A DNA stretch of 64,000 bases from Propionibacteriaceae bacterium (GTDB lineage Bacteria; Actinomycetota; Actinomycetes; Propionibacteriales; Propionibacteriaceae), in NCBI GenBank assembly GCA_031266665.1, contig JAISAO010000070.1, positions 1-64,000 of the forward strand, in the 5' to 3' direction. The notes beneath the pieces are model-generated. The model was given only the letters and a program-made list of their open reading frames with translations, was not told where the DNA came from and searched no databases. Position numbers and translations under genes: made by a program. Shown here in pieces: positions 1-64,000 of the stretch (position 1 is the stretch's first letter; every line of letters starts with the position of its first letter).

Positions 1-566
1 GCGTTGAACCCCTGCCCGTCGAACGAGGTCACCGACTGGATCCGAGGGTCGTCGGCCACCACGGCGACATACTGGGCCTTGTTGCCGCCCTTCGAGTGGC
101 CCGTGACATAGATGTCGCCTTCGTATCCGGCGGTGGCTTGGTTAAAGAAGTCCAAGGCGGCTTGTTGCTGTGGCGTGTCGGTGGTGTCGTAGTAGCCGCC
201 CACGCCGTTGTCGCGCCACTCCATCGGCCCGCCCGTGCCCTTGTAAACCACAATCATGGCGGCGGTTCCCGCGTCCGGGTCCTTATAGGCGAAAGCAACA
301 TTGGTGACCTGGCCCCCGTCCGGGTCGACCGACGCCGGCGTGTTCTCCACCTTGACCGGGACGATGTTCTGGTACACATACGGGTGCGCCAGGATCTCGT
401 CCACCAGATGCTGCTGGTCCTCCGGCGACATCTCGCCGCCATTGCCCTGCGGGGTGTAATGCAAAGCCCAGTCATAGACGCTCTGCTGGTTATGGCTAAT
501 CGTTTCCAGGCTATCGAGGTACAGGACTGAGTTTAGGACTAGTAGCTGCTCGGCGGTGGGGGGCAT
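1..566 (-). CDS. Mbeg1/DUF2974-like alpha/beta-hydrolase (lipase), N-terminal part, runs off the window
   Basis: The visible 188 residues start MPPTAEQLL, with an AGAGGGA ribosome-binding site just upstream, and the frame stays open to position 1. Near residue 157 is the nucleophile elbow GHSKGGN, with the serine between G-H and K-G-G, followed by KAQYVA and a segment TSFDGQGFN. This is the pattern of the Mbeg1-like (DUF2974) lipase family. The aspartate and histidine of the triad and any C-terminal targeting region lie outside the window. It is the last visible gene of a minus-strand operon, 19 bp after a lipoprotein gene, and three small helical proteins precede that. By analogy with S. aureus TslA (lipase domain first, small helical partners, lipoprotein immunity protein) it may be a secreted lipase toxin; this is inference. 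Family assignment is good, role uncertain. Confidence 0.8.
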   Translation of the reverse strand, partial: MPPTAEQLLVLNSVLYLDSLETISHNQQSVYDWALHYTPQGNGGEMSPEDQQHLVDEILAHPYVYQNIVPVKVENTPASVDPDGGQVTNVAFAYKDPDAGTAAMIVVYKGTGGPMEWRDNGVGGYYDTTDTPQQQAALDFFNQATAGYEGDIYVTGHSKGGNKAQYVAVVADDPRIQSVTSFDGQGFN

Positions 567-585
567 GGGTCCCTCTTTTCTATGG

Positions 586-1323
586 TCAGGGCAGCCACTC
601 GTCGTGGTATGTTTGGGCTGCCAGCATTATCGGGTAAGTGTTAAACCTTTCGAAGAAGCCATTCTCGTCCTCTACGATTCTTATCTGGAAGACGCTAGGG
701 TCGTAGCCATGGACGGTGGCGTACCCCTCCCCGCCGACCTGCGCTTTGATGTCGTCCACGAGGGCCTTAGCCGTGGTTTGGAACCCGGGGTCAGGTGCGG
801 GGGCGTCCCAGGGGATAAACACGTTGAAGCTGATGCCGCCGTGGCTGCTCAGGTAGTCATGGAATTGTTCGAAGGACATGTCGGGGGTGAAGTCGGCCGG
901 GAAGGTGCGGGACACTCCCGGGTTGCCCACTACCAGTCTGAATTCTGTGAAGTGGGCCTCCACGATCGGTCTGGCCATGGCCTCGTATTGGTCGCGCATG
1001 ACGTAGCCGACATAGCCGTCGGACATCACCGGGTCGAAGGTGTCACCCTCGCGGTAGACCCGGAAGGTGTCGGCTTTATTTCCGCCGGCCGGGTAGGCCT
1101 CCATGACGTCGCGGTCTCCGGCGTCGAAGCCGCGGGTGTTCATGGACGAGACCTCGAACTCCCGGCCGTACTTGGCGGCCAGATAGTCCAGCATCTGTTG
1201 GCGGACCTCGGCCGGGGTGGGCTTGGGCTTGGGCTTGATCATGGCACATCCTCCCAACGCGGCCAGCAGGCCGACGACCAGCAGCAGCGAGACCGCCCGT
1301 CTCATTGGTCCAACCGGTCTCAT
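586..1323 (-). CDS. Predicted lipoprotein, possible immunity partner of the downstream lipase
   Basis: The protein has about 245 residues. The N-terminus is a lipoprotein signal: a short basic stretch, the hydrophobic run SLLLVVGLLAAL, then lipobox L-G-G-C, then a lysine/proline linker (KPKPKP). The mature part is soluble and acidic and matches no family I recognise. Two in-frame ATGs compete, at 1323 and 1305. The first lies 5 bp after the stop of the preceding gene and suggests coupling; the second gives a cleaner signal peptide. Its place between WXG-like genes and a lipase gene is that of an immunity lipoprotein in type VII lipase toxin loci. That role is inferred from position only. Confidence 0.75.
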   Translation of the reverse strand: MRPVGPMRRAVSLLLVVGLLAALGGCAMIKPKPKPTPAEVRQQMLDYLAAKYGREFEVSSMNTRGFDAGDRDVMEAYPAGGNKADTFRVYREGDTFDPVMSDGYVGYVMRDQYEAMARPIVEAHFTEFRLVVGNPGVSRTFPADFTPDMSFEQFHDYLSSHGGISFNVFIPWDAPAPDPGFQTTAKALVDDIKAQVGGEGYATVHGYDPSVFQIRIVEDENGFFERFNTYPIMLAAQTYHDEWLP

Positions 1324-1328
1324 CAGTC

Positions 1329-1625
1329 TCAGCCCCCGGCGGCCAAGATGGCCTCGACCGCCAACTCGGCGTCGGCCCGGGTGAACTCCACGATCACCCG
1401 GTCCAGGTAATAGGCCAACCCGACGCCGACGTCGTGAAGGGCGTCGGCCTGCTCGCTCAGCCGCCGCACCACCGCCTGGGCCGCCCCGGCCGACCCTCCA
1501 CGGGACTGGGGGAAGAGACCGTCCGCGGCGGCGGCGGCCGAGGCCAACTGGGCCAGGTCGGCGGCGACCGCCGCCATCTGGTCGCGCAACCCGGCCAACT
1601 CGGCCTCGTCGATATGGATACTCAT
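1329..1625 (-). CDS. Small WXG100/ESX-like helical protein
   Basis: This 98-residue protein starts MSIHIDEAELAGLRDQM and is almost wholly alpha-helical by composition. Two long helices (about 5-35 and 48-92) are separated by a glycine/serine turn (SRGGSAGAAQ). Length and hairpin shape fit the WXG100-like partner proteins of type VII secretion substrates, although no canonical W-x-G is present. It lies 24 bp after the previous gene and just before the lipoprotein gene in the same operon. A general helical-hairpin chaperone for the lipase is the best guess. Confidence 0.65.
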   Translation of the reverse strand: MSIHIDEAELAGLRDQMAAVAADLAQLASAAAAADGLFPQSRGGSAGAAQAVVRRLSEQADALHDVGVGLAYYLDRVIVEFTRADAELAVEAILAAGG

Positions 1626-1649
1626 GGTCTTCTCCCGGATCGGCCCACG

Positions 1650-1946
1650 TCAGTACACGAAGTCGTCCAGTTGGTCGACCCGGGCGATGAACCCCGCCGC
1701 CCGCCCAGCCGGGACGACATCGTCCAACCCGGCGGCGATGACATTGAGACGGGCGATGGCCGCCTCCAGGCCGGGCGTGGTGGCGCTCTGCCGGATGGCC
1801 CGCTCCAACACCCAACCCAGAATGTCGGCCAGGCGCCGGGCGGCCTCGCGCAGCCGCTGACGGTAAGCGATGGCGGCCTGCTCGGCGTAGAGGAACTCGG
1901 CGTCCGTTACGATGAGGTCGCCGGGCGAGCCGTCGCCGGAACTCAT
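1650..1946 (-). CDS. Small helical protein of the lipase operon
   Basis: This 98-residue, alanine-rich, mostly helical protein starts MSSGDGSPGDL and ends DQLDDFVY. The start codon lies one base after the stop of the preceding coiled-coil gene, so translation is probably coupled. No catalytic motif or membrane segment is visible. The size and neighbours suggest a second small targeting or partner protein, as found in pairs beside type VII LXG and lipase toxins. The family is not recognised. Confidence 0.6.
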   Translation of the reverse strand: MSSGDGSPGDLIVTDAEFLYAEQAAIAYRQRLREAARRLADILGWVLERAIRQSATTPGLEAAIARLNVIAAGLDDVVPAGRAAGFIARVDQLDDFVY

Positions 1947-1947
1947 A

Positions 1948-2403
1948 TCACCATCCCCCGGCGGCCTGGGCGGCCTCAGCGGCCTCGGCCAGACGTAGCG
2001 CGAACCGCAGCTCGATCAACTGCCCCTGACATCTGGTCAGTTCCCGCTGACAGTCCGACAGCTCGTCCTCCCGGGTCGAGCGGGCGTTGTAGATCGCCCG
2101 GGACTCGTCCTGACGCTCGTCCAAATACGCCTGGCTCCGGTTGAGCATTTGTCCCATGGCGTCGGCGTAACCGGCGAACAGCCGTACCCGCGCCGGGTCG
2201 ACCGAACTGCGCGACAAGCGCTCGCGGCGGGACGCCAAGTTGTAGCAGATGTTGTCGGTGACACTGGCCTGCCGGGACTGGAAGTCCTCCAAGTGGCCGA
2301 TGTCCGCCTTCGCCTGGGCGATCTCCTGCTCCAACTGGTTGACGCGCGCGACCGTCGCCGCCACTTGGGAGCGCAAACCCGCCGCCGTCTGGGACATAGC
2401 CAT
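1948..2403 (-). CDS. Coiled-coil protein, first gene of the lipase operon
   Basis: The 151 residues are dominated by two heptad-rich stretches, about 10-50 (VNQLEQEIAQAKADIGHLEDF) and 100-150 (REDELSDCQRELTRCQGQL), so an antiparallel coiled coil is likely. It resembles in shape the DUF5082/YwqH proteins that open LXG toxin operons in Firmicutes, but I cannot confirm homology. It starts at the first of two nearby ATGs (MAMSQ). The next gene follows after one base. As first gene of the run, its promoter must lie within 2404-2480, where TAGGTT and CATAAT are the only visible -10-like hexamers. Confidence 0.6.
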   Translation of the reverse strand: MAMSQTAAGLRSQVAATVARVNQLEQEIAQAKADIGHLEDFQSRQASVTDNICYNLASRRERLSRSSVDPARVRLFAGYADAMGQMLNRSQAYLDERQDESRAIYNARSTREDELSDCQRELTRCQGQLIELRFALRLAEAAEAAQAAGGW

Positions 2404-2905
2404 CCGCCCATTGTTGCCATTATGGTCAACCTAACACAACGCGGAGGCCTCACACCACAAGCCCCGCTGACGACTCTCAAACCAACGGCCTCAGCCGCCG
2501 GGCTGCCGTCGTGGGAACAGCAGAGTTTGTCCACTGACCGCCCCGGCCCGACACCCGGGCCACACCAGACAGCGCGGCGACGACATCACGCCCCCACCAC
2601 GTCCAAAAACAAGCCGCGACCGGCTAGTTCTCATAGCACCAGAGCTGGTTCACAGGGTTAAGCTGCGCCTGGCCAATACACCTCTGACTACGTGATCTGC
2701 GCCTAACCGGCACATAATTCAGACACTAAGCCATTTGGCCCAGCTCGGGACCAGCCGGCCGCCACCGTCTGGCCGGGCAAGCCAGATATCTACCACGGTT
2801 TCCAGGCCACCCTGATCCCCCTCTGCCGGGTCGGTGTCTCCCTGGCCCAAGCCCTGAAAGACGACCTGCCCGACTGAGCGGAGGCGGCGTCCGGACCATC
2901 CTGCG
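2404..2905. other. Non-coding stretch between the lipase operon and the ATPase gene
   Basis: No convincing gene is seen. On the plus strand the last 110 bases (about 2769-2877) read as an uninterrupted peptide ending ALKDDLPD-stop, with codon use like a real gene end. It has no start and no recognisable family, so it may be the tail of a deleted gene. Confidence 0.4.
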
Positions 2906-4183
2906 TCACTCCCCCGAGGGGCCGACCTCCCACAGGGCGCTGATCGGCATCGCCCGGTTCTTCGGGCCGAAGGCCAGCGTCTCCCCACCGTTGTATAGGA
3001 CGAGGCCGACCAGCAGGTCGTCCCCCAGCCGGGCGCCGAGGTGGTTGATACCGGCGAAGTCGTCCGGGCGGACCACGGCGGAGGCTTTGACATCGATGGC
3101 GACGACTTGGCCGCGTCGGTTCTCCAACACCACATCGACTTCGGTCTGGTCTTTGGTCCGATAGTGGAACAGGTCCACCCGGGTGGTGGACCAGGACAGT
3201 TGGCGGGCGATCTCCATGGCCACGAAACCCTCCAACAGTCCGCCCGAAAGGTGGCCTCCTGCCCGGGCCAGGCCGGCCTCGTCTAGGCCCGACAGGTTGG
3301 CGGCGATGCCCGCATCGACAAACGCGACTTTTGGGGTCGAGATGGCCCGGGAACCGATGCTCCGCGACCAGGCGGGGAGGCGTTTGATCAAGAAGACCTC
3401 TTCCAACAGGCCGAGGTAGCGCTGGACCGTGGTCTGGGGCAGGCCGAGTCGGCCGGCCAGGTTGCCCGGCACCAGTAATTGGCCCGAGCGCGCCGCCAGC
3501 AGGTTGACCAGCGCCCGCATCTGGGGACCCCGCTGGATCTCGGACAATTGGATCACATCGCGGTTGATCAGATCGGCCAGGTAATTGTCGAAGAAGGCCT
3601 CCCGCCGTCGCCCCGAACGGGCCACCGCTTGGGGGAAACCGCCTCGGATGACGCGGCTCAGGTAACCGCCTCGGTCCTCGGACGATTGATGTTGTAACTC
3701 GGGGCCGAGGGCGAAAACGGCGTCCACGAAGCCGTCGGGCCGGCCGTCGATCTCGCCTTGGGACAAGGGCCACAACTCGATGGTCTCCATGCGCCCTGGC
3801 AGAGCGTCCGGCAAGCCGCGCAGGCCCAGGACCTTGGCCGAGCCGGTCAATAGGAAACGTCCCGGCCTGGGGTCGGCGTCGACCGTCTCCTTGATCGCCA
3901 ACCACAGGCCGGGCTCGCGCTGCGCCTCATCGATCACCAGTAGTCGGTCGCTCAGCACGAAGCTGGTCGGATCGAAGGCGGCCGCCTGGCGGTTGGCCGC
4001 GTTGTCCAGACTGCGCCAGACCGCGTCCCGAGAGCGACCGAACTGGGCGACCAGCGTCGACTTGCCGCACTGCCGGGCGCCATTGACCAGGACCACTCGC
4101 GTGTCGGTCAAGGCATCAGCAATACTTGTTTCCATTCGGCGCGGCAAGGTACGGCCGATGGGCGAGGCGGGCACATGGTTCAC
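2906..4183 (-). CDS. AAA_14/DUF4143 family ATPase
   Basis: The protein has 425 residues and a GTG start. The N-terminal AAA domain has Walker A GARQCGKST (about residues 35-43), Walker B LLVIDEAQ (about 81-88) and a sensor-like LLTGSAK. The C-terminal DUF4143 domain carries TEVDVVLENRRGQVVAIDVKAS, a PD-(D/E)xK-like strand pattern. This architecture is widespread, patchily distributed and of unknown function; members often sit near mobile or conflict genes. The gene stands alone, and a four-copy 23-bp tandem repeat begins about 20 bp upstream of the start codon. Family is certain, role unknown. Confidence 0.9.
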   Translation of the reverse strand: MNHVPASPIGRTLPRRMETSIADALTDTRVVLVNGARQCGKSTLVAQFGRSRDAVWRSLDNAANRQAAAFDPTSFVLSDRLLVIDEAQREPGLWLAIKETVDADPRPGRFLLTGSAKVLGLRGLPDALPGRMETIELWPLSQGEIDGRPDGFVDAVFALGPELQHQSSEDRGGYLSRVIRGGFPQAVARSGRRREAFFDNYLADLINRDVIQLSEIQRGPQMRALVNLLAARSGQLLVPGNLAGRLGLPQTTVQRYLGLLEEVFLIKRLPAWSRSIGSRAISTPKVAFVDAGIAANLSGLDEAGLARAGGHLSGGLLEGFVAMEIARQLSWSTTRVDLFHYRTKDQTEVDVVLENRRGQVVAIDVKASAVVRPDDFAGINHLGARLGDDLLVGLVLYNGGETLAFGPKNRAMPISALWEVGPSGE

Positions 4184-4203
4184 GGCCTCATTCTGCCACC
4201 GGT

Positions 4204-4290
4204 CGTGAAAGATTGGCCGCTAGGTTCGTGAAAGATTGGCCGCTGGGGTCGTGAAAGATTGGCCGCTGGGTGCGTGAAAGATTGGCCGTC
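4204..4290. repeat. Tandem array of four 23-bp repeats
   Basis: Four copies of CGTGAAAGATTGGCCGCT begin at 4204, 4227, 4250 and 4273, exactly 23 bp apart; the last copy is changed at its end. The array lies directly upstream of the ATPase gene start. Arrays of protein-binding repeats like this occur at the ends of some insertion sequences such as the IS21 family, but no transposase is present here. Confidence 0.9.
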
Positions 4291-4396
4291 GGTCGGGCCT
4301 GCGGTTGGCCGCCCTCGCCGTCCCCTCCCGCCGGGCGCTGTCGGGCGCCGCCGAAGGGGTGGGGGGAAGACGCTGCCGCAGTCGAGCAGCGGTGTA
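4291..4396. other. Short intergenic stretch at the end of the thioesterase gene
   Basis: GC-rich, no gene. A weak GCTGCCGCAGTCGAGCAGC-like dyad near 4372-4390 lies just downstream of the thioesterase stop and could act in termination. Confidence 0.3.
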
Positions 4397-5242
4397 TCAG
4401 GGCAGGCGGTAGGGTTCCAGGGCGGCCTTCCACTCCGGGCGGACCGGGGCCGGCCGGCCGGCGGCGTCGGCGAAGACGGCCACCGTCGAGGCGCGGGCGT
4501 AGACCTGGCCGCCCAGGGCGTCGACGATCTCGGAGCAGAAGGTCAGCGAGGTTCGGCCCAACTGGGCCACCCCGGTGCGGACGATGTAGGGCTCCAGCCG
4601 GAAACCCATCGGGGCCAGGTAGTCGACATCCTGGCGGACGACGAACCAGAGGTAGCCCTGGTCGACCGAGTCGTTCATCGACTGGACGGCCGCCGCCGTG
4701 AAGGCGATCCGGCCCTCCATGATGTAGTTGAAGAATAAGACGTTGTTGACGTGGCCGTAGGCGTCGAGGTCGGACCAGCGCACCCTGACCCGGTCCCGGC
4801 GGGCGTTGGCGGTCAGAGGGCGGTTGACGATGGGCCGGAAGGGCTCGACGGTCTCCACCCGGTCCGTCAGCCAGGTCCGCTCGACGGCGGTCATGCGGCG
4901 GGGCTGACCGGCCGTGAAGTCGTAGGGGCAGAGTTTGGTGCGCGCCCGGGCCGCCTCCCGCTGGCCCTGCCACAGGCGGTAGGCCAAAGAGAACTTGACC
5001 GCGCCGACCCGGCTGGGCGCCAGGTCGACCGCCAAGGGCTGGGACTCGAAATTGACCGGCGAGAGGTATTCGATCTGCTGGCCGACCACCACCATTCCCT
5101 GGCGGATGAGCGATTCGGCGGCATCGCCGTAGAAGAAGTCGGCCCGCGCCTCCTGGAGGTAATCAGCAAAAGCCGCATTGTTGACGTGGCCTTGGGCGTC
5201 GAGGTCGCCCCAGCGCAGCGGCACCCAGACCCGCCGGCTCAT
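4397..5242 (-). CDS. Double-hotdog acyl-CoA thioesterase
   Basis: The 281-residue protein contains two tandem hotdog domains. Each opens with a YbgC/4HBT-type motif: RWGDLDAQGHVNN near residue 9 and RWSDLDAYGHVNN near residue 156. The aspartates in these motifs are the usual catalytic residues for hydrolysis of the acyl-CoA thioester. The ATG overlaps the stop of the upstream acyl-CoA synthetase gene by 4 bp (ATGA), so the two are co-translated. Together they would activate and release fatty acids, for example in membrane turnover. Substrate chain length cannot be told from the sequence. Confidence 0.88.
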   Translation of the reverse strand: MSRRVWVPLRWGDLDAQGHVNNAAFADYLQEARADFFYGDAAESLIRQGMVVVGQQIEYLSPVNFESQPLAVDLAPSRVGAVKFSLAYRLWQGQREAARARTKLCPYDFTAGQPRRMTAVERTWLTDRVETVEPFRPIVNRPLTANARRDRVRVRWSDLDAYGHVNNVLFFNYIMEGRIAFTAAAVQSMNDSVDQGYLWFVVRQDVDYLAPMGFRLEPYIVRTGVAQLGRTSLTFCSEIVDALGGQVYARASTVAVFADAAGRPAPVRPEWKAALEPYRLP

Positions 5243-7071
5243 GCCTCGCCCTCGAACAAGGACTCCACCAGCTCGCGGTGGGCGGCGATGACGAAGTCGC
5301 GCCGAATCTTCAAGTTGGCCGTCACGCCGCCGGCGTCGACCGTCAGCTCGTGGTCCAAGATGGCGTATTGCTTGACCGTCTCCCAATGGTCCAGCCGGCG
5401 GTTGGCCCGGGCCATGAAACGGTCGATGGAGCGGCGGATGGCCGGCAGCTGGGACAGCTCGGCGTAGCTGGCGTCGGGCTGGCCGTGGTTGCGGCCCCAA
5501 CGCATCAGGGCCTCCCGGTCCAGCACCAGCAGGGCGGCCACGTACTTGTGGCCGTCGCCCACCGCCACCGCCTGGGAGACATAGGGCACATTGGCCATGA
5601 TGGCCCCCTCGACCTTGGCCGGGGCGACGTATTTGCCGCCCGAAGTCTTCAGCAGGTCCTTCTTGCGGTCGGTGATGAAAAGGTTGCCGTCCGGGTCCAG
5701 GTGGCCGATGTCGCCGGTGTGGAACCAGCCGTCGGCGTCCAGCACCTCGGCCGTGGCCTCGGGGGCGTTGTGGTAGCCGGTCATGACGGTCGGCCCGCGC
5801 AGCCAGATCTCGCCGTCGGCCGCGATCTCGGCCTCCAGCCCGGGGATGGCCGGGCCCAGGGAGCCCAGCGTGGGGTGGCGGTGGTGGTCGACGAAGGACA
5901 CGGCCGAGGTCTCGGTGCAGCCGTAGCCCTCGATGATGGTGATGCCGGCGGCGTAGAACCAGCGCTGCACCTGGGGCGACAGCTTGGCCGAGCCGGAGAT
6001 CATGAAGCGCAGATGGCTGCCCATCTTGGCCCGCAGGCGGGAGAAGACCAGCTTGTCGGCCACGGCGTACTGGGCCGCCAAGCCGGGCGGCAGCTTCTCC
6101 CCCGCCAGCCGGCGGTCGACCGTCTTGTAGCCGGTGGCGAAGGCCCAGCGGGCCAGCTGGCCCTTCAAGCCGCGGGAGGTGTCGCCGGTCAGGGCGGCCG
6201 CCCGGACCTTCTCGAAGATGCGCGGGGCGCCGCACATGAAGGTCGGGTTGATGATGGAGAGGTTGTCCACGATACGGTCGATCCGCCCGTCCACGGCCGA
6301 GCGGAAGCCCAGGCGCAGCTGGAAGGCCAGCATCGACTTGCCGAAGACGTGCGACAGGGGCAGCCAGAGGAAGGCGGTGTCGGCCTCGCCCACCAGTTGG
6401 ATCAGCTCGACCGAGACCGCCAGGTAGGCCCAGGCCCCGTGGTTCAGGCGCACCCCCTTGGGCCGGCCGGTGGTGCCGGAGGTGTAGATCAAGCTTGACA
6501 AAGTGTCTTTATGGGTGCGTGAGATGGCCTGGTTGACGCAATCTGGGTGGTCTTTGAGATAGGCCCGGCCGCGTTCCAGGAAGTCCTCCCAGGCGATCAC
6601 CCGGCCGCCGTCGGACGGGCCGTCGAAGACCACGATGGTCTTGATGGTGTCCTCCAGGTCGGGCTGGGCCACCACCTTGGCCACCTGGGCGGCGTTCTCG
6701 GCGAAGACCAGTTTGGCCCCGGAGTCGGACAAGATCCAATGCACGTCGTCGGCCGCCGTGTTGGGGTAGACCGTGGTCGAGGCGCAGGCGGCGCAAGCGA
6801 TGGCGTAGTCGGCGATGATCCATTCCAGCCGGGTGATCGAGGCGATGGCCACCCGGTCCTCGTCCTCCAGTCCGACCGACAGCAGGGCGGCGGCCAGGGC
6901 GAAGACCAGTTCGCCAGTCTGGGTCCAAGTCAGGTCGTGCCAGTTCTCGTCCCGGTCCGGGTGGGAGAAGGCGATCAGATCCGGGGTCTGAGCGATCCGG
7001 GCGGTCAGCATCGCGCCCACCGACTCGGGGGCCTGCTCCCACAGGCGCCGCTGCACCGTCGCCACATCCAT
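5239..7071 (-). CDS. Long-chain fatty-acid CoA ligase (AMP-forming)
   Basis: The 610-residue protein is of the FadD15-like ANL superfamily. It catalyses ATP-dependent activation of a fatty acid to acyl-AMP and then acyl-CoA. Visible motifs are the P-loop-like SSLIYTSGTTGRPKG (about 190-204), GYGCTETSA (about 380), DGWFHTGD (about 448) and the hinge/lysine region DRKKDLLKTSGGKYV (about 470). The start MDVATVQ is chosen for its AGGGAGG site five bases upstream; longer upstream readings lack family similarity. The next gene, a thioesterase, overlaps by 4 bp. No membrane segments are seen. Confidence 0.93.
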   Translation of the reverse strand: MDVATVQRRLWEQAPESVGAMLTARIAQTPDLIAFSHPDRDENWHDLTWTQTGELVFALAAALLSVGLEDEDRVAIASITRLEWIIADYAIACAACASTTVYPNTAADDVHWILSDSGAKLVFAENAAQVAKVVAQPDLEDTIKTIVVFDGPSDGGRVIAWEDFLERGRAYLKDHPDCVNQAISRTHKDTLSSLIYTSGTTGRPKGVRLNHGAWAYLAVSVELIQLVGEADTAFLWLPLSHVFGKSMLAFQLRLGFRSAVDGRIDRIVDNLSIINPTFMCGAPRIFEKVRAAALTGDTSRGLKGQLARWAFATGYKTVDRRLAGEKLPPGLAAQYAVADKLVFSRLRAKMGSHLRFMISGSAKLSPQVQRWFYAAGITIIEGYGCTETSAVSFVDHHRHPTLGSLGPAIPGLEAEIAADGEIWLRGPTVMTGYHNAPEATAEVLDADGWFHTGDIGHLDPDGNLFITDRKKDLLKTSGGKYVAPAKVEGAIMANVPYVSQAVAVGDGHKYVAALLVLDREALMRWGRNHGQPDASYAELSQLPAIRRSIDRFMARANRRLDHWETVKQYAILDHELTVDAGGVTANLKIRRDFVIAAHRELVESLFEGEA

Positions 7072-7413
7072 TTCGACCTCCCTGTCCGGCTTCGGCCGCA
7101 CTCTATCGCCCGTCGCCTCGACTGTTGTTATCAACCCCGGCCATGAAGTCGACCCGGCGGTTGTCCTGAACCCACAATGCCGCCGCCCGGCCAGGCGGCG
7201 GGACCGTCCGAGACGGGGCGACGGCGGGACCACCCGGGCCGAGGGGCGCCGACACTGTCCGACCTGGACAGCGGCCGGGCGCCGCCCGGGGGAGGTTAGG
7301 GACAAGCCACCCCTCGACGGGGATCGGGCGGGGCCGGCCAGACCGGACGCCCTAGACCCGACGCCCCTAGACCCGACGCCACAGCCCCGCCGCTCCCGGC
7401 GGAGCGGCGCCCG
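7072..7413. other. Intergenic region upstream of the acyl-CoA ligase
   Basis: No gene is seen. Near 7349-7379 the phrase TAGACCCGACGCC is repeated; a related CCCGACGCC phrase recurs at 25155-25250, so it may belong to a dispersed intergenic repeat of this genome. Confidence 0.4.
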
Positions 7414-8493
7414 TCAGCGGGGGAAGGCTCCTCGGCGGTAGGAGTCGGCCAGCGGCGTGGGCCGGCCCAGCGCGGCGGCGGCCCGCTCCGGCCAGGCCGG
7501 CTCGCGCAGCCCGGCCCGGCCGACGAGGACGGCGTCGGCCTGGCCCAGGCGGACGATCTGGTCGGCCTGGACCGGCTCCGTGATCTGCCCCACCGCCGCC
7601 ACCGCCAAGCCGCTGGCCTGTTTGACCGCCGCAGCCAGGCCGACCTGGTAGCCGGGTCCGGAGGGGATCGCGGTCACCAGGTTGCCGCCGGAGGAGACGT
7701 CGACCAGATCGACGCCGAGCGGTTTGAGATCCTCCACCAGGGCCAGGGTGTCGTCCAGGGACCAGCCGTCGTCGACCCACTCCGTGGCCGACAGCCGGAC
7801 GAACAAGGGTTTGGACTCGGGCCAGACACGGCGCACCGCCGCCACGGTCTCGCGCAACAGTCGGGCGCGGCCGGCCAGGTCGCCGCCGTATTGGTCGTCG
7901 CGGTGGTTGGACAGGGGCGACAGGAATTGGTGCAACAGGTAGCCGTGGGCGGCGTGCAACTCGACCGCGTCCAGCCCGGCGGCCTGGGCCCGGGCGGCGG
8001 CGGCGGCGAAGACGGCCGGCAGGGCCTGGACCTCGGCCGTGCTCAAGGCCCAGGGCGAGGCCAACTGAGGAAAGGCCTCCGGCCCCGGGCCGACCGGCTG
8101 CCAGCCGCCCTGCTCCAGCGGTTGCAGGCCGTCGGGGAAGCCCGCCCGGTCGGGCCAGACCGAGCCCTTGCGCCCGGAGTGGCCCAGTTGGACCGCCAGG
8201 GCGGCGCCGAAGCGGTGGGCGAAGCCGGCCAGGCGGGCGAAGCCCTCGATCTGACTGTCGTCCCACAGGCCCAGGTCGTGGCTGGTGATACGGCCGACCG
8301 GGTCCACCGCCGTGGCCTCGACAATCATCAGCCCGAAGCCGCCGGCCGCCCGGGCGCCGTAGTGGACCAGGTGCCAGTCGGTCGCCCGGCCGTCTTGGGC
8401 CTCGGCCTGGTAGGTGCACATCGGCGGCAGCCAGACTCGGTTGCGGCAGGTCAGACCACGCAATGACAAGGGTTCGAACAGCATGGACGCCAT
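7414..8493 (-). CDS. NADH:flavin oxidoreductase, old yellow enzyme family (YqjM-like)
   Basis: The 359-residue FMN-dependent TIM-barrel protein reduces activated C=C bonds (enones, nitro-compounds) with NAD(P)H. N-terminal LTCRNRVWLPPMCTYQA has the YqjM-type cysteine that tunes the flavin. HAAHGYLLHQFLSPLSNHRDDQYGG supplies the substrate-binding histidine pair. Late barrel motifs AVLVGRAGLREP and VGQIT bind the FMN phosphate. The start MASML follows a GGGGGG site; an alternative ATG lies three codons inside. It stands alone on the minus strand. Family is certain, physiological substrate unknown. Confidence 0.9.
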   Translation of the reverse strand: MASMLFEPLSLRGLTCRNRVWLPPMCTYQAEAQDGRATDWHLVHYGARAAGGFGLMIVEATAVDPVGRITSHDLGLWDDSQIEGFARLAGFAHRFGAALAVQLGHSGRKGSVWPDRAGFPDGLQPLEQGGWQPVGPGPEAFPQLASPWALSTAEVQALPAVFAAAAARAQAAGLDAVELHAAHGYLLHQFLSPLSNHRDDQYGGDLAGRARLLRETVAAVRRVWPESKPLFVRLSATEWVDDGWSLDDTLALVEDLKPLGVDLVDVSSGGNLVTAIPSGPGYQVGLAAAVKQASGLAVAAVGQITEPVQADQIVRLGQADAVLVGRAGLREPAWPERAAAALGRPTPLADSYRRGAFPR

Positions 8494-8636
8494 TGTGCCC
8501 CCCATCGAGTCGGCCTGTCGACGGCTTCGGGTCATGAGACTCACCGCCGAAGACTCACGCAGGCAGGCCTCGGTCGGCGGGGCGGAGACCGGCCAAGACG
8601 CCGCTGACCGGCCCCAGGGCGTCGGGGCCAAGGCCA

Positions 8637-9473
8637 TCAAGCGGTCGTCTGGCGTCGAGGCCAAGGCTGCCAGCCGGCCCGCAGCGGCTTCAGCAGTCGC
8701 CGCGCCCGGGCGGTGTAAGCGTCGGAGTAGGGCAGGTATTTGAGTTTGCAGCTTGAGCTCTGACCGTTCTCCGGAAGTCCGAGAATGGTCACCACTCGAC
8801 CCCCGCGAATATTCTCTGAGAAAGCTCCTCGCGCCACCGCCAAGACTGTCTCCTCCAGTCTGTCGGCGCAGCCCGACCACTCATCGTCGCAGGCGTCGCA
8901 GCCACAGTCGGGGAAAGCCGCCTCGAAAAATGCGCCGGCCCGCAGCTCGACCGACGGGAAATTGGTGAGAACCACCACGAGACGGGCGGCGTCACTGAGG
9001 CCAGGAGTAATCTCGAGCACACGTCGCGCCTGGGCGATCTCTGGTGTGATAGAATATTTTAATTCACGCTCTTGGGCCAGGTCTGAAATATCATCGACAA
9101 TCACGTCATAGGTTCTATCCAAATACGCGACCACCGCTTCCGCCACAGTCACGACGGGCGCGAACCGCTCCGCGTAGTGAACCGCCGAATAAGCCTCGTG
9201 CGGCGGCCCGCCCTCTCCCCACCGGCTGCCGAACCTGATGGCCTCGCCTTGGTCGTCCAGGCAGACCGGCGCCATGACCGGAGGGCGGATGTAGCCGGAA
9301 TCAGCCACACTCCAACCGGCCTCCGCCGGCGGATCGTCCCGACCCGACCGCCCAGCCCGGCGCCACCGCCCCAGCCGGCCTCGCTCACGGGCCATCGCCC
9401 CCATTCGATCAGACGACCGCAGAGTCATGCCTCGCACCCCGAAACCTACCGAGCCGGGCTGTGAATCACCCAT
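8637..9473 (-). CDS. DUF6226-like protein
   Basis: Up to 278 residues. The conserved core (about residues 85-270) contains YDVIVDDISDL, a VVVLTNFPSVELRAGAFFEAAFP stretch, and directly after it CGCDACDDE, a cysteine cluster that could bind metal. I recall the FP-x-CGCDACD signature from actinobacterial DUF6226 proteins of unknown function. The first 60 residues are arginine-rich and may not be translated; MAPVCLDDQ near residue 66 is a possible alternative start. No neighbour gives a clue to function. Confidence 0.65.
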   Translation of the reverse strand: MGDSQPGSVGFGVRGMTLRSSDRMGAMARERGRLGRWRRAGRSGRDDPPAEAGWSVADSGYIRPPVMAPVCLDDQGEAIRFGSRWGEGGPPHEAYSAVHYAERFAPVVTVAEAVVAYLDRTYDVIVDDISDLAQERELKYSITPEIAQARRVLEITPGLSDAARLVVVLTNFPSVELRAGAFFEAAFPDCGCDACDDEWSGCADRLEETVLAVARGAFSENIRGGRVVTILGLPENGQSSSCKLKYLPYSDAYTARARRLLKPLRAGWQPWPRRQTTA

Positions 9474-9572
9474 GAGTCAATCCTATCCCGAGTCTTGAGC
9501 CTTGGCTGGATCCAGCCACCGCCGACGAGAAGATTTGCCCGAAGTCCGGCCAACCGACGTTTAATCACCGTA

Positions 9573-9668
9573 TCACCCGTGCGTCTCACTCAGATAGGTC
9601 TCGACCGGTTCGTCCAAGATCGCCATTAGCTTTGTTAAACGGTCGACGACTGGCGACGCCGCCGCCGG
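9573..9668 (-). pseudogene. Possible 3' end of a truncated gene
   Basis: On the minus strand this short stretch reads SPVVDRLTKLMAILDEPVETYLSETHG-stop, a plausible helical C-terminus. Upstream it runs directly into the antisense of an intron-derived segment where the coding character is lost. The likeliest reading is a gene whose 5' part was removed when the group II intron inserted or decayed. The family is not identified. Confidence 0.3.
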
Positions 9669-9938
9669 AGACAACCACCCCCCGTGGCGGACTTCCTGGC
9701 CGACCTGCTCAAATGGCAACACGGTCGCTGCCCCCGCTGCCATGATCTCCTGCTCTATGCCGACCGTCCACCCCAAACCCCCGTAGAGTGGGAGGCGTGG
9801 CACCAAGGCATCCGCACCGCGATCAAGCATCGGGCCGCCAACGACCCCACAGCCAATGGTGGGAACCAACGCCAACTCCTGCACATGCACTGCGTCAACC
9901 GCGCCCCACCGACCCGAGCCGCCCCAGGGCTTGCTTGA
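9639..9938 (+). pseudogene. C-terminal fragment of a group II intron reverse transcriptase/maturase (HNH domain)
   Basis: About 100 codons remain after an in-frame stop at 9636. The fragment reads LLKWQHGRCPRCHDLLL, a W-x-W-H-Q linker, GGNQRQLLHMHCVNR. Paired C-x2-C and H-x-H-C positions are those of the HNH endonuclease domain at the end of intron-encoded proteins. The reverse transcriptase and maturase X domains are missing. It runs into the start of intron domain V at 9937, the expected order in a group II intron 3' end. The element cannot be mobile by itself. Confidence 0.75.
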
Positions 9939-10012
9939 GCCGTGATGCCTCGAAAGGGGCACGTCCGGTTCTGAGGGGGCCCCGGCGCGGCAACGCGCCG
10001 GGGCTACCCGAC
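9937..10012 (+). ncRNA. Group II intron domains V and VI (remnant 3' end)
   Basis: Positions 9937-9971 form the 35-nt domain V hairpin: GAGCCGTGATGCC, a CGAAAG loop and GGGCACGTCCGGTTC, including the catalytic-triad side of the stem. Positions 9980-10003 form a second hairpin with 10-bp arms (CCCCGGCGCG) closed by a GCAA tetraloop. It is followed by CTACCCGAC, where the bulged A at 10006 would be the branch point. Domains I-IV are absent, so splicing is not expected. Confidence 0.8.
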
Positions 10013-10178
10013 CACGAGCCTCTATTCGGAGGCGCTCCGGGCCGTGGAATCCTCCACACCCAACGGAGACTCGTCGATCTGCTCCAACTCCTACTGCCCG
10101 ATTTAACAATATATGTTCAGCAAACGTCTACCGTCGAAGCCGTGCTGGCGCAGAGGCCATAACTCGCCGACAGTCGGT
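10013..10178. other. Intergenic stretch after the intron remnant
   Basis: No gene is recognised between the intron end and gltX. It may hold the former 3' exon of the intron target. Confidence 0.3.
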
Positions 10179-11660
10179 TCAACGCAACCGGAAGCGGGCG
10201 ATCCGGTTGAGGCAGGCGACCCGGCCCAGCAATTCCATCGACTCGAACAAGGGCGGCGAGACCCTCCGGCCGGTGATGGCGACGCGGAGGGGGGCGAAGG
10301 CGAACTTGGGCTTGACGCCTAGGGCTTCCACCAGTTCGGCTTTGAGGGCGGCTTGGATGGTGTCGTGGCACCAGTCGGGCAGGGCCTTAAGGACGGCGGT
10401 GGCGGCGGCCAGCAGTTGGTCGGCGTCGTCGCGCAGGGCGGCCACCGCCTCGGGGTCGACCGGCAACTGGTCGTCGGGCCGGTAGAGGAAGTCAAGTTGG
10501 GGCAGGGCGTCGTTCAGGCTGGCCAGGCGGGGTTGGATCAGGGGAACGGCCCGGCGCAATAGCTCCTGATCCGCCGGGTCGGGGTCCCTCGGCCAGTCGC
10601 CGGTGGTCTGGGCCTGGGCCGTGATGCGGCGGGCCAGTTCGTCCGGGTCAAGGGAGCGGATGTAACTGCCGTTGAGCCAATCTAGCTTGGCCAAGTCGAC
10701 TATCGGGCCGGTGGAGTTGACCTTGGACCAGTCGAAGCTGGCCACGAACTCGTCCCAGGTCTGGACCTCATCGCCCTGGTGGACCGGCGGGTAGGCCAGC
10801 AGGCAGAGGAAGTTGACCAGGGCCTCGGGCAGGTAGCCCTGCTCTTTGAACCAGAGCAGGCGGGCGGCCGGGTTCTTGCGCTTGGAGATCTTCGACTTGT
10901 CCGGGTTGCGCAGCAAGGGCATGTGGGCGAAGGCCGGCGGGGTCCAGCCGAGCTGGCGGTAGAGCAGCAGATGTTTGGGGGTGGAGGAGATCCACTCCTC
11001 GCCCCGGACGACGTGGGTGATACCCATCAGGTGGTCGTCCACCACCACCGCCAGGTGGTAGGTGGGGAAGCCGTCGGCCTTGAGGATGATCTGGTCGTCC
11101 GGGCGGGGGGCGGACACCCGGCCCCGGACCAGATCGTCGAAGCCCAGCTCGACGTCGTCGGGGATGAGCAGCCGGACGACCGGCTGGTCGACCAGCTCGG
11201 CCGGATCGACGCCCTGGGCCAGCAAGGAGTCCCGGGTCTGCCCCAGGCAGCGCCGGTCGTAGCCGGTGACGGCGGCCTTGGAGCGCTCCTGCTCGCCCCG
11301 GAGGGCTTTGAGGCGCTGGGGCGAGCACCAGCAGTGGTAGGCCTGGCCTCGGGCCAGCAGGAGCTCGGCCTGGGGGCGGTAGTAGTCCAGGCGCTCGGAC
11401 TGGCGGTAGGGGGCGTGGGGGCCGCCCTTGTCCGGCCCCTCGTCCCAGTCCAGTCCCAGCCAGGCCAAACTGTCGAAGACCTGCTGCTCCGAGCCGGCCT
11501 GGAAACGGGCCCGGTCGGTGTCCTCGATGCGCAAGACGAACTGGCCGCCGGTGTGGCGGGCGTAGGCCAGGTTGAAAACGGCCATGTAAGCGGTGCCGAC
11601 ATGGGGGTCGCCGGTCGGCGACGGGGCCACGCGCAGCCGGGCGGGAACAATCTCGGTCAT
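10179..11660 (-). CDS. gltX: Glutamyl-tRNA synthetase
   Basis: The 493-residue class I synthetase charges tRNA-Glu. The HIGH-type motif is PSPTGDPHVGT near residue 13 and the KMSKS-type motif is KISKRK near 258. The zinc-ribbon-like cysteines CWC lie in the connective region. The catalytic half resembles the Thermus/proteobacterial type rather than the usual actinobacterial one (PSPTGTPHVGLVRTA), while the last 50 residues (PLRVAITGRRVSPPLFESMELLG) look typically actinobacterial. The start MTEIVPARL is chosen because TAGAGT sits seven bases upstream, which suggests a leaderless transcript. The end of a glnS gene at the right edge implies this enzyme is discriminating. Confidence 0.95.
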   Translation of the reverse strand: MTEIVPARLRVAPSPTGDPHVGTAYMAVFNLAYARHTGGQFVLRIEDTDRARFQAGSEQQVFDSLAWLGLDWDEGPDKGGPHAPYRQSERLDYYRPQAELLLARGQAYHCWCSPQRLKALRGEQERSKAAVTGYDRRCLGQTRDSLLAQGVDPAELVDQPVVRLLIPDDVELGFDDLVRGRVSAPRPDDQIILKADGFPTYHLAVVVDDHLMGITHVVRGEEWISSTPKHLLLYRQLGWTPPAFAHMPLLRNPDKSKISKRKNPAARLLWFKEQGYLPEALVNFLCLLAYPPVHQGDEVQTWDEFVASFDWSKVNSTGPIVDLAKLDWLNGSYIRSLDPDELARRITAQAQTTGDWPRDPDPADQELLRRAVPLIQPRLASLNDALPQLDFLYRPDDQLPVDPEAVAALRDDADQLLAAATAVLKALPDWCHDTIQAALKAELVEALGVKPKFAFAPLRVAITGRRVSPPLFESMELLGRVACLNRIARFRLR

Positions 11661-11780
11661 CGGACCAACTCTAGCTCCACTAGACTCGAGCGCCTTTAGC
11701 TCAGGTCCACCCATCCGCCTTGCCATCGACATCGCCCGACGCCGCTCATAACCCAACTTTTAGCTGCGGTAGTCTACTGG
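11661..11780. other. gltX promoter region
   Basis: Contains the gltX start region; the -10-like TAGAGT on the minus strand ends 7 bases before the ATG. No gene is seen. Confidence 0.4.
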
Positions 11781-14414
11781 CTAAAGGGTTTCCCTCTGCC
11801 TAGCCCGCCGCCCCACGACCAGCTTGTCGAAAGCGGCCAGCAGCCCCGGCAGCACGAACAAGATGAGGACGATGACGGTGAAGGCGCCCAGGGAGAGCAC
11901 CTGGCAGATCTTGCCGATGGAGGGGTCGACCGGCAGGACGCCGATGATGCCGAGGGTGAAGACCATAATCGACCCGGAGGTGGCGATGGTGTGGATGGCC
12001 CCGCCGTACGCCCCGGTCAGGGCCTCGGGCGCGTCGAAGGCCTGGCGCTTCTCGCGGTAGTAGTTCGAGAACAGGATGCCGTAGTCGATGGTGGCGCCCA
12101 TCAGGATGCATTGGACGATGATGGACGACAGGTAGTAGATGCTGTAGCCGAAGACCCCGTTGAGGGCGATGGTGGCGAAGACGCCGGTCTGGACGATCAG
12201 GACGAGGATCGCCGGCACGACCAGCGACCGGAAGACCAGCGCCACGACGACAAAGATGGCCAGCGCGGTCAGCAGCGCGATCAGGCCCATCTCATGGTCG
12301 AAGGTCTGAGCCATCTCGTCCCCCATCACCGAGTTGCCGATCAGGTAGTGGTCGCCTTGGAACGACGCCGTGTCCTGCTCCAGGGCGTCGATGAAGGCGG
12401 TCGTCTCGTCCGACTCGTCGGGATAAGTGGTGGTCAGGATGAGCCGGGAGTGCGACGGGCCTTTGAGCGAGGCGGCGCCCTTGGCCATCTGCCCCTGCTG
12501 GTCGGTGAGCTGGCTCAGTTGATCGGGGGTGAACTGGGAGGCGAAGGCGGGGTCGGGGGCCACGGTGGACACCAGGAAGTCGACGAACTGCTGCGGGGTC
12601 AGCGTCAGGTTCTGGTCCTGACCGCCGAGGTACATGGCGCAAACCAGTGTCGACTGGGCCTGGTCCATCCCCAATTCCTGCGCCAGTTGGGCCGGGGTGA
12701 GGCCTTGGCCAGAGGCGGCGGTCTGGGCTAGCGTCTTCAGGCCGCTGAGTTTAGCTTGGGTCGCCTGGTCGAACGCGGGCCCGGCGGTAGCGATGACGGC
12801 GTCGAGGAAGTCGGGCAGAGTCATCGCGGTGACGGCCTGGGCCGCCAGCATCGGGTCCACCATCGTGGTCTGGTCCATCCCGGTGATCGCGGCCAATTGG
12901 GCCCCGGGCAAGGGCTGGTCCGAGGCGGCGGCCTGGACGATCTGGTTCAACCCGGCCAACTGGATTGCCTGGTCCGAGGCGAACTGGCTGGAGAAAGCCG
13001 GGTCGGCGACCATGGCGGACAAGAAGCCGGTGAACTGGGGCAGGGTGACCGTCTTCCCGGCGGTGAGGTCCTGGCTTCCGGCATAGTAGGCGTAGAGCTG
13101 CGCCACCATGGCTGGGTCCAGGCCCATCAAAGAAGCCAGATCGGCGGCGGCGTGCGGTTTGCCCATAGTGGTGGAATAACTGGTCGCGGACCGCACATGG
13201 GGGTCGTCGGCGGCCAGTTTCTCGGCCAGCGCGGTGGCCGCGGCATCGTCGGCATTGTCGTACACCAGGATGATCGTGTTCGTCGGAGGGAAGTGGTCGG
13301 CGATCGGGTCGGAGGTCTGCAGCGCGAAGTCGATCTTGGTGCCGCCTTGCAGGATGGCCGAGACCGCGAACAAGACGATCAGGACGGGCGCGAAGACGCG
13401 GCGGGCGCGGTAGCTGAACCGGGCGAGGGCCTTGGTCGGCAGGGACAGGATCCGCTTCTTCGTCTTCCGCAGGGCGCTGTCGAACAGCAGTAGGAAGGCG
13501 GGCATGATGGTGAAGATCGAGACCATCGACAACAAGACGCCCTTGGCCAGGACCAAACCGAGCTCCCCGCCGAGCCGGAAGCGCATGAACAGCAGCATCG
13601 ACAGGCCCACGACCATCGCCATCACCCCGCCCGTGATGGAGGAGAAGGCCTTCGTCAGGGCCGCTTTCATCGCCTCGGCCCGGTCCTCGGTCAGACGGGA
13701 CTCCTGGCGGTAACGGCTGGTCAGGATGACCGAGTAGTTCATGGACAAGACCAATTGCAAAATGGCGGAGATCTCGAAGGCGGTGTTCGACACCGAGCCG
13801 AAGACGATGTTCGTGCCCAGATTGATGACGATGGCGAGGCCGATGGCGGCGACAATGAACAGCGGTTCCAGCCAGGAGCCGCTCAGGACGAGCAGGATGG
13901 CCAGCAGCAGCGCCACGGCGACGATGATGACCCAGTTCGGGATCCCATCCGGGCTGCTGTCATTCTTCAGAACCATGTCGTCGCCGGCGAAATCGGTCCG
14001 GATGGCGTCCTCGATGGCGGTCTCGCCCGCCGAGTCGTACGCCAGAGCGGTATTGACGACGAACAGCGTGTGGTCGTCCTGGTTGTACGCCAGGTCGTCG
14101 GCCGTGTAGTCGACCGAGTCGACGCCCTTGATCTGCCCCAGCTCGGTCTTGACCGCCTCCGCCTGGTCGACGGGCAGGCCGGTGAACATGACCCGGATGG
14201 TCTGGGTCGTGGCCTCGTCGGGAAACTGGGCCGCCATCACCTCGAGCCCCTGCCCCATCTGCGAGTCGGCCGGCAGGTACGTCGACATGTCCGTGTTGAC
14301 CTCGACGCGCGGGATCAGGACCCCGCAGGCCGCCGTGATCACCACCATGATGAGCGAGACGAGCTTCTTGTGGTCGACGACCTGGTCGGCCGCCCTCGCG
14401 ATCCAGTGGCGCAT
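11781..14414 (-). CDS. MMPL/RND family membrane transporter
   Basis: The 877-residue protein has duplicated halves. Each has one membrane segment, a large outside domain, then five or six membrane segments. Segment 1 (LVSLIMVVITAACGVLI) lies at about 17-33, the first extracytoplasmic domain at 35-160, and helices at 165-370. A long second outside domain contains repeated glutamine/alanine-rich helices (PAQLAQELGMDQ, LTPDQLSQLTDQ), and a second helix bundle starts near 700. It is an efflux pump or lipid exporter of the MmpL/YdfJ type driven by proton motive force. It is divergent from a TetR gene, with three phased operator-like dyads between, so TetR repression is likely. The substrate is unknown. 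Confidence 0.88.
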   Translation of the reverse strand: MRHWIARAADQVVDHKKLVSLIMVVITAACGVLIPRVEVNTDMSTYLPADSQMGQGLEVMAAQFPDEATTQTIRVMFTGLPVDQAEAVKTELGQIKGVDSVDYTADDLAYNQDDHTLFVVNTALAYDSAGETAIEDAIRTDFAGDDMVLKNDSSPDGIPNWVIIVAVALLLAILLVLSGSWLEPLFIVAAIGLAIVINLGTNIVFGSVSNTAFEISAILQLVLSMNYSVILTSRYRQESRLTEDRAEAMKAALTKAFSSITGGVMAMVVGLSMLLFMRFRLGGELGLVLAKGVLLSMVSIFTIMPAFLLLFDSALRKTKKRILSLPTKALARFSYRARRVFAPVLIVLFAVSAILQGGTKIDFALQTSDPIADHFPPTNTIILVYDNADDAAATALAEKLAADDPHVRSATSYSTTMGKPHAAADLASLMGLDPAMVAQLYAYYAGSQDLTAGKTVTLPQFTGFLSAMVADPAFSSQFASDQAIQLAGLNQIVQAAASDQPLPGAQLAAITGMDQTTMVDPMLAAQAVTAMTLPDFLDAVIATAGPAFDQATQAKLSGLKTLAQTAASGQGLTPAQLAQELGMDQAQSTLVCAMYLGGQDQNLTLTPQQFVDFLVSTVAPDPAFASQFTPDQLSQLTDQQGQMAKGAASLKGPSHSRLILTTTYPDESDETTAFIDALEQDTASFQGDHYLIGNSVMGDEMAQTFDHEMGLIALLTALAIFVVVALVFRSLVVPAILVLIVQTGVFATIALNGVFGYSIYYLSSIIVQCILMGATIDYGILFSNYYREKRQAFDAPEALTGAYGGAIHTIATSGSIMVFTLGIIGVLPVDPSIGKICQVLSLGAFTVIVLILFVLPGLLAAFDKLVVGRRARQRETL

Positions 14415-14464
14415 GGTGTCCCCTCTATGGTCATGTGGCTGTCGAGTACGGGCCCCGCCCCTTT

Positions 14465-14516
14465 ATGACAGTAACTGTCATTATGGCATAAACTGCCATA
14501 GTGACATAATTCTGTC
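14465..14516. promoter_or_regulatory. Three phased TetR-type operators
   Basis: Dyad 1 (14465-14481) is ATGACAG-TAA-CTGTCAT. Dyad 2 (14483-14499) is ATGGCA-TAAAC-TGCCAT. A weaker dyad 3 (14503-14516) is GACA-N6-TGTC. Their centres are 18 bp apart. They fill the promoter space between the divergent MMPL and TetR genes and are the natural binding sites of that regulator. Confidence 0.8.
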
Positions 14517-14608
14517 TCCCACTGGCGTATGCTGACAGCCGAGGTCTTGATCCGTCGCCAACGCTGGGGACCGCCGGTCTAGCCTCACGCGGGCGACGGG
14601 AGGACGTG

Positions 14609-15226
14609 ATGAACCAGCTGGCCAGCGAGGGGTTGCGGGCCCGTCTGCGCGACCAGACCCGACGCGAGATCGCCGGGGCGGCGCTCGGGCTGTTCGACAC
14701 CCAGGGCTACAAAGCCACCACGATGGAGGACGTGGCCCGCGCCGCCGGGGTGTCCCCCCGCACCGTCTACCGCCACTTCCCCACTAAAGCCGAACTCGTC
14801 TTCGGCTGGCTCCCGGAGATCGCGACCTTCGTCGAGCAGTTGACGATCATCGGCGCCACCCCGGCCGGCATCCTGTCAGAGCTCGAACAGACCATCCAAC
14901 AAACCATCACGGAGTATGCCGACACCGACGTCGCCGTCGGCGAGCAGTACCAACGCTTCCAGCACCTGATCGCCCAGGACAGCGACCTCCAAGCCATCCT
15001 GGCCCAGTGGGAGCAACGCCTGGTCGCCAGCGCTCAGCGGCGGCTGGGAGAGTTGTGCGCCGTCGCCGACTCCGACCCCTCGCTCGACATGGTGATCGAA
15101 CTGGTCATTGCCCCTGTCAAGGTGGCCCTTGGCCTGTGGGCCAAGAGTCCCGCCGACAGCCTGGCGGCGCTGTACGAGCGGGCTCGCCGCGCCCGAGGGG
15201 ACGTGCTGGGCTTCGGGCCTGCTTGA
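14609..15226 (+). CDS. TetR family transcriptional regulator
   Basis: The 205-residue protein has a TetR_N helix-turn-helix at residues 15-60 (TRREIAGAALGLFDTQGYKAT ending; recognition part VSPRTVYRHFPTKAEL). The C-terminal ligand-binding domain resembles the TetR_C_17/AcrR type. A GGGAGGA site lies four bases before ATG 14609; a GTG one codon upstream is also possible. It is divergent from the MMPL pump and very likely represses it and itself through the three dyads at 14465-14516. Confidence 0.9.
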   Translation: MNQLASEGLRARLRDQTRREIAGAALGLFDTQGYKATTMEDVARAAGVSPRTVYRHFPTKAELVFGWLPEIATFVEQLTIIGATPAGILSELEQTIQQTITEYADTDVAVGEQYQRFQHLIAQDSDLQAILAQWEQRLVASAQRRLGELCAVADSDPSLDMVIELVIAPVKVALGLWAKSPADSLAALYERARRARGDVLGFGPA

Positions 15227-15239
15227 GTTTGGCTGGGAG

Positions 15240-15263
15240 AAATGGTACAAATTTGTACCATTT
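15240..15263. promoter_or_regulatory. Perfect 24-bp palindrome upstream of the AbiEi-like gene
   Basis: The half-site AAATGGTACAAA is followed directly by its exact reverse complement. It ends 18 bp before the start codon at 15282. AbiEi antitoxins repress their own promoters through inverted repeats, so this is the likely autoregulatory operator. Confidence 0.8.
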
Positions 15264-15281
15264 TGCCATATCGTAGGTGAC

Positions 15282-15857
15282 ATGAAGACGCAGGAAGCGG
15301 TGGCTCTGTTGGCGCAGTGGGACCGACGGGGGAAGTACGTCCATCTCAAGCGCGACCTAGCCAAAGTGTTCGCCGAATCGGGCAACAACCTGGACCAGAC
15401 GGTCAAGCGTCTGACGGCGAAAGGCGTGTTGATAAGAGCGGCGCGCGGGGTGTACGTCTTCGCCTACAGCCCTCGGATCGGGGCCGCGACGATCGAGGAC
15501 GTGGCCTTGGCGCTGCGCCGAGGCGAGCACAGTTTCGAGAGCCTGGAGTCGGCGCTGTCGCAATGGGGGCTGATCTCACAGGTTCCGGCCGACCGGGTCA
15601 CACTGATGACGACCGGTGGCACCGGCACCTTCCGCACTCCGTACGGCACCATCGAGTTCGTCCACACCCAAGCCGATCCGAGCGAGATCCGTGCCAACAC
15701 CGTGGAACGACCCGGCCACGCCCTACCCATCGCCACCGAGGCCTACGCCGTGGCCAACCTGCGCCGGACGAGGCGCAACCTCGGCCTGATCGTGGCCCGC
15801 GCTGCCCGCCCAAGATGGGCCAAGGGGGTCCCGCGCCTTGGCGCGAGACCCCCTTGA
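15282..15857 (+). CDS. AbiEi-like type IV antitoxin/regulator, orphan and probably 3'-truncated
   Basis: The 191-residue protein has an N-terminal winged helix (MKTQEAVALLAQWDRRGKYVHLKRDLAKVF onward; about residues 1-60) and an AbiEi-type C-terminal domain with ESLESALSQWGLISQVP and TVMTTGGTG-like strands (TLMTTGGTGTFRTPYGTIEF). The expected AbiEii nucleotidyltransferase toxin is absent: tuf follows on the other strand 17 bp later. The last 12 codons are read through the tuf terminator hairpin, so the natural C-terminus seems to be lost. Start ATG 15282 follows a TAGGTGA site. A palindrome sits in its promoter. Confidence 0.75.
   Translation: MKTQEAVALLAQWDRRGKYVHLKRDLAKVFAESGNNLDQTVKRLTAKGVLIRAARGVYVFAYSPRIGAATIEDVALALRRGEHSFESLESALSQWGLISQVPADRVTLMTTGGTGTFRTPYGTIEFVHTQADPSEIRANTVERPGHALPIATEAYAVANLRRTRRNLGLIVARAARPRWAKGVPRLGARPP
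15821..15856. terminator. Terminator hairpin of tuf, overlapping the end of the AbiEi-like gene
   Basis: The arms are CAAGGGGGTC-C-CGCGCC and GGCGCG-A-GACCCCCTTG, with one mismatch and a two-base loop. It lies 18 bp past the tuf stop and is symmetrical, so it could stop transcription from both sides. Confidence 0.85.
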
Positions 15858-15874
15858 GCGGTCGGGTCAGCGGA

Positions 15875-17068
<1,194 letters not shown>

Positions 17069-17384
17069 TGGGGCTCCTCTTTCAATTGGCCGCCTTGCTG
17101 GTTGCGAGGCGTGCTGCGGTTGGTCGCGCGAGTCGTGCCCGCGCGGGCGCTTGGGACTACGCGGCTGCCTCCCATCGGAGACATACAGGCTGTAGTCTTC
17201 CCTCCCGAACCGGCGGCGTCAAGCCAGACCCACCGGGCCGCGTCCCGTCGGGCCGGACCGCGCTAGACCGCCACCCGGACCGAGCCCCACCCGACCGCAC
17301 CACCACCCAGACCAAGCCCGACCCAGCCACCCGGACCGAGCCCGGCCCGACCGCGCCGTCACACCGTCCTGCCAAAATACCTCT
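17069..17384. other. Divergent promoter region of tuf and the TauE gene
   Basis: No gene is seen. On the minus strand TTGACG near 17222 and TACAGC near 17190 are possible but poorly spaced promoter boxes for tuf. On the plus strand CAAAAT lies six bases before the TauE ATG, which would suit a leaderless start. Confidence 0.4.
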
Positions 17385-18203
17385 ATGCGCACCGCTCGGC
17401 CGTCAGACCAACCGCCGGCTCCCCTCGGCGTCGTCCCGGCGCTGGCCGTCGGCTTGACGGCCGGGGGGATGGCCGGTTTCTTCGGCGTCGGCGGCGGCAC
17501 CATCATCGTGCCCGCCCTGGTCTGGCTGGGACTGGACCAACGCCGGGCCGCGGCCACCTCCCTGGCCGCCATTGTGCCCGCGGCCGTGGCCGCCGCCGTC
17601 CCCTACGCCCTCTGGGGCCGGGTCGACTGGGCGGCGGCCGGGCTGTTGGTGGTCGGCGTGGTCGTCGGCGCCCGGATCGGCGCCCGACTGTTGGCCGGCT
17701 TGCCGGAGGCGATCCTGCGCTGGGGCTTCGCCTGCTTCCTAGCCCTGGTGGCGGTGACCCAATTCGTCTCCTTCCCCGGGCGCGACGGCCACATCGCCCT
17801 GACCTGGCCGGTGGCCGGCGGGCTGGTGGGGCTGGGGCTGGCCACTGGGGTGGTGGCGGCCCTGCTGGGGATCGGCGGCGGGCTGGTGGTGGTGCCGGCG
17901 CTGTCGCTCGTCTTCGGGGCCGGCGACCTATTGGCCCGGGGCACCTCGCTGGTGATGATAATTCCCGGCGCCGTCTCGGGCACGATCAAGAACCAGGCCA
18001 ACCGCTTGGTCAACCTCCGACTAGCCGCCCTGATCGGCCTGCCGGCCGCCGCCGCCACCCCGCTGGGCAGCTTGGCCGCCCGACACCTCAGCCCCCAGGT
18101 GAACACCGTTTTGTTCGGGGTCTACCTCGCCGCCCTGGTGGCCCGGAGCGTCTACGCCGCCTGGCCCCGCCGCCGCCCGCCGGACGAGCCGACCGCGGCC
18201 TGA
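17385..18203 (+). CDS. TauE/SafE family membrane permease
   Basis: The 272-residue protein has about eight hydrophobic segments arranged as two repeats. Each repeat opens with the family glycine motif: GFFGVGGGTIIVPAL near residue 30 and ALLGIGGGLVVVPAL near 162. The family exports sulfite, sulfonates or other organic anions. It precedes the mycothiol gene by 79 bp on the same strand; a sulfur link is attractive but unproven. The arginine-rich C-terminus is cytoplasmic. Confidence 0.85.
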   Translation: MRTARPSDQPPAPLGVVPALAVGLTAGGMAGFFGVGGGTIIVPALVWLGLDQRRAAATSLAAIVPAAVAAAVPYALWGRVDWAAAGLLVVGVVVGARIGARLLAGLPEAILRWGFACFLALVAVTQFVSFPGRDGHIALTWPVAGGLVGLGLATGVVAALLGIGGGLVVVPALSLVFGAGDLLARGTSLVMIIPGAVSGTIKNQANRLVNLRLAALIGLPAAAATPLGSLAARHLSPQVNTVLFGVYLAALVARSVYAAWPRRRPPDEPTAA

Positions 18204-18282
18204 GCCCTGGAAGCGCGGTTCCCGTGAGCCGGCGCTCCGCTCGACCGATCAACGACGGGGGGTCGGGCGGTAGGTTGCAGCC

Positions 18283-20532
18283 ATGGCCGACCGTCCGCTG
18301 CGCATTGCGATGGTGTCTTTGCACACCTCGCCCATCGACTCGCCCGGCTCGGGGGACGCCGGCGGCATGAACGTGGTGGAGTGGCACCAGGCCATGGCCC
18401 TGGCCGAGTTGGGCCATGAGGTTGAGTTGTTGACGCGGCGGGGCGACCCTGGGCTGCCCGACGCCATCGCCCTGGGACCGGGGGTGACGTTGCGCCACCT
18501 GACCGCCGGACCGCCCGCCCGACTGGCCAAGTCGGCCATTGACCAGCACATCCCGGAATTCACCGAGGCCCTGGCCGAGTTGGTCGACTCCGGCCAAGCC
18601 CGGCCCTACGACCTGATCCACTCCCAACACTGGATGTCGGGGGCGGCGGCCCTGCCGCTGGCCCGGGCCTGGGGCATCCCCCACCTCCAGAGCTACCACT
18701 CCGTGGCCGCCACACCGGGGTCGGCCCTGTCGGACGGCGAGCCGCCCGAGTCGCCGGCCCGAGTGCCGGGCGAGGCCGCCTTGGCCCGGGAGTCCGATCT
18801 GGTGGTGGCGATCTCGGCGGCCGAGGCCCGGACGGTGATCGAGCGCTGCGGGGCCGACCCGGATCGGGTGGCCATCGTCCCCCCGGGGGTCGACCAGGAC
18901 CTCTTCCGCCCCCTGGCCCCGAACGAGGCGGCGGCGCCGACACCGCCCGGGACAGGCCCGGCCCTGCCGCCGGAGGTCGACCTGACCCGCCACAAACGTG
19001 GCTTCATAGTCTTCGCCGCCCGCCTCCAACCGCTCAAAGCCCCCGATCTGGCCATCGCCGGCTTGGCCCATGTGCCCGAGCCGATCCGGCCCGACCTGAT
19101 AGTGGCCGGGGACGACTCGCCCGACTTCGCCGACTATCCGGCCTATCTCCACGCCCTGGTGGACGAGTTCGGCCTAGACGATTACGTCCACCTCGTCGGC
19201 CCCCAGGACCGGGCCGGGCTGGCCTGGCTGTTGCGCCGGGCCGTGCTCTGCCTGGTGCCCTCGCACTCCGAGACCTTCGGCCTGGTCGCCTTGGAGGCGG
19301 CCGCCTCCGGCACACCGGTCCTGGCCGCCGCCCGGGGCGGGCTGCGCGAGGCCGTGGTCCACGGCGAGTCCGGCCGGCTGATGGACTCGCGCCAGCCCGA
19401 GGACTGGGGCGTGGCCATGACCAAGTTGTTGTCCGACCGGCGGGGGCTGGCCGGCATGGGCGTGGTCGCCCGGGTCCACGCCCGCCGCTTCAGCTGGGCG
19501 GCCACGGCCTCCCAGTTGGAACGCCTCTACCGTCAGGTCCTGCTTCCGACGGGGCGGGCGACGGCCCTGCCCGACCCCGCCGCCACCACCGGCTCCGACT
19601 CAACCCCCGGCTCTGGTCCCGGTTCAACCCACGACTCCGCCGCCACCGACGCCGAGCCCACCCCGCCGGGGACGAGCCCGTCCGGCGACGCCGAGCGGCG
19701 CCCGACCAGCCCGGCCGACCGACCGGCCCGGCGCCGCCAAGCACAACGTTATTTGTTCTTGCACGCCCACCCGGACGACGAGACGCTGGGGACCGGCCCG
19801 ATCATCTTGGCCCTGGTCCGCGCCGGGGCCGAGCCGATCATCGTCACGGCCACCCGGGGCGAATTGGGCGAGGTCACACCACGGGTGGCCCGGACCCTCG
19901 GCCGGGCCGGGCTGACCACCCGCCGCCTGAGCGAGCGGACCCGCGCCATCGCTCAGCTCGGCGCCTGGGACGCCGGTTTCCTGGGCACGCCGCCCAACCG
20001 GGCGCCCGGCCAAGACCCCAGGGTCTACTCCGACTCCGGCATGGCCTGGGTGACGCCGACTGTGGCCGGCCCGGCCCCGCAGTCGCCGGCCACAGCCCTC
20101 TGCCGGGCGCCGCTGGACGAGGTGGTGGCGGATGTCGTGGCCTGCGCCCGACACTGGCGGGCCGACAGCTTGGTCAGCTACGACGCCGCCGGCGGCTACG
20201 GCCACCCAGACCATGTGCGCTGCCACCAGGCCGGGCGGCGGGCCGCCCGGGAGCTGGGCCTGCCCTTCTGGGAGATCGTCACCCCCCAGACCGGCGCCGG
20301 CGCCAGCACTGGGACCGACAGCGCCGAGGTGACGGTGTACGAGGCCGGACCCGGCCTGGAGCGTCTGATCGCCGCCCATCAGGCTTACTCCAGCCAATTC
20401 ACGGTCACGGCCGACCATCAAGGACTGGTCCACGTCGGCGGCCAGGCCGCCCCACTGCTGGCCCGAGCCGGCCTCAGACTGATTCTGCCCCCCAGCGACG
20501 GGCCGGACTCCTCCGGCGACGGGCCCGACTGA
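18283..20532 (+). CDS. Fused mycothiol enzymes: MshA glycosyltransferase and MshB deacetylase
   Basis: The protein has 749 residues. Residues 1 to about 415 are a GT4 glycosyltransferase of the MshA type: SLHTSPIDSPGSGDAGGMNV at the N-terminus, HSQHWMSG, VPPGVDQDLFRPL, and the donor-site motif SETFGLVALEAAASGTPV near 330. MshA makes GlcNAc-inositol phosphate. A Pro/Ser/Thr/Asp linker (about 420-490) follows. Residues 490-749 are a PIG-L/MshB-type zinc deacetylase with HAHPDDETLG (zinc His/Asp) and the second histidine in GGYGHPDH; MshB removes the acetyl group from GlcNAc-inositol. Both are normally separate, often unlinked genes. No frameshift or stop separates the halves. TAGGTT lies six bases before the ATG, so the transcript may be leaderless. 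Confidence 0.93.
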   Translation: MADRPLRIAMVSLHTSPIDSPGSGDAGGMNVVEWHQAMALAELGHEVELLTRRGDPGLPDAIALGPGVTLRHLTAGPPARLAKSAIDQHIPEFTEALAELVDSGQARPYDLIHSQHWMSGAAALPLARAWGIPHLQSYHSVAATPGSALSDGEPPESPARVPGEAALARESDLVVAISAAEARTVIERCGADPDRVAIVPPGVDQDLFRPLAPNEAAAPTPPGTGPALPPEVDLTRHKRGFIVFAARLQPLKAPDLAIAGLAHVPEPIRPDLIVAGDDSPDFADYPAYLHALVDEFGLDDYVHLVGPQDRAGLAWLLRRAVLCLVPSHSETFGLVALEAAASGTPVLAAARGGLREAVVHGESGRLMDSRQPEDWGVAMTKLLSDRRGLAGMGVVARVHARRFSWAATASQLERLYRQVLLPTGRATALPDPAATTGSDSTPGSGPGSTHDSAATDAEPTPPGTSPSGDAERRPTSPADRPARRRQAQRYLFLHAHPDDETLGTGPIILALVRAGAEPIIVTATRGELGEVTPRVARTLGRAGLTTRRLSERTRAIAQLGAWDAGFLGTPPNRAPGQDPRVYSDSGMAWVTPTVAGPAPQSPATALCRAPLDEVVADVVACARHWRADSLVSYDAAGGYGHPDHVRCHQAGRRAARELGLPFWEIVTPQTGAGASTGTDSAEVTVYEAGPGLERLIAAHQAYSSQFTVTADHQGLVHVGGQAAPLLARAGLRLILPPSDGPDSSGDGPD

Positions 20533-20773
20533 CACCCCCACCGTCGGGCTGAAACGCCGGCCTCGACGATGGCTGGCGCGCGGCGACGGGCCGGACCAGA
20601 CCGCCCGGGCCGGACCGAGCGGTCTCGCCGACTCGCCCCGAGGCCGGCCGGCCGGAGGCGGTCGAAGCTGAGGCTGGTGCGCGGCGAGATCACACCGCCC
20701 ACCGTGACACCATCCCGCGTCATCTCGGACTTGATCCGGGATGGCGGCCAGCGGGAGACGCTCCCGCCCGGCC
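20533..20773. other. Intergenic region with REP-like hairpin
   Basis: No gene is seen. It separates the convergent mshA-mshB and response-regulator genes and contains the hairpin at 20721-20743. Confidence 0.4.
20721..20743. repeat. REP-like palindrome
   Basis: CATCTCGGA, a five-base loop CTTGA, then TCCGGGATG: nine-base arms with one wobble. The wording is nearly that of the extragenic palindromes common in Alphaproteobacteria. It lies between convergent genes, so it may also act as a terminator. Confidence 0.6.
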
Positions 20774-21469
20774 TCAGCCCAGGGTGGTGGTGGATTGGCC
20801 GGGGCGGACCAGACCGTTCTCGTAGGCCCAGACGACGACGTGGACTCGGTCGCGCAGGGCTAGCTTGGTCAAGATGTTGCCCACATGGGTTTTGACGGTG
20901 GTCTCGGAGACGAATAGTTTAGCCGCGATCTCGGCGTTGGTCAGTCCCTCGGCCACGGCCAGGAAAACGTCGCGTTCCCTGGGCGTCAACTGCTCCAAGG
21001 GGTCGGCCGCCGGCTCGGCGGACTCGCCCTGGTGCGGCAGCTCGGCGGCAAAGAGGTCGAGCATGCGCCGGGTCAGGCGGGGCGAGATGGCGGCGTCGCC
21101 GGCCGCCACCGCCCGGATGGCCGTCACCAGGTCGTCCGGCCGGACGTCTTTGAGCAGGAAGCCGGAGGCCCCGGCCTTGAGCGCCCCGAAGGCGTACTCG
21201 TCCAGGTCGAAGGTGGTCAAGACGATGACCTTGGCGGCCGGGGCACGCTCGACCAGCCGCCGGGTGGCCTCAATCCCGTCCATCCCCGGCATTCGGACGT
21301 CCATCAAGACCACATCCGGTTTGAGGGCCGCCGCCTGGGCCAGGGCCGTCCGCCCGTCGGCCGCCTCGCCCACCACCTTGATGTCTGGCTCGGCCCGCAG
21401 AACCATGGCGAAGCCCATGCGCATCAAGGACTGGTCGTCCACCAATAGGACTCTGATCGGCTCGGACAT
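20774..21469 (-). CDS. NarL/FixJ-type response regulator
   Basis: The 231-residue protein has a receiver domain at residues 5-122 with acidic pocket DD (11-12) and phospho-acceptor D57 in DVVLMDVRMPG. A linker leads to a LuxR-type helix-turn-helix (about 160-220; LTPRERDVFLAVAEGLTNAEIA and VSETTVKTHVGNILTKL). It is the last gene of a minus-strand run: ABC ATPase, permease, histidine kinase, regulator. The kinase ends 200 bp upstream. It probably controls that ABC exporter. Confidence 0.92.
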   Translation of the reverse strand: MSEPIRVLLVDDQSLMRMGFAMVLRAEPDIKVVGEAADGRTALAQAAALKPDVVLMDVRMPGMDGIEATRRLVERAPAAKVIVLTTFDLDEYAFGALKAGASGFLLKDVRPDDLVTAIRAVAAGDAAISPRLTRRMLDLFAAELPHQGESAEPAADPLEQLTPRERDVFLAVAEGLTNAEIAAKLFVSETTVKTHVGNILTKLALRDRVHVVVWAYENGLVRPGQSTTTLG

Positions 21470-21504
21470 GGACCCATCTTGTCACGCCCGGCTCACCGGG
21501 GCTT

Positions 21505-21680
21505 GACCCATCCCCCGGCCCGGCCGGGAGACGGCCCGTCGGCCCTCGTCCACCCCGGACCACCGGCCGGCGCCCCCTCCACCGGTCCGGCCGGAGGCCG
21601 GCCCGTCAGTCCTCCTCACAGGGAAGTCCCGATGGCCATTGACCCCCGGCCCGGCCGGAGGTTGGCCCGTCAGTCCTCGT
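21505..21680. repeat. Degenerate direct repeats containing the kinase 3' end
   Basis: Three copies of a roughly 30-45-bp unit, with core GGCCGGAGG and CCCGTCAGTCCTC, lie at about 21511-21549, 21586-21614 and 21650-21678. The third includes the stop codon region of the histidine kinase gene. This looks like local duplication followed by decay. Confidence 0.6.
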
Positions 21681-23004
21681 CCTCGTCCAGACCCTCCAGG
21701 GGCAAGGTGGCGTGGACCCGCCAACCGCCGCCGGGGCGGGGGCCGGCCTCCAGCGCGCCGCCCCAGACCGCGACCCGTTGGCGCATGCCGACCAGGCCGT
21801 GGCCCGAGCCGGACCCGACGACGGCCAGCGGGCTGGCCCCGGGGGCGTTGTCGACCGTGATGTCGATCCGGTCGGGGGTCGGCCGGCTGATCTGAACCGT
21901 CACCTCGGGAGAGGCGGGGGCGTGGCGCAAGACATTGGTCAAGGCCTCTTGGACGATGCGGTAGACCGTCAGCCCGAAGGCGGCGTCCTGTGGCAACGTG
22001 GTCGACAAATTAATTTTCGCCGGTAGGCCGGATTGTCTAAGCGAGGCCACCAGGTCACCCAGGTCGTTCAGGCTCGGCTGGGGTTTGAGGTCGGCCTCGG
22101 AGCGGACGAAGGCCAGTAGGCGGCGCATGTCGCCGACCGCCCGGCGGCCGGTGTGGGAGATCTCGGCCATGGCCTTGGCGGCGGCCTCCGGCTCGCTCCG
22201 CACCAGCCGGGCCGCCCCGTCGGACAGGGTCACCATGACGGCCAGGGAGTGGGACACGATGTCGTGCAACTCGCGGGCGATCCGGGAGCGCTCGGCGGCC
22301 ACGGCCAACTCGGCCCGCTGGTCCCGCTGCTCCGACAACAAGCGGTTGCGCTCCACCAAGGTGTCGACGTAGCCCCGGCGGGTGCCGCGCAGGATGGCGA
22401 AGGCGCTGGCCGCCAGGTTGATGACCAAGGTGATGGTGAACTGGCCCCGCCAAGAGACCGTCAAAGAGCCCCATTCCTGGGTCTGGAAGACGGCCATGAA
22501 GGAGGCGTGGAGCGCCAGGTCGACCCCCAGGCAGATCCAGGCCAGCAGGGTCGTCAGGCGCTGGCAGATGTAATACAGGGCGAACCAGAGGAAGACCCAG
22601 GCACCGATGCCGACGGCCGGCTGGTGGACTTGGAAGGCCAGCGTCCAGAGCACCTGGAAGCCGGTGGCGGCGAAGAAGAAGGCCATCGGCTGGCGCCATT
22701 GCCACAACCAGAAGGCCACTGTCGTGGCCAGGAAACCGGCCGTCACCACGGCCACCGCCCAGGCTGACGGCCGCAGCATCGGGGTGCCCAGGAAGGCCAT
22801 GGCGCCGAGGTACATCCAGGCGATGCCGCCGGGGCCGAAAATCGCTATCAACCCGGCGCAGGCGACCATCAGAACCCGCGTCACCTGGGCGCGGCGGCCG
22901 GTCCAGCGACCGAGTTGGACCGCGGTCGGCGGGATGGACCACAGGCCCGGGGTGCGGCCGGGGCGCGGCTCGGCTTGATCGTCCTGGGTCAGGGGGGTGG
23001 CCAT
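21670..23004 (-). CDS. Two-component sensor histidine kinase (NarL partner type)
   Basis: The 444-residue protein has an N-terminal membrane domain with about six segments (roughly 40-195) and no large outside loop. The H-box RELHDIVSHSLAVM lies near 245 (HisKA_3; the histidine in ELHD is the autophosphorylation site). The HATPase_c domain has an N-box at EALTNVLRHAP and a G-box at GSGHGLVGMRQRV. The acidic tail ends DEDED. It senses from within the membrane and phosphorylates the adjacent response regulator. The membrane-sensing layout is common in kinases that respond to cell-envelope antibiotics. Confidence 0.92.
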   Translation of the reverse strand: MATPLTQDDQAEPRPGRTPGLWSIPPTAVQLGRWTGRRAQVTRVLMVACAGLIAIFGPGGIAWMYLGAMAFLGTPMLRPSAWAVAVVTAGFLATTVAFWLWQWRQPMAFFFAATGFQVLWTLAFQVHQPAVGIGAWVFLWFALYYICQRLTTLLAWICLGVDLALHASFMAVFQTQEWGSLTVSWRGQFTITLVINLAASAFAILRGTRRGYVDTLVERNRLLSEQRDQRAELAVAAERSRIARELHDIVSHSLAVMVTLSDGAARLVRSEPEAAAKAMAEISHTGRRAVGDMRRLLAFVRSEADLKPQPSLNDLGDLVASLRQSGLPAKINLSTTLPQDAAFGLTVYRIVQEALTNVLRHAPASPEVTVQISRPTPDRIDITVDNAPGASPLAVVGSGSGHGLVGMRQRVAVWGGALEAGPRPGGGWRVHATLPLEGLDEDED

Positions 23005-23179
23005 CGGCGATCTCCTTCCGCTCGACTGGCCACGAGCCTACTGGTGCCGCGAAGGCCGGGGAAAGGCCAAGGGCGCCCGGAGGGAACGGGCGCCCTTGGT
23101 GGGGGGGTCGGTGCGGCTATGGAGTGCGCCGCCGCCCTGGACATTCGGCCTGCCGACGCGCGGGACTCAGGCTCAGGGC

Positions 23180-24037
23180 TCAGGCGTCCCGTTCGTGGAA
23201 CAGGCCGCCGACCACGATCAGGCCGATGGCGATCCAGCCGCAGCCCATGGCGTAACCGCCGAGCACCCCGCCGTAGCTCGGGTCGTAGGAGGTCGACCAG
23301 GTCTGGCCGGCGACGTGCTCGGGCAGGAAGGCGGACACCTCCAGGCACCAGTCCAGCCCGACGACGGCGGCCAGCGCCAACATGATCGGGGCCAGGAAGG
23401 TCAGCCCCAGGGCCAGGCTGACCCCGCCCACCGCCGAGCGGGTGGCGACGGTCAAGAAGAAGGCCACCAAACCGATGACGACGCTGTAGAAGACCATCCC
23501 CAGCAGCAGCCGGAGGTCGCCCCAGCCCACTTGGACAGGGATGCCGCGGACCGCCAGCAGGCCGCTGATCAGCGCCTGGCCCGAGGCCATGGCCACGGCC
23601 GCGCCGCCGGCCAGCAGGCTGGCGCTGGCAGCGGTCTGGCAGACCAGCAGAGTGCGGCGGCGGGGCACGGCGCACAGGCTCGACCGGATGGCGCCGGAGC
23701 CGTATTCGCTGGCGGCGCCGAGGGCGCCTATCACCAAGGCGACGAACTGGACGATGTATTGCGCCAGCCGTGAAACCATCCTGGCGGGGTGGGCGGGCGA
23801 GTCGACTGCGTAATCCTCCGCCTCGACGGCCAAGGCGTAAATCGCGCCCATCCCGACCGTGGCCACGACCATGACGGCCAAGGCCCAGCGGGTGGAACGC
23901 AGCGACAGCAGCTTGATCAACTCGGAGCGCAACACCCTGGGCCAGGTCAGCCCGACCGGCCGGCCGGCCGGGCGGGTCGGGCGGGCCAAGGCGGCGGGGG
24001 TGGTGGTGGGGGCGAGGGCGTCGGTGGTGGTGGTCAC
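23180..24037 (-). CDS. ABC-2 type transporter permease
   Basis: The 285-residue protein has an N-terminal cytoplasmic tail rich in threonine and proline (to about residue 45) and six hydrophobic segments, the first being ALAVMVVATVGMGAIYALAV. The motif SELIKLLSLRSTRWAL before it is typical of permeases in antibiotic or lipid exporters. It lies 13 bp after the ATPase gene. The kinase/regulator pair follows, so this is a two-component-linked exporter. Confidence 0.85.
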   Translation of the reverse strand: MTTTTDALAPTTTPAALARPTRPAGRPVGLTWPRVLRSELIKLLSLRSTRWALAVMVVATVGMGAIYALAVEAEDYAVDSPAHPARMVSRLAQYIVQFVALVIGALGAASEYGSGAIRSSLCAVPRRRTLLVCQTAASASLLAGGAAVAMASGQALISGLLAVRGIPVQVGWGDLRLLLGMVFYSVVIGLVAFFLTVATRSAVGGVSLALGLTFLAPIMLALAAVVGLDWCLEVSAFLPEHVAGQTWSTSYDPSYGGVLGGYAMGCGWIAIGLIVVGGLFHERDA

Positions 24038-24050
24038 AGTGGGAACCTCT

Positions 24051-24965
24051 CTAAACCAGGGCGGTGGAACGGTAATCGACGGCGCCCTCGGTCAGCCCGA
24101 GGTAGGCGTCTTCGAGCGAGCTGATGATCGGGGTCAATTCCGACAGCACCCAGCCGTAGGCGGCGGCCGTCTGGCCGATGGGCAGCGGGGCCAGGCCGTG
24201 CAACACCAAGCTGTCGGACGACTCGATGGTGACGTTGACGCCGGGGAGCTGGCCCAGGACACGGATGATGTCGGCGATCTGGGGGGAGGACACCCGGGTG
24301 GCGGTCTCGGAGGCCTGGGACAGCAACTGTTCGACCGGTTTGTCCGCCAGCAGCCGGCCCTGGCCGATGACGATCAGGTGGTCGGCCGTCTGGGCCATCT
24401 CGCTCATCAAGTGGGAGGACAAGAAAACGGTCCGGCCCTCGTGGGCCAGGTGGCGCACCAGGCCGCGCACCCACAGGACACCCTCCGGGTCGAGGCCGTT
24501 GACCGGCTCGTCCAAGATCAGCGCCTTGGGGTCGCCCAGCAGGGCGGCGGCGATGCCTAGGCGCTGGCCCATGCCCAGGGAGTAGGTCTTGAAGGCCTGG
24601 CGGGCGGCGTCGCCCAACCCGCACAGCTCCAGCACCTGGTCGACCCGGCGGCGGCCGATGCCTTGGCTGGCGGCCAAGGCCAGGAGATGGTCGCGGCCCG
24701 AGCGGCCACCGGGGACGCCCTTGGCGTCGAGCAGCGCCCCCACCTCGGTCAGCGGGGCCGGACAGTCGACCAGGCGACGGCCGTCGATGGTGGCCCGCCC
24801 GGCGGTCGGCTTGTCCAAGCCCAGGATCAGCCGCATGGTGGTGGACTTGCCGGCCCCGTTGGGGCCCAAGAAGCCGGTCACCAGGCCCGGCCGGATGTCG
24901 ACCGTCAGGTCGCTGACCGCCAGCTTGTCGCCGTAACGCTTGGTCAAGCCGTTCAACTCGATCAT
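24051..24965 (-). CDS. ABC transporter ATP-binding protein
   Basis: The 304-residue protein has Walker A GPNGAGKST (about 34-42), signature YSLGMGQRLGIAAAL, Walker B ALILDEP and a switch histidine in LSSHLMSEM. A C-terminal extension of about 80 residues is of the type found in bacitracin/multidrug exporters (DrrA/BcrA-like). It heads the operon ATPase-permease-kinase-regulator. It powers the ABC-2 permease; the exported compound is unknown. Confidence 0.92.
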   Translation of the reverse strand: MIELNGLTKRYGDKLAVSDLTVDIRPGLVTGFLGPNGAGKSTTMRLILGLDKPTAGRATIDGRRLVDCPAPLTEVGALLDAKGVPGGRSGRDHLLALAASQGIGRRRVDQVLELCGLGDAARQAFKTYSLGMGQRLGIAAALLGDPKALILDEPVNGLDPEGVLWVRGLVRHLAHEGRTVFLSSHLMSEMAQTADHLIVIGQGRLLADKPVEQLLSQASETATRVSSPQIADIIRVLGQLPGVNVTIESSDSLVLHGLAPLPIGQTAAAYGWVLSELTPIISSLEDAYLGLTEGAVDYRSTALV

Positions 24966-25434
24966 GTTCCTCCTCGCAATTTCAGCCGTTCACCAAACAC
25001 TAAGTCCGCCTTAGACAACCCGGGAACCTCCCTCAGGACGAGATCTCCCGCCCCGGCCTCCCTCCCCGGGATGACGCCGCCCGTTCGGAGACGGCCGACG
25101 CGGTACGGGTCAACCCTGAGCTTTGAGGACGGAGTCGCGGCGGCCGGGCGCGGATCGACCCCGAGCCCGACGCCCCGAGCCCGACGTTCTGATCCCGACG
25201 CCCGGCGTTGCGGTGGGCGGGCCGACAGGCCCGGCTCCCCGAGCCCGACGCCAGGCGTCACGGTGGGCGGGCCGGCGGACCAGGCCCACCACTCGGCCCG
25301 GTCCCGCGCTCTCGACCCCCCGGCGGCGGGCGGAGGCCGAGCCGCCGGGCGCGGGCTGGTCGGGCGGGGCGGTCCCGCCGGACGCCGGGCGGGCATTAGG
25401 GTGGGACGGCAGGCCGAGTCGAGGAGGATTTTCC
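24966..25434. other. Divergent promoter region with short repeats
   Basis: No gene is seen. CCGAGCCCGACGCC-like words recur, and a longer unit (CCCGACGCC-N-GGCGT then CGGTGGGCGGGCCG) occurs twice, at about 25193-25228 and 25242-25275. The deoD ribosome-binding site GAGGAGG is at 25421-25427. Confidence 0.45.
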
Positions 25435-26163
25435 ATGGCCACACCCCATATCGCGGCCCAACCGGGCGACTTCGCCCCCGCCGTTCTCATGCCGGGCGAC
25501 CCCAAGCGGGCCGAGCGGATGGCCCAGGCCATCTTGGACCAGCCCAAGCTGGTGACCGAGATCCGCGGCATCCCCGGTTTCACCGGCGCCTACGCCGGGG
25601 ACGGCCCCCACCGGGGCAAGCCTTTGTCGATCATGGCCTCCGGTATGGGCATGCCGTCCATCACCATCTACGCCACCGAGTTGTTCCGCTTCTTCGACGT
25701 CGAGCGGATCATCCGGGTGGGCACCGCCGGCGGCGTCTCGGACCAGGTCGACGTCGGCGACGTCTTGATAGCCGTCGGCGCCCACACCACCAGTTCGATG
25801 AACGAGCTGCGGCTGCCGGGGACCCATTTCTCAGCCGTGGCCGACCTGCGGATGGCCGCCGCCGCCCTGGCCGCCGCCGACCAGGCCGACCAGCCGGTCT
25901 TCAGCGGCTGCGTCATCAGCTCGGACCACTTCTACCTCAAGATCCCCGACCAGTTGGAGGCCCTGCGCCGCCACGGCGTCCTGGGCGTGGAGATGGAGGC
26001 CGCCGGCCTCTACGGCGTGGCCGCCGAACACGGCCGGGGCGCCCTGGCCGTCTTGACCGTCTCCGACCACCTGACCAAGACCGGCTCCGACATGACGGCC
26101 GAGCAGCGCGAGACCGTCTTCCAGGGCGCCCTCGGGCTGGCCGTGGCCGCCGCCTTCGCCTGA
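25435..26163 (+). CDS. deoD: Purine-nucleoside phosphorylase, DeoD type
   Basis: The 242-residue enzyme is of the hexameric PNP/UDP family and cleaves purine (deoxy)nucleosides with phosphate to base and (deoxy)ribose-1-phosphate. Phosphate-site motifs are VLMPGDPKRAER (N-terminus) and IIRVGTAGG. Substrate-site motif is VLGVEMEAAGLYGVA, and the catalytic aspartate lies in TVSDHLTK. A strong GAGGAGG site precedes ATG. It is convergent with the phosphomutase gene with no spacer, and both genes end inside one palindrome. It complements the pyrimidine salvage operon nearby. Confidence 0.95.
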   Translation: MATPHIAAQPGDFAPAVLMPGDPKRAERMAQAILDQPKLVTEIRGIPGFTGAYAGDGPHRGKPLSIMASGMGMPSITIYATELFRFFDVERIIRVGTAGGVSDQVDVGDVLIAVGAHTTSSMNELRLPGTHFSAVADLRMAAAALAAADQADQPVFSGCVISSDHFYLKIPDQLEALRRHGVLGVEMEAAGLYGVAAEHGRGALAVLTVSDHLTKTGSDMTAEQRETVFQGALGLAVAAAFA

Positions 26164-26172
26164 TCAGGCGAA
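26155..26172. terminator. 18-bp palindrome shared by two convergent stop codons
   Basis: TTCGCCTGA and its exact reverse complement meet at the junction of deoD and the phosphomutase gene. Both proteins therefore end Phe-Ala-stop, and the two stop codons abut. It might form a short hairpin but lacks a loop, so terminator function is doubtful. Confidence 0.45.
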
Positions 26173-28062
26173 GAGGACGGTTCTGAGGTCGGCCTTGAGC
26201 TGGTCCAGCCGCTCCTGGGCTTGGCGGCGGATGACCGTCAGGTCTTCGAAGCTGGCCTCGGGGGCCACCGGCCGGACCACCTCCAGGTAGCACTTGACCT
26301 TCGGCTCCGTGCCGGAGGGTCGGACTATCACCCGGTCGTCGGCCTGGCTGGCCAGCAGGATGCCGTCGGTCGGCGACAGGCCGGCGTGCCCCTGGGCCAG
26401 GTCCGCCACCAGGCTCACCGGGCTGTCGGCCAGACGGTCCGGCGGGCCTTGGCGCAGCCGGTCCATGGTCTGGCCGATCAAGGACAGGTCGGCGAAACGG
26501 ACCGACAACTGGCTGGTGAGGTAGAGGCCGTGACGGCGGGCCAAGTCGTCCAACAGATCGACAATGGTCTGGCCGGAGGCTTTCAGCCGGGCGGCCAGGC
26601 GGGCCACCGCCACCGCCGTGGATAAACCGTCCTTGTCGTGGACCAGATCGGGGCGGACACAATAGCCGATGGCCTCCTCATAGGCGAAGGCCATCCCCGG
26701 CACCCGGCCCATCCACTTGAAACCGGTCAGCGTCTGGGCCTGGGCCAGGCCGTGCCCAGCGGCGATCCGGCCCAACTGGCGCGACGACACGATGGAGTTG
26801 ACCAAGACCGGGGCCGGCGCCCCCTGGCCCGCTGGCGCCGATTCCCCGGCCCCGCCGCTGAGGTCGGCGGCCGACGGCCCCGCCGCCTCGGGCCAGTCGC
26901 CCGGGCTGGACGCCGACGACTGATCGTCCGGCCCGCCCGTCAGCCGCTGATCGTCCCGGCCGGACGACGGCGCTCCCACCGCCTCAGACCTATCGTCCGG
27001 GGCGCCAGCCGCCGCTCGCTCCCTGGCCAGCCGTTGGGCGATGTCTTGACCCAGGACGGCCCCCAGCTCGTCGCCGTGCAGCATCCGCCAGCCGCTCCGG
27101 GGGTCGTCCACGGCCACGGCGCAGCGGTCGGCGTCCGGGTCGTTGGCGATCACCAGGTCGGCCCCCAGGCTACGGGCCTGCTCCAGGGCCAGGTCGATGG
27201 CCCCGGGCTCCTCCGGGTTGGGGAAGCCGACGGTGGGGAAGTCCGGGTCGGGCTGCTGCTGGCTGGCCACCGGGGCCAGGTCGGTGAAACCGGCCCGGGT
27301 CAGGGCCTCCAAGGCGATGGCGGAGCCGACGCCGTGCATGGCCGTGTGGACGATCTTGAGCGGCACGGTGTTGGTCTGGCCGGCGGCGATGGCGGCGACG
27401 TAGGCCCGCTCGGCCTCATCCCCCAGTCCGGCCCAGCCGCTGTCGGCCCGCTCCACCTGGGCGGCGCCGGCGACGGCGGCGATGCGGTCGGCGATGGCCT
27501 GGTCGTGGGGGGGCACGATCTGGACGCCGCGCTCGGGCTCGGGCACCATCCGCCCGCCCAGATAGACCTTGTAGCCGTTGTCGGCCGCCGGATTGTGGGA
27601 GGCGGTCACCATGACGCCGGCGTCGGCCCCGAGGGCGCGCACGGCGTAGGCCAGCAACGGCGTGGGCACGGCCTGGTCGAATAGGTACACCTGGCTACCG
27701 GCGGCGGTGGCGACGGCGGCGCTGTCGAGGGCGAAGCGGCGGGAGTGGTGGCGGGCGTCGTGGCCGATAACCAGCCGGGGCGACTGTCCCGGGAGACTGT
27801 CACGCAGGTAGTCGGCCAGGCCCCGGGCCGCCCGTATGACGACCGCCCGGTTCATCCGGTTGGGGCCGGCGGCCATCGCCCCGCGCAGCCCGGCGGTGCC
27901 GAATTGGAGCGGCCGGGCGAAGCGGTCGGCCAACTCGGCCGCCGCCGCCGGGTCGTCGGCCGCCGCCGCCATCAGGGCTCGCAGTTGATCACGGCTGTCC
28001 GGGTCGGGGTCGTCCTCAAGCCACTGGGCGGCCTGGGCCAACCAGACGGTGTTGTCGGTCAT
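26164..28062 (-). CDS. Phosphoglucomutase/phosphomannomutase (alpha-D-phosphohexomutase) with low-complexity insert
   Basis: The 632-residue protein is longer than the usual 550-570. The phosphoserine loop is TASHNP near residue 153, the magnesium loop DPDADR near 307, the sugar-binding loop FKWMGRVPG, and the phosphate loop RPSGTEPK near 580. An insert of about 60 residues (roughly 350-412), rich in Asp, Ser, Gly, Ala and Pro, sits between the metal-binding and third domains. PgcA/PMM2-like members also interconvert pentose phosphates, which would fit the nucleoside-salvage setting by joining (deoxy)ribose-1-phosphate to the 5-phosphate. Specificity is unproven. Confidence 0.9.
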   Translation of the reverse strand: MTDNTVWLAQAAQWLEDDPDPDSRDQLRALMAAAADDPAAAAELADRFARPLQFGTAGLRGAMAAGPNRMNRAVVIRAARGLADYLRDSLPGQSPRLVIGHDARHHSRRFALDSAAVATAAGSQVYLFDQAVPTPLLAYAVRALGADAGVMVTASHNPAADNGYKVYLGGRMVPEPERGVQIVPPHDQAIADRIAAVAGAAQVERADSGWAGLGDEAERAYVAAIAAGQTNTVPLKIVHTAMHGVGSAIALEALTRAGFTDLAPVASQQQPDPDFPTVGFPNPEEPGAIDLALEQARSLGADLVIANDPDADRCAVAVDDPRSGWRMLHGDELGAVLGQDIAQRLARERAAAGAPDDRSEAVGAPSSGRDDQRLTGGPDDQSSASSPGDWPEAAGPSAADLSGGAGESAPAGQGAPAPVLVNSIVSSRQLGRIAAGHGLAQAQTLTGFKWMGRVPGMAFAYEEAIGYCVRPDLVHDKDGLSTAVAVARLAARLKASGQTIVDLLDDLARRHGLYLTSQLSVRFADLSLIGQTMDRLRQGPPDRLADSPVSLVADLAQGHAGLSPTDGILLASQADDRVIVRPSGTEPKVKCYLEVVRPVAPEASFEDLTVIRRQAQERLDQLKADLRTVLFA

Positions 28063-28378
28063 CGCTGGTCCTCTCTCTCGCTGCGGGTGGCGGCGCGTTC
28101 CCGGTGATCGCCGCAGCCGGCGCCCGACGGCGCCTACCGGGCGCCTGAACCGGCGGTGGTCTGGGCGGCCCCAGTGTGGTGCCAGCTTAGGCCCGGCCGC
28201 GCCCGGCCCCGGAGCGGCCCTCAGACAGTCGCTTGAACTGTTGCAAAATCTGCAACCGTTCCCGACCGGACTAGCTCGCCCTCAAAGAAGACGTTCGCCA
28301 TCTGGCGGGAGATTGATGGACCGCCCGGAATTTTCCGCGATCTGGGACCGGTTCAGGGCCGGCCGCAGGCGGCCCCGG
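28063..28378. other. Intergenic region upstream of the phosphomutase
   Basis: No gene is seen. It holds a near-perfect dyad at 28240-28256. Confidence 0.4.
28240..28256. promoter_or_regulatory. Operator-like dyad
   Basis: GTTGCA-AAATC-TGCAAC, extendable outward to ten-base arms with one mismatch. It lies about 180 bp upstream of the phosphomutase start and 123 bp beyond the end of the nucleoside operon. A regulator site is likelier than a terminator, as the stem is AT-rich and has no T-run. Confidence 0.5.
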
Positions 28379-29002
28379 CTAGGGCGGCCCCAGCCTCAGC
28401 CCCCACCGGCCGGGCTTCGACTCGGTGAAGCCGAGTTTCCGCAGATAGGCCACCACGACGGGTTGCGGGTCTTCGACGGCGACGGCCCGCAGGCCGGCGG
28501 CGCGCAGGGGGCCGGCGGCCGAGTAGACGTAGGCCCCGGGGGCGTAGTCGCGGTACTCCGGGACCACGTAGTCGGCCACCAACTCGGCCTCGGGGCGGTC
28601 CGCCGGCCGCCAGGCCACCAGGCCGACGGCCCGGTCCTGGTGGAAGATGACGGCCGCCCGGCAGTCGGGCAGCAGTTCGGCCGCGCCGGGGTGGAAATGC
28701 TCCAGGTCGGCGCCGTGGGCGCGGACGAACCAGTCCCGCAGGGCCGGATCGGCCATGCTGTGGGTGAAGGCCACATCGTCGCGCTTGGCCCGGGCCAGCC
28801 GCCAGATGAACCAGGCGTCGATCAGCACCAGACAGGCGTTGACCGCCACCATCGGCCAGACGCCGATAACGGCGTTATAGCCCGTCAGCACGATTGAGGC
28901 GATGCCGTTCAGGACTCGGAAGCGCATGAAGCGTGATTGCAAAACGGAGAAGACCAGCAGGGCTGAGCCCAGCCAGCCGACAACTTCCAATACGATGTCC
29001 AT
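28379..29002 (-). CDS. YgjV-like membrane domain fused to a GNAT-like acetyltransferase domain
   Basis: The 207-residue protein has three hydrophobic segments at residues 5-75 (VVGWLGSALLVFSVLQ, LNGIASIVLTGYNAVIG, WPMVAVNACLVLIDAWFIW) that match the YgjV family. Residues 80-207 read like a GNAT domain: AVIFHQDRAVGLVAWRP, ELVADYVVPEYRDYAPG, LRAVAVEDPQPVVVAYLRKLGF. The last is the acetyl-CoA-binding helix and beta-bulge region. The ATG follows the deoC stop by 5 bp, so it is the last gene of the nucleoside operon. Function is unknown; a salvage-related membrane acetyltransferase is speculation. Confidence 0.7.
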   Translation of the reverse strand: MDIVLEVVGWLGSALLVFSVLQSRFMRFRVLNGIASIVLTGYNAVIGVWPMVAVNACLVLIDAWFIWRLARAKRDDVAFTHSMADPALRDWFVRAHGADLEHFHPGAAELLPDCRAAVIFHQDRAVGLVAWRPADRPEAELVADYVVPEYRDYAPGAYVYSAAGPLRAAGLRAVAVEDPQPVVVAYLRKLGFTESKPGRWGLRLGPP

Positions 29003-29007
29003 CGGCG

Positions 29008-29682
29008 TCAGGCCGGGTCGTACTGGGCCAGGATGGCCCGGGTGGACGACAGGCCCAGCCGGTTGGCCCCGGCGGCGATCATGGCCTCGGCGGTGGCCCG
29101 GTCGCGGATGCCGCCCGAGGCTTTGACCCCCAGGCGCTGGCCGACGGTGGCCCGCATCAGTTCGACCGCTTGAACCGTGGCCCCGCCGGCCGGGTGGAAA
29201 CCGGTCGAGGTTTTGACGAAATCGGCCCCGGCCGCCTCCGCCGCCTGGCAGGCGGCCACGATCTCGGCCGGGCCGAGGGCGGCCGACTCGATGATGACCT
29301 TCAACCCGGTGGGGGGCGGGACGGCCTGGCGGACGGCCCGGATGTCGGCCTCCACCCCCTCCCAATCACCGGCTTTGAGCGCCCCCAGATCGACCACCAT
29401 GTCGATCTCGTCCGCCCCGTCGGCCACGGCCTGGGCCGCCTCCACCGCTTTGACCGACGACTGGTGGGCGCCGGAGGGGAAGCCGACCACGGCCGCCAAT
29501 TTCAGCCCTGAGGCCTTGAGGCCCGGCCTGGTCAGGGGCAGCCGGGAGGGCGAGCAGCAGATGGCGCAGACGCCCAACTCCAGGCCCTCGGCCACCAAGG
29601 CGGCGATGTCGGCCGGCGTGGCCTCGGGTTTGAGCAAGGTGTGGTCGCACATCGCGGCCACCTGGGCGGCGGTCAAAGTCAT
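29008..29682 (-). CDS. deoC: Deoxyribose-phosphate aldolase
   Basis: The 224-residue class I aldolase splits deoxyribose-5-phosphate to glyceraldehyde-3-phosphate and acetaldehyde. The Schiff-base lysine lies in FVKTSTGF near residue 153, the second lysine in [10 protein letters not shown], and the early aspartate in EIDMVVDLG. It follows deoA by about 100 bp in the same operon and completes deoxynucleoside breakdown. Confidence 0.95.
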
Positions 29683-29785
29683 GGCCTGTTCTCCTGTTCT
29701 GCCGCCGGCCGGGTGGCGGTCGAAGGCTGGGCGGTGGTCGGTCGTGGGGGCGAACAGCCGGGCGGCCGGTCGCCGAGCGATGGTG

Positions 29786-31267
29786 TCAAGCGATGCGGTC
29801 GAGGATCGCGCCCCCCATCGCGCTCGGGGCCGTCGCTGTAGTCGCTGTCAGGCTGGTCGCGGACCGGGAGGCCGCTGTGGCGGACGTCGCGGGGGCCGCC
29901 GCTGTGGTGGGGGACACCGGTCGGGGGCCGCCGGCCGGCGGGGCGGTGTCGGGCTGGATGGTCCAGGCCCCCGCCAGGGCCTCTCGGGCCCGGGCGAAGC
30001 GCTCCGGGGTGTCGCTGTGCAGGGTCATCAGGGGTTGGCCGGCCCGCACCCGGTCGCCCGGCTTGGCCGCCAAGACCACGCCCGCGCCGGCTTGGACGGC
30101 GTCCTCCCGCCGCGTCCGACCGGCCCCCAGACGCCAGGCCGCCAGGCCGACCTGGAGGGCGTCCAATCGGACCAGCCGGCCGTCGGCTTCGGCCGAGACG
30201 GTCTCCGTCTCCCGCGCCCGAGGCAGCGCGGCCGTCGGGTCGCCGCCCTGGGCCGCGATCAAGCGGTGCCAACTGTCCATCGCCCGGCCGGAGGCCAGAC
30301 CCTCGGCCGGGTCCGCCGCCCGCAGCCGATCCGCCCGGGAGCGGGCGGCCGGGGAGCCGGGGGCGAGGCCGGCGGCGGGCAGGCCGTGGGCCTCCAAGTT
30401 GTCGGCCGCCGCCCCCAGCATCTCCTGGGCCAGGGCGACGGTCAGTCGTACCACGTCGGCCGGGCCGCCGCCGGCCAGGACCTCGACCGCCTCCTGGACC
30501 TCCAAGGCGTTGCCCACGGTCAGGCCCAAGGGGGTCGACATATCCGTCACCAGCGCCACCGTGCGCACCCCGGAGTCGGTCCCCAACTCCACCATGGCGC
30601 GGGCCAAGCGGCGGGCCGGCTCCAACTCGACCATGAAGGCCCCGCTGCCGCACTTGACGTCTAGGACCAGGGCGGCCGTGCCCTCGGCGATCTTCTTCGA
30701 CATGATGGAGGAGGCGATCAGCGGGATGGCGGCGACCGTGGCGGTGACGTCGCGCAGGGCGTAGAGCTTGCGGTCGGCCGGGGCCAAACCGGCGCCGGCC
30801 TGGCAGATGACGGCCCCGACCTGGGACAGTTGGCGGCGCAACTGGTCGTTGGTCAGCTCGGCCCGCCAGCCGGGGATGGACTCCAGCTTGTCCAAGGTGC
30901 CGCCGGTGTGGCCCAGCCCCCGGCCCGACAGTTGGGGCACAGCCACGCCGTAGGCCGCCACCAGCGGCGTCAGGGGCAGGGTTATCTTGTCGCCGACGCC
31001 GCCGGTCGAATGTTTGTCCACCGTCGGCCGGTCCAGGCCGGAGAAGTCCAGCCGCTCGCCCGAGGCGATCATGGCGGCGGTCCAGCGGGCCAGCTCGCCC
31101 CGGCTCAGGCCGCGCCAGAAGACGGCCATGGCCAACGCCGCCATCTGCTCCTCGGCCACCGCGCCCCGGGTGTAGGCGTCGATCACCCAGTCGATCTGGG
31201 CGTCGGACAACTGTCCGCCGTCCCGCTTGGCGGTGATGACCTCGACCGCGTCGAACGGTTCGCCCAT
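29786..31267 (-). CDS. deoA: Thymidine/pyrimidine-nucleoside phosphorylase with Ala/Thr-rich tail
   Basis: The 493-residue protein belongs to the glycosyltransferase family 3 phosphorylases and converts pyrimidine nucleosides and phosphate to base and sugar-1-phosphate. Visible motifs are [10 protein letters not shown] (phosphate binding, near 80), [17 protein letters not shown] (family signature, near 113) and [13 protein letters not shown]. The C-terminal PYNP domain ends near residue 448. About 45 residues of Ala, Thr, Ser and Pro then form an unusual tail. It follows cdd in the operon. Confidence 0.93.
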
Positions 31268-31333
31268 GAGGCTTCGTCCTTTCTCCCGTTCGGGCGCCCG
31301 GGGGTCCGGGCGAGCCGTTCGGACCGGCTGCGG

Positions 31334-31735
31334 TCACCCGGCCAAGTCGTCCGGCCCCCAGGCCTGGGGCAATAGTTGGGCCAAGTCGCCCGGGCCGGCG
31401 GCGGTCAAGACCCGCAACCCGGGGCCGCCGTGCTCCCACAGCAGTTGGCGGCAGCGCCCGCAGGGGGTGATGATAGCGCCCGCGCCATCGACGCAGGTGA
31501 AGGCGGTCAGCCGGCCGCCGCCGGACAGCGCCAGGGCCGACACCAGGCCGCACTCGGCGCACAGGGTCAGCCCGTAGGAGGCGTTCTCGACGTTGCAGCC
31601 GGTCACGATCCGCCCGTCGTCGACCCGGGCGGCGGCCCCGACGGCGTAGTGGGAGTAGGGCTGGTAGGCCCGCCCGGCCGCTTGGCGGGCGGCCTGGAGC
31701 AATTCCTCCCAACCGGTCCCGGGCGTCGTTGTCAT
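31334..31735 (-). CDS. cdd: Cytidine deaminase
   Basis: The 133-residue tetramer-type enzyme deaminates cytidine and deoxycytidine. Zinc ligands and the catalytic glutamate lie in NVENASYGLTLCAEC and TPCGRCRQ. The start overlaps the stop of the upstream permease by 4 bp (ATGA), so imported nucleosides are deaminated by a co-translated enzyme before DeoA acts. Confidence 0.95.
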   Translation of the reverse strand: MTTTPGTGWEELLQAARQAAGRAYQPYSHYAVGAAARVDDGRIVTGCNVENASYGLTLCAECGLVSALALSGGGRLTAFTCVDGAGAIITPCGRCRQLLWEHGGPGLRVLTAAGPGDLAQLLPQAWGPDDLAG

Positions 31736-33018
31736 CCCTTGTAGGCCTGGCCCTCGGCGGCCGGCGGGCGCATCCGGCCGACCACGCCGGCCACGGCGAA
31801 GATCGTCACCAGGTAGGGCGCCATGAGCATGAACTGGCTCGGGATCTCGACCCCGACCACCCCCAGGGCGTTCTGCAGGTTGTCGGCGAAGCCGAACAGC
31901 AGGGCCGCCAGGATGGCGCCCTTGGGCTTCCAGCCGCCCAGGATCATGGCCGCCAGAGCGATGTAGCCGCGTCCGGCCGACATCTCCTTGCCGAAGGCCA
32001 AACCGGCCGCGACCGTGAAATAGGCCCCGCCCAACCCGGCCACGGCGCCGCCCAGGATGGTGTTGAGGACCCGGGTGCGGTTGACCTTGATGCCGACCGT
32101 GTCGGCCGCCTTGGGATGCTCGCCGCAGGCCCGCAGCCGCAGGCCCCAGCGGGATTTGAACAAGAAGATCTGCAGGACCACGACGACCACGAACATGATG
32201 TAGGTGAGCACGTTCTGGCGGAACAGCACCGGCCCCAGCACCGGGATGTCGCGCAGCAGCGGAATCTCCCAGCGGGGCAGTTGGACGCGGGTGGCGAAGA
32301 CGGCGTGGCGCTCCAGCACGGTCGAGAACAGGTAGCTGGTCAACCCGGTCACCAAGACGTTGAGGACGACGCCGACGATGATGTGGTCGACCCAGTAGCG
32401 AACGGCGAACAGGGCCAGCAGACAGCCCACCAGCGCCCCGGCGATGGGGGCGCAGATCAGCCCGATCCAGGGGTTGCCGGTGATTGAGCCGACGACGGCC
32501 GCCAGACAGGCCCCGGCCAGCAGTTGGCCCTCGATCGAGACGTTGATGACGCCGACGTGCTCACAGATGCAGCCCGACAGGGCGCCGAAGATCAAGGGCA
32601 CGGACAAGAACAAGGCCCCGGACAACAAGCTGGTGGCCTGGAGGGACTGCTCCCGGCCGCCCACCGCCCACAGCAGGAAGGCCACCACCAAGGCCGCCCC
32701 GGCCACCGCCGGCACCCAGCGGCCGATCTTCAGCCGCCGGCTGGCCCGCCACCAGCTATAGCCGGCGGCCAGGGCCGCCACCAGGGCCAAGACGATGACG
32801 CTGGCCCTAGTCGGCAGGTCGAAGGTCGGCCGCCCGGACCAACTGTTGCCGGTCTCGATTGTGACGTGGCTGACCTCGCCCGGCCCGACGCCGACGCTGA
32901 AGCCGACGCCGACCAGCAGCGTCAAGGCGGTCAAGGCGATGGGGACTTTCCAACTGATGGGGGCGCTGGTTTTGGCGCCGCCGCCCAGCGACAGCCCGGT
33001 GATGGCTGTGGCGCTCAT
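31732..33018 (-). CDS. Nucleoside ABC transporter permease 2 (NupQ/YufQ-like)
   Basis: The 428-residue BPD_transp_2 family permease has two extra N-terminal membrane segments and a conserved core of about eight. Core motifs are GCICEHVGVINVSIEGQLL and RLRACGEHPKAADTVGIKV, typical of purine/guanosine-type BmpA-linked transporters. ATG overlaps the previous permease stop, and its own stop overlaps cdd (both ATGA). Confidence 0.92.
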   Translation of the reverse strand: MSATAITGLSLGGGAKTSAPISWKVPIALTALTLLVGVGFSVGVGPGEVSHVTIETGNSWSGRPTFDLPTRASVIVLALVAALAAGYSWWRASRRLKIGRWVPAVAGAALVVAFLLWAVGGREQSLQATSLLSGALFLSVPLIFGALSGCICEHVGVINVSIEGQLLAGACLAAVVGSITGNPWIGLICAPIAGALVGCLLALFAVRYWVDHIIVGVVLNVLVTGLTSYLFSTVLERHAVFATRVQLPRWEIPLLRDIPVLGPVLFRQNVLTYIMFVVVVVLQIFLFKSRWGLRLRACGEHPKAADTVGIKVNRTRVLNTILGGAVAGLGGAYFTVAAGLAFGKEMSAGRGYIALAAMILGGWKPKGAILAALLFGFADNLQNALGVVGVEIPSQFMLMAPYLVTIFAVAGVVGRMRPPAAEGQAYKG

Positions 33019-34277
33019 GCCGTGGCCTCCGTCCTCAGAGCCAGCCTGGCTTGCTTGGCCGCTTTGCGGGCCTGTCGGTCCTCGTCCGGCAGATGGAAGA
33101 TGGCTTTGACCAGCGGCGGGGCGGCGATCAGCAAGACCACGACCGACTGCAGCACCAAGATGACGTCGATCGGCGTGTCGGTCGAGGCCTGCATCAGATA
33201 GCCGCCGGCCTTGAGGCCGCCGAACAACAGGCCGGCCGCCACCGTGCCCAGCGGTTTGGAGCGGCCCAGCAGGGCCACCGTGATGGCGTCGAAGCCGAAG
33301 GTGCCGGCCACGTCGGAGTTGAGCTGTTGGGCCGAGGTCGACAGCAGTTGCGAGGTGGCGGCCAGGCCGGCCAGGCCGCCGGCCAGCACCATGGTCCAGA
33401 CCGTCGCCCCGGCCACCGACAGGCCGGCGGTCTGGGCGGCGGCCGGGTTGGCCCCGACGGCGCGGATGGCGAAGCCCAAGGTGGAGCGCTCCATCAGCCA
33501 CCAGACGCCGATGGCCGCCGCCACCGCCAGCACGAAGCCGAGGTTGGCCCGGGTGCCGAACAGGCTGGGATAGTGGGCCGAGGCGTCCAGGGTGGGGCTG
33601 AGCGGGTCGCTGGAGCCGGGTTTGCGGAAGGCCTCGCGGGTCAACAGCCAGCCCAGGAAGAAGGCCGCCACCGAGTTCAACATGATGGTGACGATGACCT
33701 CGTTGGCGCCGGTCTTGGCCTTCAAGATGCCGGGGATGAAGCCCCACAGGGCCCCGCCGACGAAGGCCCCCAGAACGCAGAGCACCAGGTGAACGCCGAC
33801 CGGCAGGTGCCAGGCGAAACCGATATAGCCGCAGAAGATGGCCCCGAAGATGATCTGGCCCTGGGCGCCGATGTTGAACAGGCCGGCCCTGAAACCGATC
33901 CCCAGCCCCAGGCCGGCGAAGATCAGGGGCACGGCGTGGCCGATGGTGTTGGTCAACGGCCGCAGGAAGTCGCCCGCCGAGCTGGCCGAGAGGTTGACCA
34001 CCGCCCCTTGGAACAAGGCCGAGTAGGAGTCGGCGATGGTCCGTCCGAGGGCGGCGAAGAAATCCCCCGGCCGGGCGAACAGGTAGCCGGCGGTGGCTTG
34101 GACCTGGCTGTTGGCGGCGGCGATCAGGATCGCGCCCAACACCAGGGCCACCACCACGGCCAAGACCGAGGTCACCGCCGAGCCCTGGGCGACGCGGCGG
34201 GCGACGGCCCGCCAATCCCGGCCCTGGGTCTGAGGGCTGGGCGCCCCAGCCGTTGGAGGGGGTGCTGTTTGACTCAC
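33015..34277 (-). CDS. Nucleoside ABC transporter permease 1 (NupP/YufP-like)
   Basis: The 420-residue membrane protein has about nine hydrophobic segments. Core motifs are GLGIGFRAGLFNIGAQGQIIFG and IRAVGANPAAAQTAGLSV. The GTG start (VSQTAPPPT) is chosen for the AGGAG site upstream; a further upstream reading is arginine/proline-rich and unlikely. It follows the ATPase gene by 64 bp and overlaps the second permease by 4 bp. Confidence 0.92.
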   Translation of the reverse strand: MSQTAPPPTAGAPSPQTQGRDWRAVARRVAQGSAVTSVLAVVVALVLGAILIAAANSQVQATAGYLFARPGDFFAALGRTIADSYSALFQGAVVNLSASSAGDFLRPLTNTIGHAVPLIFAGLGLGIGFRAGLFNIGAQGQIIFGAIFCGYIGFAWHLPVGVHLVLCVLGAFVGGALWGFIPGILKAKTGANEVIVTIMLNSVAAFFLGWLLTREAFRKPGSSDPLSPTLDASAHYPSLFGTRANLGFVLAVAAAIGVWWLMERSTLGFAIRAVGANPAAAQTAGLSVAGATVWTMVLAGGLAGLAATSQLLSTSAQQLNSDVAGTFGFDAITVALLGRSKPLGTVAAGLLFGGLKAGGYLMQASTDTPIDVILVLQSVVVLLIAAPPLVKAIFHLPDEDRQARKAAKQARLALRTEATA

Positions 34278-34341
34278 GACCTGACTCCTTCCCGGCCCAC
34301 CGCCGGCCGACCGCTGTTGTCTGTCTGGGGCACGACGGGGC

Positions 34342-35931
34342 TCACGTTGTGGCCCCGTCCCCACCCGCCGCCGGCTGAGAGGCGGACCCCCCGGGCGTGG
34401 TCTCACCCGCCGCCGGCTGGGCCACGGCCTCCGCGTAGGGCACCCCGGCCATCATCAGGCCGAGCACGCCGCGGGGCGTGTCGGCCGGGACGACGCCGAC
34501 GAAGCGGCCCCGGTACATCACCGCGATGCGGTCGGCCAGGGCCACCACCTCGTCCAACTCGGTCGACACGATCACCACCGGCGTGCCCTTGTCGCGCTCG
34601 GCCACGATGCGCTCGTGGATGAACTCGATGGAGCCGACGTCGACCCCCCGGGTGGGCTGGGAGGCGATTAGCAGGCGCAACTCGCGGGACAACTCCCGGG
34701 CCAAGACGACCTTCTGCTGGTTGCCGCCGGAGAGGGTGCCGATGGTCGCCTCGGGTCCCGGGGCGCGGACGTCGAAGGCCCCGATCTGGGTGCGGGCGTT
34801 GTCGGCGATGGCCCCGATCTTGAGCGCCCCCCGCTGGGAGAAGGGGTCGTGGTCGACCTGGTCCAAGACCAGGTTCTCGCCGATGTTGAAGCTGGCCACC
34901 ATGCCGTCTTTGGAGCGGTCCTCGGGGACGAAGCCGACGCCGGCGTCGAGGATCTGGTGGACCGAGGCGCCGGTCAGGTCGCGGCCGCCCAGGCTGATCC
35001 GTCCGGCGGTGGTCGGGCGCAGGCCGATCAGGATCTGGGTCAGCTCGGTCTGGCCGTTGCCCTGGACGCCGGCCACGGCCAGGATCTCGCCCTTGGCGAC
35101 TTGGAAGCTGATGTTGTCCAGCAGGGTCAGCCCGGACTGGTCGACCAAGGAAACGCCCTCCACCTCCAGCGCCAGGTCGGCCGCCTGGGCCGGCGACTTG
35201 TCCACCTTCAGGCCGACGGCATGGCCCACCATCAGCTCGGCCAGCTCGGCCTGGGAGGCCGTGGGCAGGGCCTGGCCGACCACCTTGCCGTGGCGGATGA
35301 CCGTGATCTTGTCGGCCACCTCTTGGACCTCGCGCAGTTTGTGGGTGATGAAGACGATCGAGGTGCCGGACTGCTTCAACTGGCGCATGATGGCCATCAA
35401 CTCGTCCGTCTCCTGGGGGGTGAGGACGGCGGTGGGCTCGTCCAGGATCAGGATCTCGGCCTTCCGGGACAAGGCCTTGATGATCTCGACCCGCTGCTGG
35501 GCGCCGACCGGCAGGTCGTCCACCAAGGCGTCGGGGTCGACGTCGAAGCCGAAACGGTCTGAGATCTCCTTCACCCGCCGCCGGGCGGCGGCCAGGTCGA
35601 TCAGGCCGGCGGCCTTGACCGGCTCGTGGCCCATGACGACGTTCTCCGCCACCGTGAAGACCGGTATGAGCATGAAATGCTGGTGGACCATGCCGATGCC
35701 GGCCGCCATGGCCTCCCCCGGCCCGGCGAACTGGACCGGCTTCCCGTCCAGCCGGATCTCGCCCCCGTCGGCCCGGTAGAGGCCGAAGAGGACGTTCATC
35801 AGGGTCGACTTGCCGGCCCCGTTCTCGCCCAGCAGGGCGTGGATCTCGCCCGGCTCGACGGTCACGGAGACGGCATCGTTGGCCACGAAGGCGCCGAAGC
35901 GTTTCGTCACCCCACACAGTTCAAGCCTCAC
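34342..35931 (-). CDS. Nucleoside ABC transporter ATPase, two ATP-binding domains (NupO/YufO-like)
   Basis: The 529-residue protein has two ABC cassettes in tandem. The first has Walker A GENGAGKST and Walker B ILILDEPTAVL. The second has a degenerate Walker A region GVQGNGQTE and signature LSGGNQQK, as usual for sugar/nucleoside importers. The GTG start at 35931 is preferred because GGGGG lies six bases before it; an ATG ten codons upstream (35961) is possible. The tail is a Pro/Ala/Gly-rich extension. It is the first gene of the nucleoside transport and salvage operon. The binding lipoprotein is encoded at 42602. Confidence 0.93.
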   Translation of the reverse strand: MRLELCGVTKRFGAFVANDAVSVTVEPGEIHALLGENGAGKSTLMNVLFGLYRADGGEIRLDGKPVQFAGPGEAMAAGIGMVHQHFMLIPVFTVAENVVMGHEPVKAAGLIDLAAARRRVKEISDRFGFDVDPDALVDDLPVGAQQRVEIIKALSRKAEILILDEPTAVLTPQETDELMAIMRQLKQSGTSIVFITHKLREVQEVADKITVIRHGKVVGQALPTASQAELAELMVGHAVGLKVDKSPAQAADLALEVEGVSLVDQSGLTLLDNISFQVAKGEILAVAGVQGNGQTELTQILIGLRPTTAGRISLGGRDLTGASVHQILDAGVGFVPEDRSKDGMVASFNIGENLVLDQVDHDPFSQRGALKIGAIADNARTQIGAFDVRAPGPEATIGTLSGGNQQKVVLARELSRELRLLIASQPTRGVDVGSIEFIHERIVAERDKGTPVVIVSTELDEVVALADRIAVMYRGRFVGVVPADTPRGVLGLMMAGVPYAEAVAQPAAGETTPGGSASQPAAGGDGATT

Positions 35932-35961
35932 CCGGAGCCCCCTGTCTGTCGTCCTCGCCAT

Positions 35962-36290
35962 TAAGGGTCACGCCATCATATGTCCTGCCCCCAAGGCTGT
36001 CGCGCCGCCCCCCGGATGGACCGGGAGCCACATCCAGAACACTACATCCGTTGGCTCTATCGCCTGGTGGCTCGCGGCAGTCGCCCAACGACGCTCGACC
36101 TGCCACACCTGTGAACAATTTCCATCGCTTTCTTGCCGGCGCCGGGCAGGCGGCTCCGGGCCGCTCGCGACTGGCGCCCAGCACCACGCCCCACGAGGCG
36201 CCTCGGCCAAGAATGAGCGCGAAGTCCCCATTGCCATCGCTTCGGAGAGGCGTTAGCCTTCCCCCCGAGCAGGGGGAAAGGGACGGTGAC
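35962..36290. promoter_or_regulatory. Divergent promoter region: nucleoside operon and TPR gene
   Basis: No gene is seen. On the plus strand TTGCCA, a 16-bp spacer and TTAGCC (about 36231-36258) make a plausible promoter for the TPR gene, followed by a GGGGGAAAGGGA site before ATG 36291. No clear operator for the salvage operon is visible. Confidence 0.45.
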
Positions 36291-36449
36291 ATGACTGAAC
36301 CGCGGAACGGGGCGACCGCAGACGGATTCGCTCCTCAGCCGTCGTCAAGGCCGGAGTCGGCGTCAGCGACCAATGACACGCAGACCGCCGGACTAACACA
36401 ATCATCATTTATACCCCCCCCCCCCGCTACCTCCACCGCCTCCGTCTGA
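36291..36449 (+). CDS. 5' segment of the TPR protein gene, out of frame with its body
   Basis: It starts MTEPRNGATADGF with a good ribosome-binding site and a plausible promoter. After 41 codons it enters a C12 run and in the given sequence stops at 36449. One C fewer (or two more) would join it in frame through a proline-rich stretch (LPPPPPSDALRQGD onward) to the large protein starting at 36529. The most likely reading is that this is the true N-terminus of that protein: a cytoplasmic Pro-rich segment ahead of its first membrane helix. Confidence 0.7.
   Translation: MTEPRNGATADGFAPQPSSRPESASATNDTQTAGLTQSSFIPPPPATSTASV
36414..36425 (+). repeat. Homopolymeric C12 tract in a coding region
   Basis: Twelve consecutive C lie between the start codon and the body of the large TPR gene. 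Such tracts slip readily in replication and are also prone to sequencing error. The count decides whether the gene is on or off. Confidence 0.95.
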
Positions 36450-36528
36450 TGCTCTAAGACAGGGCGATCCACCGCCTCCAACAACACCCCCAGCGACCCC
36501 ATCGGGCTGGAGCCCGAGACGGACAGTC

Positions 36529-39500
36529 ATGACGGCCGGCGCGGCCCTGCTGGCCGCCGTCACCGTCCTGACACTGGCCTTCCCCCTGTTGGCTCAGGGC
36601 TACGCCGCCAATGTGGTGGACAACGCCGTCCTTCCCACGGGCAGCACGTCCGAATCCGCCCCCAACCCCGAGGCTGAGACCAGCTCCACCTCCCAATTCG
36701 ATAACAACCTGCCGTTGGACATGGGGATCAGGAGTCTGCCCCTGCTGAGCGACTGGGCGGTCCAGCAATGGGAGACCGGCGATTTTGACGCCGCCGTCCA
36801 AACGACCGGCGAGCGCGTCTTCGGCTCGACCTGGATTGACCTGTGGGCAATACCGTCAACAAGTGATTGGTGGGGTGTGCCCGCCCATCCGTCCGAAGCT
36901 ATACCCGGGCTCGCCTCAGCGGTCAAAGCGTTGAACTCCGAGTCCGAACAAGATTTACTCGACCTGGCCGGGCTACTAGTTTTCGAAGCCGCTTTCACCT
37001 CATCCGACTACTCACTGTTTGACGAACATCAACGTGCGTCTGTTTATGCCGTGGCAGTAGCCGAGGAAGCTGCGGCCCGTTTTGACTCTTGCGACTCCCG
37101 TCTCACCGCTGCCTACATTCATGGCCTGGTGCAGCAAGCCAACACCAATCAGGTGATAGAACTCTATGATAACGTGATCAAACGCTGCCCTGACGACCCG
37201 ACCGCAGCCATCGAACAGGCCAGGTCGAAACTTATCCGAGGGGATTCAAATAGGGGACTGCCGGGCGTACAATTATTGACCTGGGTAAGTCTCGCTGATA
37301 ACGGTGACTGGGCCGCAGTAGAACAAACGTTAACCGAATTGATCGCCGCGTGGCCCCGGGTCGCCGCCGCTCACGCCTTAGTCGGCGATGCTTATCTGCT
37401 GTTAGCGAGGCGTGCACCCGTCGGTCAATTCAGCCTAGCGCACTTCCGAGAGCAAGCCGTAGCCGCCTATACAGCAGCGACTGAAATATCTTCGGAGCCA
37501 GCCTTACGGCTGTCCCTAGCCCAAGCCCAGTTTATAGCTGGACGGTTGGACGGAGTTGAGGCCACCTTGGCCGCGCTGCCGTCCACGGCGAATCAGAAAC
37601 AAGCCCAGACCCTGGCAGCGGCACTGACCGCCTCTAGGAAAGATTTCACCCGAGCCCTGGCTCTAACCGATAGTGCCGCCGGAGTCAAAACTCCCTCGGC
37701 ACCGAGCCTTGAACTCAACCCTTCATACATGTATTACGACCCTTTATCGTTTGTCACGGTCGCAACCGGTGGCGCGTTTGGATTCATTTCCAATGCGTAC
37801 CCCGGTGGAGCAAGCTCACAGGTTGACGACCTTGGATTCACCCCAATCACACGGGCCGATCCCAGCTATGAAAATCCCAGACTAGCACCCATCACAGACG
37901 GCGCGACCGACCGCGCCATGCTCGGCTACGCCCTCTTAGCAGAAGACTGGAGCAGCGCCGACCAGATCTGCCAGCTCCACAGCCTCGACTACTACTATCT
38001 TAATATCTGCGGTGTCACCGCCGCCCGCGGGCGAGTAACCGACATGAGCGTGGCGGCGGCCGACACCTTGCAAGATTTAATGCGCCAATGGAATCAACTC
38101 GACCTGGCGACCGCCTGGAATGAGGCTTGGGTTGAAAGCTCGCCCGACGAGCCGGTGGCTTGGGAACGGCTGGGAGAAGTCAAGTTCCTGCAAAGCGATT
38201 GGATCGGAGCAGCCGAAGCCTGCGCCCAGGCAAACAACCTCTACAACACCTACACCAGCGGACCGGCCGAGAGGGATCAGCCAAACAATCGTTTGGAAAA
38301 CTGGTCGAACGGCCGCTTAAGGAATATGTCTGGCCCAGGTTGGGCTTTGCTCAGACAAGCCTCGGCCGAACGTCAACAAGACCACTGGAAATCAGCCACT
38401 GCCTTGCTTGATTTAGTCTCACAGGCCCAAGTGCCGTTCGATTCACAGTGGCCGGCTGGTTTTGAGCACTTTTCCCAGGACGACGCCCAATTGTTGAACA
38501 TGTACGTTGAGATGGAGCGCGGCCAACTGGCCAGCGACCAGGCCGACCACCAAGAGACCATCGCCCGAATGGAGGCCTCCATCGCGTTGCGCGATAGCTT
38601 CTGGCAGCCGGTCGTCACCGGCGCCCAGGAACAAGCCATCAGCCTGGCCTATTTCAAGCTGGGTGATTACCAGGCGGCTCTGGACTGGGCCGAACAGGCC
38701 CTGGCGGCCGATCCCTTCTCCCCCCTCTACCAAGAGGCTGTGGCCGACGCCCGCCGCGCCCTTGGACAAGCCACACCGTCCAGCGCCGACCCGACGGCCG
38801 AGCCCGCCGGCGTGACGACCAACCCTGAGACAACCCCGGACGAGGCTGACCCCGGATCGGACCGGTCCGAGTTGATCGCCGCCTACCGCCAGAGCTTGGA
38901 CCTCGACCCCTCCTTGTTCTCGTCTTGGAACAACCTCGGCGTCCTCTTGGCCCAGGACGGCCAGGCCGCCGCCGCCGCCCAGGCCTTCCAGCAGGCCGTC
39001 CGCCTTCTACCCGACTACGCCATCGCCTGGTTTAACCTCGGCGCCCTGGAGGCCGACCAACCCGGGCTCGGCGCCTTCCTCCTGTCCCAGGGCGCTCTCG
39101 GCCGGGCCGGCGCCCTGGACTCGGGGTGGAAGAACCAAGACCCCGAGTTGAGCTTCGACAATGAGGTTTACGCCTCCGGCCTCGACGTCTCCAAACCGAT
39201 CCCAGCCGACTGGCAGTTGGCCCAAACCGTCCGCGCCAACACCCCCGTCGTGACCGCCGGCCTGGTCTTCGTCCTGTTGCTGCGCGTGGGCAAAGAATTG
39301 TCCCAGAGCCTGTTCACCGAGCGTCTGGCCCAACGCTCCCTCAAACGCGGCGCCCACCCCAGACTGTCCGCCCTCACCCGGTTGCGCCGTCCGGCCGCCA
39401 TCACCAGCCTGGTCAGCGCCGCCGCCCTGCTGTGGGTTGTTGGACCCAACGGCTGGCGCGAGACCGTCCTGGTCGGCCTCGGCGCCGTCGTCCTGCTGGG

Positions 39501-39897
39501 CTGGCACGCCTTCGCCCCACGCCTGTTGGCGGCCGGACGCGATGCCGGCCACCAGGCCTTCCCCCTGGCCTCCCTGCTGACCTTGGGACTGGCCCCCTTC
39601 GGCCTCGGCTTCACCCCGCCCGCACCCCTGGCGGCCGACCACGCCCCGGCCGCCGTCCGCCGCTCCGGCATCGCCGCCCTCACCGTCCTCACCCTCGCGC
39701 TGGCCGCCCTGGCCGCTGTCACCGCCGTCCCCGCCACCCGCGCCACCGCCCTGGCCGGCGTCCTCGTCCTGTCCTCGGCCCTGATCCCCTTCCCGCCCCT
39801 GGACGGCGGCCGTCTCCAAACCAAACGCCGCACCGAGTTGGCCATCAGCCTGCTCCTATTGGTCGCCACCATCGCCGTGGCCCTCAAACTCATCTGA
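36529..39897 (+). CDS. Large membrane-anchored TPR protein with M50-like (HExxH-less) C-terminal domain
   Basis: 1122 residues from the internal ATG. An N-terminal membrane helix (GAALLAAVTVLTLAFPLLAQG) is followed by an outside region of about 850 residues with scattered TPR-type helix pairs, clearest at 690-730 (AISLAYFKLGDYQAALDWAEQALAADPFSP) and 790-850 (WNNLGVLLAQDGQAAAAAQAFQQAVRLLPDYAIAWFNLG). The last 200 residues hold about five or six membrane helices and the phrase PFPPLDGGRL, the second motif of M50 site-2 proteases, but no HExxH is present. The middle third (37000-38450) is visibly AT-richer than its surroundings. ATG 36529 has a poor ribosome-binding site; see the C12 tract for the true start. 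Function is unknown. Confidence 0.75.
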   Translation: MTAGAALLAAVTVLTLAFPLLAQGYAANVVDNAVLPTGSTSESAPNPEAETSSTSQFDNNLPLDMGIRSLPLLSDWAVQQWETGDFDAAVQTTGERVFGSTWIDLWAIPSTSDWWGVPAHPSEAIPGLASAVKALNSESEQDLLDLAGLLVFEAAFTSSDYSLFDEHQRASVYAVAVAEEAAARFDSCDSRLTAAYIHGLVQQANTNQVIELYDNVIKRCPDDPTAAIEQARSKLIRGDSNRGLPGVQLLTWVSLADNGDWAAVEQTLTELIAAWPRVAAAHALVGDAYLLLARRAPVGQFSLAHFREQAVAAYTAATEISSEPALRLSLAQAQFIAGRLDGVEATLAALPSTANQKQAQTLAAALTASRKDFTRALALTDSAAGVKTPSAPSLELNPSYMYYDPLSFVTVATGGAFGFISNAYPGGASSQVDDLGFTPITRADPSYENPRLAPITDGATDRAMLGYALLAEDWSSADQICQLHSLDYYYLNICGVTAARGRVTDMSVAAADTLQDLMRQWNQLDLATAWNEAWVESSPDEPVAWERLGEVKFLQSDWIGAAEACAQANNLYNTYTSGPAERDQPNNRLENWSNGRLRNMSGPGWALLRQASAERQQDHWKSATALLDLVSQAQVPFDSQWPAGFEHFSQDDAQLLNMYVEMERGQLASDQADHQETIARMEASIALRDSFWQPVVTGAQEQAISLAYFKLGDYQAALDWAEQALAADPFSPLYQEAVADARRALGQATPSSADPTAEPAGVTTNPETTPDEADPGSDRSELIAAYRQSLDLDPSLFSSWNNLGVLLAQDGQAAAAAQAFQQAVRLLPDYAIAWFNLGALEADQPGLGAFLLSQGALGRAGALDSGWKNQDPELSFDNEVYASGLDVSKPIPADWQLAQTVRANTPVVTAGLVFVLLLRVGKELSQSLFTERLAQRSLKRGAHPRLSALTRLRRPAAITSLVSAAALLWVVGPNGWRETVLVGLGAVVLLGWHAFAPRLLAAGRDAGHQAFPLASLLTLGLAPFGLGFTPPAPLAADHAPAAVRRSGIAALTVLTLALAALAAVTAVPATRATALAGVLVLSSALIPFPPLDGGRLQTKRRTELAISLLLLVATIAVALKLI

Positions 39898-40016
39898 CCC
39901 GCCGCCGGCCCGGCATAGCGGAACCACGGCCTCACAAGTGGATTGGGACGCCTCTGGGAACACCCCCGGCGCGCTCGGCCCGTCCCGTGGATTACCACTG
40001 GGTCATTCCGCTCTGC

Positions 40017-40073
40017 TCAAGCCGCCGCCAGGTCCCAGAGACGGGAGGCGAACATAGACCTGGGAGGTGTCAT
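40017..40073 (-). pseudogene. PIN toxin collapsed by internal deletion (18 codons left)
   Basis: It reads MTPPRSMFASRLWDLAAA-stop. The intact paralogue at 46868-47425 starts MTPPRAV and ends RFAARLWDMAAR, so this is the same gene with about 168 codons removed. CCCAGG occurs at both deletion ends in the intact copy, which suggests deletion between short direct repeats. The ATG still overlaps the antitoxin stop (ATGA). Confidence 0.85.
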
Positions 40074-40504
40074 CGGGTGGGGACGAATCCGCCGTCGAAC
40101 CGGTCCAGCTCGTCGGACATGGCCAGCAGACGGTCCACGGCGGCCCGCCTCTCGGACCGCTCGGCCTGATGGGCGACCAGATCGGCCAGCTTGATCCGGC
40201 GATGGCTGTTGGGCCGCTGGTAGGGGATCTCGCCCAACTTGAGCGCCCGGATCACCGTGGGCCGGGAGACGCCCAGGAAATCGGCCGCCTCCTGGGTCGT
40301 CAGATAGCTGTCTTTCCCCGCCACCACGACTTCCTGACCGTTGGACAGCGCCCGCGCCGCCGCGCTCAAGACCACCCGCAGCTCTCCGGGCAGCCGGACA
40401 GTCTCCCCGGCGGCGGTCAACAACGACGCCTCCCGGTCGCCGCTCAGCGCGTCGGCCACCCGGGCCGACTCGTCCGCCCTCCCGGGCGTCACCGTCACAA
40501 CCAT
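40070..40504 (-). CDS. Excisionase-type (HTH_17) antitoxin, partner toxin lost
   Basis: The 144-residue protein has a MerR/excisionase-like helix-turn-helix at residues 65-112 (YLTTQEAADFLGVSRPTVIRAL, then IPYQRPNSHRRIKLADL). The N-terminal part resembles antitoxins of PIN pairs. It is nearly identical to the protein at 46437-46871. The downstream PIN toxin is reduced to a scar. Its promoter (AGTCTA and GCGCAA on the plus strand) places the -10 six bases from the start codon, so the transcript is probably leaderless. Confidence 0.85.
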   Translation of the reverse strand: MVVTVTPGRADESARVADALSGDREASLLTAAGETVRLPGELRVVLSAAARALSNGQEVVVAGKDSYLTTQEAADFLGVSRPTVIRALKLGEIPYQRPNSHRRIKLADLVAHQAERSERRAAVDRLLAMSDELDRFDGGFVPTR

Positions 40505-40510
40505 GGGTCG

Positions 40511-40539
40511 AGTCTAAAACGAACAAATCGCAAGCGCAA
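40511..40539 (-). promoter_or_regulatory. Leaderless promoter of the HTH antitoxin (copy 1)
   Basis: On the minus strand: -35 TTGCGC, exact 17-bp spacer, -10 TAGACT, six bases, then ATG. The same promoter stands before the second copy at 46402-46430. Confidence 0.75.
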
Positions 40540-40612
40540 GCGCCGCTGGCCGGCTTCCCGTCACCGCCACCATGGTCCCGAACCCGGACGGCGGCCTCGG
40601 TATGCTCACAGC

Positions 40613-41107
40613 GTGAGGCTCTACCACGGGACGGATGTGGTCATCGACCGGCCGCGGATTTTGGTGCCGAACCGCGCCCTCGACTTCGGACCCGGGTTCT
40701 ACTGCACCAGCAGCCTGGCCCAGGCGCGACGTTGGGCCCAAGCCGTCGCCCGCCGCCACCACAGCTTGAGGCCGGTTGTCCACGCCTACGATTTCGACTC
40801 CGGCCGTCAGGACGGCCTCCGGGTCAAACGCTTCCCGGCGCCCACGGTCGAATGGCTCGAGTTCATCGCCGCCCAGCGCCTGTCCGCCTACCGGGGTCCG
40901 ACTTTCGACCTCATCATCGGCCCGGTCGCCAACGACCGCACCATCCCCGTCGTCCAGCAATACCTCCAAGCCGACGACAAAGCCGCCTTCGCCCCGCTGG
41001 CCATCGCCTTGATCAAGCCGGAGAACCTGGCCGACCAACACGTCTTCGCCACCTGTGAGGCGCTGGAACGGCTCACCCTGCGGGAGGTGTCCGATGCCAC
41101 CGGTTGA
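40613..41107 (+). CDS. DUF3990 family protein (predicted ADP-ribosyltransferase-like)
   Basis: The 164-residue protein has a GTG start. It reads VRLYHGTDVVIDRPRILVPNR, with LDFGPGFYCTSSLAQARRWA next, then DLIIGPVANDRTIPV. These are the hallmark blocks of DUF3990: Y-H-G-T, F-G-x-GFY-x-TS, and I-GPVAND-x-T. To my knowledge the family is placed in the ART fold clan. TATGCT sits six bases before the GTG, so the transcript may be leaderless. It overlaps the next gene by 14 bp, forming a three-gene cassette. Confidence 0.88.
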   Translation: MRLYHGTDVVIDRPRILVPNRALDFGPGFYCTSSLAQARRWAQAVARRHHSLRPVVHAYDFDSGRQDGLRVKRFPAPTVEWLEFIAAQRLSAYRGPTFDLIIGPVANDRTIPVVQQYLQADDKAAFAPLAIALIKPENLADQHVFATCEALERLTLREVSDATG

Positions 41108-41354
41108 CCCCGGCCTGTTGTCGATGTTCGACGAGTGGGCCGTCGACCACGCCGTCAAGCACTGGGGATTGTCTCAGGACGAGGCCATCCGCCGCTTCCT
41201 CGGCTCCGAGACCCACGCCATGCTGGCCGACCCGGAGACCCTGTTGTGGCACGACTCGCCCCTGGTCATCATCGATATGTTCGAGAACGAGCGGGCCAAC
41301 GGCGACCCCCGCTGGTCCACCTACATCCAAGGGGACTCGCTCTATGTACGCTAA
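41094..41354 (+). CDS. Small middle protein of the DUF3990 cassette
   Basis: 86 residues, starting MPPVDPGLLSMFDEW, with a GGGAGG site six bases upstream. Blocks AVDHAVKHWGLSQDEAIRRFLGSETHAML and DPETLLWHDSPLVIIDMF recall small proteins that I have seen between DUF3990 and DUF3791 genes. It may be a neutralising or targeting partner. It overlaps both neighbours (14 and 11 bp). Confidence 0.75.
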   Translation: MPPVDPGLLSMFDEWAVDHAVKHWGLSQDEAIRRFLGSETHAMLADPETLLWHDSPLVIIDMFENERANGDPRWSTYIQGDSLYVR

Positions 41355-41580
41355 CAAGCTCCCGCCCGAGACCGAGTTCTTCCTCTTCCTGCTGGAGCAC
41401 TACGCCCGCCACCACGACATCGGCGCCGCCCAGGCCCTGGCCCGCTGGGACGCCGCCGACCTCACCCCTTACGTCCGCGACAACTATGAGCGCTACCACC
41501 AAGAGGCCTTGACCAACGCCTTCGCCGACATCGACCGCCAACTGGCTGAGACGGCTGGACGCCAGCGGCCAGACGATTAG
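41344..41580 (+). CDS. DUF3791-like protein of the DUF3990 cassette
   Basis: 78 residues starting MYANKLPPETEFF. The pattern FFLFLLEHYARHHDIG, then DLTPYVRDNYERYHQEAL, matches DUF3791, a family usually encoded beside DUF3990. AAGGGGA lies about seven bases before ATG. It is the last gene of the overlapping trio. Confidence 0.72.
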   Translation: MYANKLPPETEFFLFLLEHYARHHDIGAAQALARWDAADLTPYVRDNYERYHQEALTNAFADIDRQLAETAGRQRPDD

Positions 41581-41708
41581 TGGACGAGACTTAGCTGGGA
41601 CGGACTTAGCTGAGGCCGTGGACGGACTAGCCGAAGCCGTGGAGGGGTTGGCCGACGGCTGACCGCGGGAGGCCGCCGGCCGGGCGGCGGGCCTTCTCGG
41701 GGATCCTC

Positions 41709-41752
41709 ACCGGCGGTGGAGGCTCACTGGACCGGCGGTGGAGGCTCACTGG
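41709..41752. repeat. 22-bp perfect tandem duplication at a gene end
   Basis: ACCGGCGGTGGAGGCTCACT plus GG is present twice back to back; the second copy contains the stop codon of the minus-strand gene at 41746. Confidence 0.9.
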
Positions 41753-42246
41753 ATCAGCGTCCACAGATGGTCGACGCCGCCCTTGACCGCGACCACCGCC
41801 GCGTTATACCTGAAATCGGACGGGGCGAAGACCTGGCTGGCGCAGGCGCCGACGCCGTAACGCTCCATGAACCATTGGCCCAAGGCGCGCGACCTCATAC
41901 CCTGCCAGAAGAAGAAACCGCCCTGCTTCTTGTCCCGGCTCTTCCAGGCCGCCTTGTTGTCGTCTTTGATCATCCGCACGGGCAGAGCGGTGTTGATCGC
42001 CACCTCGATCTCACTCAGGTCGGGGGTCACCTCGGCCGGGTTCCAGTAGACGTAGATGACCAGTCCCGTCCCGGTGCCGCCCGGCGCCCGCAGCGGGGCG
42101 ACCGCGCCCACGAAGCGCTCGTCAGCCGAGTTCCACAAGTCGCAGGCCGCCTGGGCCTTCTTCTGGGCGCCGTGCCCCGGCTCGTCCGACAAAGCCAAAC
42201 AGCCTTCCGGCGAGGCCAATTGGGCCGCGATCGCGTTGTAATCCAT
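41746..42246 (-). CDS. Hypothetical soluble protein
   Basis: The 166-residue protein starts MDYNAIAAQLASPEGCLAL. No membrane segment or known motif is seen. It has a mixed alpha/beta composition (GLVIYVYWNPAEVTPDLSEIEV, GGFFFWQGMRSRALGQWFM) and five tryptophans. Promoter and neighbours give no hint; it stands alone between the DUF3990 cassette and the BmpA lipoprotein gene. Family not recognised. Confidence 0.6.
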   Translation of the reverse strand: MDYNAIAAQLASPEGCLALSDEPGHGAQKKAQAACDLWNSADERFVGAVAPLRAPGGTGTGLVIYVYWNPAEVTPDLSEIEVAINTALPVRMIKDDNKAAWKSRDKKQGGFFFWQGMRSRALGQWFMERYGVGACASQVFAPSDFRYNAAVVAVKGGVDHLWTLIQ

Positions 42247-42601
42247 GGTGTCGTTCTCTCTCTTGTCCGTTGGTCGGGTTGGCGGGGATCTAAGTGGCAG
42301 CGAGCCAGTCGCCGGGGACGAGCCTCGCTGGCATGACCGCCGACGCCGCCCTTCCGCCTCGCCACCCCGAAAGAGTATCGATTGTCGCCGCCTGTTTCGT
42401 GCGGCGGTCGCCACCCTTCGGAGACGATCTCGGAGAGATTGTAATAGATCTCCCCAACCCCGTCCGAGGGAACAGAACCGATCCAGGAGCGGGTCCATGG
42501 TTGTCGCGGCGGAGAACGATCCGGGTCCCACGCCTGGCGGTGGCGTGGGACCCGGCCCGTTGGGCCGACGAGCGGCCTGGAACCGTCTCAGACGGTTGGA
42601 C
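42247..42601. other. Intergenic region with terminator hairpin
   Basis: No gene is seen. It carries the promoter side of the hypothetical gene at 41746 and the terminator of the BmpA lipoprotein gene at 42522-42556. Confidence 0.4.
42522..42556 (-). terminator. Terminator hairpin of the BmpA-type gene
   Basis: Perfect 14-bp arms (CCGGGTCCCACGCC) with a seven-base loop, 46 bp downstream of the stop codon at 42602. No T-run, as common in high-GC actinobacteria. Confidence 0.8.
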
Positions 42602-43693
42602 TCACGACTGCTTGGGGTCGGAGGGGGACTCGACCTTGAGCGTGCCGTCGATGATGTCGGACTTCAGCTGCTCGATCTTGGCCTTCAACTCGGCCGGGAT
42701 CTTGGAGTCGAAGTCGTGGTACGGGGCCAAGCCGACACCCTCGTTGGCCAGGGTGCCGATATACAGGTCGCTGCTGAAGCTGCCCTGGGAGGCCTCTTTG
42801 ATGGTGTCGAAGACGGCCTCGCCGATACCTTTCATGACCGAGGTCAAGATGATGTCGCTGTACTGCGGGTTGGTGACGTAGCCGTCGGCGTCGACCCAGA
42901 TGACCACGGCGTCGCCGCCGGCGTCCTTGACGGCCGCCAGGGTGCCCAGGCCGACCGGCCCGGCCACCGGCATGATGACGTCGGCGCCCTGGTCGATGAA
43001 GTTCTGGGTGGTGTTCTTGCCCACCGACTGGTCGTCGAAGCCGCCGGCGAAGGAGCCGTTCTGGGCGGCCTTGTCCCAGCCCAAGACCTTGACCGTGGTG
43101 TTGTTGTCTTTGTTGTAGGCCGCCACGCCGTCGGCGAAACCGTCCATGAAGATGGTCACGGCTGGGAGTTGCAGGCCGCCGTAGGTGGCGACGATGCCGC
43201 TCTTGGTGTAGCCGGCCGCCAGGTAGCCGGCCAGGTAGGAGGCGTCCGAGGTCTTGAAGACCAGCGGTTTGACGTTGTCGGCGTTGATCGAGTCGTCATC
43301 GATGATGGCGTAGTGGGACTGCGGGTTGGCCTCGGCCGCCGCTTTGGTGTCCTCGGCCAGGATGTAGCCGACGGTGATCGTCAAGGAGCAGTTCTGGGCC
43401 TGCATGGCCTCCAGATTGGGGCCGAAGTCGGAGGCGTCCTTGGACTCGGCCTGGGAGGTTTTGACGCCGAGCTCGCTGCCGGCGCGCTGCAAACCCTCGT
43501 AGCCCGACTGGTTGAACGACTTGTCGTTGAACCCGCCCGCGTCCGAGATCATACAGGCCAGGAAGTCGCCGCCGGCGGTGTCGGTGGTGTTGCCATCGGA
43601 CCCGTCCGAGGTGGCATCCGGGGCCGCGCCGCAAGCCGACAAGAGCAGGGCTGCCCCGGCCAACAGGACCGGAACGACTGCTGTCTTCTTCAC
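42602..43693 (-). CDS. BMP family nucleoside-binding lipoprotein (BmpA/Med type)
   Basis: The 363-residue protein has signal peptide MKKTAVVPVLLAGAALLLSAC, with the lipobox cysteine at residue 21, and a Ser/Thr/Asp/Gly linker. The BMP domain has MISDAGGFNDKSFNQSGYEGL (ligand-site start), VGYILAEDTKAAAEANP, VFKTSDASYLAGYLAAGY, ADVIMPVAGPVG and VIWVDADGYV. It binds nucleosides and hands them to the transporter at 31732-35931, 7 kb away. Its own hairpin terminator follows. It is divergent from serS. Confidence 0.93.
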   Translation of the reverse strand: MKKTAVVPVLLAGAALLLSACGAAPDATSDGSDGNTTDTAGGDFLACMISDAGGFNDKSFNQSGYEGLQRAGSELGVKTSQAESKDASDFGPNLEAMQAQNCSLTITVGYILAEDTKAAAEANPQSHYAIIDDDSINADNVKPLVFKTSDASYLAGYLAAGYTKSGIVATYGGLQLPAVTIFMDGFADGVAAYNKDNNTTVKVLGWDKAAQNGSFAGGFDDQSVGKNTTQNFIDQGADVIMPVAGPVGLGTLAAVKDAGGDAVVIWVDADGYVTNPQYSDIILTSVMKGIGEAVFDTIKEASQGSFSSDLYIGTLANEGVGLAPYHDFDSKIPAELKAKIEQLKSDIIDGTLKVESPSDPKQS

Positions 43694-43908
43694 TTGATAA
43701 CTCCAATCAATAAGATCTAGCTATGGGCGGGACGACTGCCGACCCGCGCCCTCCCACCCTAGCGACGGACACCCCGGGCGCCCCGGGCGAGGCGGCCTGG
43801 GCCGGGTCACGATTCGGTTGCAAAGCCCCGCCAGCCCGCCGCCGAGCGCCGCCGGGGTCCCCGGATGGGACGGACCGGCCGTCTGGAGGCGACACTAAGC
43901 TGGGCGCC

Positions 43909-45186
43909 GTGATCGATCCCAAACTCATTCGCACCGACCCCGACCGTTTGCGCCGCGCCCAGGCCCGACGGGGCGAGGACACCGCCCTGATCGACCGGCT
44001 GATCGAGGCCGACGAGGCCCGACGCTCCGCCATCGGCGTCTTCGAGGATTGGCGCGCCCAGCAGAAGGAGTTGGGCAAGAAGGTCTCGCGGGCCGCCGCC
44101 AGTGACAAATCTAAGTTGCTGGACGAGGCCAAGGAACTGGCCGCCCGGGTGAAGTCGGCCGAGGCCGGCTCGTCCTTGGCCGAGGCCCGCTTCGAGGAAT
44201 TGCTGAAGCTCTTGCCCAACCCGGTGTTCGAGGACGTGCCCATGGGCGGTGAGGACGACGCGGTGGTCTTGGAGACGGTCGGCGCCCCCCGTGATTTCGC
44301 GGCCGAGGGTTTCACGCCGGCGGACCACGAGGCCATCGGCCGCCGGCTGGGGGCCATCGACATGGAGCGCGGGGCCAAGGTGTCGGGCTCGCGCTTCTAC
44401 TTCCTGACCGGCGTGGGGGCCGAGTTGGAGCTGGGGCTGGTCCAATTGGCCATGGCCCGGGCCCTGGCCTGGGGCTTCACTCCGATCCTGCCGCCGGCCC
44501 TGGTCAAGCAGGCCGCCATGGAGGGCACCGGCTTCCTGGGCCAGGCCGCCCAGGACGTCTACCACCTGCCGGCCGACGACCTCTACCTGGTCGGCACCTC
44601 CGAGGTGGCGCTGGCGGCCTACCACGCGGGCGAGATCTTGGACCAGGCGACCCTGCCCCGCCGCTACGTCGGTTATTCGCCTTGTTTTCGGCGGGAGGCC
44701 GGCTCCTACGGCCAAGACACCAAAGGCATCTTCCGGGTGCATTGGTTCGACAAAGTTGAAATGTTCGTCTACTGCGACCCGGACCAATCCCAAGACGAGC
44801 ATCAGAAATTACTGGACTTCGAGCGCCAGTTCCTCCAACTGCTGGAGATCCCCTTCCAGGTCTTGGAGGTCCCGGCCGGCGACCTCGGCCTGTCGGCCGC
44901 CCGCAAGTACGATTGCTACGCCTGGTTCCCGGGCCAGAACCGCTACCGCGAGGTCACCTCGACCTCCAACTGCACCGAGTTCCAATCCCGCCGCCTGGGC
45001 GTCCGCGCCCGCCGGACCGACGGCGCAGTGGGGCCGGTGGCGACCCTCAACGGCACCCTCTGCGCCATGACCCGGACCATCATCGCCCTGCTGGAGAACC
45101 ACCAACAAGCCGACGGCTCGGTCACGCTGCCGGCGGCCCTGCGCCCCTATCTGGGCGGCCGGGAGACACTGACCCCGCTCGACTGA
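43909..45186 (+). CDS. serS: Seryl-tRNA synthetase
   Basis: The 425-residue class II synthetase charges tRNA-Ser and tRNA-Sec. The N-terminal coiled-coil arm (residues 5-100) binds the tRNA long arm. Motif 2 is [16 protein letters not shown] and motif 3 is [18 protein letters not shown] with preceding [17 protein letters not shown]. The GTG start gives the normal family length, and TAAGCT lies seven bases upstream (possibly leaderless). Its last 94 coding bases plus 26 downstream are duplicated at 46067-46345. Confidence 0.96.
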
Positions 45187-45212
45187 CCGCCTCGGCGGCC
45201 CCGCCGACTGAC
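45093..45212 (+). repeat. serS 3'-end repeat, copy A (original)
   Basis: A 120-bp segment covering the last codons of serS and 26 bp beyond. A diverged second copy lies at 46067-46345. The two flank the HigBA-like cassette. Confidence 0.85.
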
Positions 45213-45340
45213 ATACCTCAGTTGGCAGAGAATCGTTACACCAACCCGCGAGCAGTGGAGCAGGCGATCAAGCCGGCCGCCATGAAGGCGCGGGCGACAG
45301 ATCCGGCCCGTCGGATTGCTCGCCGTCATATCGTTTACTG

Positions 45341-45346
45341 TATAAT
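45341..45346 (+). promoter_or_regulatory. Consensus -10 box (TATAAT) of the HigBA-like pair
   Basis: A perfect TATAAT lies exactly six bases before GTG 45353, implying a leaderless mRNA. TTGCTC at 45316-45321 is a possible -35 with a 19-bp spacer. Confidence 0.7.
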
Positions 45347-45352
45347 ACGAGT

Positions 45353-45678
45353 GTGCCCGTGGTGGATTTCTCGGACGAGGTGGCCGGTTGGTACGCCGGG
45401 CTGTCGAACGACGACGCGGCTTCGGTGGCCCGGACGGTGGATCGGCTGGAGACGGTTATCGGCTGGGGATGCCCCGGTCGCGCCCTTTGGGCGGCGGCCT
45501 GCACGAGTTGAGGATCTCTTTGGGCGACGTGGACGCGCGCGTCACCCACGTCTTCGAGGACGGGACGGCCTGGCTGCTGACGGCGTTCCCCAAACGGCGG
45601 GACAACGAGGCCCGGGAGGTCGCCCGAGCCAGACGGGCGCAAGCTGATCGGATCAGGGACAGGGAGACGGGAAGATGA
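45353..45678 (+). pseudogene. RelE/HigB-like toxin gene disrupted by a frameshift
   Basis: The first part reads VPVVDFSDEVAGWYAGLSND then VARTVDRLETVIGW, like the start of RelE/HigB (phage Gp49-like) toxins. Near 45463 the frame must shift by one base to continue into GMPRSRPLGGGLHELRISLG and HVFEDGTAWLLTAFPKRRDNE, the toxin core. In the given frame it stops at once. The second frame's stop overlaps the antitoxin ATG (ATGA), as in intact pairs. A sequencing error is possible. Confidence 0.75.
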
Positions 45679-45974
45679 CTGATTGGCGCGAGGTCAAGGC
45701 GAAGCGGCTGGCCGGCATGACCGAGGACGAGAGGGCCGCCTTCGAGCGCGAGTACCAGGCGGCCGGGGTCCGCCTCGACCTGGCCGACGCCCTCTACCAG
45801 GCGCGGACGGCGGCCGGTTTGAGCCAGTCGGAGCTGGCCCGCCGGGCCGGCACCACGCAGGCCCAGATCTCGCTGATCGAGAACGCCGGCCGCACGCCCC
45901 GGGTGGACACTCTGTGGCGGATCGCGGAGGCCTTGGACATGAGTCTGGAAATCAGCTTCCGGCCGGCGGCCTGA
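45675..45974 (+). CDS. XRE family antitoxin (HigA-like)
   Basis: The 99-residue protein has a Cro/C1 helix-turn-helix at residues 35-90 (ALYQARTAAGLSQSELARRA, TTQAQISLIENAGRTPRVDTL). N-terminal EVKAKRLAGMTEDERAAFEREY is typical of antitoxins downstream of RelE/HigB toxins. It overlaps the toxin stop by 4 bp. It is intact although the toxin is frameshifted. Confidence 0.85.
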   Translation: MTDWREVKAKRLAGMTEDERAAFEREYQAAGVRLDLADALYQARTAAGLSQSELARRAGTTQAQISLIENAGRTPRVDTLWRIAEALDMSLEISFRPAA

Positions 45975-46066
45975 CAGCCCCGGGATCACCAGCCGAGGGA
46001 GCCGCACTCGGCCCGCGGCACGGTTGGCGCGGGCCAAGGTTTTGATTTTACGGTAGTCACCCGGCC

Positions 46067-46345
46067 GGAGAACCACCAACAAGCCAACGGCCGGTCTGCC
46101 TGCCCGTCGCCCTGTGCCCCTATCTAGATGGTTAATTCCAAGGGCTGGGCGATGGATTCGCGCTCAGGCGGCGGGCCGGCCAGGAAGAGGAGGCTGGCGA
46201 TGCGAGCATCGCCGACCGACGAGGACGCAGTCTGGCGTGTCGTCTGAGCGCGAGGACGAGCCCATGGCTTGGAATTAACCATCTAGGCGGCCGGGAGGCG
46301 CTGACCCCCGCTCGATTGACCGCCTCGGCGGCCCCGTCGACTGAC
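46067..46345 (+). repeat. serS 3'-end repeat, copy B, interrupted by a MITE
   Basis: After removing the 155-bp MITE and one CTAG, exactly 120 bp remain, the same length as copy A, at roughly 85-90% identity by eye. It begins GGAGAACCACCAACAAGCC and ends CGACTGAC as copy A does. It is not translated. Confidence 0.85.
46128..46282. mobile_element. 155-bp MITE (foldback element), CTAG target duplication
   Basis: Terminal inverted repeats ATGGTTAATTCCAAG are perfect, flanked on both sides by CTAG. The interior is itself an imperfect foldback centred on GGCGATGC-GA-GCATCGCC at 46196-46213. No open frame encodes a transposase. A four-base YTAR-type target duplication points to an IS5-family parent. 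It sits in copy B of the serS tail. Confidence 0.85.
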
Positions 46346-46401
46346 CCGCCTTAGGCTCCGGTCGAAAACCGAGGCCTTAGCGCTTATCCGGTCGACGGCA
46401 T

Positions 46402-46430
46402 TTGCGCTTGCGATTTGTTCGTTTTAGACT
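46402..46430 (+). promoter_or_regulatory. Leaderless promoter of the HTH/PIN pair (copy 2)
   Basis: -35 TTGCGC, 17-bp spacer, -10 TAGACT, six bases, GTG 46437. The sequence is identical to the promoter of copy 1 through the -10 box. Confidence 0.78.
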
Positions 46431-46436
46431 CGGCTT

Positions 46437-46871
46437 GTGACCTTGACAGTGGTGCCCGGACGGGTGGACGAGTCGGCCCGGGTGGCCGACGCCTTGAGCG
46501 GCGACCGGGAGGCCTCGCTGTTGACCGCCGAGGGGGAGGCGGTTCGGCTGCCCGTGGAATTGCGGGCGGTTCTGAGCGCGGCGGCGCGGGCGCTGTCCGA
46601 CGGCCAAGCGGTCGTGGTGGCGGGGCGGGACAGCTATCTGACGACCCAGGAGGCGGCCGATTTCCTGGGCGTCTCCCGGCCCACCCTGATCCGGGCGCTC
46701 GAGTTGGGCGAGATCCCCTACCAGCGGCCCAACAGCCATCGGCGGATCAAGTTGGCCGATCTGGTCGCCCACCAGGCCGAGCGGTCCGAGCGGCGGGCCG
46801 CCGTGGACCGTCTGTTGGCCATGTCCGACGAGCTTGACCCGTTCGACGGCGGCTTCGTCCCCACCCGATGA
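46437..46871 (+). CDS. Excisionase-type (HTH_17) antitoxin of an intact PIN pair
   Basis: 144 residues with a GTG start. HTH_17 domain at 65-112 (YLTTQEAADFLGVSRPTLIRAL). About 90% identical to the protein at 40070-40504, so the loci are a recent duplication. It overlaps the PIN toxin start by 4 bp (ATGA). It is expected to bind its own promoter and neutralise the toxin. Confidence 0.88.
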   Translation: MTLTVVPGRVDESARVADALSGDREASLLTAEGEAVRLPVELRAVLSAAARALSDGQAVVVAGRDSYLTTQEAADFLGVSRPTLIRALELGEIPYQRPNSHRRIKLADLVAHQAERSERRAAVDRLLAMSDELDPFDGGFVPTR

Positions 46872-47425
46872 CACCCCCCAGGGCCGTGCTGGACGCTTGC
46901 GTCCTCGTCCCCATCGCGCTGTGCGATGTGCTGATGGAGCTGGCCGACGACAGGCTGTTCCGCCCGTTGTGGTCGGAGACCATCCTGGGAGAGGTCGAAC
47001 GGGCCTTAACTGACAAGCTCGGTTTGTCGGTGGATCGCGCCGGGTATCGCATCGAACAGATGAGGCTGGCCCAGCCGAGGGCCGCCGTGACCGGCTTCGA
47101 GGCTCTGATCCCCGGACTGCGCAACCATCCCAAGGACCGCCACGTCCTGGCCGTGGCCGTTCAGGCCGACTGCCCCGTGATCGTGACGGAGAACCTGGCC
47201 GACTTCCCGGCCGAGGCGCTGCACCCGCACGGCGTCACAGCGGTGAGGGCCGATGACTTTCTGCTCCAATTGCTGGACCAAGATGAGGCGGCCGTCTGGG
47301 CGGCCGTCGAGCGCAAACGAGTCTCGTACCAAAGACCGCCCCGGACAAGGCGTCAGTTCTGTGATCGCTTGACCGCCACGGCCCCCAGGTTCGCCGCCCG
47401 CCTTTGGGATATGGCGGCGCGCTGA
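46868..47425 (+). CDS. PIN domain ribonuclease toxin
   Basis: The 185-residue PIN-fold protein has acidic residues in AVLDACVLVP, SETILGEVERAL, HPKDRHVLAVAVQADCPVIVTENLADFP. The D-x-D/E-D cluster binds magnesium for RNA cleavage. C-terminal FAARLWDMAAR is shared with the scar at 40017-40073. It is the only complete toxin of the classical pairs in this window. Confidence 0.88.
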   Translation: MTPPRAVLDACVLVPIALCDVLMELADDRLFRPLWSETILGEVERALTDKLGLSVDRAGYRIEQMRLAQPRAAVTGFEALIPGLRNHPKDRHVLAVAVQADCPVIVTENLADFPAEALHPHGVTAVRADDFLLQLLDQDEAAVWAAVERKRVSYQRPPRTRRQFCDRLTATAPRFAARLWDMAAR

Positions 47426-47543
47426 GGCGGCGGAACGGGCCGGAGACAACCCACTGGACGGGCCGAACTCGCCCCAGGTGGGCAACGGCTCGTCGCCATA
47501 CAAGTGATAAGTGGTTGGCTCTCAAGAGGGTGGACCGCCCGCG
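47426..47543. other. Intergenic stretch after the PIN toxin
   Basis: No gene or clear signal is seen. Confidence 0.3.
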
Positions 47544-47725
47544 TCACCGGCCCGGGCACCGTCCGGCGACGTGAATCGTTGAGCCGTTTTGGGAGCGCCT
47601 GGCGATCTTAGGCATGCCACCACAAGAGTCGTCCCAGACGGTGTCGTGCCACGCCTTCAGCATCAGGCTTCGATCAACTCGTGCGCGGACATGTCACGCC
47701 CGACCCACTCGACCGGCACTCGGAG
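47544..47725 (-). pseudogene. Remnant of a RelB/DinJ antitoxin end and YoeB/Txe-like toxin start
   Basis: The antitoxin tail reads GRDMSAHELIEA-stop, as in the intact antitoxin at 49339 (GRDMSTHELIEA). A TGATG overlap leads to MLKAWHDTVWDD, which resembles the start of Txe/YoeB toxins (W-x-D-x-A-W-D-D). The rest of the toxin is replaced by unrelated sequence up to a stop at 47544. Non-functional. Confidence 0.55.
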
Positions 47726-47976
47726 CGCGGCTACGGATTTACTGAACTCGCGGTCGGCGGGATGGGGGTCTTCTTGACTGAAGTTACATAGGTTCGGCTG
47801 TTGTGGTTCTAATAAAACAAGAGCTGACAGCCTATGAGGCCGCTCCCGCGCTTCGGCCACCGCGTATGATTAGGTTTTGTTTTATCAACACCATAACTTC
47901 AAACGTGGCAGATGTCGACGGTGCCGCCTCAAACATGGCCCACGATTCGTATCAACTACCGCGCTCGATCACCAGA
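47726..47976. other. AT-richer intergenic region
   Basis: No convincing gene. ATAAAACAA (47812-47820) and its inverted copy TTGTTTTAT (47877-47885) are separated by 56 bp; they could be remnant ends of a small element. Confidence 0.35.
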
Positions 47977-48729
47977 TCAAAGTCTGCCGCGCCGTCGAAC
48001 TCGAAGGTCGTAAGACCGCCAAGCGATTAATGCGCCACCAAGGATAGCGGGGAGAACCGCGATCAAGAATGGCATGAAACGACCGTCGCCCAGCATGATT
48101 AGCATCAAGAACTCGAACAGAAGAAGTAAGCAACCGAATGGGAAAGCGGCCCTGTTATCTGGGGTGGTCGCGGCGAAGACGATCGCACTTGTCAAGAAAT
48201 ACAAGCCGAACGCCGATCCCCACATCAGGCTATAATTGAACTCCGGAGCCGGTTCCCTATTCAGTTCGGTCTTCTTCGCTGATCCCTCTGAGCCTCTGAC
48301 AACGTTCGGCCAATGAGGCCTGACCGCCTTCGCTAATTCATCAATGAAGCAGCCAGCCGCATCGGCGGGGAAGAAGCCGCTGGCTTTTACGATGATGGAT
48401 TTAGTGCCGCCGCCTTCCTTTTCCTCCAGTGACACCACTCCGGACATGTCTTTGGACCACATGCTTGACAGAGCCCGGATGTTGCTCTTCCCGCTAAGAA
48501 TGGCGGCAAAACCAAGATCGCTGGCGTTCCTCATCGCGTACGACGAAAACTCCTCCTCGATTGGCAGAATGCTCGAGACGATCTTCGGCAGCCGAGCAAG
48601 CACGAAGGAAACCAGTGCTTCGTAATCGGCCTCATCGGCCGACGTCAATTCTAAAAATTCGCCTGAGTATACGGAGTCCAGCAGGCCCATAGCACCCGCG
48701 TGCTTAAACCTCGGGATCATCGAAGCCAT
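47977..48729 (-). CDS. Hypothetical protein with C-terminal membrane domain
   Basis: 250 residues. Residues 1-160 are soluble with mixed helices and strands (NASDLGFAAILSGKSNIRAL, SIIVKASGFFPADAAGCF). Three hydrophobic segments follow at about 168-240 (FGLYFLTSAIVFAATT, FGCLLLLFEFLMLIMLG, FLIAVLPAILGGALIAW), ending in an arginine-rich tail. Base composition is AT-richer than neighbours, suggesting transfer. The start follows the preceding small gene by 3 bp. No family recognised; a membrane effector of a small XRE-controlled cassette is possible. Confidence 0.65.
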   Translation of the reverse strand: MASMIPRFKHAGAMGLLDSVYSGEFLELTSADEADYEALVSFVLARLPKIVSSILPIEEEFSSYAMRNASDLGFAAILSGKSNIRALSSMWSKDMSGVVSLEEKEGGGTKSIIVKASGFFPADAAGCFIDELAKAVRPHWPNVVRGSEGSAKKTELNREPAPEFNYSLMWGSAFGLYFLTSAIVFAATTPDNRAAFPFGCLLLLFEFLMLIMLGDGRFMPFLIAVLPAILGGALIAWRSYDLRVRRRGRL

Positions 48730-48732
48730 CCG

Positions 48733-48885
48733 TCACCGCCCCGCGCTCTTCATGGCTTCGCGCGCCTTGTTGCCGAGGGGGCCGACTTGCTTGGCCGCCT
48801 CGGAGCAAAGCTCGTAGTCGCGCTGACTGGCGGTGCCCGCCCCAACCCGCGCGATCGCTGACAGATACTCACCCTCCGAAGCCAT
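48733..48885 (-). CDS. Small hypothetical protein of the XRE cassette
   Basis: 50 residues from ATG 48885 (MASEGEYLSAIARVGAG), helical, ending NKAREAMKSAGR. GGAAGG lies eight bases before the start. Longer readings upstream would cover the operator dyads and the divergent XRE start, so the short form is preferred. It is coupled to the membrane protein gene downstream. Confidence 0.5.
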   Translation of the reverse strand: MASEGEYLSAIARVGAGTASQRDYELCSEAAKQVGPLGNKAREAMKSAGR

Positions 48886-48936
48886 TGCTCTCGCCTTCCA
48901 GTAGTTGCGGCTGAGGCCGAGTATCCGGCGTGGTGG

Positions 48937-48961
48937 TCGGAGTACTCCGAGATATCGGAGT
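48937..48961. promoter_or_regulatory. Interlocking operator dyads between XRE gene and cassette
   Basis: TCGGAGT-ACTCCGA is a perfect 14-bp palindrome (48937-48950). Its right arm ACTCCGA also pairs with TCGGAGT four bases further (48944-48961). A further CTCCGAG stands at 48973. These lie between the divergent genes and suit binding of the XRE protein. Confidence 0.75.
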
Positions 48962-49022
48962 GATACTACACCCTCCGAGATGTTGGAACGCACGGGATGG
49001 GGGCGGGGGGTGAAATGGTTTC

Positions 49023-49286
49023 GTGTCATCTCGTCGCCCCAGCACGGCGCGACCGACCGGGGAACCCAACTTCAAGGCTTTGCGCCTGGCCGCACACCTG
49101 CGGCGGCAGGCGCTCGGGCTGACGCTGAAAGAAGTGGTGGCCCGCGCGGGCATCGCGGAGTCAACGGTGACGGGAGCGCTGTATGGCTACCACGAGGGAA
49201 GCGTTCGGACATGGCGAGCGATCGCCTGCGCGCTCGAGATGCGCCTAGGGGAACTGATAGACCACCTGGATGATCCCTACAACTGA
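49023..49286 (+). CDS. XRE-type helix-turn-helix regulator
   Basis: 87 residues with a GTG start. The helix-turn-helix spans about 15-75 (FKALRLAAHLRRQALGLTLK, VVARAGIAESTVTGALYGYHEGSVRTW), ending LIDHLDDPYN. It is divergent from the small protein/membrane protein pair, with dyads in between, so it probably represses both directions. Confidence 0.8.
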   Translation: MSSRRPSTARPTGEPNFKALRLAAHLRRQALGLTLKEVVARAGIAESTVTGALYGYHEGSVRTWRAIACALEMRLGELIDHLDDPYN

Positions 49287-49338
49287 CACGACCGCCCTCA
49301 GGCTCGTATCATTGGGCCTAACGACAGATCGTATGGCA

Positions 49339-49599
49339 TCAGGCTTCGATCAACTCGTGCGTGGACATGTCGCGCCCGGCCTCGGCGTCGGTGCGCACCC
49401 GGCGCAGATGGTCCAAGTTGGCGGCCGAGTAGAACGGATCCACCGACACCTCGAAGGGGATGCGACGCTCGCGGGTCATCTTCCGCGCGAAGATCGTGAA
49501 GGCCGTGGTCAGGTTCAGACCCAACTCGCGGCAAGTCTCCTCCAGGTCGCGCTTCAACTCGGTGTCCATACGGATGTTCACCAGCGTCGTGTCAGCCAT
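49339..49599 (-). CDS. RelB/DinJ family antitoxin, toxin missing
   Basis: The 86-residue protein has an N-terminal ribbon-helix-helix (TTLVNIRMDTELKRDLEETC, LGLNLTTAFTIFARKM) and a C-terminal toxin-binding tail ending GRDMSTHELIEA. AGGAGG precedes ATG. The stop overlaps an ATG (TGATG) as in intact pairs, but that frame ends after 13 codons (MPYDLSLGPMIRA), so the toxin has been lost. A dyad lies in its promoter. Confidence 0.85.
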   Translation of the reverse strand: MADTTLVNIRMDTELKRDLEETCRELGLNLTTAFTIFARKMTRERRIPFEVSVDPFYSAANLDHLRRVRTDAEAGRDMSTHELIEA

Positions 49600-49649
49600 G
49601 ACAGACCTCCTCTTCCTGGCCTCAAGACTACCACCTGATCCAACTATAA

Positions 49650-49666
49650 TAAAGATATTGTCTTTA
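49650..49666. promoter_or_regulatory. Operator dyad in the RelB/DinJ promoter
   Basis: TAAAGA-TATTG-TCTTTA, next to a -10-like TATAGT on the minus strand (49643-49648). RelB-type ribbon-helix-helix antitoxins bind such short palindromes to repress themselves. Confidence 0.65.
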
Positions 49667-49677
49667 CTTTATATGCG

Positions 49678-51456
49678 TTACGTCAGTTTTCGGTTCAGGC
49701 GGTCGACCAGGAAATAGGTTCTGAGCAGGGCCTCCGGGGTCGGGTCCGGGTCCAGAGAGCGCAGGGAGCGGGCCAACACGGCCAGGGCCAGGTCGTCGCA
49801 GACGGCGGCCAGGCGTTGGCAGCGGGCGGCCTCGGCCGGGCTCAGCCGACAGCGGCCGGTGGCGGTCAAGGCGACCACTAGGTCGCGGCTGTCGTCCAGA
49901 GTGCGGGTGATGGGTCCGGGTGGCGGAGGCAGTGGCACGGCCGAACGGCGCTCGAGCAATGAGCGCAGACGGCGGCGCAACGGTGGCCCGGTAGGGAGGC
50001 GGTCCGGGGGGCGGTCCGGGAAATGGTGGAAGTCCAGGCTGACCGGCTCGAACTCTTGACCCTCTAAGAATAAGGACACCGGCTGCCAGCGCGGCATTAT
50101 TCGTTCGGCCAAGACGTAGCGGACCTTACGGCCGCTGTTCTCGAAGTCGATCAGGGTGTCGGCCCGTCGGCTTTCGGCCCGGCCGACCGGTTGACGCAGA
50201 CGGATGGCCGCGCCGCCGACCAGGGGCAGGGTCCAGACTAGTTCTTGGGCCGACTGGTCGAGGTCGAAGCGTCCGTTGCCCGCCGCCGCCAGCAGCCTCA
50301 GCGGGCGCTCAAAGAGACCGAAACCGGTTTGGCCGGCCGTCCCCGATAGCAGCTCGGCGCTGATGGAGTCCAGTTGACCAGAGTCGAAGCCTCTGGCTGA
50401 TGGCTGGACCCGGGCGCCGTTGGGAGCCAGGGCGCCGTCTCGGCTCAGACGCGGCCCGACTAGCTGGAAAGGACGCCGCAAGACCGTCGACAAAGCCGAC
50501 CCCCAAAAAGCTGAATTGTCATAGTCGCGGCGGAACGACCAGTCGACCGCTCCCGAGCGTGTACTGGTGACGCGGCGCAACACAGCGGCCTCGGGCTCCC
50601 AGCAGAACAAGGTGATACCCCAGGCGCCCGAATCCGACTCCCACCAACTAGCGCCGAGCGGGACCAACGACATAGTGGCGGCGGTGGAGTATTGCCGCCG
50701 GGCGATGCCGCGCAGCCTCGGCCAAGCCGCCCCAGTCGCCGCCTCCAAAGCTCTGGTCAGCGCCCAGACCTGGGCCAAAGCGCCAGTCAGCCGGTCCTCG
50801 GAGCTGTCGTCGCGACGGGCGGCCACGGCCTCGGCCTGGCCGGCGGCGGCAGCCGTCATCTTGGACAGTAAGGGCAGACCGGCCGAAGCGGCCTCGAGTG
50901 CCAGATCTTCCAACCTTTCAGCCGTCTCCGCCCCCAGATGGGACAATCCGCCCCGGACGATCCGGGCCAAGTATTGGCGAACCGATTCCAGACAGAGCCG
51001 CTGCGTCGGGCTCAACCCCTCGGCCGGAGTGTTGGCGGCCGTGGCTCCCGCAGGAGAGTCGGGCGAAACGTTGTGGGGAGAAACGCCGTCGAGCGGACCC
51101 GTCGAACCGGCTCCCGCCGAGGTCGAACCGGCTCCCGCCGAGTCTGCCGAAACCACGACGGCCCCGCCGGCCGGATCGGCCTCTCCCGTCCCCTGGTCGG
51201 CCCGGGCGAACAGCGCCGCCGCCAACAGGTGGACGCAGACGCCGCCGGCCGGGCAGGGGCAGCGGCAGTCGGCCAGGCCGGAGGCGGCCAGGCGAACCGT
51301 CCAACCTCCCACCGCCACCGTGGTGGGCCGATCCGCCCAGGCGGCCTCCAGGGCCAGCTTGGCGGCCCGCCGAACCAGGCCGGGACTGCTAAGCCGGATC
51401 AGACTGGCGTCGTTCAATCGCCGGTAGGCGTCTAGCTGGCCCATCGGACCGCCCAT
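49678..51456 (-). CDS. SWIM zinc-finger protein (YehQ-like)
   Basis: The 592-residue protein has a SWIM motif near residues 70-88: CRCPCPAGGVCVHLLAAAL, with C-x-C then C-x-H spacing for zinc. A Ser/Gly/Ala/Pro linker with a 21-bp perfect tandem duplication (51101-51142, coding AGAGSTS repeats) follows. The rest is a long helical/strand region seen in YehQ-type proteins. It is the last gene of the MoxR/VWA cluster, 46 bp after the VWA gene. Molecular role unknown; SWIM domains bind nucleic acid or protein. Confidence 0.82.
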   Translation of the reverse strand: MGGPMGQLDAYRRLNDASLIRLSSPGLVRRAAKLALEAAWADRPTTVAVGGWTVRLAASGLADCRCPCPAGGVCVHLLAAALFARADQGTGEADPAGGAVVVSADSAGAGSTSAGAGSTGPLDGVSPHNVSPDSPAGATAANTPAEGLSPTQRLCLESVRQYLARIVRGGLSHLGAETAERLEDLALEAASAGLPLLSKMTAAAAGQAEAVAARRDDSSEDRLTGALAQVWALTRALEAATGAAWPRLRGIARRQYSTAATMSLVPLGASWWESDSGAWGITLFCWEPEAAVLRRVTSTRSGAVDWSFRRDYDNSAFWGSALSTVLRRPFQLVGPRLSRDGALAPNGARVQPSARGFDSGQLDSISAELLSGTAGQTGFGLFERPLRLLAAAGNGRFDLDQSAQELVWTLPLVGGAAIRLRQPVGRAESRRADTLIDFENSGRKVRYVLAERIMPRWQPVSLFLEGQEFEPVSLDFHHFPDRPPDRLPTGPPLRRRLRSLLERRSAVPLPPPPGPITRTLDDSRDLVVALTATGRCRLSPAEAARCQRLAAVCDDLALAVLARSLRSLDPDPTPEALLRTYFLVDRLNRKLT

Positions 51457-51502
51457 CCGGAGCGGACGGCCAAGACACCGGCCCGTCGGCCAGACACCGG
51501 TC

Positions 51503-52651
51503 TCATGCCATGACCTCGGCCAACCATTGGGCCAGGCGATCCGGGGTCAAGGCCGCCACCTTCATACCCCGGTCGGCCAGCAGGGCGCCGATCTGGCGGT
51601 CGTAGACCGGTTCGGCCGCCTCGTCCAAGGCCGCCAGGCCGAGCAATTCGACCCCGGCGCCGCGCAGGCGGGTCACAGTCGCCAGCAGCTGTGGCACCGA
51701 TCCCCCCTCCTCGAAATCGCTGATCAGAACCACGACGGTCCTGGCCGGCCGGGTCACCAAAGTCTCGGCCAGGGCGACAGCCCGGGCGATGTCGGTGCCG
51801 CCGCCCAATTGGGCGGTCATTAAAACGGTAATCGGGTCGTCTGCCATATCGGTCAAATCGACCACGGCAGTGTCGAATAGGAGCAGCCGGACGCCAACCC
51901 CGGGCAGGCCTCCCAAAATAGAGGCGACGACAGCGGAATAGATGACCGACTCGGCCATCGACTGGCTCTGGTCGACGCACAATATGACCTCCCAGGGCAG
52001 GTGCCGGGCGGTCCGGGAGTTGAAATAGACCCGATCAATGGCCAAACGGCGGGACTCGATGTCGTAATGGCTCAGATTGCGCCGCACGGTGACGCGCCAG
52101 TCCAAATCCTGGGAGCGCGGGCGGAGAGACAGCCGGAAATGGTTCAGCCGGCCGCTCAAAGCGGTGGCGAAGACCGGCCGCAGACGGGCCACGATGTCTT
52201 CCACCACCTTGGCCACGACTGTGCGCAGACCATCCGCCAGCTTGGCGTCGAGCTTGCCCCGCAAGGCCAGCAGGGCCGCCCCCAGCTCCGGACTGGGGCT
52301 CAGGCTCTCGGCCACCGCCGGGTCGGCCAACAACTCGTTCAGGCCGTAACGCTGGACCGCCTCCGTCTGCAGCCGCTCGAAGGTCTGGCGAGGGAAGAGT
52401 GCCCGGCCGCGCTCCAGCCAGGTGAGCGCGGTCAGAGCCGGCGGGGCCTGTCCCCCCCGCCTCGTCCACCCGTCCTGGCCGCCGGGGTCGTCCCAACGAT
52501 GGCCGCGCCCGGCGTACTCACGGTCGTACAGGAAGCCCAACACCTGGTCTAGGCCCAATTCCTCCGGGCCGAGGATCTCGCGCCCCATCGCCTGGTCGGC
52601 GTAGCGTCCCAAGACCAGCCGCCAGCGGCGGGCCAAGTCCAACTGGTTCAC
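51503..52651 (-). CDS. VWA domain protein (YehP-like)
   Basis: The 382-residue protein has a helical N-terminal half with LGPEELGLDQVLGFLYDREY. The VWA domain from about residue 215 has MIDAS D-x-S-x-S in CVDQSQSMAESV, the threonine in GGGTDIARAV and the aspartate in VLISDFEEGG; the metal site is complete. The GTG overlaps the DUF5682 stop (GTGA). VWA proteins work with MoxR ATPases in assembling or activating complexes. Confidence 0.9.
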   Translation of the reverse strand: MNQLDLARRWRLVLGRYADQAMGREILGPEELGLDQVLGFLYDREYAGRGHRWDDPGGQDGWTRRGGQAPPALTALTWLERGRALFPRQTFERLQTEAVQRYGLNELLADPAVAESLSPSPELGAALLALRGKLDAKLADGLRTVVAKVVEDIVARLRPVFATALSGRLNHFRLSLRPRSQDLDWRVTVRRNLSHYDIESRRLAIDRVYFNSRTARHLPWEVILCVDQSQSMAESVIYSAVVASILGGLPGVGVRLLLFDTAVVDLTDMADDPITVLMTAQLGGGTDIARAVALAETLVTRPARTVVVLISDFEEGGSVPQLLATVTRLRGAGVELLGLAALDEAAEPVYDRQIGALLADRGMKVAALTPDRLAQWLAEVMA

Positions 52652-55137
52652 GCCTCCACCGCCTCGGCCCAGCCGAGCAGGCCGTCGTCGGCCAACCCCT
52701 GGCGCAACCTTTGTTCCAGAGTGACGCCGCGTCGGAGATCGTCCTCGCTCAGCCTCCACTCGGCCCCGGCCACGGCGGCGGTGCCCACCCCGGTCAGGGC
52801 GGCCACCCGCTCGGCCAGCCGGGCGGTCTCAAGCGGTTTGAGATGGCTGAAAGAGCGTCTGAGGTCGGGCAGCAGGCGCAAGAAATCGTCGCCGTCCGCC
52901 CGGGCGATGACATCGTTGACGGCTTCGAACAACTCGGGTATGTGGAGGAGCAAGTCGGGCGTGGCCTGCATCACCCCGGCCAGGAAGCGGACCGCCTCAG
53001 TCGGGTCGGCCCCGGGCCCGAAGGCCGTCCCCACCCGCCGGGCCAAGTCGTCCACGTCGGCTTGGCCCGCCTGGACGCCCAGGCCCCAGGCGCAGCCGGC
53101 CACCCCCGGAGCCGTGTCGGGCCGGGCGCGCAGACGCCGCCAGGCGTCGTCTAGCGGGGTGGCGTCGAGCCGCTCGGCCGGCGACGCCGGATCCTCGGTC
53201 AGTTCTCGGGTCAGAGCGGCGGCGGCCAGCAGTTGGCCGATCCGCTCGGTCTCGTCGGCGGCTTTGACCTGGGCGGACTGGCCTATCAGGTAGGCCAGTT
53301 GAGGCACGGCCCGGGCCGCTGTGGCCAGCGTCTGGGGCAATGCCAGTCCCAACCGGTCGCGTGACCGCCACAAGCCCAACAATTGGCGCAGGCAGCCCGT
53401 GACCGAGGCCAGCGAGTTGTCGTCGGCCACCAGGGCGGCGACCCGGTCGGCCAGTCGCCGGGCCTCGTCGCCCAAGCCGATCAGGGCCGCCTGGGCCACC
53501 AGTCGGACGACCGGCTGCGACGACCGCCGCTGGGGCGAGTCGGCCAAGACCCGCTCGGCTTGTCGCAGTCGGGCACCGGCCACGGCAGCCAAAGTCGCGC
53601 CCTCGCCGGCCAAGTCGGCCAAGGCCGCCTCCACCAACGGAGTCCAGGCGTAATCCCACTCCTCCCGCAGCCGCCCCAGGCCACGCCCGAAAACATAGTC
53701 GGGGCCGGCGGTCTGGCGGCCGAAACCTGTGCCCAGGTACGACATCAGGGCCAAGAACTGGGCCCGACGGCGGGCGGAGGCCGAACGGCGAACGTCTAAG
53801 ACGGTGTGGCGCGGAGCCGAGTTGGTCAGGTTGAACCGGCCCGCCGCCGCCCGCCGCCGAGCCTCGGCCGTGATCGGCGGGGCCGGCGTTCCCGCAGGCA
53901 CCGATCCCAGTTTGGAGCCGCCGAAGACCTGGGCGATAGCGTCGCGCGTCGCCGGCGGCATCGCTTGGCCCTGGCTGAAACAGCTGACGCAGGCGTCGAG
54001 CAGGTCGGCCCGCCCGGGCCAGGGGTGGCCCCGCAGACTGGCCAGGCGCTCGGCCTGCAAGTCGGCCTCCATGACTGCGGCCAAGGAGACCTTCTCCGTG
54101 GCGCCAGCGGCGTTGGCCGCAGCGGCCACGTCGACCAGGCAGGCGGCGGCCAGCCGGGGACGGTCCGCCTCCGAGGCGTCCCACAGCCGCTGGTGGTAGC
54201 CGGGCGAGCGGACGCCGGCGTGGTAGCCGCCGTGGGCGTCGAAGCGGGCCAAGTCGTAGCGGATCAGCCAATCGCCCTCCACCGCTCCGGGAACGGGGCC
54301 GGGGCGCCGGGATGCGGCCGAGAGGCGTTTCCCGGCCGAGAGGCGTTTCCCGGCCAAGGCCTCGACCAGGGCGGGCGTGTGGAAGGCGCCCGTGACCACC
54401 ACCAGCGGGCCGTCCGCCCGTGACCGCCAGTCGGCCAGTCGGGCCGCCATGCAGGCCTCCCGGGCGTCCAAACCCTCGGCCGCCAAGACCGCCGGCTGAT
54501 AGTCCTGCCTGGCCATCACTCCCCAGGCGAAGACGTCGTCCAGCAGGCCCCGCCAGTCGTTCCCCGGCCCCGGGCGCAGTTCGAACAAGTGGTCCCACAA
54601 CTCGTCGTGGTCGCGACAGCGCTCCCGCCGGGCCAGGGCGTCGAGGGTGCGGCTGCGGGCGTAATAAACCTCATCCAACAGGCCGAGCTCGTCCGGGTCC
54701 GGCCCCGAGCGGTCCTCCAGCGGCTGGTCGATGAAGCCGATGGCCGCGCCCTGGGCCGCCGCCCGGCGCAAAGCCACCCATTCGGGCGAGAAATCGGCCA
54801 ACGGGTAGAACCAACTGGCCGTCTGGTCGCCGTGGCGGCGCAACGACAACAAGGCGACCGGTGGGCTGGTCTCGGCCGCCGTCAGCCAGGGCGTCAAGGC
54901 GTCGAAGGCGCTGGGGCCCTCGATCAGCACCGCCGCCGGCCGGACTTGCCCGATCAGGGCTGCGACGGCCCGGGCGCAGGCCGGCGAGTGGTGGCGGATG
55001 GGGGCGAAGAAGCAGCCGTCGCCCTCCAACTGTTGGCGCGTCCGCCGGATTTGGTCCAGTCGCTCGTCCAGGCCGGGGGACCCGACCGGACCGGCGTCCG
55101 GCGGCGCCCCCGGGTCCGGGCCGGCGGCCAGTGTCAT
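52648..55137 (-). CDS. DUF5682 family protein (YehM-like)
   Basis: The 829-residue protein has a family start block CFFAPIRHHSPACARAVAAL and VLIEGPSAFDALTPWL, which resembles TraB/ChaN-like hydrolase openings. It continues with GPLVVVTGAFHTPALVEAL and long helical repeats. The start at 55137 overlaps the MoxR stop (TAATG). An 18-bp tandem duplication at 54316-54351 encodes an AGKRLS repeat. Found almost only in MoxR/VWA/SWIM clusters; activity unknown. Confidence 0.85.
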   Translation of the reverse strand: MTLAAGPDPGAPPDAGPVGSPGLDERLDQIRRTRQQLEGDGCFFAPIRHHSPACARAVAALIGQVRPAAVLIEGPSAFDALTPWLTAAETSPPVALLSLRRHGDQTASWFYPLADFSPEWVALRRAAAQGAAIGFIDQPLEDRSGPDPDELGLLDEVYYARSRTLDALARRERCRDHDELWDHLFELRPGPGNDWRGLLDDVFAWGVMARQDYQPAVLAAEGLDAREACMAARLADWRSRADGPLVVVTGAFHTPALVEALAGKRLSAGKRLSAASRRPGPVPGAVEGDWLIRYDLARFDAHGGYHAGVRSPGYHQRLWDASEADRPRLAAACLVDVAAAANAAGATEKVSLAAVMEADLQAERLASLRGHPWPGRADLLDACVSCFSQGQAMPPATRDAIAQVFGGSKLGSVPAGTPAPPITAEARRRAAAGRFNLTNSAPRHTVLDVRRSASARRRAQFLALMSYLGTGFGRQTAGPDYVFGRGLGRLREEWDYAWTPLVEAALADLAGEGATLAAVAGARLRQAERVLADSPQRRSSQPVVRLVAQAALIGLGDEARRLADRVAALVADDNSLASVTGCLRQLLGLWRSRDRLGLALPQTLATAARAVPQLAYLIGQSAQVKAADETERIGQLLAAAALTRELTEDPASPAERLDATPLDDAWRRLRARPDTAPGVAGCAWGLGVQAGQADVDDLARRVGTAFGPGADPTEAVRFLAGVMQATPDLLLHIPELFEAVNDVIARADGDDFLRLLPDLRRSFSHLKPLETARLAERVAALTGVGTAAVAGAEWRLSEDDLRRGVTLEQRLRQGLADDGLLGWAEAVEA

Positions 55138-56288
55138 TAGTCCCACAGTTCGGCGGCGGCTAGCTGGAAGGCCTTCCAGGAGCGGTCGGAGCGGGCCCGC
55201 TGTCGCACCACCGTGTCGATGTAGAAACGCAGCCTCTTGGCGTCTTCGTCCGAGTCTTTCAGCGCCACGCCGCCGAATTGGCGGGCCACCTCGGCCGGGC
55301 CGACGACGCCGGAGCCCAGGTAACGGGCCTCCAAAGCGGCGGCCACGGCCACGTTGACGGCCTCGGCGGTGGACATGGTCGTCTCCAGCCGTTTCAGGGC
55401 CGTGCCCTCGACGGTGACTCCGGCCCGCAGCTCACGGCAGACGGTCACCAGCAGCTCCACCACGTCGCGCGGCACCGGCTCCCGGCCCCCCTCGGCCCCC
55501 AGCTCGTCCCCCAACCGGTGACAGACCAGTTCGACCTCCTGGTCACGATCGGCTATCGGGGAGACCCGCTCGAAGTTGAAACGGCGTTTGAGCGCCGCCG
55601 ACATCTCGTTGACGCCACGGTCGCGCAGGTTGGCGGTGGCGATGAGGTTGAACCCGGGACGGGCGACGACTCTGGCGTCAGCCCCGAATTCGGGCACCAT
55701 GAGTTGTTTCTCGGACAGGATCGAGATCAACGTGTCCTGGATCTCCGGCGCCGCGCGGGTGATCTCCTCGAAACGGATGATCGAGCCCGAGCGCATGGCC
55801 TGGTAGACGGGCGATGGGACCAAAGCCCGCTGGCTCGGTCCCTCGGCCAGCAGCAGGGCGTAGTTCCAGGAATAGCGGATGTGGTCCTCGGTGGTGCCGG
55901 CCGTGCCCTGAACTGTCAGATTCGAGTTGCCGCTGATGGCCGCCGCCAATAATTCCGAGAGCATCGATTTGGCCGTGCCCGGCTCGCCCACCAGCATCAG
56001 CCCCTGGCGGCCCAACAAGGTGACGATGGCCCGGTCCACCAAGGCGTCGTCGCCGTAGAACTTGGGCGACACCCCCGCCCTCGGCTGGCCCAGGATGAAG
56101 TCGCGAACCGCTCGCGGGCTCAGCCGCCAGCCCGGCGGCAGCGCCGCTCCCTCGGACTGGTCGCGGTCTCGCAGCCGGGCCAACTCGTCGTCGTGGCGCT
56201 CCTCGGCCGGCCGCCGGATGGCCTCGTCCGGGCCAGCCCCTGGGGGCGACGGCTGCGTGGTCCGCCCGCCGGGCTCGCCGTTAGACAC
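55137..56288 (-). CDS. MoxR-type AAA+ ATPase (YehL-like)
   Basis: 383 residues with a GTG start. Walker A GEPGTAKS lies near 98-105, the Walker B position is SIIRFEEI (EE in place of DE), sensor 1 is NLIATANLRDRG, and the arginine region is ALKRRFNFE. The GTG lies inside the last codons of the DUF4132 gene (8-bp overlap) and the TAA overlaps the next ATG. It is expected to act with the VWA protein as a chaperone-like pair. Confidence 0.92.
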   Translation of the reverse strand: MSNGEPGGRTTQPSPPGAGPDEAIRRPAEERHDDELARLRDRDQSEGAALPPGWRLSPRAVRDFILGQPRAGVSPKFYGDDALVDRAIVTLLGRQGLMLVGEPGTAKSMLSELLAAAISGNSNLTVQGTAGTTEDHIRYSWNYALLLAEGPSQRALVPSPVYQAMRSGSIIRFEEITRAAPEIQDTLISILSEKQLMVPEFGADARVVARPGFNLIATANLRDRGVNEMSAALKRRFNFERVSPIADRDQEVELVCHRLGDELGAEGGREPVPRDVVELLVTVCRELRAGVTVEGTALKRLETTMSTAEAVNVAVAAALEARYLGSGVVGPAEVARQFGGVALKDSDEDAKRLRFYIDTVVRQRARSDRSWKAFQLAAAELWD

Positions 56289-59200
56289 GGGTCTTAACCT
56301 CCCAATCGGGGTCGAAGGTGCCGGCCTCGGCCACATAGACATAGTCGGCGTAGGCCTCGGCCAACAGGATGGGCCAGACTTCAGACAATTCTAATTGACT
56401 AAAATCGGCTTGGCGGAAGACCAACTCGGTGACCGCCGCCGGCACTTGCCCCTCTGTCATCAGCGCTCCGGTGAAGCAGAGTTGTAAGACAAGGCCCGCC
56501 GAAGGCAACTTTTTTTGGTAATAGTTGAACCAGGATCCTTCCTCGACCACCCCCCGGGTGTAACCGCGATGGCCGGCCCGCGCCCGGATGGCGAAGCTAT
56601 CCGACAACCAACCTTTGTGATCGTCGATGGTGTCGGCCTCGGCCGCGAACTGCGGCGGCGGGGCCGTGAACTGGTCGAACAACGGCCGGATGTGATAGTC
56701 GGCCAAACTGTCGCGCCAGAGCTCGGCCTTCTCCGGGCCGATCGTCACCCGATGGGCCAACTCCACTCGGTCCGCCGGCCCCAAGACCACGGCCTCGTCG
56801 TCCTCGTCCAGCCATTCCCCCTCCGGCGTGGGCCGGAACAGGCGCTCGCCGTCGGGGGCGACCGCCTTCCAGACCAAGGTCGCGACCAAGGGCCGCATCA
56901 GCGGCTGCTCGGCCCAGAGTTGCCGCCACTCGGCCGCCGGCCAACTCCGACCCGAACACATGGCCTCGAACAACCGGGCGGTCTGCAGCTTGACCGTCTG
57001 GGTCAACTCCTTCCTGGCCCCGGACAACTGGGCGGCAGTCTGTTTGAACAACTCCGGGTCATCGCCCACACCGGCCTTGGGCAAAGCTTTGACCGGCTGA
57101 CCCTCGGAGTTGAACAACTCGATGGCGAAAGCCCCGGTCTTGGGACGACGGACGATCCGGCCCTGGAATTGGCGACGGCCCAAGTCCAACTCCAAGACGC
57201 CGTCCTGGTCGAAGCCAGCGGTGGCGATGGTGCGGTCGGCCAACTGGTCCATCGACCAGCCCTGACGCTCGGCTAGTTGTAGGGCCAACTCTCCCGCCTT
57301 GGTCCGGACGGTCTCCTGACGGTGGGAGCGGGCGATGCCGAGGACGAATTGGATCGCGGCCGGCGAGTCGTTGGCGGCGGCGGCGCAGACCAGGGCCTCC
57401 AGTTGGGCCCGGCGGGCGCGGTGGTCGCGGCTGTAGCGCTGTCCCAGCTCCGCCACCAGGTGGCCCGGGACGCCAGCCGCCAGGGCCAAGACGCCTTTGC
57501 TGGCGATGGCCGAGCCGAGGTATTCCATGGACCGCTCCCGCCACTTCCGCTCGAAAACCTGCTCCTCGGTCTCGTCATCGTGGTCGTGCAACCACGACCG
57601 CATCCACGACTTGGTCTCTTCGGCGGCGTAACGACGGCATTCCTCGTCCGGGTGCCGGCGGGTGTCCCGGGCGATCCAAGCCTCCAAGGCGAAACGGCCC
57701 AGGGCCTCCCGGCTGGGCGCGTCTAACAGCCCCACATAGATCGGGATCAGCCCGACCCCCATCGGGTCCTTCAACTTATCGGCCAAGACCGCCCACCAAC
57801 GGATGACCACGGGATCGACCGGCTCGCCCGTGGCCCAACGACAAGCCGGCAGGCCGTCCAACGGGAACCAACCGAAATCGGCCGGGAATCGCCCGGCCAA
57901 CCCCTTGACGGCCGCCCGGCCCAAGACCTCGGGAGTCAAATATTGGGAAATGTCTTGGCCCAGAGCGGTCAGGGCGACCAAGATGGCGGCCTGGACCGGC
58001 TCGCGCTTCTCCTTGGACCAAGCCCGGCTCAAGGCTTCGACCGCCCCGGGGTCGCCCAGCCGCCCCAGCCAGGCGGCGGCGTTGGCCCGCGCCTCCTGCC
58101 CGGTGGAGGTCAATTTTTGGACGGCCAAGCCGACGGCGCCGGGCCAACCCTCCAACACGGCCTGGGCCTGGCGGCGGTAACGCCCGTCCGAGTCGGTGGC
58201 CCATTCGACCAACACCGGCAGCAATTGGGGCGGCGGCGACGGGAACATGGCCAAGATTCGCAACGCCAGTAGTCGATGCGAGTCGTCGTGATACTCGGGC
58301 CTGGAGTTGGGGACCAGGCCTAGGACTAACTCCAGCCAGAACGGGTGTTGGGCGAAGAAGGGCCAGACGTGCTGCGGCGACAAACGGCCGATAATCCAGA
58401 ACGCCAGTTGGGCGGTCTCCGACACCGGATCGGGCAAGTCGGTCGTGGCCAAGGCTCGGAGGATCGTCCGCAGATCCTCATCACGCAACTTTAATTTACT
58501 TATACTCCAGGGGATGCCTTGGCTCGTGGGGTGGCAATAGGCTCTCGCCACCCCGGCCAGGGGGAAGCGGGGCATGAAACGGGCGAAATGGTGGGCCAGG
58601 CCGGGGAAGGCCGGCGGCTGATCAGTCTTGAAGTTGAGATAGTCGACCAACTGGACCAGTTGGGAACGGTCGACCAGACGTAATCGGTCCAATTCGGCGC
58701 GCTCTGATTCAGCCCGCCACCAGTTGCTGGGGTGTTCGGCCAGGCGGCGTTCGGCGGCGGCCACCTGCTGGGCCAAGCTGGTCTCCATCGCCGGGACGAT
58801 CAGTGAAGGCTCCGGCCCGGGCGGCGGCGGCGTGACCGGCGGCAAGGTCAAGCCACAGGCCGTCGCCACATCGGCCGATGACTCCGCCCCGGGCGGCGCA
58901 TCCGGCGGCGGGGCCGCTCCCGCGACCGCCGCGGCATCCCCGCCCGACTCGCCCTCCCCTCCCGACTCCGACCGCCCGGCCGGCGGGGCCACCAAGGCCA
59001 CAGTCTCCAGGGCGGCGCGCAACCATTCGCCCCGCCGGCCGGCATCGCCCTGGGCCAAGGCCGCCTCCAGCACCGGCCGGCCGGCGTCGCCCAGTCGAAC
59101 CACCCGATCAATCACGGCGGACAACTGCGCAGTCGGCGTCCGATCAATCACATCTAAAAATACTTGTTGTCTAATCTCGGCCGGACAGCCGGCCACCAGG

Positions 59201-60000
59201 TCGAGAGCGGCTTGACGGACCGCCTTGGTCCGGTCGAGGACGATCTCCACCACCGCCGGTGCCAGAACCGGGGCCAAATCGGGTAACACCCCGGCCCAGA
59301 CCAGAGCCGAAGCGCGGGCACTGGTCGAGGCTTCGACCAATGTGGCCACGGCCGTCTCAGCCTGGTCCCGGACATATCGCACCCAGGCCCGTTCGGCCGG
59401 CCGCGCCTGTTTCCCCCAGAGCCAGATGACGTCGCGGTCGAAATAGGAGGAGTAGCCGCCGGTGACGCTGAGCAGCGGGAAACTGTCCCAGAAAGCGGCC
59501 AAAGCCGCCCGGTCCGGGTCATAGAACGGGTCCCCCGCCAGCAGCCGCAGCACGAAATCCGGCTCCCAGGCCTGATGGTGGCCGATGGCTTGCGCCCGGG
59601 CCGACTGCAAATAGGCCAGCCAGTCCGGAACCGCCGCCGGGCGGGGCGGCATGGTGTGGCCGTATGGCAACACGGCCAACACCCGCCCCAGCCGGATCCA
59701 CTGTTGCGCCGACAACCGTTGATGGTTCAAGGACAAGTCGGCGAAATGCCTATGGTTCCCGGGCTGTTCCATCCACTGCTGTTTCAGCGCTCGGAGCTGG
59801 TCCCGCGTCAAGGCCAAACCAGCCGGGTCGCCTTGGCCCTGTACCACATAGTCCCGCACCGCCTCGGCCGCGGCCTGATGCTCCTGAGGCCAGTAACTGA
59901 ATAATTGTTGTGCTTCGTCCACCGGCGCCTCAACCGCCGCCGTCTCGCCGCGCGGCTTCGACTTGAGGCCGAGGGCGACCGCCAATCTGCCCAGTATCAC
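56281..60000 (-). CDS. DUF4132 protein, long paralogue (YehI/MolR-like)
   Basis: 1239 residues with a GTG start after GGGAGGGGCG. N-terminal MILGRLAVALGLKSKPRG, then a helical-repeat region (about 30-380), a Pro/Gly/Ala linker, a second helical region from LTLPPVTPPPPGPEPSL (about 383) onward, and the C-terminal DUF4132 domain (LELDLGRRQFQGRIVRRPKTGAF and WRDSLADYHIRPLFDQF). It is co-translated with MoxR. It shares about 850 C-terminal residues with the protein upstream. Confidence 0.88.
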   Translation of the reverse strand: MILGRLAVALGLKSKPRGETAAVEAPVDEAQQLFSYWPQEHQAAAEAVRDYVVQGQGDPAGLALTRDQLRALKQQWMEQPGNHRHFADLSLNHQRLSAQQWIRLGRVLAVLPYGHTMPPRPAAVPDWLAYLQSARAQAIGHHQAWEPDFVLRLLAGDPFYDPDRAALAAFWDSFPLLSVTGGYSSYFDRDVIWLWGKQARPAERAWVRYVRDQAETAVATLVEASTSARASALVWAGVLPDLAPVLAPAVVEIVLDRTKAVRQAALDLVAGCPAEIRQQVFLDVIDRTPTAQLSAVIDRVVRLGDAGRPVLEAALAQGDAGRRGEWLRAALETVALVAPPAGRSESGGEGESGGDAAAVAGAAPPPDAPPGAESSADVATACGLTLPPVTPPPPGPEPSLIVPAMETSLAQQVAAAERRLAEHPSNWWRAESERAELDRLRLVDRSQLVQLVDYLNFKTDQPPAFPGLAHHFARFMPRFPLAGVARAYCHPTSQGIPWSISKLKLRDEDLRTILRALATTDLPDPVSETAQLAFWIIGRLSPQHVWPFFAQHPFWLELVLGLVPNSRPEYHDDSHRLLALRILAMFPSPPPQLLPVLVEWATDSDGRYRRQAQAVLEGWPGAVGLAVQKLTSTGQEARANAAAWLGRLGDPGAVEALSRAWSKEKREPVQAAILVALTALGQDISQYLTPEVLGRAAVKGLAGRFPADFGWFPLDGLPACRWATGEPVDPVVIRWWAVLADKLKDPMGVGLIPIYVGLLDAPSREALGRFALEAWIARDTRRHPDEECRRYAAEETKSWMRSWLHDHDDETEEQVFERKWRERSMEYLGSAIASKGVLALAAGVPGHLVAELGQRYSRDHRARRAQLEALVCAAAANDSPAAIQFVLGIARSHRQETVRTKAGELALQLAERQGWSMDQLADRTIATAGFDQDGVLELDLGRRQFQGRIVRRPKTGAFAIELFNSEGQPVKALPKAGVGDDPELFKQTAAQLSGARKELTQTVKLQTARLFEAMCSGRSWPAAEWRQLWAEQPLMRPLVATLVWKAVAPDGERLFRPTPEGEWLDEDDEAVVLGPADRVELAHRVTIGPEKAELWRDSLADYHIRPLFDQFTAPPPQFAAEADTIDDHKGWLSDSFAIRARAGHRGYTRGVVEEGSWFNYYQKKLPSAGLVLQLCFTGALMTEGQVPAAVTELVFRQADFSQLELSEVWPILLAEAYADYVYVAEAGTFDPDWEVKTRV

Positions 60001-60149
60001 CGCCCCTCCCTAAAGTCGAACACCGCCGAAAACATTAGTACATGGCCTGAGGCTTGAACCTCCAGATCGGCTTCGGCGTCCTTAGCGGCCATCTGGCCCG
60101 GGCTGTCTCTTGGAGACGACACCGGGGAGGCCGGTCGCCGGGGTAGCCG
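60001..60149. other. Spacer between the two DUF4132 genes
   Basis: 150 bp; no gene or clear terminator is seen, so transcription probably continues through. Confidence 0.4.
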
Positions 60150-63005
60150 TCAGAGGGCGACCTTGAGCTCCCAAGCGGGGTCGAAGGCGCCGGCCTCGGC
60201 CACATAGGCGTAGTCGGCGTAGGCCTCGGCCAGCAGGATGGGCCAGACTTGGGCCAATTCCAATTGGCCGATATCGGCCTGGCGGAAGACCAGTTCGGTG
60301 ACCGCCGCCGGGGCCTGCTGCTCCGGCAGCTGCGAGCCGGTGAAGTTTAGTTCCAAGACGATGCCCGCCCCGGGCAACTCTTTTTGGTAATAGGTGAACC
60401 AGGAGCTTTCGTTTATCCCCCGGGTGTAGCCGCGTTGGCCGGCCCGCGTTCGGATGGCGAAGTTGTCCGACAACCAGCCCTTATGGTCGTCGATGACGTC
60501 GGCCCCGGCGGCGAAGTCGGGCGGCGCGGCCGTGAACTGATCGAACAAGGGCCGCACCTGATGGGCGACCAGACTGTCGCGCCAGAGGGTGGACGCCTCC
60601 GATCCGATTGTCATGCGGTGGGCCAACTCCACCCGGGCCGCCGGCTCCAAGATCACGGCCTCGTCGGTGGCCCCCAAGCACTCCCCCGCCGGTGTGGGCC
60701 GGAATAGCTGTTGGCCGCCGGGAGCGTCCGCCCGCCAGACCAGGGTGGTGGCCAAGAACCGCATCAGCGGGTGCTCGACCCAAAGTTGACGCCATTCGGT
60801 CGCCGGCCAGCTCCGACCGGAACACATGGCCTCGAACAGCCGGGTGGTCTGCAGCCTGACCGTCTGGGTCAGCTCTTTCCTGGCCCCGGACAATTGGGCG
60901 GCGGCCTGTTTGACCACATCCGGGTCGTCGCCCACACCGGCCTTGGGCAAAGCCTTGACCGGCTGACCCTCGGCGTTGAACAACTCGATGGCGAAAGCCC
61001 CGGTCTTAGGACGGCGGGCGATCCGGCCCTGGAACTGGCGGCGCCCCAGGTCTAACTCCAAGACGCCGTCCTGGTCGAAGCCGGCGGTGGCGATGGTGCG
61101 GTCGGCCAACTGGTCCATCGACCAGCCTTGGCGCTCGGCGATCTGTTGGACCAATTCCGCCGCCTTGGCCTTGACAGTCGCCTGGCGGTGGGAGCGGGCC
61201 ACGCTGAGGACGAATTGGATCGCGGCCGGCGAGTCGTTGGCGGCGGCGGCGCAGACCAGGGCCTCGATCTGGGCCCGTCGGGCGCGGTGGTCCCGGTCGT
61301 AACGCCGGCCCCATTCGGCCAGCAGATAGCCCGGGGCGCCAGCCGTCAGGGCCAAGACGCCTTTACTGGCGATGGCCGAGCCGGCGTATCCCCTGGCCCG
61401 TTCCTGTCGTAGCTGCTCAAGGATCCGCTCCTCGGCCTCAGCTTTCAAGCGATGTCGATGCCACAATGAAAGTTGCTCAACGGCGTGGCGCCGACAGTCC
61501 TCGTCCGATGGGCGGATGGTGTCCTGGGCGGTCCAGGCCTCCAGGGCGAAACGGCCCAGGGCCTCTCGGCTGGACTGGTCCAACAGCCCCACATAGATCG
61601 GGATCAGCCCGGCCCCCATCGGGTCTTTCAACTTGTCGGCCAAGACCGCCCACCAACGGATGATCACGGGATCGACCGGCCCGCCCGTGGCCCAGCGGCA
61701 AGATGGCAGGCCGTCCAACGGGAACCAGCCGAAATCGGCCGGGAATCGCCCGGCCAACCCTTTGACGGCCGCCCGGCCCAGGACCTCGGAGGTCAGGTAT
61801 TGGGCGATGTCTTGGCCCAGGGCGGACAGGGCGGCCAGGATGGCGGCCTGGACCGGCTCGCGCTTCTCCTTGGACCAAGCCCGGCTCAAAGCCTCGACCG
61901 CCCCGGGGTCGCCCAGCCGCCCCAGCCAGGCGGCGGCGTTGGCCCTGACCTCCTGCTCGGGGGCGGTCAGCCGTTGGGCGGCCAAGTCGACGGCGCCGGG
62001 CCAGACCTCCAACACGGCCTGGGCCTGGCGGCGGTGGCGCCGCCTGGGGCCGACGGCCCACTCGACCAAAACCGGTAGCAGTTCAGGCGGCGGCGCCGGG
62101 AACATGGCCAAGATCCGCAATGCCAGTCTCAGCTCCGAGTCGTGTTTATACGCGGGTCTGGGATTGGGGACTAGGCCCAGGGCTTGTTCCAGCCAGAGCG
62201 GGTGTTGGGCGAAGAAGGGCCAGACGTGCTGCGGCGACAAGCGGCCGATCATCCAGGCCGCCAGTTGGGCGGTCTCATCGACCGGATCGGGCAGGTTGGT
62301 CGTGGCCAAGACCCGGAAGACCGTCCGCAAGTCCTCGTCACGCAACTTGAGTTGGCTTAACTCCCAGGGGAGGTCGCGGCTGGTGGGAGCGCGGTAGGCC
62401 CGCGCCACCCCGGCCAGGGGGAAGCGGGCCATGAACTGGGCGAAGAGGTGGGCCAGGCCGGGGAAGGCCGGCGGCTGATCGGTCTTGAGGTTGAGGTAGT
62501 CGACCAGTTGGACCAATTGGGAGCGGTCGACCAGACATATCTGATCCAGCTCGTGGCGCCACCAGACATTGGGCCGTTCGGCCCGCTCGCGCTCGGCGGC
62601 GGCCACCTTCTGGGCCAGGACGACCTCCATCGCCGGGACGATCAGCGGGGGCTCCGGCCCGGGCGACAGCGGCGTGATCGGCGGCAGCGTCAACCCGGAG
62701 GCCATCGTCACACCGGACAACGGCTCCACCCCGGGCGGCGGCTCGAACGAGACCGGCGGTCCCGGCGGCACCCAGGCGGCGGGAGACACAGACTCAGCCG
62801 TCCCCACGTCAGCCGACGACACGAACCCAACCGGCTCCACACCGGCAAACGACACAAACCCAGCCGGCTCCAGACCGGCCGGCGGATCCGACGGCGGGAC
62901 CGCCGCCGCAGCCTCATCGTCCGACTCGCCCGAGACGGACTGGGCGGGGACAGACGGTCGGCGCGGCTTGAGGCCGAGGGCGGCCGCCAACCGACCCAGC
63001 ATCAT
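60150..63005 (-). CDS. DUF4132 protein, short paralogue
   Basis: 951 residues. It begins MMLGRLAAALGLKPRR like its neighbour, but the first helical region (about 350 residues) is absent. In its place is a Pro/Ser/Val/Glu linker with internal repeats (EPAGFVSFAGVEPVGFVSS). From LTLPPITPLSPGPEPPL (about residue 105) to the end it aligns closely with the long paralogue. It lies 26 bp after the oxidase-like gene. Confidence 0.87.
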   Translation of the reverse strand: MMLGRLAAALGLKPRRPSVPAQSVSGESDDEAAAAVPPSDPPAGLEPAGFVSFAGVEPVGFVSSADVGTAESVSPAAWVPPGPPVSFEPPPGVEPLSGVTMASGLTLPPITPLSPGPEPPLIVPAMEVVLAQKVAAAERERAERPNVWWRHELDQICLVDRSQLVQLVDYLNLKTDQPPAFPGLAHLFAQFMARFPLAGVARAYRAPTSRDLPWELSQLKLRDEDLRTVFRVLATTNLPDPVDETAQLAAWMIGRLSPQHVWPFFAQHPLWLEQALGLVPNPRPAYKHDSELRLALRILAMFPAPPPELLPVLVEWAVGPRRRHRRQAQAVLEVWPGAVDLAAQRLTAPEQEVRANAAAWLGRLGDPGAVEALSRAWSKEKREPVQAAILAALSALGQDIAQYLTSEVLGRAAVKGLAGRFPADFGWFPLDGLPSCRWATGGPVDPVIIRWWAVLADKLKDPMGAGLIPIYVGLLDQSSREALGRFALEAWTAQDTIRPSDEDCRRHAVEQLSLWHRHRLKAEAEERILEQLRQERARGYAGSAIASKGVLALTAGAPGYLLAEWGRRYDRDHRARRAQIEALVCAAAANDSPAAIQFVLSVARSHRQATVKAKAAELVQQIAERQGWSMDQLADRTIATAGFDQDGVLELDLGRRQFQGRIARRPKTGAFAIELFNAEGQPVKALPKAGVGDDPDVVKQAAAQLSGARKELTQTVRLQTTRLFEAMCSGRSWPATEWRQLWVEHPLMRFLATTLVWRADAPGGQQLFRPTPAGECLGATDEAVILEPAARVELAHRMTIGSEASTLWRDSLVAHQVRPLFDQFTAAPPDFAAGADVIDDHKGWLSDNFAIRTRAGQRGYTRGINESSWFTYYQKELPGAGIVLELNFTGSQLPEQQAPAAVTELVFRQADIGQLELAQVWPILLAEAYADYAYVAEAGAFDPAWELKVAL

Positions 63006-63031
63006 CGCCCCTCGCTCTCAGCGCCGTCGGC

Positions 63032-63751
63032 TCAGCGGTTCAGGCGCTCGACCAGCGCCCGGACCGAGGGCGGGATCTGCTCCGGGTTCTGGGTCTCCGG
63101 GCTGGGCCGGGGCTGGTCGGCCCGCAGGGCCAGCGGCACCACCCCGGCCCAGACGCCCCGGTCCTCGCCGTCGTCCGGGCTCTCGCCCTGGTAGGACTGG
63201 GCCAGCTTGACCGTCGCCTGGGTCAGGCCCAGGGCCAGCACGGCGGTCTTTTTGACCTCCTGGCCCAGCGGCGGTCGGACCTCTTGGCGGCGCCCCGGCG
63301 TGATGTGGTCGACCAGGAAGCCCAAGGCGGCCGGCAGCAGGTCGGGGGCGACCAGCCGGGCGCGGCCGTAGATGACGGCGCTGCGGTAATGGGCCGAGGA
63401 GCCGAAGGTCGAACGGGCGAAGACCAGGCCGTCCAGCAGCGAGACGCAGACCGCCACGTCGACGCCGTTGCTGCCGGCCTGCTCGAACAGGCCGGCAGCC
63501 GGCGAGCCGTGCAACAACAGTTGGGGGCCGTGGCCGTCGCGCAGGTCGCCCACGGCGTGGAAGAAGGGCAGCGCCACCGGCCAGCCGCGACGGACGAAGG
63601 CGACGTGGGCCACCAAGGCCTCGTCCAAGATGGCGGCCAGGGCCGCCGGGTCGCCCGACTGCCGCTCCGGATTACGGGTCAGGGTCAGGTTGGGGCCGAC
63701 GCGGACGCCGCCCTCCAACCGTTCGGCCAGGCTGAGGCCGGGCTCGGACAT
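63032..63751 (-). CDS. Pyridoxamine 5'-phosphate oxidase-like FMN-binding protein
   Basis: The 239-residue protein matches the Pyridox_ox_2 (NimA-like) family: LAAILDEALVAHVAFVRRGWPVALPFFHAVGD, QLLLHGSPAAGL, VDVAVCVSLLDGLVFARSTFGSSAHYRSAVIYGRA. It probably binds FMN or F420 and reduces small molecules. GAGGTGACC precedes ATG 63751; that start lies 19 bp after the glnS stop. Confidence 0.85.
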   Translation of the reverse strand: MSEPGLSLAERLEGGVRVGPNLTLTRNPERQSGDPAALAAILDEALVAHVAFVRRGWPVALPFFHAVGDLRDGHGPQLLLHGSPAAGLFEQAGSNGVDVAVCVSLLDGLVFARSTFGSSAHYRSAVIYGRARLVAPDLLPAALGFLVDHITPGRRQEVRPPLGQEVKKTAVLALGLTQATVKLAQSYQGESPDDGEDRGVWAGVVPLALRADQPRPSPETQNPEQIPPSVRALVERLNR

Positions 63752-63770
63752 GGTCACCTCGTCACCTGTT

Positions 63771-64000
63771 CTAGTTGTTCTCGGCGGCCGGGGGCCGCCC
63801 ACTGTTCTCGGCGGCCTGGGGCCGCCCCTTGCTCTGGCCGGCGGCCGGCCGCCCGCCAGCCGATTCAGGCTGTTGGCGGCGGTTGATGGCGGCCCACTCG
63901 TCGCGCAGCCCGACCGTGCGGTGGAACCACAACGGCCGCCGGGGGTCGGCCGCGAAGTAGCCCAGGCGCTCGAATTGCACCACCTGGCCGGGCGGGGCCT
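63771..64000 (-). CDS. glnS: Glutaminyl-tRNA synthetase, C-terminal end (runs off the window)
   Basis: The visible 76 residues include QVVQFERLGYFAADP and LWFHRTVGLRDEWAAINRR, the conserved end of GlnRS anticodon-binding domain. An extra tail follows, with a short repeat (GRPQAAENS, GRPPAAENN) encoded by a roughly 27-bp imperfect tandem repeat. The catalytic part lies beyond 64000. It probably heads the transcript that continues into the DUF4132/MoxR cluster. Confidence 0.85.
   Translation of the reverse strand, partial: APPGQVVQFERLGYFAADPRRPLWFHRTVGLRDEWAAINRRQQPESAGGRPAAGQSKGRPQAAENSGRPPAAENN

Follow-up and report, generated by a model that had tools for sequence, protein, structure and literature searches.

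A C12 tract between the start and the body of a TPR membrane protein gene is a candidate phase variation switch in a member of the Propionibacteriaceae

The window, which is the whole 64-kb stretch of DNA that was analysed, carries a large ORF on its forward strand whose predicted product of 1122 residues matched TPR_11, TPR_17, TPR_14 and other Pfam families above their curated cut-offs, and the best 60 of its 74 PDB profile matches were by name to TPR proteins or to designed proteins with TPR parts; a comparison with NCBIfam gave only matches far under the cut-offs. The structure model (mean pLDDT 61) placed a first helix at residues 4-30, a helical solenoid from approximately 75 to 863 and further helices from 905 to the end, with values below 50 for the first helix and the C-terminal helices. 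The protein had originally been predicted to be a giant TPR membrane protein, and the TPR repeats, the N-terminal hydrophobic helix and the helical C-terminal part seen in the profiles and the model agree with this, the first helix being likely to span the membrane. Site-2-protease-like (M50) proteins combine an HExxH zinc motif with a PxDG motif. A C-terminal M50 domain was considered for this protein, which has a PLDG-type motif near its C-terminus, but was rejected as HExxH was absent, by eye, from the seven C-terminal alignment rows and there was no Pfam M50 match.

Among the 57 genomes searched, homologues were present in 6 of the 19 of the genus (the host's own genome included); outside the genus, one further genome of the family and one of the order had a homologue. 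In named records they are present in four Propionibacteriaceae MAGs, one MAG labelled Bifidobacteriaceae, two Bifidobacterium species and Tessaracoccus caeni. Occurrence in only 6 of 19 congeneric genomes suggests that this is an accessory gene. The MAG codes Nt197 and Emb289, both of which bear homologues, are given as termite samples in passages of PMC7024585, and it is from congeners that we infer a termite-gut link for the host. The body of the protein aligned along its length with 36-39% identity to four homologues and, in a second alignment, with 30-51% identity to six, and this full-length alignment, along with the integrity of the frame over 1122 codons, argues against an old pseudogene. 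The closest aligned homologue (L031, 51% identity) lies on a 7.9-kb contig of the MAG labelled Bifidobacteriaceae and is nearer than the aligned congeneric copies, which points either to horizontal transfer or to a misbinned contig.

The first ATG of the 1122-residue ORF is an internal one (36529); its frame is open from 36397 and has no ATG, GTG or TTG between that position and 36529. Further upstream, a second ATG (36291-36293) opens a frame of 41 codons which runs into a tract of exactly 12 C, flanked by A and G (Table 1), and, in the sequence as assembled, ends after a total of 52 codons, so that the 5' start segment and the 1122-codon body are out of frame with each other. One of the three phases downstream of the tract is long, with 1156 codons and its stop at 39895, compared to 7 and 9 codons for the other two. 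By frame arithmetic a tract of 11 or 14 C joins the 5' ORF to the body (the C11 product having 1201 residues), and a change of one base in tract length toggles an otherwise intact reading frame. The arrangement described in the original prediction, with an exact C12 tract separating the gene start from the giant TPR body, an ATG reading 41 codons into it and frame restored by 11 or 14 C, therefore holds. Start signals had also been proposed for this ATG; an SD-like AAAGGGA 7 bases 5' of it is a plausible ribosome binding site by eye, but the proposed promoter was not recovered, as a scan gave no sigma-70-like match on the + strand upstream of 36291 and its sole match on that strand (36373-36402) falls within the 5' ORF.

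Table 1. Features of the TPR gene and its cytosine tract, in positions of the window
Feature	Position	Strand	Basis
5' ORF, ATG and 41 codons, putative N-terminal tail of the gene	36291..36413	+	reading frames; SD-like AAAGGGA by eye; codon usage poor
Homopolymeric tract C12, proposed slippage switch	36414..36425	+	sequence; run-length counts
Stop-free stretch in the body frame, proline-rich, with two Arg codons before TM1 and no in-frame start	36426..36528	+	reading frames; codon usage poor
TGA closing the 5' ORF in the C12 state	36447..36449	+	reading frames
Body ORF, 1122 aa, with hydrophobic first helix, TPR solenoid and C-terminal helices that are likely membrane-spanning; internal ATG 36529	36529..39897	+	ORF; Pfam; PDB profiles; structure model

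Comparison of N-termini suggests that the gene probably reads across the tract. All eight homologues with a readable N-terminus (L010, L011, L012, L015, L017, L031, L035 and L036) have at least one basic residue within the 12 residues before the first transmembrane helix (TM1) or in its first three residues, behind an N-terminal tail which varies from 7 to 233 residues. The matching Arg-Arg codons of the TPR gene are encoded between the tract and the internal ATG, where there is no in-frame start, and hence translation would have to begin 5' of the tract to include them. Codon usage, however, is poor on either side of the tract, where the two short segments score -0.87 and -1.32 bits per codon in the relevant frame (compared to +0.05 in the body) and better in other frames, with a GC3 of 0.57 and 0.44 compared to 0.75 in the body, and 75 stop-free codons would be met by chance at this GC in about one case in five, as estimated from base composition. 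We take the conserved basic residues to be stronger evidence than the poor codon usage and the chance of an open frame.

The C12 tract is an outlier, beyond what chance would give. The second-longest G/C run in the window has 7 bases, and the count of runs of at least k bases drops at least four-fold for each extra base from k = 2 to 6. The whole genome (3.28 Mb in 106 contigs) has 40 G/C runs of at least 8 bases, 23 of at least 9, 17 of at least 10, 14 of at least 11 and 11 of at least 12, compared to 0.2-1.3 expected for the last class if the count at exactly 8 bases (17 runs) is extrapolated using decay ratios of 0.30-0.45. Six of these 11 longest runs are internal to their contigs, which are C41 (that of the TPR gene), C51, C76, C84, C88 and C101.

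C or G runs of at least 12 bases were present in 14 of the 19 congeneric genomes, giving 65 runs in total, with 37 lying within approximately 130 bases of a contig end, where such tracts probably break assemblies or are read artefacts, and 28 being internal. Eight of the internal tracts were picked by eye as having a start codon, a 5' ORF, the tract and then a long ORF; these are the TPR gene, an nSTAND-type ATPase (contig C51), an MFS transporter (L047), an ABC ATPase (L068) and four membrane-protein-like ORFs (L050, L060, with a weak start codon, L061 and L082). Seven of the eight are out of frame as assembled, L050 being in frame. Six more tracts (L054, L059, L067, L071, L084 and L087) have a frame open for at least 80 codons on both sides; we judged these mostly to be spurious ORFs or cases where the gene starts 3' of the tract, and counting them as genes would leave 7 of 14 out of frame. 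Neither proportion is a significant excess, because random lengths would put two thirds of tracts out of frame, but both argue against a frame that is maintained in all cells, which predicts mostly in-frame tracts.

Tests of tract position used those 23 of the 28 internal tracts that had 1400 bases of flanking sequence on either side, along with short runs of 5-7 bases from 12 of the sources. Long tracts were rarer inside ORFs than short runs, both when 120 codons were required on each side (2/23 compared to 131/283 short runs, p = 0.0002) and when 80 were (7/23 compared to 197/283, p = 0.0002), although this may only reflect the harm done by frame breaks. Enrichment of long tracts at gene starts was not significant (5/23 compared to 39/283, p = 0.22, with p = 0.16-0.42 in three other settings).

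Individual tracts differ in their placement. The nSTAND-type ATPase locus, in the same genome as the TPR gene, has its C12 tract (L020, 4059-4070) in a P-loop ATPase ORF, the frame of which is broken after the P-loop as assembled and is followed by 529 open codons in another frame. At L047 (1502-1514), L068 (1499-1512), L061 (1501-1512) and L082 (2463-2474), a tract of C12-C14 lies 2 to 10 codons after the start codon and is followed by an out-of-frame ORF, either that of an MFS transporter or ABC ATPase or a membrane-protein-like one. On contig C88 there is a G15 run (L025, 4052-4066), with TTGACA just 5' of it, 11 bases 5' of the ATG of a 434-aa WG-repeat lipoprotein-like protein, homologues of which were found as weak matches in two other genomes of the genus. 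Near the end of contig C56, a protein of more than 1265 aa, with VWA and FctA-type (pilin-like) domains, has a C15 run (L028, 65-79) approximately 125 bases 5' of its first listed start. Near the end of contig C68, a C23/G23 run (L029, 87-109) lies in a type IIG-like restriction-methylation gene; there was no tract at this linker position in 10 of 10 relatives (L092-L101), and the run may be a contig-end artefact. One such homologous restriction-type locus, in a genome (G077) of another genus of the family, has a G24 run inside it at a different place (L094, 2147-2170). On contig C84, C13 (L023, 3946-3958) lies approximately 540 bases 5' of a protein with TIR-like PADLOC matches, in sequence resembling a transposase fragment.

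The repair background of the genus was also surveyed. MutS_V gave no match in the 19 genomes of the genus (some of which are incomplete), compared to matches in 11 of 14 known genomes used as a control, while NucS matched in all 19. In Mycobacterium smegmatis, NucS leaves indels of 1-2 bp unrepaired, which the authors tie to mycobacterial phase variation in passages of PMC11551767.

We consider it more likely than not, reasoning from the sequence, that the C12 tract is an intragenic contingency locus undergoing phase variation by slipped-strand mispairing, caught by the assembly in its OFF state, with changes of tract length presumed to occur in vivo. Cells of a dividing population would gain or lose a C by replication slippage, some having the 41-codon start segment in frame with the TPR protein (ON) and others not (OFF), and the assembled C12 sequence would represent an OFF state. 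OFF cells would make little or no TPR protein, the TPR part of which may face outwards. The original prediction of a poly-C switch is thus supported in part: long tracts in 14 of 19 congeners, some with the same layout, and the lack of a MutS match are consistent with it. A non-repetitive, in-frame sequence at this place in relatives had been named as evidence against a switch, and the homologues compared in other species do have an uninterrupted in-frame gene without a tract. None of six homologous loci has a G/C run of at least 8 bases, suggesting that the tract probably arose in the TPR gene's own lineage; this makes it lineage-specific and does not mean that it has no function.

Those uninterrupted homologues would also suit an assembly or sequencing error, in which case the tract would be in frame in essentially all cells and the gene always on. 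The fragmentation of the genome into 106 contigs and the 37 of 65 genus tracts at contig ends give this some weight, but the tract lies far inside a 115-kb contig, the out-of-frame genes (7 of the 8 picked by eye, or 7 of 14) come from different assemblies and slippage would be expected at a C11 tract too, and we regard such an error as unlikely. It is more doubtful still that the tract is neutral, with translation starting also at the internal ATG and tract length affecting nothing but an expendable proline-rich tail. This ATG immediately precedes the hydrophobic helix, which would be kept intact, and the tail is highly variable in length in relatives; set against this, a start there would lose the basic residues seen near TM1 in all eight homologues, this ATG is preceded by eye by nothing better than a weak GGA, and internal starts of the same layout in Bifidobacterium breve were judged unused in passages of PMC9187656.

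A recent inactivation, in which slippage lengthened the run and left the gene permanently off and in decay, would fit the presence of homologues in a minority of congeneric genomes and a frame that is broken as assembled. We think it improbable, as 1122 codons without a stop or a second frame break would be unexpected in a decaying gene and, without MutS, a 12-base tract would be expected to revert readily. Long homopolymers can support reframing by polymerase or ribosome, and the layout of an upstream ORF followed by a body ORF is one in which RNA polymerase or ribosome slippage at the C run could give a fixed low level of full-length protein from a C12 gene. Nothing in this analysis supports such programmed reframing, which we hold to be very improbable. 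The precedent of the same layout in B. breve was attributed to replication slippage (PMC9187656), and with the same anatomy of upstream ORF, tract and large ORF present here, replication slippage is the most economical explanation.

In B. breve UCC2003 both slippage and pili were measured for the sortase-pilus genes bbr_0113 and bbr_1889; a G11 tract lies between an upstream ORF and the pilin ORF, the culture was a mix of 59% G12 and 37% G11, and strains placed in frame made pili, while populations that are out of frame show a polar loss of RNA-seq coverage 3' of the tract (PMC9187656). These genes resemble the TPR gene in belonging to an actinobacterium and in having a short upstream ORF with start signals, a tract (there of G, 10-11 bases) and a large out-of-frame ORF, which there encodes a surface protein. 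They differ in their body, which in B. breve encodes a secreted LPXTG pilin and stands first in a cluster that includes its sortase. Cutibacterium acnes, of the same family as the TPR gene's host, has 54 variable homopolymeric tracts, 96% of them G/C, which are intergenic or shift reading frames, although no membrane TPR gene is named in passages of PMC4746626. Tract lengths there track clades, suggesting slow accumulation rather than active switching (PMC4746626), and by analogy a slow change of tract length may apply to the TPR gene too.

Gardnerella, also in the Actinobacteria, has many tracts upstream of or within ORFs, some for surface proteins, and tract length changed among colonies for one gene; its tracts are A/T as well as G/C, unlike that of the TPR gene, and colony phenotype is not tied to a single tract (passages of PMC11287997). 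Given the variable tracts described in C. acnes, Gardnerella and B. breve, the original statement that such designs are rarely reported in actinobacteria was too strong. A G/C run also switches the frame of contingency genes in accounts of Neisseria and Campylobacter, but these are of other phyla. Literature searches found no paper on homopolymeric-tract phase variation in metagenome-assembled Actinobacteria and nothing relevant on homopolymer phase variation with termites; for phase variation and homopolymeric tetratricopeptide membrane proteins, no title or beginning of an abstract among the matches listed concerned this family.

The TPR gene is therefore probably a new case of a switch type that related bacteria are known to have, and its interest lies more in the genus-wide set than in the single locus. 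We suggest, tentatively, that uncultured termite-gut-related Propionibacteriaceae of this genus could possess a genus-wide poly-C contingency repertoire, favoured by MutS-free, NucS-only repair, whose targets would include, besides surface proteins, transporters and an nSTAND ATPase of the phage-defence kind, with a pilus protein and a restriction-modification enzyme as possible others. If this is true, the poly-G/C switches of human-associated actinobacteria would gain a further lineage and novel types of target, and archived metagenomic reads could show mixtures of ON and OFF states within single insect guts. Phase variation would then be a genus-wide trait of uncultured insect-gut actinobacteria, and one directly testable on metagenome reads.
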